Source of the DNA: [Limnothrix rosea] IAM M-220
GTDB taxonomy: Bacteria > Cyanobacteriota > Cyanobacteriia > Cyanobacteriales > MRBY01
Length of the DNA stretch: 32,162 nucleotides
Direction of reading: 5' to 3'
Assembly (NCBI RefSeq): GCF_001904615.1
Contig: NZ_MRBY01000005.1
Location: forward strand, 93,250 to 125,411
Shown here: in pieces, positions 1 through 32,162 of the stretch
Numbering within the stretch: the first letter of the stretch is position 1
Layout of the letters: each line of letters opens with the position of its first letter
Notes under the pieces: model-generated
Seen by the model: the letters and a program-made list of their open reading frames with translations, nothing else
What the model was told of the DNA's origin: nothing
Databases searched by the model: none
Made by a program: the position numbers and the translations under genes

Positions 1-388
1 TACTAGCTTTCAAAAAATGCAAATTTTCGTGGCTTCCCCGTGTCTTTCCCTCTCCGTGTCTCCTTTTCTCTAAAGAATTTTGGCTACATTCTTATCCATA
101 ACTGACGTTAGATAGGCAAAGAATTAAGCTTAAAGGGAGCTGGCAAGGTAGCCATGTAGCGCTGAAAAGCTGTGTCTTCGTTGCATTTTGCTCTTTTGTC
201 AATGAAAATATGGGGTCTGAGGTCACACCAGAGAATTTGTAACTGTCAATTAAAATAAATGGATAGACAGCTGCATGTTTGCGAAATTTGTAATCTACTC
301 ACAAGGATGTATCGATAGCGTTATTTTTGAACTTGGGATATTCCTTTATGTGGTTGTTTCTTTTTTCTGTCCTACAGAGTAGTCGCCA
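1..388. other. Non-coding leader region, no gene recognised
   Basis: About 390 bases with no ORF that looks like a protein. It is fairly AT-rich. The one recognisable element is a C/T-rich repeat at 36-63, described separately. I see no tRNA, no convincing sigma-70 promoter pair and no terminator. It presumably carries the promoter of the ORF that starts at 389. Confidence 0.5.
36..63 (-). repeat. 28-bp repeat, copy 1 (inverted relative to copy 2)
   Basis: Its reverse complement starts GGAGACACGGAGAGGG and ends ACACGGGG. It matches the plus-strand sequence at 927-954 at 24 of 28 positions by eye. The two copies are about 860 bp apart and flank the ORF at 389-745. Repeats built from GGAGACACGG-type units are, from memory, dispersed between genes in many cyanobacterial genomes. 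Whether these two are ends of a mobile unit or independent dispersed copies cannot be decided here. Confidence 0.6.
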
Positions 389-745
389 ATGATGCACGGT
401 CTTGTCAATGTTAGTTATGAAGCGATGCTACGGCTGGTCATTGAGACAGACCAACAAAAGCGACATGGTATAGATGCAATCATAAACACGACATTTGGCG
501 GCTTTCTGGGATTGCCGCAATCGATGATTCACAGGCTAGATCTGTCGCTGTTTTCTCAGGATTCGTCTCAGTCTAGTCATGAAAATTTCTATCAAGTAAC
601 GGTACTTTGGGATAATGAACGCCGTTTGATTCCGGTCAGTGTGGTTGTGGGCGACCCGGTGGTTGGTATGGGGTTGTTGCAGGGATACTCGTTGCAGATT
701 CAAGTGACACAACATGGCATTGTTACGGTGGATCGCATTCGCTGA
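389..745 (+). CDS. Clan AA aspartic protease-like protein with altered catalytic motif
   Basis: This 118-residue protein resembles the small single-domain retropepsin-like (clan AA) proteins of bacteria and cyanobacteria. Matching features are the N-terminal 'G.VN..YEA.LRLVIE' strand, the stretch INTTFGGFLGLP at residues 32-43, a central TVLWDNERR strand, and the C-terminal 'VVGMGLLQGYSLQIQV' segment that normally carries the family's (I/L)GM.LL.GY motif. In active members the segment reads DTG(F)xGFLxLP; here the catalytic Asp is Asn (AAC) and the Gly is Thr (ACA). Length is full for the family, so this is not a truncation. The start is ATG-ATG with only a weak AGAG-like ribosome site. It stands alone between inverted repeats. 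Aspartyl proteolysis is unlikely as written; it may be a pseudoenzyme or a decaying gene. The assignment is pattern recognition from memory, without a search. Confidence 0.65.
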   Translation: MMHGLVNVSYEAMLRLVIETDQQKRHGIDAIINTTFGGFLGLPQSMIHRLDLSLFSQDSSQSSHENFYQVTVLWDNERRLIPVSVVVGDPVVGMGLLQGYSLQIQVTQHGIVTVDRIR

Positions 746-787
746 TGGTTTAGTCTAAGTGATTCAAATCTAAGTGTTCAAATAAGC

Positions 788-820
788 AAAAAAAGAGCCT
801 AGCCCTGAAGGACTTAGCTC
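788..820 (-). terminator. Probable terminator of the phosphohexomutase transcript
   Basis: An imperfect hairpin pairs GAGC (795-798) with GCTC (817-820), plus inner AG/CT and CC/GG pairs around a small TGAA loop. On the minus strand it is followed by seven T (788-794 on plus are A). It lies about 235 bases past the stop of the minus-strand gene at 1057. The internal mismatches lower confidence. Confidence 0.45.
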
Positions 821-926
821 ATGAAGTTTGATTTTGGACGAAGGGTGTTTTATTTTGCGGGATCTAACGTCAGTTTGGGTTAAGGAGTTATCTGAATACC
901 TTGAAGACATGGGGACATTGGGATAG

Positions 927-954
927 GGAGACACGGAGAGGGGGAGATACGGGA
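927..954 (+). repeat. 28-bp repeat, copy 2
   Basis: The sequence begins GGAGACACGGAGAGGG and ends GATACGGGA. It is the inverted partner of positions 36-63, with 24 of 28 matching bases by eye. It lies in non-coding DNA just past the 3' end of the phosphohexomutase gene. Confidence 0.6.
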
Positions 955-1056
955 CATCAACGGACACCCGCATTAGAATTGTTTGAATGAAAAATCGCCC
1001 CATCCCTCGCTCTCCCTTTCGCCGCGTCATCATTCCAGACCATGCTTAAACCGAAC

Positions 1057-2487
1057 TCAGGTGGGATCTAGTTTGGCGATCGCCGCTTCCATTTCAGCAG
1101 CAACCTTAGCTTCGAGAGCCGCCGAATCCGTTTCCATGTACACACGCATCAAAGGCTCAGTGCCAGAAGGACGCAGGAGCACCCAGCTACCATTTTCGAG
1201 GTAAAGCTTAACGCCATCCTTAAGACCAACTTCTTTGACGGCTAAACCTGCAACAGTGGCGGGCGGAGTGGATTTATAGAAATCAAGGGCCGCTTTTTTA
1301 TGATCTTCTTCGAGGTGGAGATCTAAACGCTTATTAAATAGAGGGCCGTCTGCTTCCGAAATTGCTTCCGCAACGAGTTGGGACAAGGGTTTCCCTTCGT
1401 AGGCGATCGCCTCAGCCACAAGCATGTCAGCCAGAATGCCATCTTTCTCAGGAATGTGACCCAATACACTCAGACCACCAGACTCTTCACCACCGATGAG
1501 GACATCAGTTTCACGCATCTTTTGACCGATGTATTTAAAACCCACCGCAGTTTCATAAATATCAATGCCATACTGCGCCGCCACATTATCAAGAAGGTGA
1601 GTTGTCGCAACAGTACGCACAATTGCACCCTTTTGACCCTTATTTTTATAGAGGTGACGGGCAAGGAGTAAAAGGACAGTATTAGGCGTTAAAACATTGC
1701 CCAGCTCATCCACAATACCAAAGCGATCACTGTCACCATCGGTCGCCATACCGATATCCGCACCATCAGCCTTAACCTCATCAATCAAGCCAACCAGTTG
1801 AGAACCCTTAGGCTCAGGCATCCCACCACCAAACAATACATCACGGGTAGTGTTAAAAGACTCAGTCTCACAACCACAGTGGGCCAGCACTTCATCAAGG
1901 TAACCCCGGGAAGTGGAATAGAGAGCATCGTACTTAACCTTGAGACCAGCAGAACGAATACGTTCTACGTCTAACAAGGTATAAATAAACTTCAAATATT
2001 CAGGCTTCGGATCAAAGCGGCTAATCTTATCGCTATTTTTGCCAGAAGGCATGTCATCGGCAGAACTGGCGATATTTGCCACAATGGTATCCGTAATTTC
2101 AGGAGTCGCAGGCCCCGCATAGTCCGGAATATATTTGATGCCACAGTAGGGGGCAGGGTTATGGCTGGCCGTAAACATCAAAGCCCCAGCCGAGTTTAAA
2201 AACTTTGCATTGTAAGCAATGACAGGCGTTGGACAATCGCGTTCCACGACTTTCACTGTCCAGCCAAGATCCGCGAGTACTTCTGCTGCAGTTTGGGCAA
2301 ACTCATCCGCAAAAAAACGGGTGTCATAGGCAATTAAGACGGGACGATCTTTAGCGTAGGCCGTCTCTAGATAGCTGGCGATCGCCCGAGTGACCTTACA
2401 AACATTCGCGAAAGTAAAATCATCGGCGATAATGCCACGCCAACCGTCAGTGCCAAACTTAATCGGAGGATTGCTTGCGATACTCAT
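1057..2487 (-). CDS. Phosphoglucomutase/phosphomannomutase family protein
   Basis: A 476-residue alpha-D-phosphohexomutase that moves a phosphate between C1 and C6 of a hexose, through a phosphoserine. All four family motifs are visible: the phosphoserine loop TASHNP at 106-111 (Ser108), the Mg-binding loop TDGDSDR at 249-255, the sugar-specificity loop GGEESGG at 332-338, and the phosphate-binding loop RPSGTEP at 439-445. The N-terminal KFGTDGWRG is also typical. The GEESGG loop fits glucose- and mannose-phosphate mutases, and the length is typical of this subfamily rather than of the longer (about 550 aa) Pgm. Glucose-1-P/glucose-6-P interconversion for glycogen and sugar-nucleotide synthesis is the likely role, but the substrate cannot be fixed from motifs. 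ATG start; it is divergent from the coiled-coil gene at 2757. Confidence 0.93.
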   Translation of the reverse strand: MSIASNPPIKFGTDGWRGIIADDFTFANVCKVTRAIASYLETAYAKDRPVLIAYDTRFFADEFAQTAAEVLADLGWTVKVVERDCPTPVIAYNAKFLNSAGALMFTASHNPAPYCGIKYIPDYAGPATPEITDTIVANIASSADDMPSGKNSDKISRFDPKPEYLKFIYTLLDVERIRSAGLKVKYDALYSTSRGYLDEVLAHCGCETESFNTTRDVLFGGGMPEPKGSQLVGLIDEVKADGADIGMATDGDSDRFGIVDELGNVLTPNTVLLLLARHLYKNKGQKGAIVRTVATTHLLDNVAAQYGIDIYETAVGFKYIGQKMRETDVLIGGEESGGLSVLGHIPEKDGILADMLVAEAIAYEGKPLSQLVAEAISEADGPLFNKRLDLHLEEDHKKAALDFYKSTPPATVAGLAVKEVGLKDGVKLYLENGSWVLLRPSGTEPLMRVYMETDSAALEAKVAAEMEAAIAKLDPT

Positions 2488-2756
2488 GGATTAAAAATTG
2501 AGATTATTAAAAAATCACCATTATCTTATCCGGATGCGGGAAACTTCTTTGGCGCTTTTTTTTACAAAATTGACTCTAGAAGGCTCATTTTCCCAATGTA
2601 TTAGATATTATTGAGTTTATACTGACCCAATACAGTAAAAAGTAATAGGCGAAAGCTGTCATATGTAACCATTAGGCGGCGCGATTTTGTCTAAACTTAC
2701 TTTAGAATTAACACTATTTAGCAGTAACCTCCATCATCGAGGAGTCGTAAAGCACC

Positions 2757-3308
2757 GTGGCAACAACAGATAACTTTCAAGAAACCCCAACCCAGAGTAC
2801 CGAGCAGCTCCAGCAAGAACTGCAACTGCGAGATCAGTTGGTGCAACAACTCTCCCAAGAGCTTTTTCGTTTAGTAAAGGGCAACGACGAATTTACACCC
2901 CAGCCTGAATTTTCGGAGCGCCACCAGGCAGAATTACGCCTCCTGCGTGAACAGCTCCAAGAAGTAGAACAGCAGGTTTCCTTTTACCAAGAGCAGCTCA
3001 CCCAAAAGGATCAAGAGATCTACCAACTGCGTCAATCTGTCCAAGAGTTGAGCGATCGTAGCCGGATGTTAGAGCAAGTGGTTCAAGAATTGCCACAGAT
3101 TTACCGCCAGAAATTTGCTGAAAGAATGGCTACCGTTCGCGATAGAGTAGAGAAGCTGCAAAACGAGAATCGTCAGCTCCATGCAGAGTTACAAAGCGTC
3201 AGTTATCGCTTAGCAGTGAAAAATCGTCGTCATAGCCTGTCTGAGATTGAACTACCCACATTTAACCCCAAAGGCGGCAGCCACATTCCAACCTTCGGAA
3301 CTGTCTAA
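2757..3308 (+). CDS. Coiled-coil protein of unknown function
   Basis: A 183-residue soluble, acidic protein dominated by Gln/Glu/Leu heptads from about residue 15 to 165, which predicts a long coiled coil. No signal peptide or membrane segment is present. The C-terminal third (ELPQIYRQKFAERM, then NENRQLHAELQSVSYRLA) is the least repetitive part; from memory it resembles a conserved hypothetical protein found across cyanobacteria. The start is GTG, supported by GAGGAG at 2739-2744, twelve bases upstream. Its last 62 bases overlap the next ORF in a different frame, suggesting translational coupling. A structural or scaffolding role would fit a coiled coil, but nothing in the sequence gives a specific function. 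Confidence 0.8.
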   Translation: MATTDNFQETPTQSTEQLQQELQLRDQLVQQLSQELFRLVKGNDEFTPQPEFSERHQAELRLLREQLQEVEQQVSFYQEQLTQKDQEIYQLRQSVQELSDRSRMLEQVVQELPQIYRQKFAERMATVRDRVEKLQNENRQLHAELQSVSYRLAVKNRRHSLSEIELPTFNPKGGSHIPTFGTV

Positions 3309-4005
3309 GGTTGTTATTCTCGTCAATGCTGACCTAAAACATTCCGGTAAATTAATCTCCGCCTCCCCTGTAACGGAGCGAATGATTAGGGCTTTTGAAA
3401 AAGCGATTCTCGCGGATTTTCCTGAGATAGAAATAAATATTGTGACACCTGCCATGGTGCGCTACCACAATTTTCCTCAGGAGGACGGCATCTTAGTTTG
3501 TCCGCTGACGATTGATTTACCGGAACGTTTACCCTTTGATCAGCATCAATTGTTTCAAGCTTGTCGGGATATTGACGCTCGTCGTGCATGGGTTCTCGAA
3601 AATACAACCCACAAGACGGGTGGCCATAGCTTCCTAGGCGATCATTGGCTGCCGATTATTTATAATCCTCAAGGGTCTTTATGTGGTGCCGTGATTGGTG
3701 AAGGGGTTATGCCAAATTCCTATCATCAGCCGACAAATTTGGGAAAAGAAGAGCAAAAAGCATTATCTCAGTTGGGATTCCAGCTATTGGAATCCATTGC
3801 GGCATCACCCGGTGTGTATTTGATGCAATTCGGGTATTCGTCTAATAAAGAAATTCTTTTTGATCGTTTGTGGCCATTCCCTGCAGCGCCGGCGATCGCC
3901 AGCTTAGTACCGCAACAGACTGATTTATTTGCTTGCCATTGGCGTTGTTTAATTCACCAGCCAGTGACAGATATCGTCAATGCTAGTGGGCTCGTTTCAT
4001 CGTAA
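3247..4005 (+). CDS. Conserved-looking protein of unknown function
   Basis: A frame of 252 residues whose composition and length leave little doubt it is coding, though I do not recognise the family. Distinctive segments are VVILVNADLKHSGK near 22-35, WVLENTTHKTGGHSFLGDHW near the middle, and DRLWPFPAAPAIASLVPQ near the end. No transmembrane segment or signal peptide is evident. The start is uncertain. The only standard start that keeps the N-terminal strand is TTG at 3247, inside the coiled-coil gene and without a Shine-Dalgarno. The next in-frame ATG (3381) would remove the VVILVNAD segment. An ATT at 3316, six bases after AAGG, is a non-standard alternative. The overlap suggests the two proteins are co-translated and may act together; this is inference. 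Confidence 0.75.
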   Translation: MNYPHLTPKAAATFQPSELSKVVILVNADLKHSGKLISASPVTERMIRAFEKAILADFPEIEINIVTPAMVRYHNFPQEDGILVCPLTIDLPERLPFDQHQLFQACRDIDARRAWVLENTTHKTGGHSFLGDHWLPIIYNPQGSLCGAVIGEGVMPNSYHQPTNLGKEEQKALSQLGFQLLESIAASPGVYLMQFGYSSNKEILFDRLWPFPAAPAIASLVPQQTDLFACHWRCLIHQPVTDIVNASGLVSS

Positions 4006-4160
4006 ATATCAGAAAATTCTGACTCTTGGAACGTTAGGGTGAATAACTGTCAAAAAATCCAACAAAACGTCTCAATTTAAGGCGCTTATCCTCTGTTGTC
4101 CCTGAAAATGAAGCCACGTAATGTTCGGTTTATATTTGTCAGTCGAGATAAAGATACGCT

Positions 4161-5297
4161 ATGACCTCATCAAAAAAAATAGGTATTCTCACAAGTGGTG
4201 GGGATTGTTCTGGTTTGAATGCAGCAATTCGAGCTGTGACTCACTGTGCTGAAAGTGTTTACGGTTGGGAAGTGATCGGTATTTGCCGGGCCACACGCGG
4301 TTTGTTAAATCAGCCGCCAGATGTCATGAAGCTCACGACATCGCAAGTGGATAATTGGCTGACCATGGGGGGAACGATGCTCGGCACGACGAATAAGGGT
4401 AATCCTTTTTCTTTTCCCATGGAAGATGGTACGAGATGTGATCGTTCCCAAGAAATTATTGATAATTACCATAGTCTTGGTTTAGATGCCCTCATTGGTA
4501 TTGGTGGTGATGGCAGTTTGGCAATTCTCCACAAGCTGGCAAAGCAGGGCAATATTAATTTTGTTGGGATTCCCAAAACTATTGACAATGACGTTAGCGT
4601 TACAGAAAAGTCTATTGGCTTTGAGTCAGCGGTCAATATTGCGACGGAAGCTCTTGATCGTCTACATTTCACGGCTGCTAGTCATGAGCGGGTGATGATT
4701 GTGGAGGTGATGGGTCGGGATGCTGGGCATATTGCGATTAATGCGGGTATTGCTGGTGGTGCTCATGTCGTGCTTATTCCAGAGATTGATTATGATCTTA
4801 AAATGGTTTGTGATTTTATCTGCGATCGCCAAAATTCCGGTAATAATTACACACTCGTAGTTGTTTCTGAAGCGGTTTGTACGGAAAGTGGGCAAACATT
4901 ACAAAAAGAATTGCAATTTGGGGAATGTCGTCTTGGCGGTATTGGTCAATATTTAGCCGATAAAGTGGCGGCAAAAACAGGTTCTGAAACACGTGTTACT
5001 GTATTAGGCCATATTCAGCGGGGCGGTACAGCTTCACCTTTGGATCGGTTGCTCGCTTCGGCTTTTGGTGTGGCGGCGGTGAACTTAATTGCGGAAGAAA
5101 AGTTTGATCGGATGGTGACTTGGGAGCAGGGTCAGGTTTCTAGTGTGCCTATTTCTGAGGCGATTAAGACCTATCGTACGGTTAATCCAGAGGGGACATT
5201 GGTCAAAACAGCGCGCGGCCTTGGGATTTGTCTCGGCGATCGCCCATTGTCAGGGAAGGTTAATCGGTTGGAACGTCAGCTCCAAGGAATGGCCTAA
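4161..5297 (+). CDS. pfkA: 6-phosphofructokinase
   Basis: A 378-residue cytosolic phosphofructokinase that phosphorylates fructose 6-phosphate to fructose 1,6-bisphosphate in glycolysis. Visible motifs are the nucleotide loop GGDCSG (13-18), GGDGS (115-119), the catalytic PKTIDND (138-144, with the base Asp), MGRDAGHIA (184-192) and GHIQRGG (283-289). At the two positions that separate ATP from pyrophosphate enzymes (104 and 124 in E. coli numbering) it has Gly and Lys. Gly at 104 predicts ATP use, while Lys at 124 is shared with PPi enzymes and with the plant/trypanosome-type ATP-PFK group. It is longer than the 320-residue E. coli enzyme. ATG start. Its last 38 bases overlap the convergent COP23-domain gene. 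Confidence 0.95.
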   Translation: MTSSKKIGILTSGGDCSGLNAAIRAVTHCAESVYGWEVIGICRATRGLLNQPPDVMKLTTSQVDNWLTMGGTMLGTTNKGNPFSFPMEDGTRCDRSQEIIDNYHSLGLDALIGIGGDGSLAILHKLAKQGNINFVGIPKTIDNDVSVTEKSIGFESAVNIATEALDRLHFTAASHERVMIVEVMGRDAGHIAINAGIAGGAHVVLIPEIDYDLKMVCDFICDRQNSGNNYTLVVVSEAVCTESGQTLQKELQFGECRLGGIGQYLADKVAAKTGSETRVTVLGHIQRGGTASPLDRLLASAFGVAAVNLIAEEKFDRMVTWEQGQVSSVPISEAIKTYRTVNPEGTLVKTARGLGICLGDRPLSGKVNRLERQLQGMA

Positions 5298-5862
5298 GGT
5301 CTATTTGCTTTAAACCTTGGGGTGATTGTTCCTCTGCGATAGGAGCGGCGATCGCCCCATGATCTTCAAGCGAGGGAGCGGCACTGAATGGCTGTAGGTC
5401 AATCGTAAACTGCTCAAAAAACCTTTGCGGCTCAATATTTGGCTTCAAAATCAATAAATTAGAACAGTTGTCAGATGTTTGTTTAGCCGTTTGAACGCAA
5501 ACAGCATAGCGATTGGGCGTTGCCGGATTTTGGCGGTAGCGCAACGTTGCCAATCCCGCAGAAAAATGGGCATCTAGGATATTTGCCACAGTTTGACAGC
5601 GTCGGTCTGGGGTCGTGTCGCCCTCTACGCCTGTGACAAGACGCAACCATGGCTGACTGTTATTTTGCTGAAATAAAACTGTCCACAATACTTCCCCACT
5701 CTTCGGTTCAAGTTTTTTCTCACAAATAAATTGGCGGGGTTTGAGAACATTTCGACCCATTTTTTGGCTGCTTCCCCAAATTAAAATGGTCGTAGTAAGG
5801 GCGATCGCCGCTACACCAAACAAGAGTAATCGATAGGGTTCTAAGGTAGCGGGTTTAGTCAT
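5260..5862 (-). CDS. COP23-domain protein with N-terminal membrane anchor
   Basis: A 200-residue protein (from the ATG at 5862) with one hydrophobic helix at about 11-29 and then a domain at about 45-160 that resembles the COP23 (circadian oscillating polypeptide) family. Supporting features are FIC near the start, a repeated pattern of conserved Cys (DRRCQTVA, YAVCVQ, SDNCSNLLILKP), and the LLILKP strand before the last helix. The helix may be a signal-anchor, placing the domain on the periplasmic or lumenal side. A TTG 24 bases further upstream would add eight residues, but the ATG is preferred. COP23 was described as a protein whose abundance oscillates daily; its biochemical role is unknown to me. 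The stop codon falls inside the convergent pfkA coding region. Confidence 0.75.
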   Translation of the reverse strand: MTKPATLEPYRLLLFGVAAIALTTTILIWGSSQKMGRNVLKPRQFICEKKLEPKSGEVLWTVLFQQNNSQPWLRLVTGVEGDTTPDRRCQTVANILDAHFSAGLATLRYRQNPATPNRYAVCVQTAKQTSDNCSNLLILKPNIEPQRFFEQFTIDLQPFSAAPSLEDHGAIAAPIAEEQSPQGLKQIDLRPFLGADVPTD

Positions 5863-5962
5863 GTGAAAAAAATGAGAGTGTAGCAAAAAACAGTTTAGTT
5901 CAAGATAAAAAAACTGGTGGCGATCGCCCTAAACTCCATAGAGCTCAAAATTATTGAAAACT

Positions 5963-5994
5963 AAAAAACCAGCCTCCAAATCTTGGCGCTGGTT
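5963..5994 (-). terminator. Rho-independent terminator after the Tic20 gene
   Basis: On the minus strand AACCAGC pairs with GCTGGTT (5988-5994 with 5967-5973), with inner CCAA/TTGG pairing, followed directly by a run of six T. It lies about 50 bases beyond the stop of the Tic20 gene. Confidence 0.8.
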
Positions 5995-6045
5995 GCGATC
6001 GAATTGAGTTTTTGACTATTTCGCAATGGGCTATCAACCTAATTT

Positions 6046-6513
6046 CTAGTAAGGCAATTGAGAATAAGCCGCTTGGGAAATAGTCGGTAGCTCTGCATAT
6101 TTACCGAGGACAGACTGGGTCATTGCATAAAAACAAGCAACCAAAGTTCCAAGGAATGCCACATTAGAAAGAGTTTCAATGAGAATACCGCCACCACCAA
6201 CACCGAACAACCGAATCAAAATGCCTAAAAGCACTAAGCCAATATCAATCAAAATTGCCTGGAGCGTATTGAAGCGAATAAAGTGGCTAATATTCGTATT
6301 ACGGACGACAGCACTATAGAGAATAAAGAAAATAATCAGTCCAGCAAAGGGAAAAGAGTAGATAGCAAGCAATGGCTGCAACGGAATATAAATAATGCCG
6401 AGGAGCGGAAACTTCGATAGAAAAGGAAGTCCCAGAGGCAAAGCATAAACAATGGGCAAAAGATAAGGCAGTGCCCCAAATAAACGATCCGTTGGTTCAG
6501 TGGTCGTGGACAT
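6046..6513 (-). CDS. Tic20 family protein
   Basis: A 155-residue integral membrane protein with four predicted helices (roughly 15-32, 42-66, 85-105 and 112-133) and the Tic20/Ycf60 pattern: an N-terminal 'DRLFGALPYLLP' segment, 'HFIRFNTLQAILIDI' between helices 2 and 3, and a short hydrophilic tail. In chloroplasts Tic20 is a core subunit of the inner-envelope protein import channel. The cyanobacterial homologue sits in the plasma or thylakoid membrane and its substrate is not established. ATG start. It appears monocistronic, with its own terminator, and is divergent from desB about 200 bases away. Confidence 0.9.
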   Translation of the reverse strand: MSTTTEPTDRLFGALPYLLPIVYALPLGLPFLSKFPLLGIIYIPLQPLLAIYSFPFAGLIIFFILYSAVVRNTNISHFIRFNTLQAILIDIGLVLLGILIRLFGVGGGGILIETLSNVAFLGTLVACFYAMTQSVLGKYAELPTISQAAYSQLPY

Positions 6514-6711
6514 AAGATTATTTATCGTTTGTATTGAGATGGTTATTACTCTATTTTACCTATGGGGTCATTAATCTCGCATGGCGATCATTTTTAGAAT
6601 TCTGACCAGATATAAAGCGTAAAAAAATAGATAAATTCGGTGAATATGCCCCATGGCATAAACAAAAAGGAGTAGAATTATTAAAATTTGTTAACCTTTA
6701 TTATCTATCTA

Positions 6712-7764
6712 ATGCAAACATCAGTTCGTCCAGAAGGAAGCGGAGAATCTGCTAGACAGGATCTGCCATTCACACTTAAGGATGTTAAAGCTGCGATTCC
6801 AGAATATTGTTTTCAGCCTTCAGCGTTTCGCTCCCTTGCCTATTTTTTCCTCGACATTGGCATTATCGCCGGACTTTATGCGATCGCCGCATATATAGAT
6901 TCTTGGTTGTTTTATCCTATTTTTTGGTTTGCTCAGGGCACGATGTTCTGGGCATTATTTGTGGTTGGGCATGATTGTGGTCATGGCTCCTTTTCAAAAT
7001 CCAAGTTACTCAACAACATCATTGGTCACTTGAGCCACGCTCCGATTTTAGTGCCGTTCCATGGTTGGCGCATTTCCCACCGGACACACCACTCCAATAC
7101 AGGTAATATCGACACAGACGAAAGTTGGTATCCCATTAATGAGTCAAAGTACGACGAAATGAGCTTTCCGGAGAAGCTAGTTCGCTTCTACGCGCCTTTA
7201 ATTGCTTATCCGGTCTATCTTTTTAAGCGTTCTCCTAGCCGTGCTGGTGGTTCTCATTTTGTGCCTAGTAGCCCTTTGTTCAAGCCCAGTGAAAAGAATG
7301 ACATTCTAGTCAGCACTGCTTCGCTCTTGGCAATGGTCGCATTTTTAGGATGGTTTACACTCCAATTTGGGGCGATCGCCTTCTTCAAGTTTTACTTTGT
7401 CCCCTACGCAATTTTTGTTGTGTGGCTTGACCTTGTTACTTATCTTCACCACACCGAAGATGATATTCCTTGGTACCGTGGCGACAACTGGTATTACCTC
7501 AAAGGTGCGTTATCGACCATTGACCGTGACTATGGCATTTTTAATAACATTCACCATAATATTGGTACCCATGTTGTTCACCATATTTTCCACACTATTC
7601 CCCACTACCATCTGAAGGATGCAACGGAAGCGGTGAAACCTCTCCTTGGCGACTACTATCGCGTTAGCCATGAGCCAATTTTGAAAAGCTTCTTTAAATC
7701 TCAAAAAGCCTGTCACTACGTTCCAGATACAGGTGCAGAAGTTTATTACAAACCTTCTAAATAG
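6712..7764 (+). CDS. desB: Omega-3 (delta-15) acyl-lipid fatty acid desaturase
   Basis: A 350-residue membrane di-iron desaturase that inserts the omega-3 double bond into 18-carbon acyl chains of membrane glycerolipids, using ferredoxin electrons. The three histidine boxes are HDCGH (87-91), HRTHH (123-127) and HVVHH (287-291). Long stretches such as FVVGHDCGHGSFSKSK, THHSNTGNIDTDESWYP and LKGALSTIDRDYG match remembered DesB sequences rather than DesA or DesC. Hydrophobic pairs lie at about 41-62, 66-85 and 203-240. The ATG at 6712 gives the N-terminus expected for the family. A TTG at 6688 sits 14 bases after AAGGAGT and cannot be excluded; it would add eight residues. desB is cold-induced in studied cyanobacteria. 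It ends in a strong terminator and appears monocistronic. Confidence 0.95.
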   Translation: MQTSVRPEGSGESARQDLPFTLKDVKAAIPEYCFQPSAFRSLAYFFLDIGIIAGLYAIAAYIDSWLFYPIFWFAQGTMFWALFVVGHDCGHGSFSKSKLLNNIIGHLSHAPILVPFHGWRISHRTHHSNTGNIDTDESWYPINESKYDEMSFPEKLVRFYAPLIAYPVYLFKRSPSRAGGSHFVPSSPLFKPSEKNDILVSTASLLAMVAFLGWFTLQFGAIAFFKFYFVPYAIFVVWLDLVTYLHHTEDDIPWYRGDNWYYLKGALSTIDRDYGIFNNIHHNIGTHVVHHIFHTIPHYHLKDATEAVKPLLGDYYRVSHEPILKSFFKSQKACHYVPDTGAEVYYKPSK

Positions 7765-7859
7765 CGATTTACCATGCGCCGTTTCACTATGAATTTTGAT
7801 GTGAATTAATCGGAGTTGAGAAACGCGTACAATTAATATTCAAATTTAAGAGCTAATCA

Positions 7860-7893
7860 ATCCCTTGTATTGTTGAATACTAGGGATTTTTTT
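7860..7893 (+). terminator. Rho-independent terminator of desB
   Basis: A 12-bp stem with one T-T mismatch pairs 7860-7871 with 7876-7887, closing a GTTG tetraloop, followed by T7 in total. It is about 95 bases after the desB stop. The minus strand lacks a T tract, so it serves desB only. Confidence 0.88.
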
Positions 7894-7948
7894 GTGATCA
7901 AATATGTTGTGGTGTGGATCGTGATCAATAAATTCTCGCCAAAATTTG

Positions 7949-8935
7949 TCAAGCAACAATATCTAACTCACGCTGCAATAACTCCATCGATTGCTCGCTA
8001 ATGTAATTTTTACAAGGCAAAACGTTGGGTTTGCGAATCAAATCTTCCCGCGCTGCTTGAATCGCCTGTTCTAAAAGGGGAGTGCTGGCTGGATCGCAAA
8101 TAATGGTTTGGCTAGAACGCACTAAAGCATTTAGACGACGGCGATCGCCGGCCTGGGCAGTAAAAACATAGACATCATTGCCACGCAAACTAAAAATAAT
8201 AATTTCCGCGACCCGCAGAATACCGGGGCTTAAACTCACAATTCCTAAACTGTGTTCTGGCGGTAGCTCTTTAATTAATTTCAGCTCTTCAGTGTAATCA
8301 TAGAGATCGACTGGAATGACTCGAATCCCTTTGGGTTTGGCGATTTCTTCTGCCTCTTTTGCAAAATAGTGGGTCGTGAGAACTGTACCTGAATGGGTTT
8401 GGGCAAGGGTGGCATCCAACTCTTCTAGCGGCACAAGTTGCACAGGTAGGGCGATCGTTTGTTCTAACTCCTGAGCCATTAATTCTCCCGCACCAATATC
8501 CTGCAACGGCACTGTCACCACGATCTGTGCACCACAGCGTAAGCGCCAGTCAATTTCTGCCATAAACAGTTCCCGAGCCTGGGAAAGGGTGCAACCTTGA
8601 TCCAGCAATTGGTCGATGGTGTTGCCAATGAGATTAGATGCTTTGGGATATTTGGCGAGGAGCGGCGATTTTCCCGCATGGACATCTGTAGAACGATTTT
8701 CTTTAATGTAGATACCTGATCCTGCAATGGATTCCACCAGGCCTAGTTCTTCAAGTTGGTGATACACCTTGCTAATGGTATTGCGGTGCAATCCGGTGAC
8801 CATTTCCAACTGTCGTAAACTGGGTAAGCGTTGTCCTGCTGGGAATTGGCGTGAGGCGATCGCAAACTGAATTTGATCTAGTAGTTGTCGCGAAGCGGGA
8901 AGATCACTATCGCTTTGAATATTAAATTGCAACAT
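7949..8935 (-). CDS. plmA: GntR-type transcriptional regulator PlmA
   Basis: A 328-residue regulator with a GntR winged helix-turn-helix at about 10-78 (recognition segment RLPSLRQLEMVTGLHRNTISKVYHQL, split across 37-61) and a long C-terminal ligand-like domain. That domain contains QARELFMAEIDWRLRC, the signature I associate with cyanobacterial PlmA. PlmA was first linked to plasmid maintenance in Anabaena, its Synechocystis homologue (sll1961) to photosystem stoichiometry, and it binds the PII-PipX complex, which ties it to carbon/nitrogen sensing. The ATG at 8935 gives the usual MLQF N-terminus; a GTG 21 bases upstream is less likely. It is codirectional with sds and the DUF2256 gene, 113 bases downstream of the latter. 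Confidence 0.88.
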   Translation of the reverse strand: MLQFNIQSDSDLPASRQLLDQIQFAIASRQFPAGQRLPSLRQLEMVTGLHRNTISKVYHQLEELGLVESIAGSGIYIKENRSTDVHAGKSPLLAKYPKASNLIGNTIDQLLDQGCTLSQARELFMAEIDWRLRCGAQIVVTVPLQDIGAGELMAQELEQTIALPVQLVPLEELDATLAQTHSGTVLTTHYFAKEAEEIAKPKGIRVIPVDLYDYTEELKLIKELPPEHSLGIVSLSPGILRVAEIIIFSLRGNDVYVFTAQAGDRRRLNALVRSSQTIICDPASTPLLEQAIQAAREDLIRKPNVLPCKNYISEQSMELLQRELDIVA

Positions 8936-9048
8936 TATTTGTCGCTGACCCTGCACTCAAAAAAATCACAATGCCATTATCCCCTACGGATTGCCTGACA
9001 GATATTACTCAGATCACAGACGAGGCAAACTAAGGCTCAAATCAATAC

Positions 9049-9201
9049 CTAAGATGTTGAGTGACGACGGCGACGACAACGTTCTGAGCAATATTTGACA
9101 TCATCCCAACATTTTTCCCATTTTTTGCGCCATGTGAAAGGGAGACCGCACACAGCACAGGTTTTGGTCGGGAGATCGGCTTTTTTACGTTGGCGACCCA
9201 T
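9049..9201 (-). CDS. DUF2256 zinc-finger-like small protein
   Basis: A 50-residue basic protein. It starts [15 protein letters not shown], has [18 protein letters not shown] in the middle, then KYCSERCR and an Arg/His/Ser tail. Cys15, Cys18, Cys38 and Cys42 form a CxxC...CxxxC pattern that should bind one zinc. This matches the DUF2256 family, small proteins of unknown function in bacteria and cyanobacteria. An extra Cys at 31 is also present. The ATG at 9201 lies one base after the sds stop codon, so the two are almost certainly co-transcribed and translationally coupled. Confidence 0.88.
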
Positions 9202-9202
9202 C

Positions 9203-10174
9203 TTAGTACATGCGACTCAAGACATAATCGATCAAATCAGTCAAAGCGTCTTTTGATGGAGACGGAGACAAACAAGCTAAACTTTCTAGAGCTAAGCGGC
9301 CATGGTGGGCTGCTAATTCTTTTGAACGGCGCACCCCTTCACTATTGCGGACAAGTTCTAATGCTTTTTCTGCATCACCTTCTTCGGCAAATTCACGATC
9401 AATGAATTGGGTCAACACAGGGTGCTCTTCCATGGCATACAGTGCTGGGGCTGTAACGTGACCACCAATTAAATCAGAGCCTGCGGGTTTCCCTAAAACT
9501 TCTGTTGAGGCTGTGAAATCAAGAATATCATCGACAATTTGAAAGGCTAGACCGAGGTTTCGACCGTAATCGTAGAGGCGATCGCTGATGGTGGAGTCCG
9601 TTTCACTGAGAACTGTAGCGGCTTTCGCACTATTGGCAATGAGGGATGCCGTTTTGTAATAGGACTTTTCAAGATAAGTTTCGAGAGTAAGGCTGGTGTC
9701 GAAGCGGTTTAAACCCTGCTGAATTTCGCCCTCGGCAAAATCTTTAATAACTTCCGATAAAAGCTTTACTACTGCGAGGTTATCAAGATTAGCGAGATAC
9801 CAAGAAGACTGAGCAAATAAAAAGTCTCCCGCGAGCACAGCGATGCGATTGTCAAAGAGGCTATTAACGGTCGGTACATTACGGCGTAACGACGCATCAT
9901 CGACAACATCGTCGTGCACAAGGCTGGCCGTGTGAATCATTTCTGTGATTTCAGCTAAGCGTCGGTGTCGTTGCGTGAGGGGGCGATCGCCTAAAGTGGC
10001 CCGGGAAACAAGTAATACAATGGCCGGTCTTACTCGCTTTCCACCGGCTGCAAATAAATGTTCTGCCGCTACTCCAAGAATGGGATGACGTGCACCAATC
10101 AAGTTTGTCAGATTCTCACTGAGTTGTTTGAGGTCGGCTTCGACGGGGGTGAAAAGAGTAGTCGCTGAAATCAT
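9203..10174 (-). CDS. sds: Solanesyl diphosphate synthase
   Basis: A 323-residue trans-polyprenyl diphosphate synthase. The first Asp-rich motif DDVVDD is at 88-93, preceded by GGKRVRP (44-50); [10 protein letters not shown] follows at 116-125 and the second Asp-rich motif DDILD is at 215-219. The small residues before the first Asp-rich motif (TASLVHDD) fit a long-chain enzyme. In cyanobacteria the homologue makes the C45 solanesyl tail of plastoquinone-9. The C40/C45 length is inferred from orthology, not read from residues. The ATG start has no clear Shine-Dalgarno. It heads a likely operon with the DUF2256 gene, and possibly plmA. The 610 bases upstream hold no gene. Confidence 0.92.
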
Positions 10175-10787
10175 TATTTAAGCCGCGGGAAACTTGTTAA
10201 CGAAAATTTACATAGCTATATTGTATTGCAACAGACTCTTTTCAGCAGAAAACTACTTGTTTTTGCGATTTGATCGCCGTTTTTCTAAGGGTAGAATTTT
10301 CAAAATTCTTCAAGAAAAAGATAGCAAAAGTCCTGAAATATATGGATTTGCGTGTTATCCTTTAGACATAGGGTCTTAAGTATTTTATTACAATTTGCAA
10401 AATCAAGTGAACTGTGGTTTTTATCACATATTGTGTTCCCTAGATGGCGAAATTGTTAGGCTTGGGAAAAGTTGCCTGGAATATAGTGTCTCTTTCTTTT
10501 GGTGTGGGGAAGCTATGGTGACTGCTCTTTTCGCAACGTTATATATCTAAGTTATCAATCATTCGGCAGTAGGCTTTTAGCGGTTGTTAAAGGGGTTGCC
10601 GATTCAGGATATTTGCATAGCAGATAGCCGGCTTTTGTGTACCTAGAAAATTTTACTAGGATCACGGGCGAGCTGTTTGGGTAATGGCGAAAAGTTTTAG
10701 GTGACGATACTCAGCTAACTAAAAAATTTAATAAGAGCGATCGATCCTAGCAATGTCAATAATTGAAAGCTTGGGGGGCTTACAGCA
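10175..10787. other. Long non-coding region between divergent genes
   Basis: About 610 bases between sds (minus) and the small membrane-protein gene (plus). No convincing conventional gene is present. A 61-codon TTG frame near 10194 has unremarkable composition and no ribosome site. Two very short overlapping frames at 10444-10521 and 10515-10550 share ATGGTGA, but have no Shine-Dalgarno. A short inverted repeat CCTAG...CTAGG lies near 10645. The length is compatible with a long leader or a non-coding RNA, but no known RNA family was recognised. Confidence 0.5.
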
Positions 10788-10940
10788 ATGGTACTTTTTG
10801 ACATTCCGCTAGTTGTCTTAGTGTTATCGGCAATTTATCTCTGTGGTGTTTATTTTGGTCTTGGTCTATGGCAGCGTCATGCGGCTAGCCGAGGTAAGGA
10901 TAAACCAATGGATTCGACAAAAACGATGCGCCCTTTTTAG
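10788..10940 (+). CDS. Small single-pass membrane protein
   Basis: A 50-residue ORF starting MVLFDIPLVVLVLSAIYL, continuing into CGVYFGLGLW, then a basic-polar tail (QRHAASRGKDKP...MRPF). It predicts one helix at about residues 5-29, with a positively charged C-terminus that should stay in the cytoplasm. The size and style resemble low-molecular-weight subunits of photosynthetic or NDH-1 complexes, but I do not recognise the family. A G-rich stretch (TTGGGGGG) lies some 10 bases upstream of the ATG, and a strong terminator follows the gene, which supports it being a real transcription unit. Confidence 0.65.
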   Translation: MVLFDIPLVVLVLSAIYLCGVYFGLGLWQRHAASRGKDKPMDSTKTMRPF

Positions 10941-11032
10941 GGAGTCGTCCTGTTGTCGTTAAATTGTCTGATGATTGAATCATCGCCCTGAGGAATTCTG
11001 AGAATTCTATCGGTAAAAATGAGAGTAAGTTT

Positions 11033-11083
11033 GGCGATCGCCACCCTGGTACTTTGCAAGATCAGTGGGCGATCGCCTTTTTT
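11033..11083 (+). terminator. Terminator built from two HIP1 palindromes
   Basis: GGCGATCGCC at 11033-11042 and again at 11068-11077 can pair as a 10-bp stem. It extends by AC/GT with one bulged base, around a loop of about 22 bases, and is followed by six T (11078-11083). It lies about 90 bases after the small membrane-protein gene and points in its direction. Confidence 0.65.
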
Positions 11084-11105
11084 ATGGAAAATTCTGATTA
11101 ATGCT

Positions 11106-11786
11106 TTAAGAGGCTTGTTGACGATACCACTGCCGTAATGTGTCGGGTTTAACACCCAAGTGATAGCCCATAATCATGGCTTGGTTGAGGAAAGTGGTAC
11201 GCCAAATCCCTAGTTTTTGCCAGCGACGTGGGGATGTTTTAACGGCGGTTGCAGCTATTGCAATGTGACCTTGTTGTTTCAGACGACAAATAAATTCGTA
11301 ATCTTCCATAATGGGTAGTGCGGCATAGCCTCCCAATGTCCGAAAAATATCGGTTTTAACAAAAATACCTTGGTCGCCGTAGGGTAGAGAGAAAAACTGC
11401 GATCGCCATCGCACTGTCCGCTCAATCCAGCGTAAATTTGGCTGCGGATCATCAATTTCTAACTGGAATGCTCCTGCTACAACGCCGGGTTTCGCTAGGG
11501 TTATTTCAATGGTTTCAATAAAATTTTCTGGCAAAAAGGTATCACTGTGGAGAAATAACAAAATGTCCCCAGTGGCGATCGCCGCACCATGGTTCATCTG
11601 TTGTCCTCGCCCTAAGGGACATTGTCGGAGCTTAACCGGATATTTTCTGACAATCTCTTGGGTGCCATCATCACTGCCACCGTCGGCCACAATAATTTCG
11701 AGATGATTCGCCCACAGCATGAATTGATCTAAACAAGAACCAATGCCCTCAGCCTCATTGAGCACCGGAATAATGACGCTAATCAC
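11106..11786 (-). CDS. Family 2 glycosyltransferase (TIGR04283-like)
   Basis: A 226-residue GT-A fold transferase. It begins with the typical ISVIIPVLNEA strand, followed by the nucleotide-sugar site DGGSDDGT (35-42), GRGQQMNHGA (59-68) and the metal-binding HSD (80-82). Later signatures SLPYGDQGIF and LPIMEDYEF, and the closing RRWQKLGIWRTTFLNQ, match the TIGR04283 group ('rSAM/selenodomain-associated transferase 2'). No partner gene of that group is nearby, and no membrane helix is predicted. The acceptor is unknown. The start is GTG, ten bases past the stop of the PP2C gene and without a clear ribosome site, so it is probably the second gene of that operon. Confidence 0.88.
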   Translation of the reverse strand: MISVIIPVLNEAEGIGSCLDQFMLWANHLEIIVADGGSDDGTQEIVRKYPVKLRQCPLGRGQQMNHGAAIATGDILLFLHSDTFLPENFIETIEITLAKPGVVAGAFQLEIDDPQPNLRWIERTVRWRSQFFSLPYGDQGIFVKTDIFRTLGGYAALPIMEDYEFICRLKQQGHIAIAATAVKTSPRRWQKLGIWRTTFLNQAMIMGYHLGVKPDTLRQWYRQQAS

Positions 11787-11796
11787 AGGGCGATCG

Positions 11797-13764
11797 CTAC
11801 GCTATGGGAGGCGCGGAAAGATTTGGGCGCACCTTAACTCGCACAAGTACCGCTGTAATATTGTCGTGGCCATTATGTTCATTGGCCAATTCGATTAATT
11901 CCTTAACGCCTTGGTCAAGATTTGCCCTCGAACTTAGTAACGGTAAAAGATGTTTTTCCCAGGATTGCTCAAGAAGCGAGTTATCAGACAGCCCATCAGA
12001 GCACAGCAAAAATAAGCTGTCTTCGTTGATGTCGATAAAGGTGACATCTGGCTGCACGAAGGTATTGTCCCGTGGCCCGATCGCCTGGGTGAGTTGATAG
12101 GCATCCGCACGTCCGTAGGCAATGTCCGGTTCTACACCCTTTTGGATTTCCCGTTGTCCCACTTCATGATCCGTGGTTAATTGCTCTAAATCCCACTTAC
12201 GGCTCACTCTATAGATACGACTGTCTCCAACGTGGGCGATCGCCGCTTTATTATCCTGAACAAGCACCATCACCAGAGTAGTTCCCATGCGCCCACTACC
12301 CGAACGAGAATTTTTGAGATTAATATCGTAAACCTTTTGATTCGTCTGCCAAATCGCTGTTTTAATAGTTTCTTCATCCGGCAACTTATCTTGCCAATAC
12401 TTTTGAAAATAATTTTGCAAACTTTCCACCGAGAGTGCACTCGCCACTTCCCCCGCTGCATGTCCCCCCATACCATCACAGACAATATAGAGTCCCCTAG
12501 CCTTTACCTGTTTGCCGAGTAGATTTTCTTGCTTTTCCAGCTGCGTTTGAATCCCAAAATAATCTTCATTATGATCGCGCTGGTTGCCAATATCACTCAG
12601 ACCCGCATCCTCAAGATTGAGGAGGTGCATGGGCAAAACCACAGTGGGTTGCTCATCACCATCACTGCTATAGTCCATCTGATCTAGATTGACGACCGTG
12701 GTAATGGACGCTTCTTCATCTTCCGATGCCTCAGTAATAATATCTAGATCCGCATCGGTTTCAGGATCTTCTTGAAATTCTTCTCGATGTGCCCAATCAT
12801 GATCGTCGTCTAAAAGGAGATCATTAGGAGATTGGATCACTGTTGTGACACCACCAGCACTTTCACCCGTTGCTAAGGACTTAATCGCCCCCATCAAATC
12901 CTTTGGTTTTGCCAAATTTGTGGCGATATTCTGTTCAATCACCGTTTGTAGAGCCGCAAACTCTGCTGCTTCGGAGGTATGGAATAGCTCTTCCCACAGA
13001 TCTGTTAGAGCCTTAAGGGTCGGAAACTCTAGGGGGGCATCTTCAATGAGTCGTTCAATAATTAAACTCTGGTCTTCGTCAATGAATAAATTCCCTTTGA
13101 CGAGTAAAGATCGGCAGCAACGAAGGGGTTCCAATTCTCGCCACATACTGACCATTTGGTAAGTCCACTGTAAAATTTGCTGGTAGTGGGGGGGAGATTG
13201 GCCTAGATAGTCCGTGAGCAAAACTGTATCGTGGCGCTGCTCTAATAGGAGAATATGGTGATCGGCGCTCATCCAAGCGTCTCGCAGCACAGGAAAACCA
13301 AAAGACATTTCTTGGAGGCTTAGGTAATGTCTGGCGATCGCCGGAATCCCCATCTGTAGCCAAAGCTGAGGATTGGAAAGACCATCTTTATCAGTAGCGA
13401 CGAGGGTCTGTAAATTTTCCGCCTCTTGGTCCAACACTTGCTCTAAGTAAGAAAACTCCTCCGGCTGCCCATCCAGAACCGGAATCCCACGAAAACCTTC
13501 TTTTTCTGCCTCGGTAAGTTGGGCGATCGCATAGCGCCCCTGGGTATCGAGGTGGGATGCTGTCTCAAAAATTACTGGATCACCCTGAAGAACAAGTCCA
13601 ATGAGTGTGGGTATAAGCTGACCACCACAATCATTGCATTCAATGTCTTGAAGCTTTACCTGACTGTCACAATGGGGACAAGGAACCAATAGCGAAGTCC
13701 CGCAATATTGACAGAAGCGATTTTCTAAAGGGTTTTGCTGGCTGCACTTTGGGCAAGTGATCAT
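11797..13764 (-). CDS. PP2C serine/threonine phosphatase with two N-terminal zinc ribbons
   Basis: A 655-residue multidomain protein. Residues 1-50 hold two zinc ribbons, each with two CxxC pairs (Cys4/7/18/21 and Cys29/32/43/46). Residues about 55-300 form a domain with a faint resemblance to a protein-kinase lobe but no recognisable catalytic motif. Residues about 315-380 are a strongly acidic linker. The PP2C domain is at about 385-645 with its metal ligands intact: RDHNED (396-401), CDGMGGHAAGE (429-439), GDSRIYR (513-519), CSDGLSD (588-594) and GHDNIT (632-637). It should remove phosphate from Ser/Thr in cytosolic proteins. The ATG at 13764 is chosen over a TTG 36 bases upstream because AAGGA lies ten bases before it. 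It is upstream of the glycosyltransferase by ten bases. Confidence 0.92.
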   Translation of the reverse strand: MITCPKCSQQNPLENRFCQYCGTSLLVPCPHCDSQVKLQDIECNDCGGQLIPTLIGLVLQGDPVIFETASHLDTQGRYAIAQLTEAEKEGFRGIPVLDGQPEEFSYLEQVLDQEAENLQTLVATDKDGLSNPQLWLQMGIPAIARHYLSLQEMSFGFPVLRDAWMSADHHILLLEQRHDTVLLTDYLGQSPPHYQQILQWTYQMVSMWRELEPLRCCRSLLVKGNLFIDEDQSLIIERLIEDAPLEFPTLKALTDLWEELFHTSEAAEFAALQTVIEQNIATNLAKPKDLMGAIKSLATGESAGGVTTVIQSPNDLLLDDDHDWAHREEFQEDPETDADLDIITEASEDEEASITTVVNLDQMDYSSDGDEQPTVVLPMHLLNLEDAGLSDIGNQRDHNEDYFGIQTQLEKQENLLGKQVKARGLYIVCDGMGGHAAGEVASALSVESLQNYFQKYWQDKLPDEETIKTAIWQTNQKVYDINLKNSRSGSGRMGTTLVMVLVQDNKAAIAHVGDSRIYRVSRKWDLEQLTTDHEVGQREIQKGVEPDIAYGRADAYQLTQAIGPRDNTFVQPDVTFIDINEDSLFLLCSDGLSDNSLLEQSWEKHLLPLLSSRANLDQGVKELIELANEHNGHDNITAVLVRVKVRPNLSAPPIA

Positions 13765-14156
13765 TAGAACATCGTCCTTATAGAGTAGGACTTTAGGCAA
13801 CGAAATAAGCTTAGCTTAATTTTACTGAAGGCATGTGTAGATAAAGCTAAGATATTACACAACATTACCGGGCAACGACTAAAAGCTTTACTGTGGCGAT
13901 CTTAATTTTTTTTGCAACGGCTCCAGGGCAATATCTCAGCAACTTCACTGCTACGATTAGGCCTAAAACTAGCAACTAAAGCTTGGCGCTACATTTAAGT
14001 CGATGTATTTATCCCCACAACTAATGATCTGCTTCAGACAAGTCTAAATCCTCTGGCAGACCATTAGTCTTGGGTGGGCATCGCGAATCATAATGTTAAA
14101 AATAATTCGGCGATTTTAAATCAAGAAGTTAAGCAACGCTAAACACAAAGTAGAGT
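13765..14156. other. Intergenic region between infC and the PP2C gene
   Basis: Nearly 400 bases with no ORF of note. It should contain the promoter of the minus-strand PP2C gene and the end of the infC transcript. The main feature is the long hairpin at 14020-14068. Confidence 0.5.
14020..14068. repeat. 16-bp interrupted inverted repeat
   Basis: ACTAATG (14020-14026) pairs with CATTAGT (14062-14068), TCTGC (28-32) with GCAGA (56-60) and CAGA (35-38) with TCTG (52-55). These are separated by an A/C mismatch and a TT bulge, closing a 13-base loop. Neither strand has a following T tract, so it is not a classical terminator. It lies about 90 bases after the infC stop on the minus strand. Possible roles are RNA 3'-end processing, a small RNA or a remnant element. 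Confidence 0.6.
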
Positions 14157-14693
14157 TTAGTTTGATTTCTTCGGAGCCATGATCATCATCATATTGCGAC
14201 CTTCACGCTTAGGGCGCTGTTGAATTTCACCGACTTCTTCTAAGTCCTTTGCCATCCGGTCTAATAGCTTGTAGGCCAAATTAGAGTGCTGGATTTCGCG
14301 GCCTCGAAAGGTGATCGTTGCTTTCACTTTGTCGCCAGCCTTCAAGAAGCGTAACGCGTTGTTAACGCGGACTTGGTAGTCATGCTCTTCAATTTTGTAG
14401 CGCATTTTGACTTCTTTTAAGTCGGCGTTGTGCTGCTTCTTTTTCGCTTCACGGGCGCGCTTTTCTTGCTCAAATTTGTACTTGCCGTAGTCCATGATGC
14501 GGCAAACAGGCGGTTTTGCACCTTCACTAACCAACACTAGGTCGAGTTCTTCTTCTTCGGCGACTTCTAGTGCTTCGGCTGGTGTCATGATGCCCAGCTG
14601 GTCGCCTTCAGTGCCAATGACACGAATTTTAGGAAAACGAATTCTTTCGTTGATTTTCGGGAGGTCGCGTTTTACGCGTCTTCTATCTTTCAC
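14157..14693 (-). CDS. infC: Translation initiation factor IF-3
   Basis: A 178-residue IF-3, which binds the 30S subunit and checks initiator tRNA and start codon. The N-domain (about 12-80) begins [17 protein letters not shown] and ends [17 protein letters not shown] basic linker ([11 protein letters not shown]) joins it to the C-domain (about 95-175), which contains [25 protein letters not shown] and a Met-rich RNMMMIMAP. The only start that fits is GTG at 14693, because a TAG stop lies two codons upstream; no ATG occurs near the N-terminus. A rare start codon recalls the AUU start of E. coli infC, which supports autoregulation; here that is inference. The neighbours rpmI and rplT of many bacteria are absent. 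Confidence 0.96.
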
Positions 14694-14815
14694 AGGCTAT
14701 GGGTTGAATGGTTGATAAAGTTTTAGGGTGAATATTAAATAGATCAATAAGAAATTGAAAACTTATTAACTATTTTACCTATTCATTGTCTTTTCGTTAT
14801 TGAAAGTGGAAATTT

Positions 14816-15847
14816 ATGTCCCCCGGCGGATCTAAATTCAAGGTATTTCTACTTGGTAAAGTTTTTGGGGGGAGGCGATTATTGGTGAAGATTAATGAAG
14901 TTCAAGTGTTGCAGGGTTCTAGGGGGGAGATTTCTCCGTTTATTTTCTGGCAAGAACGTATTGGTCACCAGCGTAGTTTTTTGTGGCAGGGGCGGCAGTG
15001 TCGCTATAGTTTTTGGCGATCGCCGCACGCTGATCTCCAGAATGTGAACACGCCCCTTGTTTTAATTCACGGGTTTGGGGCATCGATTGAGCATTGGCGA
15101 GAGTTTATCCCGTTAGTTGCAGGCGATCGCCCGGTTTACAGTATTGATTTACTGGGATTCGGTGGTTCAGAAAAAGCCCATCTAGATTTTGGTGTGCCGC
15201 TGTGGGTCGGGCAACTCAATTATTTTCTCGAAACAATTGTCTCGGAACCTGCATTGATTATGGGCAACTCTATTGGCTCGTTGGTTGCTGCTGTTGTGGC
15301 GCACAAGTATCCGGACAAAGCGGCGGCGATCGCCCTACTGAGTGTGCCGGATGTAGCCCAGCGTCAGGAGATGATTCCCGCCCCTTTGCGCCCCATGGTC
15401 GGCAAAATCGAGCAAGCGACAATGCGTCCATGGTTAATTCGTCGTCTGTTTGATGTTTTGCGCCGTCGGGGTGTGCTGAAAAATTGGCTGAAGCTGGCTT
15501 ACCCTTCCCTAGAAGCTCTGCAAGAAGAATTAATTGACATTATTGAGGCGCCAACGGCGGATTTTGGGGCAGTAGAGGCTTTTGTTGCTTTAAGCCGTCG
15601 CGTCAGTCGTCCAGAATTTTGCCCGCCGATGAAACAGGTGTTACCGCAAATTGCCTGTCCGATTTTGATGTTGTGGGGGGAGAAGGATCGCTTTGTGCCT
15701 GTGGCGATCGCCCCGGCTTTAGCGAGCACAAATCCCCAGATTCGCCTCCAGATTTTGCCGAATTTAGGCCATTGCCCCCACGACGAAGCCCCAGAACTCG
15801 TGTATCAATTATTTACCCAGTGGTTAGGGGAGATAGACCTGCTGTAG
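14816..15847 (+). CDS. Alpha/beta hydrolase
   Basis: A 343-residue alpha/beta-hydrolase-fold protein. The oxyanion strand is LVLIHGFGAS (81-90), the nucleophile elbow GNSIGS (150-155, Ser152), the acid in WGEKDRFVP (Asp291) and the base in LGHCPHDE (His319). The triad is complete. SIDLLGFGGSEK (109-120) is typical of hydrolases near epoxide hydrolases, haloperoxidases and pheophytinase-like proteins of cyanobacteria. There is no signal peptide. The first 40 residues look poorly conserved, and the ATG has no good ribosome site; a GTG at 14885 is an alternative start. The substrate is unknown. It lies 48 bases upstream of ilvH on the same strand and is divergent from infC. Confidence 0.85.
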   Translation: MSPGGSKFKVFLLGKVFGGRRLLVKINEVQVLQGSRGEISPFIFWQERIGHQRSFLWQGRQCRYSFWRSPHADLQNVNTPLVLIHGFGASIEHWREFIPLVAGDRPVYSIDLLGFGGSEKAHLDFGVPLWVGQLNYFLETIVSEPALIMGNSIGSLVAAVVAHKYPDKAAAIALLSVPDVAQRQEMIPAPLRPMVGKIEQATMRPWLIRRLFDVLRRRGVLKNWLKLAYPSLEALQEELIDIIEAPTADFGAVEAFVALSRRVSRPEFCPPMKQVLPQIACPILMLWGEKDRFVPVAIAPALASTNPQIRLQILPNLGHCPHDEAPELVYQLFTQWLGEIDLL

Positions 15848-15895
15848 TAATATAGCTCTTTGGTTTACTCGCCCCGAAGACTGTTCTTGCCCATG

Positions 15896-16414
15896 ATGAA
15901 GCATACCCTCTCAGTTTTAGTTGAAGACGAAGCCGGCGTTTTGACACGTATTGCCGGACTATTTGCCCGCCGCGGTTTTAACATTGAAAGTCTTGCGGTG
16001 GGGCCAGCAGAAAAAGAGGGCATTTCACGCATTACGATGGTGGTTCCCTGTGATGAAAAGGAAATTGAGCAGGTGTCCGCTCAGCTTGACAAACTGATTC
16101 ATGTGCGCCAGGTGAATGACGTTACGGTCAAACCCTGTGTCGAACGGGAATTGATGCTTGTTAAGGTAAATGCTGATGCCAACCAACGCTCTGAAGTCAT
16201 GCAGTTGGTGCAGGTCTTCCGGGCTCGCATTGTTGATATTTCCGAGGCAACGGTGACCGTCCAAGTGGTGGGTGATCCGGGCAAAATGGTCGCCATTCTC
16301 CAGATGTTAGAAAAATTCGGCATTATCGAAGTGGCGCGCACTGGCAAGCTTGCCCTTGTACGTGAGTCCGGTGTTAATACAGAATATCTCAAGTCTGTTG
16401 GCAAGAAAGCCTAG
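15896..16414 (+). CDS. ilvH: Acetolactate synthase small (regulatory) subunit
   Basis: A 172-residue regulatory subunit of acetohydroxyacid synthase, the first enzyme shared by valine, leucine and isoleucine synthesis. The N-terminal ACT domain (about 2-75) starts [20 protein letters not shown] and contains [12 protein letters not shown]. The C-terminal ACT-like domain (about 80-160) carries [11 protein letters not shown] and ends TGKLALVRE. It activates the large subunit and confers valine feedback inhibition. The large subunit is not in this window. Two adjacent ATGs (15893 and 15896) are possible; the second gives the usual MKHTLS start. An in-frame extension to 15860 is unlikely. Confidence 0.95.
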
Positions 16415-16536
16415 GTTCATTTTGGGTGATTTGACATGGCTAGTAGGGGGCGATCGCCGAATGACTGCCGAGACTCCAAGAAAAGTCTCTAGGCCTCTAG
16501 TTATATCGGTGGATTTTCCGTAAACCTTAACAGCCC

Positions 16537-16542
16537 TATAAT
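16537..16542 (+). promoter_or_regulatory. Possible -10 box upstream of the YggT gene
   Basis: A perfect TATAAT lies 40 bases upstream of the ATG at 16582, in an otherwise gene-free gap. No good TTGACA-like partner occurs 16-18 bases upstream, so the assignment rests on the -10 element and position only. Confidence 0.4.
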
Positions 16543-16581
16543 GACGGTGATTTCAATGCTGCGATCCACGAGGCAAAGAAC

Positions 16582-17061
16582 ATGAGCAATTCGCCCCACA
16601 ACTTCCCTGACTCTGATCCCGATCCGAACAAGCCACCATCATCGCCCCCACCTTCAAAACAGAATATGACCGCAGCGTCGCGGGAAGCCCAAAAGCTTAA
16701 ACGAGAAGAGCAAAAATTACGGGCGAGACAACAGCGTCTATTTTTCTTTCGGGTGAGAAATAGTATTTATTTTTTGGTTGGTTTTCTGGAGGTTCTACTC
16801 GCACTGCGATTTTTCCTGCGCCTATCCGGAGCGAATCCTGATAACCTTTTTGCCAAATCGATCTATGGTTTGTCTGCGCCCTTTGTGACACCGTTTTCGA
16901 CGCTATTTATCAGCCCTGTGCAAAGTACTGATGCCACCATCGGTCAAAATATCTTTGATGTTAATCTACTGATTGCGATGATGATTTATGGTTTGTTAGG
17001 CTTTTTGGCAGTGTGGCTTACGACCTATGTTTACCAGCAGGTTTCTTCGCCAGACTCATAG
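16582..17061 (+). CDS. YggT family membrane protein
   Basis: A 159-residue protein. It has a Pro/Ser/Asp-rich disordered N-terminus (1-28), a charged helix (32-52) and two membrane helices (about 62-80 and 128-151). Between these is the YggT/Ycf19-type segment RFFLRLSGANPDN, followed by LSAPFVTPF. YggT/Ycf19 proteins are small integral membrane proteins implicated in thylakoid or membrane organisation and, for some members, in cell division or cytochrome assembly; this member's role is not defined by sequence. GAGG at about 16570 supports the ATG. The disordered N-terminal extension is longer than in many family members. Confidence 0.88.
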   Translation: MSNSPHNFPDSDPDPNKPPSSPPPSKQNMTAASREAQKLKREEQKLRARQQRLFFFRVRNSIYFLVGFLEVLLALRFFLRLSGANPDNLFAKSIYGLSAPFVTPFSTLFISPVQSTDATIGQNIFDVNLLIAMMIYGLLGFLAVWLTTYVYQQVSSPDS

Positions 17062-17234
17062 TCATCAGCTAATGGCTCAAGCCAAAGGTTGCTGAAATCT
17101 GGTCAAGGGATAGACGACCATCCTTGTAAGATAAGATTTGCTAAAGGTACTTTGTGTTGCTCTTTGCTTTTAATGTGGAGAGCCTGCTAATTTTTGTTCT
17201 TTTGTGATTTTCCCTAGGCGATCGCCGTTAGTTT

Positions 17235-18827
17235 ATGACTTCTCCCGCACGTTTCTCGATTACTACGCCGTTATATTACGTTAATGGTCTGCCCCACATC
17301 GGTAGTGCCTACACCACTATGGCCGCCGATGCGATCGCCCGTTTTCACCGTTTACAAGGCGAAGATGTGTTACTCATTACCGGGACAGACGAACATGGCC
17401 AAAAAATTCAGCGTGCAGCCGAAGAAGCAGGCTTAGAGCCTCAAGTCCACTGCGATCGCATTATTGGCAGCTTTAAAGATCTGTGGGAAAAATACAATAT
17501 CCAGTACGACAGATTTAGTCGGACGACGGCAGCGAACCACGCCAAAATCGTTGAGCAATTTTTCGGCAAAGTGTGGGACAAAGGCGATATTTACCTTGAT
17601 CAACAACAGGGTTGGTATTGCGTTGCCTGTGAAGAATTTAAAGAAGAAAAAGACCTCATCGAAGACCGTTACTGCGCGATTCACACCAACAAAAAAGCCG
17701 AATGGCGTGATGAGCAAAACTATTTTTTCCGCCTATCCAATTATCAAGCTCAGCTCGAAGCGCTCTACGCATCTAATCCTGACTTTATTCAGCCTGCGAG
17801 TCGCCGTAATGAAGTTCTGAATTTTGTTAAACAAGGCCTCAAGGACTTTTCTATTTCTCGCATTAACCTTGACTGGGGTTTCCCGGTTCCTACCGATGTT
17901 GACCATACTATCTACGTCTGGTTTGATGCGCTCCTCGGTTATTTCACGGCGTTGTTGGAAGATGGTGATGAAGTAAATCTTGAGACGGCGATCGCCAAAT
18001 TTTGGCCCATTAATGTGCATCTGATCGGAAAAGATATTTTGCGATTCCATGCCGTGTACTGGCCTGCCATGCTGATGTCTGCCGAGCTGCCCCTACCCGG
18101 TCGCATCTTTGGCCATGGCTTTCTCACCAAAAACGGTCTCAAAATGGGAAAAAGTCTCGGCAATATCATTGATCCCTTTGAGCTAGTAGATCGGTATGGC
18201 TCTGATGCCTTGCGCTATTATTTCCTCAAAGAAGTCGAACTCGGAAAAGACGGCGATTTTAACGAAGTTCGCTTTATCAACACCGTTAACGCCGATCTCG
18301 CCAATGACCTTGGTAATCTGCTAAATCGCACCTTGGGGATGTTGAAAAAATACTGTAAAAGTGAAATTCCTCAGCTTGACCTCGCCACCATTGCCGATGA
18401 TCATCCCTTAAAAGCTTTGGGTCATCACCTTGGCGATCGCATTGTCGCCCATTACGAAGCGCTCAATCTATCGGCATCCTGCACCGCCGTTCTGGAATTG
18501 ATTCAAGCTTGCAATAAATATATCGATGACAGTGCACCATGGAAACTTTTTAAGGCCGGCGAGCAAAGCCAAGTGGAGGTGATTCTATTTAGCATTCTCG
18601 AATCAGTTCGTTTAGCTGGCTATCTACTCGCGCCAATTATTCCGAATCTTAGTACCGAGATCTACCGACAACTAGGGTTTAGTGGTGACTTTAATGACCT
18701 ATCGAACCTAGCCGCAGCATATCCATTCGCCAGTCATAGTCAATGGGGACTCTCCTGGCCAGAACGTACCTTGCCTAAGGCAAAACCGATTTTTGCGCGC
18801 CTTGAGTTGCCGCAGGATATTGAGTGA
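17235..18827 (+). CDS. metG: Methionyl-tRNA synthetase
   Basis: A 530-residue class I synthetase that charges tRNA-Met. The HIGH motif is HIGS at 21-24 and the KMSKS loop is KMGKS at 303-307. A zinc knuckle inserted in the catalytic core uses Cys129, Cys132, Cys147 and His150 (CVAC ... CAIH). The methionine pocket strand VYWPAML and the anticodon-binding helical bundle (about 355-510) are present. The length ends before the optional C-terminal EMAP-like tRNA-binding domain, so that domain is absent, as in many bacterial MetG of this type. ATG start follows a HIP1 site. The stop codon lies within a 36-bp direct repeat. Confidence 0.96.
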   Translation: MTSPARFSITTPLYYVNGLPHIGSAYTTMAADAIARFHRLQGEDVLLITGTDEHGQKIQRAAEEAGLEPQVHCDRIIGSFKDLWEKYNIQYDRFSRTTAANHAKIVEQFFGKVWDKGDIYLDQQQGWYCVACEEFKEEKDLIEDRYCAIHTNKKAEWRDEQNYFFRLSNYQAQLEALYASNPDFIQPASRRNEVLNFVKQGLKDFSISRINLDWGFPVPTDVDHTIYVWFDALLGYFTALLEDGDEVNLETAIAKFWPINVHLIGKDILRFHAVYWPAMLMSAELPLPGRIFGHGFLTKNGLKMGKSLGNIIDPFELVDRYGSDALRYYFLKEVELGKDGDFNEVRFINTVNADLANDLGNLLNRTLGMLKKYCKSEIPQLDLATIADDHPLKALGHHLGDRIVAHYEALNLSASCTAVLELIQACNKYIDDSAPWKLFKAGEQSQVEVILFSILESVRLAGYLLAPIIPNLSTEIYRQLGFSGDFNDLSNLAAAYPFASHSQWGLSWPERTLPKAKPIFARLELPQDIE

Positions 18828-18857
18828 TGATTAATCTCCTTGAAGTGTGAGGCGATC
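18822..18857 (+). repeat. 36-bp direct repeat, copy 1 (contains the metG stop)
   Basis: It begins GAGTGATGATTAATCTCC and ends GTGAGGCGATC, and is identical to 18907-18942. The first codon (GAG) and the TGA stop are the end of metG, so this copy is the probable ancestral one. The two starts are 85 bases apart. Confidence 0.9.
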
Positions 18858-18906
18858 AATTCATTGGCTTAATTAGCTCAAGCATTGTTATGGGAGCAAC
18901 ATCAAA

Positions 18907-18942
18907 GAGTGATGATTAATCTCCTTGAAGTGTGAGGCGATC
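18907..18942 (+). repeat. 36-bp direct repeat, copy 2
   Basis: A perfect copy of 18822-18857 in the non-coding gap after metG. Flanks differ on both sides: copy 2 completes a HIP1 site (GGCGATCGCC) where copy 1 reads GGCGATCAAT. The arrangement looks like a tandem duplication of about 85 bases or a short-repeat insertion. Confidence 0.9.
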
Positions 18943-19087
18943 GCCTAACTCCGAGGGAATTATAAAAGTTTTGACGAAAATCGAGCTTTCTCAGTAAGCT
19001 TAATTATCGGGGTAACCCACTTTTTAAATAAAGACCGTTTTATAAAAACAATCCCTTTAATAAAATCTTACAGAGGCATAACGAAAA

Positions 19088-19720
19088 ATGCTGGATCACT
19101 TTGGTAGCGATCCGGTTTTCTCTCCTGAACAGGTATTGGAAAATCGAGGTCGTGTAGCGATCTTTATCGATGGCTCAAATTTGTTTTATGCAGCGCTACA
19201 GCTAGGCATCGAGATCGACTACAGCAAACTTTTATATCGCCTAACCGGCGGTTCCCGACTCCTTAGATCTTTTTTCTACACAGGAGTTGATCGGGCCAAT
19301 GAAAAACAACAAGGCTTTTTGTTATGGATGCGGCGTAACGGCTACCGTGTCATCGCCAAGGATTTGGTGCAACTTCCTGATGGCTCCAAAAAAGCAAATC
19401 TTGATGTGGAAATCGCGGTGGATATGATGGCCCTAGTCGGCTCCTACGATACAGCTGTCTTGGTCAGTGGTGATGGCGATCTAGCCTACGCAGTGGATGC
19501 TGTGAGCTATCGCGGCGCTAGGGTTGAAGTCGTAAGTTTACGCTCAATGACTAGTGATAGTTTGATTAATGTGGCAGACCGCTACATTGATCTAGAGCAA
19601 ATTCAAACGGATATTCAAAAGTTCCACCGCGATCAAAATCATCCACCTCAAATCCCACCCATCGAGCGAAAAAAGGATAATGGTAATGGTTCTTCTTTAG
19701 AGCTTCCCAGCCATGAATAA
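19088..19720 (+). CDS. labA: LabA-like NYN domain protein
   Basis: A 210-residue protein with a NYN (PIN-like nuclease fold) domain at about 20-165. The conserved acidic positions are visible: FIDGSN (Asp28), NLDVEIAVDM (Asp106, Asp112) and SGDGDLAYAV (Asp129, Asp131). The tail (about 175-210) is hydrophilic and low-complexity. In Synechococcus elongatus LabA acts in negative feedback of KaiC-dependent circadian output; NYN proteins in general are candidate metal-dependent RNases. The name is by family resemblance, and cyanobacteria carry several LabA paralogues. AGAGG lies thirteen bases before the ATG. It is followed directly by lptC, indicating an operon. Confidence 0.8.
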   Translation: MLDHFGSDPVFSPEQVLENRGRVAIFIDGSNLFYAALQLGIEIDYSKLLYRLTGGSRLLRSFFYTGVDRANEKQQGFLLWMRRNGYRVIAKDLVQLPDGSKKANLDVEIAVDMMALVGSYDTAVLVSGDGDLAYAVDAVSYRGARVEVVSLRSMTSDSLINVADRYIDLEQIQTDIQKFHRDQNHPPQIPPIERKKDNGNGSSLELPSHE

Positions 19721-19732
19721 GTGAGGCAAATA

Positions 19733-20914
19733 GTGCGCTCTAGTTTTTTGGATAAATCTTTGCTGTTGTTATCACAAGGGTGTTGGCGATCGCCTCAAAA
19801 ACTTTTGAGTTACATCTTCATCATTAGTCTTTGCATCACGACCTACAGCTGCCGCAATACACCGCCACCATTAGAACCAGAAGAGACTATCGAAGTGGGC
19901 ACAGAAAACCGCTTAGTTGTGGCCAATGCAATCTTGGAACAATCCGATATCGATGGCAAACTTTTGTGGCGGCTTCAAACCGAAGAAGCGATCTACAGCC
20001 AGGATCGCAAAACCGCAACAGTGACTGGCATTGTGGGGAATCTATATGAAGATGGCGAGGTAATCCTCAGCCTCCAAGCAGAGGCCGGACAGGTGATCAA
20101 TGACGGTGAACGGGTAATCCTTGAAACGAACATTATCGTCACAGATAACCGTACAGGCGCTGTACTTGAAACCGAATTGGCAGAATGGCAACCAGAAAAC
20201 GATTTACTCATTATTGATGCGGAGTTACAAGGCAAATATCCCAATGGTCAATTTACTGCCACCAAAGCCCAATACTTTATTGATCGCTCGGAACTAGAAC
20301 TAACGGAAGAAGTCGATGCTCTGACCATTGAACCAGCGTTACGTATTTTGAGCGAACAAGTTATTTGGCAATTTGAAGAAGATGTGGTGACAGCCGAAGA
20401 TGGCTTAGAGGTTCAGCAATATACCGAAGAAGAAGTGACCACACGCTTACGAGCAAAGACCGCCGAGGTCAACATCGCGGAGCAGGAAGTCACCGTTTCT
20501 GGGGATGTCTTACTGAATAGTCTCAAGCCCAAGGCTCAATTTGCCAGTGGTGAAGCCGTTTGGGATATGGAGGAGGGCGTTATTGTGGGGAAAAAGTCAG
20601 TGCAAATTACCCACGAAAAGGAAAAGGTTCAGTTTCGTGGTGAGGCTGGACAATTTAATCTCAATACCCAAGAGGTTCAGTTAGTGGGAGCCGTGCGGGG
20701 AGTGGGCAAAAAGCCCCCGTCGACATTGCAGGCTGGACGGGTAGATTGGAATTTAGAAACGCAACAGTTAGTGGCTCAGGGGAATGTTGTTTATGAGCAA
20801 AATGAACCGCGCCTGACCCTCACGGGTAACCGTGCTGTCGGTCAGCTAAATAATAGTAGGCTCGTTATATCCGGAACTAGCACAAAACCTGTGACAACAA
20901 AAGTAATTCCTTAA
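19733..20914 (+). CDS. lptC: LptC/LptA-type LPS transport protein
   Basis: A roughly 390-residue envelope protein. It has an N-terminal hydrophobic segment ending in a weak lipobox (TTYSC), so it may be a lipoprotein or a signal-anchored protein. The rest is almost entirely beta strand with repeated OstA/LptC-like units ('VTGIVGNLYEDGEV', 'VTVSGDVLLNS', 'VQLVGAVRG', 'LVAQGNVVY'), forming the hydrophobic groove that carries lipopolysaccharide across the periplasm. The cyanobacterial version is about twice the 190-residue E. coli LptC. Two GTG starts compete: 19721, which abuts the labA stop, and 19733, which has GAGG six bases before it. The second is chosen. Confidence 0.82.
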   Translation: MRSSFLDKSLLLLSQGCWRSPQKLLSYIFIISLCITTYSCRNTPPPLEPEETIEVGTENRLVVANAILEQSDIDGKLLWRLQTEEAIYSQDRKTATVTGIVGNLYEDGEVILSLQAEAGQVINDGERVILETNIIVTDNRTGAVLETELAEWQPENDLLIIDAELQGKYPNGQFTATKAQYFIDRSELELTEEVDALTIEPALRILSEQVIWQFEEDVVTAEDGLEVQQYTEEEVTTRLRAKTAEVNIAEQEVTVSGDVLLNSLKPKAQFASGEAVWDMEEGVIVGKKSVQITHEKEKVQFRGEAGQFNLNTQEVQLVGAVRGVGKKPPSTLQAGRVDWNLETQQLVAQGNVVYEQNEPRLTLTGNRAVGQLNNSRLVISGTSTKPVTTKVIP

Positions 20915-20930
20915 ATTTAAAAAAAGTGGC

Positions 20931-22739
20931 GTGATTCCTCCAGAGCTGTATCGCAATCAACAGACTTATCAGCAACTTGCCCAAGGTTTATCCCTTGGAC
21001 TACGGCGACAAATTTGGGTGGCCGTTTGTGACAATCGCTATTGGCGCGATCGCCTGATGGAGCGTCTCAGTGAGCAGCATCCCCAGACGACTGCGGAAGA
21101 GCATGCCTTAATTGCGATCGCCCTTGATGAAAAAAATCCAGAACTAAATCCTCTGCTAGCGATTTCCCATTGGTTAAAGGAACATCAGCAGAGCGTCAAT
21201 CCCCATAAACCGCCAACCTTTGCCCTCACGGGGATCGAGCATTTAACGCTGCAATCGAGCCAGCAACAACGGCGTTTTTTAAAGCATCTAAAATTTATTG
21301 CCGATGTCTATGTGCCGAAAATGGACTTTAATTTGCTGTTGTGGTTGCCGCGCCCGTGGATGAACAGCATTATGGAATCTGTGCCCGAGTTTTGGCAGTG
21401 GCGGACGGGTTTGTTTGAGTTTCAAGGGGAACCAACGCCTGTTAAGCTTTATGATTTACCGCGGCCAGAGCGATTTTTCCCCGCGCAGGATCAGCAGTTT
21501 TTTGATCAATATTTCCGTGCGTCTGAGTCTCCTGCTTTAGCGTTACCGGAAAATGTGACCTCCGATGATGAGGCATGGCGGCTTTCCCAGCAATATCGTG
21601 AGGCAATTCATGGGGGTGATACTGGTGTTGTGACCTTAAAGCTGGCCATTGAAAGCTATGAAACGTTATTTGGCTATCTAGAGCCGGGCGATCGCCGACT
21701 GGGGGATTTGTATAACGACATCGGCAACTTCACTTGGCTACTGGCGCGACAAGACACAGAAAATGCGGTGAAGCAAAGCCATTTACAGCAGTCTATTGAC
21801 TACTACAACCAAGCCCTCGCAACGATAATTCCATCGCCAGAACCAGAATTTTATGCCATGGTGCAAAACAATCTGGGGGCAGTGTACAGCGATCTTGCCT
21901 ATGCCCAAGGGCATGTTGCGCCGCTCTACCAAGCCGTTCAAGCCTATGAAGCCGCCTTGCAATATCGCTCTCCAGAAACCGACACCCTCCGCTATGTTTC
22001 GACCCAAAATAATTTGGGGACGGTGTATTGGCACTTGGCACAGCAGGAAAATGCCCCCCAACATTTACAGGGCGCTATTAGCTGCTACGAATCTGCCTTA
22101 AAGTATCTCTCCCAAAGTGACGAGCCGAGTCACTGGGCGATGATGCAAAATAACCTCGGTACTGCTTATCTCAACCTTTCCCAGCACCAAGATCCGGTGA
22201 GCTGTCTCCGGGTGGCGATCGCCGCCTACCGTGCCGCCCTAGACTATCGCACCCCCGAAACCAACCCCGTCGGTTGCGCTTCTACCCACAACAACCTTGG
22301 CACGAGCTATTGGCAGCTCAGCGTTTACCTCACCGAAGACGAAACCCAATGGCAACATATCCTCGAACAGGCGATCGCCAGCTACGAAGTCGCCCTAAGC
22401 CTTGCCCATCTCCTCAGCCAAGAACAGCCTCCCCTAGCCATTGACTTTGATGTCCTCGAAACCCTCAACAATATGGGACTCATCCACTATCAACTCGCCA
22501 CAGAAATCACTTCGCCCCTACCATCAGAGGCAAAAATTGAACATCTACAAACCGCGATCAAGTCCCATAGCCTCAGCCTGAGTAAACAAACAGAAAACAC
22601 TTTAACCTACACAGATACCCTCAGTTATTTAATTGGTGGAGTCCGTGCCCTCTACGAACAAGGCGGCATTGTGGCGCAAAATCAGGCTCTGTCTGAAGTC
22701 CCCAGCCAATTACTGCCCAAAATTTTGCCAAGACTTTAG
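20931..22739 (+). CDS. Tetratricopeptide repeat protein
   Basis: A 602-residue protein in two parts. Residues 1 to about 190 form an alpha/beta domain (QIWVAVCDNRYWRDRLMERL; FALTGIEHL; FNLLLWLPRPW) that recalls the NTPase-like domain before TPRs in bacterial signalling proteins, but it has no Walker A motif. Residues about 230-530 hold at least five TPR-like units of roughly 45-55 residues, with repeated 'NNLGxxY' and 'AIxxYExAL' motifs. TPRs bind protein partners. It starts at a GTG 16 bases after lptC, without a clear ribosome site, so it is probably the third gene of the operon. The specific role is unknown. Confidence 0.82.
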   Translation: MIPPELYRNQQTYQQLAQGLSLGLRRQIWVAVCDNRYWRDRLMERLSEQHPQTTAEEHALIAIALDEKNPELNPLLAISHWLKEHQQSVNPHKPPTFALTGIEHLTLQSSQQQRRFLKHLKFIADVYVPKMDFNLLLWLPRPWMNSIMESVPEFWQWRTGLFEFQGEPTPVKLYDLPRPERFFPAQDQQFFDQYFRASESPALALPENVTSDDEAWRLSQQYREAIHGGDTGVVTLKLAIESYETLFGYLEPGDRRLGDLYNDIGNFTWLLARQDTENAVKQSHLQQSIDYYNQALATIIPSPEPEFYAMVQNNLGAVYSDLAYAQGHVAPLYQAVQAYEAALQYRSPETDTLRYVSTQNNLGTVYWHLAQQENAPQHLQGAISCYESALKYLSQSDEPSHWAMMQNNLGTAYLNLSQHQDPVSCLRVAIAAYRAALDYRTPETNPVGCASTHNNLGTSYWQLSVYLTEDETQWQHILEQAIASYEVALSLAHLLSQEQPPLAIDFDVLETLNNMGLIHYQLATEITSPLPSEAKIEHLQTAIKSHSLSLSKQTENTLTYTDTLSYLIGGVRALYEQGGIVAQNQALSEVPSQLLPKILPRL

Positions 22740-22830
22740 CCAAAACAAAAAAAATACTGCTCGATTTTGAAAAAACATCGGTACAATGATGCATTACCTT
22801 TGAATTTTTTAAACAGATCAAACAAGAGCC

Positions 22831-23901
22831 ATGAGTAAAGTTGCTGTCGGTTTATCAGGGGGCGTAGATAGCTCCGTTACAGCAGGCATTCTCCACCGTC
22901 AAGGATATGAAGTGGAGGGCGTAACACTATGGCTGATGAAAGGGAAAGGTCAATGTTGCTCCGAGGGGATGGTCGATGCTGCCGATATTTGCGAACAGCT
23001 CGGCATTACCCACCACGTTGTAGACAGTCGCGATCTGTTCCAGAAATATATTGTTGATTATTTAGTGACAGGCTACGAATCCGGGGTAACACCGCTGCCT
23101 TGCTCCCAATGTAATCGCATGGTGAAATTCGGGCCGATGTTGCAATGGGCAAAGGAAGAGCTGGGCATCGAGAAAATTGCCACAGGCCATTACGCGAAGA
23201 TTCGCCATAACGAAGAAACTGGGCGCTATGAACTTTTGCGGGCAGTGGATCGCAATAAAGATCAGTCTTATTTCCTCTACGATCTCACCCAAGAGATGTT
23301 GGCGGGGACGCTTTTTCCCCTCGGTGAATACACAAAAGATTACACCCGCGAAATTGCTGAAGAAATGAAATTATCGACAGCAAAAAAACCGGAAAGCCAA
23401 GATTTATGCCTAATTGAAGCCCATGGCTCCATGAAAACTTTTCTGGATAAATATATCGATCAAAAAGAAGGCGATATTGTTGATCTCGATGGCAAAATCC
23501 TAGGGAAGCACACAGGTATTCACCACTACACCATTGGTCAGCGGAAGGGTTTGGGGATTGCTGCGCCGGAACCGCTCTATGTGGTGAAGCTGGATAGTGT
23601 CATGAATCGGGTGATTGTCAGTACCCGTGATCGCGCTGGGAAGGATGAATGTAGCGTCAATCGTATGAATTGGGTTTCTATTGCGCCGATTAACGCACCC
23701 ATTCGGGCAGAGGTGCAGGTTCGTTATCGTAGTAAGGCGGTTCCTGTGAATGTTATTCCTTTGGAAGAAGGTTGTCTCAAACTCGTTTTTGATGAGCCGC
23801 AATTTGGCATTACCCCCGGACAAGCGGCAGTTCTATATGATGGCGAAAAGGTTCTGGGTGGTGGCATTATCGAAAATGAGCCTACCAATGTTGATGCTTA
23901 A
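22831..23901 (+). CDS. mnmA: tRNA-specific 2-thiouridylase MnmA
   Basis: A 356-residue enzyme that thiolates U34 of tRNA-Lys, -Glu and -Gln, using ATP and a persulfide relay. The PP-loop SGGVDSS is at 9-15. The catalytic cysteine pair is Cys94 (PCSQCN) and Cys193 (SQDLCLI), matching Cys102 and Cys199 of the E. coli enzyme. GHYAKI (119-124), KDQSYFLY and the C-terminal beta-barrel region (from about 250, [12 protein letters not shown]) are all present. ATG start 91 bases after the TPR gene. The last four bases overlap the end of the convergent invertase gene. Confidence 0.96.
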
Positions 23902-25337
23902 CTGAATAAATCTAGTTCGGTATAGGCTGCCATTTGTTTCGGGTTGAGGTCGCAGGTTAGGGCGATCGCCTCTGGCTTGAAAGCGATCAAATCGAGATTA
24001 TTGGGATCGTCAAGGAGATAATTGGCCGAGAGGTAGCCGGCGATCGTCCATGTTTGGCATTGTCTGGCTTCGCGGCCGATGAGTCTGCCCTGTTTACCGT
24101 CATAATATTCCGGCCAGTTGTCATCGGCTAAAGTTTGTCCGGCGATCGCCACTGCTTTTTTTGCCAGCTCTGGTTTGCCCATTTTTTGGGCGGCGGCAGC
24201 GAGGAGCCACAGCAACATCGGCCAACTGCCAGCATTATGGTAAGACCAAGGCAAATTTTTGCGATCCCAACCCGTCGTAGTCTGCCAATCGCGCCCTTCG
24301 ATGGCTGGATAACACACTTTCATCGGCATCATTGCCACCAAATCATCCCAGCGCTGTTCAATCACCGAAAGAATATCTTTGGACTGTTGCTCATCGGCGA
24401 GGCTGGTAATAATTGCTAATAAATTACCTTGGGAAAAGAAGCGAAAATCCATGCGAGCGGGACCTAAATTGCCGACAAAATATCCCCCTTCTGAGGGCAG
24501 CCATTCCGTTAACCAATTGGGAATTGATTCGGGATAAATATTGAGCCAGTTATCAACACTGGAGCCAAATTCTTCCACATGAAAACGGTAAATTTTTTGC
24601 AACCGATCTAAATTCAACCAATAATAAGTCCGCAAATGGTACATCAATTGGCTCGTTCTTTCAGTTGCTGCTTCAATAAAATCTTTACTCGTTTTATCGG
24701 TTGGGATCAGTAATTCTCTTGATGCTCTTAATGCGGCATAAAACAAAACCTGAATCTCTAGGGGGTAGCCATAGACACCCATGCGGCGATCGATCATAAA
24801 TGCGCCATCAGGGACTAAAAGGGTGGGAAATAAATCAAATCTTGTCCGTAAACACAGCTCTAGAATCTGTTGAATTCCCTGCTGAAATGCTGGACTATGG
24901 GCAAGCTCGGTATCGCCTGTTTTTTTGACATAGGCTCGTAATAAAAGCAGCCACCATAAACAGGAATCCACTGGCGTGACGCGGGCGATCGCCTGTTCCC
25001 CAAAATCCGGAATAATGCGTTCTTTTTCGCCACAGGTTTCGATCTTAAAACTGGCAGGCATTAAGCCCGTGCCGGGTTTAAAACAATCCAGCTGCCGCTC
25101 GTGGTTTTGGAGCGCTAGGGTGAGCTTTAAAAAGTTGCGGACAATCTCTGTTTTGCCCTCCATTAAAAAGGCAAAGGCCGAAACCGCAAAATCTCTGGTA
25201 AAACACTGGTCATAGTTTAGGTTTGGTGCATTTGTATCTTTGGCGGCGATCGTGCCCACTGGATGACTTTTGTAATGGATGATCACCGACTCATGGGCTT
25301 GTCGGGCGAGTTCCATGAGGGACTGGACTTTGGGCAT
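23898..25337 (-). CDS. Alkaline/neutral invertase (GH100)
   Basis: A 479-residue cytosolic invertase that hydrolyses sucrose to glucose and fructose. It has the GH100 pattern from end to end: [18 protein letters not shown] (41-58), [20 protein letters not shown] (173-192) with the expected catalytic Asp183, and [11 protein letters not shown] (405-415) with the expected catalytic Glu410. These correspond within a few positions to Asp188 and Glu414 of the Anabaena InvA structure, as I recall it. No signal peptide. In cyanobacteria sucrose is a compatible solute or transport sugar, and invertase controls its turnover. ATG start. It is convergent with mnmA, overlapping by four bases, and lies downstream of the 2Fe-2S gene on the same strand. 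Confidence 0.93.
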
Positions 25338-25450
25338 AGTAGCGAAATACTTCGGCGGCTAGAGATATGGCAATTATAGGTAGGGCAAGCGTTTCAAGAA
25401 ATTACGAATCATTGAGTTCATCGGTCTATCTCTAGTACTGAGGAAACATC

Positions 25451-25834
25451 TTAAAAACCAAAGTTTAAGGATGTGTGACTGGCAAGGAGCCAAAAAATCA
25501 GAATCATGCTTGCCCAAAATCCAAGAAAAATACTGATCCAAACGGTCACATAATTTTTTTGCTCATGATATTTCCAGTAGAGTAATTTTTTGACGGGTTT
25601 GCCCTGCTGGAGATGTTGTTCGGCGATCGCCTGCACATTTTTTACTTGGACATTGTTATACCAAGCCTTATCGGGCATCACCTTGACCATGGGGCCGCTA
25701 CCACATTCACCAAGACAGCCACTACGGACAACTGTTATTTGATCATCTTCATATTTTTGAAATTCCCGTAAAATCTTCAAGGCTCCTTGTTTCGGACAAG
25801 TTTGGTGGCAACAAACAAATACTGTTTTTGACAT
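25451..25834 (-). CDS. Thioredoxin-like 2Fe-2S protein with C-terminal membrane anchor
   Basis: A 127-residue protein from the ATG at 25834 (a GTG nine bases upstream is possible). Residues 1-82 form a thioredoxin-like 2Fe-2S ferredoxin domain, the fold shared with the C-terminal half of NuoE: FVCCHQTC (Cys8/9/13), then RSGCLGECGSGP (Cys40, Cys44), and the closing AIAEQHLQQGKPV helix. Residues about 95-118 are a strong membrane helix after a basic patch, so the cluster domain should face the cytoplasm. The electron partner is unknown. It lies about 120 bases after ndhB on the same strand, but a terminator separates them. Many cyanobacterial relatives are soluble; the membrane anchor is the unusual part. 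Confidence 0.85.
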   Translation of the reverse strand: MSKTVFVCCHQTCPKQGALKILREFQKYEDDQITVVRSGCLGECGSGPMVKVMPDKAWYNNVQVKNVQAIAEQHLQQGKPVKKLLYWKYHEQKNYVTVWISIFLGFWASMILIFWLLASHTSLNFGF

Positions 25835-25866
25835 AGCGGACACAAGTTTTACAAGGTGTGCTTAAT

Positions 25867-25895
25867 AAAAAACTCCCTTCGATTATGAAGAGAGT
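25867..25895 (-). terminator. Strong terminator after ndhB
   Basis: On the minus strand ACTCTCTTC pairs with GAAGGGAGT over nine positions with one T-G wobble (25887-25895 with 25872-25880), around a six-base loop, followed by five T. It is about 60 bases past the ndhB stop and would separate ndhB from the 2Fe-2S gene. The plus strand is also followed by CATTTTT, so it may work both ways. Confidence 0.8.
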
Positions 25896-25953
25896 CATTT
25901 TTAATTGTGTTAAGCCGGTAAAAAAAGTTTAGTTTTTGATGTGATTTTCCTAT

Positions 25954-27534
25954 CTAGCGCTTGGCGATCGCCACTTCATTTAGCAAATCGATAGATTGAT
26001 CTGCCACCACTTCCTGGGGATGAATTGCGGCTTGGAGCATGGGAGTACTGGTGACTGAGCTGTCTGCAATGATAAACAGAGGGTTAGACAAAATACCAGC
26101 AAGGGACGTTACCACGACTGCAAAGATTAAACCCACTTGCAACGGTCTCATGCCAACTGCCGTCCAAGTAACGACTGGATAGTTCCGTACCGAGTCAGAC
26201 ATTTCCTGAGGCTCTTTGACCACCATCATTTTGACGACGCGGATGTAGTAGTAAATGGAAACCACACTGGTGAGCAGACCCAGAAGCACGAGCCAATATA
26301 GACCTGCTTGCCAACCAGCCCAGAAGAGATAAATTTTGCCGAAGAAACCGGCTAACGGCGGAATACCACCAAGGGACAACAGGCAAATACTCAGACCTAA
26401 AGTGAGCAATGGATCCTTTTGATAAAGACCAGCATACTCAGAGATTTGGTCAGTGCCCGTGCGGAGGGAAAAGAGAATAACGCAGGTGAATGCGCCGAGG
26501 TTCATAAAGAGATAAATCAGCAGATAGAAAATCACACTGGAGTAGCCCGCGTCAGTATTGGCGACCAAACCAATCATCACAAAGCCAGCCTGGGCAATGG
26601 AGGAATAGGCCAACATCCGCTTCATACTGGTTTGAGCGAGGGCCACCACATTTCCCAAGACCATACTGAGGATGGCGAGGGCGGTGAAAATTAAGTGCCA
26701 TTCATCGATCACAGAACCAAAGACTGTCACGAGTAAACGGATGGCAAGGGCAAAGCCCGCTGCCTTTGAACCGACGGATAGGAAGGCCACGACGGGGGTG
26801 GGAGAACCTTCGTACACGTCAGGGGTCCATTGGTGGAAGGGAACGGCAGAAATTTTAAAGGCAATACCCGCAATGGAAAAGACGAGGGCGATCGCCAAAG
26901 CTAGGGATTGTGCTCCTTGGGCATCAGTAATATTTGCCGCAATGTCGCTGAGAATTGTTTCACCGCCAGACAAACCATAGAGGAGCGATACACCGTAAAG
27001 GAAAATTGCTGAGCTCGCTGCACCAATGAGGAGATACTTTAAAGCAGCTTCGTTAGAACGGGGATCACGCTTCATGTAGCCCGTCAGTAGATATGACGAA
27101 ATACTGAGCATTTCAAGGGCGACGAAAATCATCACCAGCTCGTTTGCCCCCGACAGGAACATCCCCCCAAGGGTTGCCGTAAGGAGAATACAGATAAATT
27201 CTGAAAGTGCCGTTCCAGACCGTTCGACGTAACGCACCGACATCATAACGGTGAAGGCGGTCGAGAGTGCGATAATGCCCCGAAACAAAATGCTGAGATT
27301 GTCGCTGTTAAATGCGCCGAGAAATGCTACCGGATTAGGATTATCCCAACCGAAATATAGGGCAACCGTCGAACCCAATAGTCCGGCGATCGCCACATAG
27401 GGAATCCAACCAGAACGGGAGCGTCCCACAATCAAATCCCCGACGAGAACGACGACGAGGGTTAAAATTACGATGATTTCCGGCAAAATCGCCCCAGTAT
27501 ACAACTGGCTTGCAACGGTACTTGAAAAATCCAT
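25954..27534 (-). CDS. ndhB: NAD(P)H-quinone oxidoreductase subunit 2
   Basis: A 526-residue antiporter-like membrane subunit of NDH-1, with about 14 predicted helices. NDH-1 takes electrons from ferredoxin to plastoquinone in respiration, cyclic electron flow and CO2 uptake. The proton-channel residues of the family are visible: Glu in [13 protein letters not shown] and Lys in [20 protein letters not shown], with further buried Lys in [17 protein letters not shown] and [16 protein letters not shown]. Length is normal for cyanobacterial NdhB. ATG start; it is divergent from topA across 443 bases. It ends in its own terminator, consistent with ndhB being a single gene apart from other ndh operons. 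Confidence 0.97.
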
Positions 27535-27977
27535 TTGTGCTCTTAAGGCTTAGTGAACCAACTTACATTAAACAATACCGCAAACAAGCTTGAAAAACCG
27601 ACTGATAGATTTGTTCAGCCTAACTATCTGATAAATTTCGCTCAATTATTCGCTGATTTGGCTAATGACTTGGCGATCGCTCGCCATTGACCTTTTGATT
27701 CATAAAACACCGAGAGAAAAAAATTTTTCTACAATAATCTCTAATGTGAGTTGCCGCCCGTTGCATCTAAGAATTTCGCTAAAAGAAGCAAAAGACCCAC
27801 CTCTTTTGTTATGACTATTAGTTACGGCACTCAACCTAAATTTTATTGTCATCTGTCACTGGCCCAATGCTTACAAACTTACAAAGCTTGACGAAAAGCA
27901 TACCCATAGGACATTGATTAGATATAGAAGATTTGTATTCTATGTCCTTTCCCTAACACCATCAACTCCGACAGCCC
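27535..27977. other. Divergent promoter region of ndhB and topA
   Basis: About 440 gene-free bases between divergent start codons. It contains one HIP1 site near 27673, a near-palindromic A7T5 tract around 27716-27730, and a candidate topA promoter at 27914-27941. No ORF or known RNA was recognised. Confidence 0.55.
27914..27941 (+). promoter_or_regulatory. Candidate topA promoter
   Basis: TTGATT (27914-27919) and TATTCT (27936-27941) are separated by 16 bases, about 37 bases upstream of the topA ATG. Four of six bases match the -10 consensus. This is sequence resemblance only. Confidence 0.35.
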
Positions 27978-30647
27978 ATGTCCACCCTTGTCATCGTCGA
28001 ATCACCGACCAAAGCCCGTACTATCCGGAATTATTTACCTAGCGAATACAATGTCACCGCCTCCATGGGACATATTCGTGACTTACCGTCCTCTGCTGAC
28101 GAAGTTCCTAAAGACCAGAAGGGTAAACCTTGGTCACAGCTTGGGGTAAATGTGGACGAAAACTTCGCGCCACTCTACATTGTGCCGAAAAAAAAGAAAA
28201 AGGTTGTTACCGAATTAAAACAAGCCCTGAAAGAAGCTGACGAGCTGATTCTGGCGACTGATGAAGACCGCGAAGGGGAAAGTATTAGCTGGCATTTACT
28301 GGAAGTCTTAAAGCCAAAAGTACCCATTAAGCGCATGGTTTTCCATGAGATTACCCAAGAAGCCATTCAAAAAGCCCTCACGAATTGTCGCGAAATTGAT
28401 GTAAATCTTGTCCATGCTCAGGAAACTCGCCGGATTCTCGACCGTTTGGTCGGTTATACCCTGTCTCCTTTGCTGTGGCGGAAAATTGCGAAGGGTTTAT
28501 CCGCAGGGCGGGTACAATCAGTCTCTGTCCGTTTAATAGTGCAACGGGAACGGGAGCGACAAGCTTTCCAGTCGGGTCAATATTGGGATCTCAAAGCTCA
28601 ACTACAGCAGAAGCGCTCTAAATTTGAAGCCAAACTGATCACCCTTGGTGGTAAAAAAATTGCCATTGGTAGTGACTTTGATCCTGATACTGGAAAATTA
28701 AAGAAGGGTAAGAGAGTTGTGCTTCTCTCCCAAGGGGAGGCGATCGCCCTAAAAGAGCGCATTAGAGAGCAGGAGTGGGTTGTCAGCAAAACCGAAGAAA
28801 AACCCAGTATCCGTCGCCCATCACCACCATTTACGACTTCCACCTTGCAACAGGAAGCCAACCGTAAGCTGGGGATTTCAGCGCGGGATACCATGCGTAC
28901 TGCCCAAAAGCTCTACGAAGAGGGTTATATCACCTACATGCGTACTGACTCGGTACATTTATCTGACCAAGCCGTAACAGCCGCACGCAGTTGTGTCGAA
29001 GAAAAATATGGTGCTGACTATCTCAGCCCGAAAGTACGCCGGTATAAAACCAGTAGTAAAGGCGCACAGGAAGCCCACGAAGCCATTCGCCCCGCTGGTA
29101 GCAGTTTCCGTACACCCCAAGAAACGGGTTTAAGTGGTCGCGAACTGAAGCTCTACGACTTGATTTGGAAGCGGACTGTGGCTTGCCAGATGGCTGATGC
29201 TCGTTTAACGCAGCTTTCGGTGACGCTCAAGGTTGATGATGCTGAGTTTCGTTCTTCGGGTAAACGTATCGATTTTCCCGGCTATTTCCGTGCTTATGTG
29301 GAAGGGTCTGATGATCCTGATGCGGCATTAGAAAACCAAGAGGTTGTATTGCCAGATCTCAAAGAAGGGGATAAACCGACCTGCAAGCAGCTAGACGAGA
29401 TTGAGCACAACACCAAGCCCCCCGCTCGTTATACCGAAGCAAGTTTGGTGAAAGCCCTTGAGGGTAAAGGCATTGGCCGTCCCAGTACCTATGCGACAAT
29501 TATCGGCACTATTGTTGACCGTGGCTATGTGCAAATTCGTGATAAGGCTCTCACACCCACCTTTACGGCCTTTGCGGTAACGGCATTGCTAGAAGAGCAT
29601 TTTCCTAATCTTGTGGATACGGATTTCACGTCCCACATGGAGCAAACCCTTGATGAGATTGCTACGGGGAAAGCCCAATGGTTGCCCTACCTAAAGAATT
29701 TCTATCTTGGTGATGATGGTCTTGGCACTCAGGTAAAAGTTCAAGAGGAAAATATTGATCCGTCTGTCGCTAAGGCGATCGCCATCGAAAATTTACCCGT
29801 AAAAGTGAAAATTGGTCGTTTTGGCCCCTACATTGAGGCCGAGCAGGGGGATGAAAAAATCACGGCTTCTTTGCCTGCTGATCTCACCCCCGCAGATCTG
29901 GATCCGGCTCAGATAGAAACGATCCTTAAACAAAAAACCGAAGGCCCCGAACAGCTCGGTGAGCACCCAGAAACCGGCGATCCCATTTATTTGCTGGTGG
30001 GTAGTTATGGTCCCTACGTCCAGCTCGGTCAGGTTACCGAAGAGAAGAAAAAACCAAAGCGGGCTTCTCTTCCGAAAAATGTCAAACCTGAAGATCTCAC
30101 CTTTGAGATGGCGGTACAGCTTTTGGCGTTGCCGAGATTGTTGGGAGAACATCCCGAATCCGGTAAACCTGTCAAGGTTGGCTTAGGTCGTTTTGGCCCT
30201 TATGTAGTTCACGATCAGGGCAAAGAAGGTAAGGATTATCGTTCTCTGAAAAAAGAGGATGATCTCTTCACCATCAGCTTTGAGCGGGCAATGGAATTGT
30301 TGGCGCAACCTAAACGGAGTCGTGGTCGTGGCAAAACTAAAACGCCCCTTAAGGAACTCGGTAAGCATCCTGCTGATAATGAACCGGTGAATGTTTATGA
30401 AGGTCCCTATGGTATTTATGTCAATCATTTAAAGGTGAATGCGGGCTTGCCAGAGGGGGAAACTGTGGAAATGATTACTTTAGAAAAAGCGTTGGAGTTG
30501 ATCGACGAAAAGGCGGCTTCTAAGGGCACAAAAAAGAAAACGACAAGGAAAAAAACGACAACTAAAAAGAAAACGACGACAGCAAAGAAAAAGACTACGG
30601 CCAAAAAGACTGCTGCGACAAAGAAAGCTGCTGCTAGCGATGAATAG
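27978..30647 (+). CDS. topA: DNA topoisomerase I
   Basis: An 889-residue type IA topoisomerase that relaxes negative supercoils. The TOPRIM domain starts [10 protein letters not shown] (4-13) and carries the acidic triad DEDREGE (95-101). The catalytic tyrosine is Tyr320 in [10 protein letters not shown], and [14 protein letters not shown] lies near 495-510. There is no CxxC zinc finger. Instead the C-terminus has four TopoI C-terminal repeats with a GRFGPY/GSYGPY/GPYGIY core at about 615-850, then a Lys/Thr/Ala-rich tail of about 40 residues that should bind DNA non-specifically. ATG start. The GT39-type gene begins two bases after the stop. Confidence 0.96.
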
Positions 30648-30649
30648 TT

Positions 30650-32140
30650 GTGCGCTTAGACCTTAAGGGTTGGAGCGATCGCCGCATTATTTTTTTGTTG
30701 GCGATCGCCGCCTTGTGTCTATTTTGTTTCAATCTCGGTAATGTCCCCCTGAGAGATTGGGATGAAGGGACAAGGGCTGTAGTGGCGCGGGAAATTTTTC
30801 GCACAGGAAATTGGCTCCACCCCACAATCTTTGGCGAATCCTATTTCAATAAGCCACCGCTGATGGATTGGTTGGTGGCTTTGCTGTACAAAGTTGCTGG
30901 AGTGAATGAGTGGACTAGCCGTCTACCGGGGGCGATCGCCACAGCTTTGGGAGTGCCATTGCTCTTTTGTCTGGGACGGGAAATATTTGCACATCGCAGG
31001 GCTGCCGTTGGTAGCGCGTTAGTTTACCTGACCTTATTACCCGTCGTGCGCCATGGTCGGTTGCTCATGCTCGATGGCATGGTGATGACGGCTCTCATTT
31101 TGGCGTTCTGGTGTTTACTCAAATCGAGTCGCAAAAAAAATTGGGGCTTAGGATTTGGCATCGGCTTAGGCATTATCGCCCTCACTAAAGGTTTATTAAT
31201 GCTGCCCTTGGGGGCGATCGCCTTGATTTTTGTACTGTGGGATCGACGTTGGTCAGTATTCCAAAACCGTTACATTTGGCTGGGTTTGGCGGTCGGGTTA
31301 TTGCCAACCACCGTTTGGTACGGCGCGCAGATTCAAGAATATGGCGATCAGTTTATTCAAGCTCATTTTTTAAACCAAGGCTTCGAAAGAATTGGTAGTG
31401 CTGTCGAACGTCATCAACATCCACCGTGGTTTTTTCTTTTAGAACTGCTTAAATATTCTGCTCCTTGGTTACTTTTTTCGATTCAAAGTTATATTTTTGC
31501 ATGGCAAAATCAAGGCTTTGTGAGTAATAAATTAATTTTGTCAGGCAGTCTTTTTTATTTTGGTTTAATTTCGGTAATGGGCACAAAATTACCTTGGTAC
31601 ATCATGCCGTTTTATCCATTTTTCGCCCTCGCTATAGGTCAATATTTAACTGTTTATTTTAAATTTAAAAACTCAAAATTTTCACTATATTTGCTATTTT
31701 ACTTTTTGGCGATCGCTGCCTATGGAGGGACGCTTTATTTTATTGTTACTGACCCACAAATTTCGTTAATCCTGCTCGCTATAGTCGTGGGAACAATGTT
31801 TTTATGGGCAGGTCGGTACTGGCAACAGAGAAACGTAAAATTCCAGACGGTGCTAATAATTGGCATGTATGGCACTTTAATGTTGTTATTTAGCTCCCAG
31901 TCATGGCTCTGGGAAATCAATGAAACCTTTGCTGCAAAACCTGTAGGAGAACTTATTCGTAACAACACACCAGAAAATGTGGCTGTGTTTACAACCTTTG
32001 GTTACCGTCGCCCTAGCTTGGATTTTTACGGCGATCGCCCCATTTTACCGAAGGCTTTCAAGAACCTAAAACCAAATCAGTATTGGCTCATGGAACAAGA
32101 AATATTCGGCTCTCCGGGATTGACTATGCAGCGTTGGTAG
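30650..32140 (+). CDS. GT39-family membrane glycosyltransferase
   Basis: A 496-residue polytopic membrane protein with about 10-12 helices. The first extracytoplasmic loop carries PLRDWDEGTRAVVAREI, with the GT-C acidic motif (Asp36, Asp38, Glu39), followed by GNWLHPTIFGESYFNKPPL, which is typical of PMT/ArnT-like family 39 transferases. These move a sugar from a polyprenyl phosphate to a protein, lipid A or glycan on the periplasmic side. The acceptor is not known. A hydrophilic C-terminal part (about 430-496) is short compared with ArnT. The start is GTG, two bases after topA, so it is probably co-transcribed with topA. The gene is complete in the window. Confidence 0.88.
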   Translation: MRLDLKGWSDRRIIFLLAIAALCLFCFNLGNVPLRDWDEGTRAVVAREIFRTGNWLHPTIFGESYFNKPPLMDWLVALLYKVAGVNEWTSRLPGAIATALGVPLLFCLGREIFAHRRAAVGSALVYLTLLPVVRHGRLLMLDGMVMTALILAFWCLLKSSRKKNWGLGFGIGLGIIALTKGLLMLPLGAIALIFVLWDRRWSVFQNRYIWLGLAVGLLPTTVWYGAQIQEYGDQFIQAHFLNQGFERIGSAVERHQHPPWFFLLELLKYSAPWLLFSIQSYIFAWQNQGFVSNKLILSGSLFYFGLISVMGTKLPWYIMPFYPFFALAIGQYLTVYFKFKNSKFSLYLLFYFLAIAAYGGTLYFIVTDPQISLILLAIVVGTMFLWAGRYWQQRNVKFQTVLIIGMYGTLMLLFSSQSWLWEINETFAAKPVGELIRNNTPENVAVFTTFGYRRPSLDFYGDRPILPKAFKNLKPNQYWLMEQEIFGSPGLTMQRW

Positions 32141-32162
32141 GAAAATGCCAACAAATGAGACA

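Follow-up and report, generated by a model that had tools for sequence, protein, structure and literature searches.

A predicted tail-anchored thioredoxin-like [2Fe-2S] ferredoxin encoded downstream of ndhB in a cyanobacterial genus

The ferredoxin gene and its surroundings

The window analyzed here, a stretch of 32,162 nucleotides from the genome of [Limnothrix rosea] IAM M-220 (G000), contains beside the gene of an NDH-1 subunit a short reading frame for a small protein, referred to below as the window protein. The features of this region are all located on the reverse strand:

23898..25337, reverse strand: neutral/alkaline invertase of family GH100, the next gene downstream (PF12899, 692.7 bits)
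25451..25834, reverse strand: thioredoxin-like [2Fe-2S] ferredoxin of 127 aa, predicted to be tail-anchored (PF01257, shared ATG position, fold)
25463..25573, reverse strand: C-terminal helix, residues about 88-124, with a hydrophobic segment (Kyte-Doolittle and structure model)
25577..25834, reverse strand: [2Fe-2S] thioredoxin-fold domain, residues about 1-86 (structure model and cysteine conservation)
25871..25896, reverse strand: hairpin with a T tail resembling an intrinsic terminator, 3' of ndhB (sequence fold)
25954..27534, reverse strand: ndhB, NDH-1 subunit 2 (NF002701, 913.7 bits)

The open reading frame (25451-25843, reverse strand) opens with a GTG giving 130 aa and contains an in-frame ATG at 25834 giving 127 aa; the latter was taken as the start because the relatives begin at that position. 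As observed in the earlier note made from the sequence alone, the gene lies just downstream of ndhB (119 bp, same strand) and is separated from it by a terminator, which had been put forward as a caution against an operon. This caution holds over the whole family of the window genome, which comprises six genomes of a single genus: a hairpin followed by a T tail was found after ndhB in all six (folds read by eye). As a bare pattern such a hairpin is not rare, with 3 found in 2.75 kb against 3.0 expected from shuffles. The ferredoxin gene starts 36 nt past the hairpin stem and no promoter-like (sigma-70-like) site was found between the two, so that a partial read-through from ndhB is possible. 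A simple operon with ndhB was rejected, considering the hairpin conserved throughout the genus and the genes intervening between ndhB and the ferredoxin gene in two of its genomes (G001 and G003).

No match to the GH100 invertase was found in the stretches read of the five other genus members. Elsewhere, the window encodes a COP23-like protein of the circadian oscillating protein family (5260-5886, reverse strand) and, at 2757-4005 on the forward strand, two overlapping frames (183 and 252 aa) that match no Pfam family.

A thioredoxin-like ferredoxin domain with a predicted membrane tail

PF01257, the family of thioredoxin-like [2Fe-2S] ferredoxins, is the sole Pfam family in the window protein and passes narrowly (25.6 bits against a cut-off of 24.8, E 1.2e-5). 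In G000 it is matched by two short frames, and a protein search returned a third, weaker relative. The presumed ligands are two pairs of cysteines, C8 and C13 (Cx4C) and C40 and C44 (Cx3C), conserved in 77, 78, 78 and 78 of 78 family sequences respectively, the one exception being a gap; the additional C9 is not conserved. The predicted structure (E3-8, H18-26, E33-38, E50-53, E57-59, H64-75, then a long C-terminal helix) places both pairs in a thioredoxin fold as for one [2Fe-2S] cluster, in a monomer model of moderate confidence (9 sequences, mean pLDDT 74, pTM 0.50). The window protein is a small, presumed iron-sulfur protein and probably an electron carrier.

The domain had been described as of the NuoE C-terminal type, which is right for the fold and less apt for the sequence. 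The C-terminal domain of NuoE (E. coli variant 9q8i) does share the fold (Z 11.2 over 72 residues), but its sequence similarity is lower than that of the free-standing ferredoxins and of HydB, the N-terminal part of NuoE is absent from the window protein, and its match to the full-length NuoE profiles is confined to roughly their final third. NuoE itself, the 24 kDa subunit of complex I, was rejected as an assignment, since the two NuoE profiles missed their cut-offs (NF005722, 23.4 bits against 141; TIGR01958, 21.8 against 142.4) and no match to a NuoF partner was found in G000. Likewise, the best partial NCBIfam matches, all below cut-offs, are clostridial (4.7e-11) and Azotobacter (1.1e-7) ferredoxins, the NuoE families following at 5.3e-5 and weaker. 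Among solved structures, the sequence search gave the N-terminal domain of HydB, from an electron-bifurcating hydrogenase, as the best match (3.5e-13), also first in the Foldseek list, and an Aquifex ferredoxin at 1.2e-11. Residues 1-87 superpose on the free-standing thioredoxin-like [2Fe-2S] ferredoxin Fd4 of Aquifex aeolicus (1f37, 1m2a; Z 12.8 over 84 residues, rmsd 1.9) and on the equally free-standing FeSI, or Shethna protein I, of Azotobacter (5abr; Z 12.3 over 84 residues, rmsd 1.9). The free-standing thioredoxin-like ferredoxins and the HydB N-domains, which head the fold lists too, are the nearest by sequence and fold, and NuoE is more distant. Each of them nonetheless differs from the window protein: the Fd4 and FeSI chains (101-110 residues) have no tail, FeSI is described with C11 and C24 as its first two cysteines, hence Cx12C instead of Cx4C, and the HydB domain is part of a large flavoprotein subunit whereas the window domain stands alone and tethered.

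The other part of the earlier description, a membrane tail on a thioredoxin-like 2Fe-2S protein, is supported. The protein ends with a single hydrophobic segment (mean Kyte-Doolittle 2.28 over 19 residues) and a short tail, which the model places in a helix (88-124) after a poorly defined linker (78-91, pLDDT under 50). These features, read from composition and model, make it a predicted tail-anchored membrane protein. A lysine-rich stretch precedes the segment and K, R, D and E are absent after it, from which an N-in/C-out topology is predicted by the positive-inside rule.

The soluble cyanobacterial relatives outside the genus share the domain, with its Cx4C ... Cx3C spacing, at 36-51% identity. 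Most family members read end soon after the domain, at about 90-110 aa, where the window protein adds a predicted membrane helix. A cyanobacterial clade of thioredoxin-like [2Fe-2S] ferredoxins is named in PMC5343412. Likened by domain and cysteine spacing, the window protein has about an even chance of being a tail-anchored variant of the thioredoxin-like ferredoxins known, though uncharacterised, from cyanobacteria. In the literature searched, no description of a membrane-anchored or tail-anchored [2Fe-2S] ferredoxin in cyanobacteria was found.

Matches to the family were found in 60/60 genomes, the window genome included, at E 1e-3 with distant paralogues counted in. When the class was searched at 1e-26 with a profile built from seven tailed forms, 197 of its 388 genomes gave a match, and the tailed form occurs in at least 9 of these 388, the tails having been inspected only for the returned loci and a few fetched later. 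Among 80 distinct family sequences, 12 carry the tail helix; these come from the genus and from three other families, with G216 in f56, five genomes in f45 (G288, G126, G194, G269 and G237) and G113 in f59. In a first tree (68 sequences), which contained seven gammaproteobacterial rows, the tailed rows were scattered (4 changes). A second tree of 60 rows, from which these seven and L084 were left out, required 3 changes over all rows when unconstrained; a tree holding the tailed forms together was more likely (p-AU 0.68). This comparison, made on a short alignment with many weak forks, does not speak against the tailed form having arisen once. This recurrence of a membrane-tethered form in several cyanobacterial families provides a defined gene for study.

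Gene order around ndhB inside and outside the genus

The tailed gene is carried by five of the six genus genomes, in each of them on the same strand as ndhB. In three it is the direct successor of ndhB, with gaps of 91, 116 and 154 in hit coordinates, and in the two others it is located 1511 and 2081 bp downstream with other genes between. In the sixth genome (G002), topA, ndhB, apt and dppB follow each other in this order and the tailed gene is absent. The block looks inherited, since topA is adjacent to ndhB in 6/6 genomes, the ferredoxin gene being near in 5/6. Identity to the window is about 90-95% for ndhB and goes from 84 down to 45% for the ferredoxin. The ndhB neighbourhood is most simply explained as a gene order inherited within one genus, so that the two genes look like neighbours by descent and not like partners.

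Between ndhB and the ferredoxin gene, G003 has two open reading frames in the same frame across a stop (L042, 6130-7560), the first with a PIN_8 domain, which may be one broken gene.

The association with ndhB, proposed earlier as a check by synteny, thus holds inside the genus and does not hold outside it. The comparison covered 55 genomes with both genes among the matches listed, 49 of them outside the genus and many of them drafts; four further genomes had ndhB and no listed family row. Among the matches listed, a family member lies within 5 kb of ndhB in 6/55, namely the five genus genomes and G018, hence in 1/49 outside the genus. The neighbour in G018 is a soluble paralogue of 78 aa, divergent from ndhB (L093, 9238-9474). 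In G041, an ndhD-like gene is preceded, at a distance of 617 bp, by a soluble relative. These two single cases, noticed after the fact, are given little weight. Around the tailed relatives of seven genomes in other families, no match to ndhB or to an ndhD-like gene was found in the stretches read, which for five loci reach 5.0 to 9.6 kb in either direction, and for the two others 9.1 and 0.25 kb (G216) and 2.0 and 1.2 kb (G126).

Minimal family members of 77-78 aa that retain all four cysteines are found beside ndhB in G018, as described, and elsewhere in the genome in G045 (L092, 9752-9988).

The earlier note had suggested that the protein might serve electron entry to NDH-1. Stated for this genus, the proposal would be an accessory or electron-entry protein passing electrons from its cluster to NdhI or directly to plastoquinone beside NdhB. 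It could draw on the position downstream of ndhB, in the same orientation, in every one of the five genomes with the gene, which survives insertions in two of them, on the possible read-through of the terminator, and on the single cases of G018 and G041. Moreover, the supposed lack of a NuoF-type input module is supported for G000, a draft of 92 contigs with completeness given as 100, where no PF01512 match was found. A subunit of NDH-1 would nevertheless be expected to be kept with ndhB across cyanobacteria, and among the matches listed it is paired with ndhB in 1/49 genomes outside the genus, there as a different, short paralogue; it would also be expected wherever the complex is, and G002 retains ndhB without the tailed gene. 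The lack of an ndhB or ndhD-like match in the stretches read around the seven tailed relatives of other families (short on both sides in G126 and on one in G216), the hairpin after ndhB throughout the genus, and the tighter link of topA than of the ferredoxin gene to ndhB argue in the same direction. In addition, PMC9283085 states that homologues of NuoE, NuoF and NuoG have not been found for the cyanobacterial NDH-1, and that ferredoxin is held to be its donor. We consider this role highly unlikely: the observation was right, the proposal of an NDH-1 function is weak, and the ndhB neighbourhood gives no ground for annotating the window protein as a part of NDH-1.

A part in the Hox hydrogenase was also rejected. 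In a search for NuoF/HoxF-type matches covering seven genomes, with G005 left out, G000 and G004 have the ferredoxin gene and no such match, and G002 shows the reverse.

Charge, genomic contexts and possible role

For the window domain, a pI of 9.0 and a charge of +4.2 were calculated, against pI 4.05-5.23 and charges of -4.8 to -14.7 for the five plant-type ferredoxin frames of the same genome (L148-L152), some of which carry N-terminal extensions. Over the 12 tailed domains, the pI ranges from 6.0 to 9.1, three being acidic (6.0-6.6), and the median for 63 soluble rows is 8.6; basicity is therefore common to the soluble relatives and does not explain the tail. At the ferredoxin interface of NDH-1L, positive clusters are reported on NdhV and NdhO (PMC7021789). 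A basic domain facing such a site would make a poor stand-in for ferredoxin, and the window protein, judged by its charge, looks better suited to meet ferredoxin than to replace it at NDH-1.

Our best reading, to which we give as much credence as doubt, is that a tail-anchored thioredoxin-like ferredoxin relays single electrons at the cytoplasmic side of the membrane to which it is bound. The domain would face the cytoplasm, tied by its helix to the thylakoid or plasma membrane; being basic, it could meet an acidic soluble electron carrier, for example a plant-type ferredoxin, accept one electron and pass it to an acceptor in the membrane or bound to it. Nothing found singles out NDH-1 as this acceptor.

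Against such a relay, the cysK and ygfZ genes beside the soluble relatives point to sulfur or Fe-S metabolism. Among 21 soluble loci, nine have an upstream cysK in the same orientation, no more than about 2.1 kb away, and eight have ygfZ in the opposite orientation at up to 3.6 kb, one or both being present in 13; the 16 loci chosen first (L045-L060) gave 8, 8 and at least one in 12. The window protein could then be the membrane form of a protein for cysteine, sulfur or Fe-S upkeep, the soluble forms serving beside CysK and YgfZ and the tailed ones near membrane Fe-S proteins. Neither gene was matched in the stretches read at the 12 tailed loci, the window included; furthermore, the names cysK and ygfZ were given by eye from sequence, without family search, and the soluble neighbours may likewise be kept by descent. 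This explanation appears doubtful to us, if worth keeping in mind. A peroxiredoxin gene, also named by eye, recurs beside the soluble relatives at L045-L060.

The tailed relatives have no constant neighbour in common. Their contexts are unrelated, with lactate permease and hypD in G288 and, named by eye from translations, NfeD/SPFH-like genes in G237, an rbsK-like gene in G126, and dinB-like and other genes elsewhere. Such diversity could suit a protein that senses oxygen or redox state through its cluster, without carrying electrons in a chain, or one that serves as a structural anchor. However, the Pfam search revealed no output domain in this 127-aa protein, and the same fold serves electron-transfer complexes among the top structural matches, which leaves this function highly improbable.

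Returning to the relay, a more specific form of it is that the tethered basic ferredoxin offers acidic ferredoxin a fixed landing place at the membrane, from which electrons would reach the quinone pool, alongside NDH-1 in the genus and with other acceptors elsewhere. We regard this as a long shot. If true, it would represent a route from ferredoxin to the membrane outside the known complexes. To our knowledge, the routes other than NDH-1 by which ferredoxin electrons reach cyanobacterial membranes are not settled, and we know of no role for many small ferredoxins.

Two of the tailed loci present particular surroundings. In G237 (L128, 6581-8503), the tailed frame overlaps the end of the SPFH/stomatin-like gene, preceded by the NfeD-like gene (both read by eye), an overlap that may vanish with a likelier inner start. 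In G288 (L091, 7281-16839), the tailed gene is located between the lactate permease gene and hypD, followed onward by pfkA, a dihydroorotate-dehydrogenase-like gene and pyruvate:ferredoxin oxidoreductase, in a fermentative setting.
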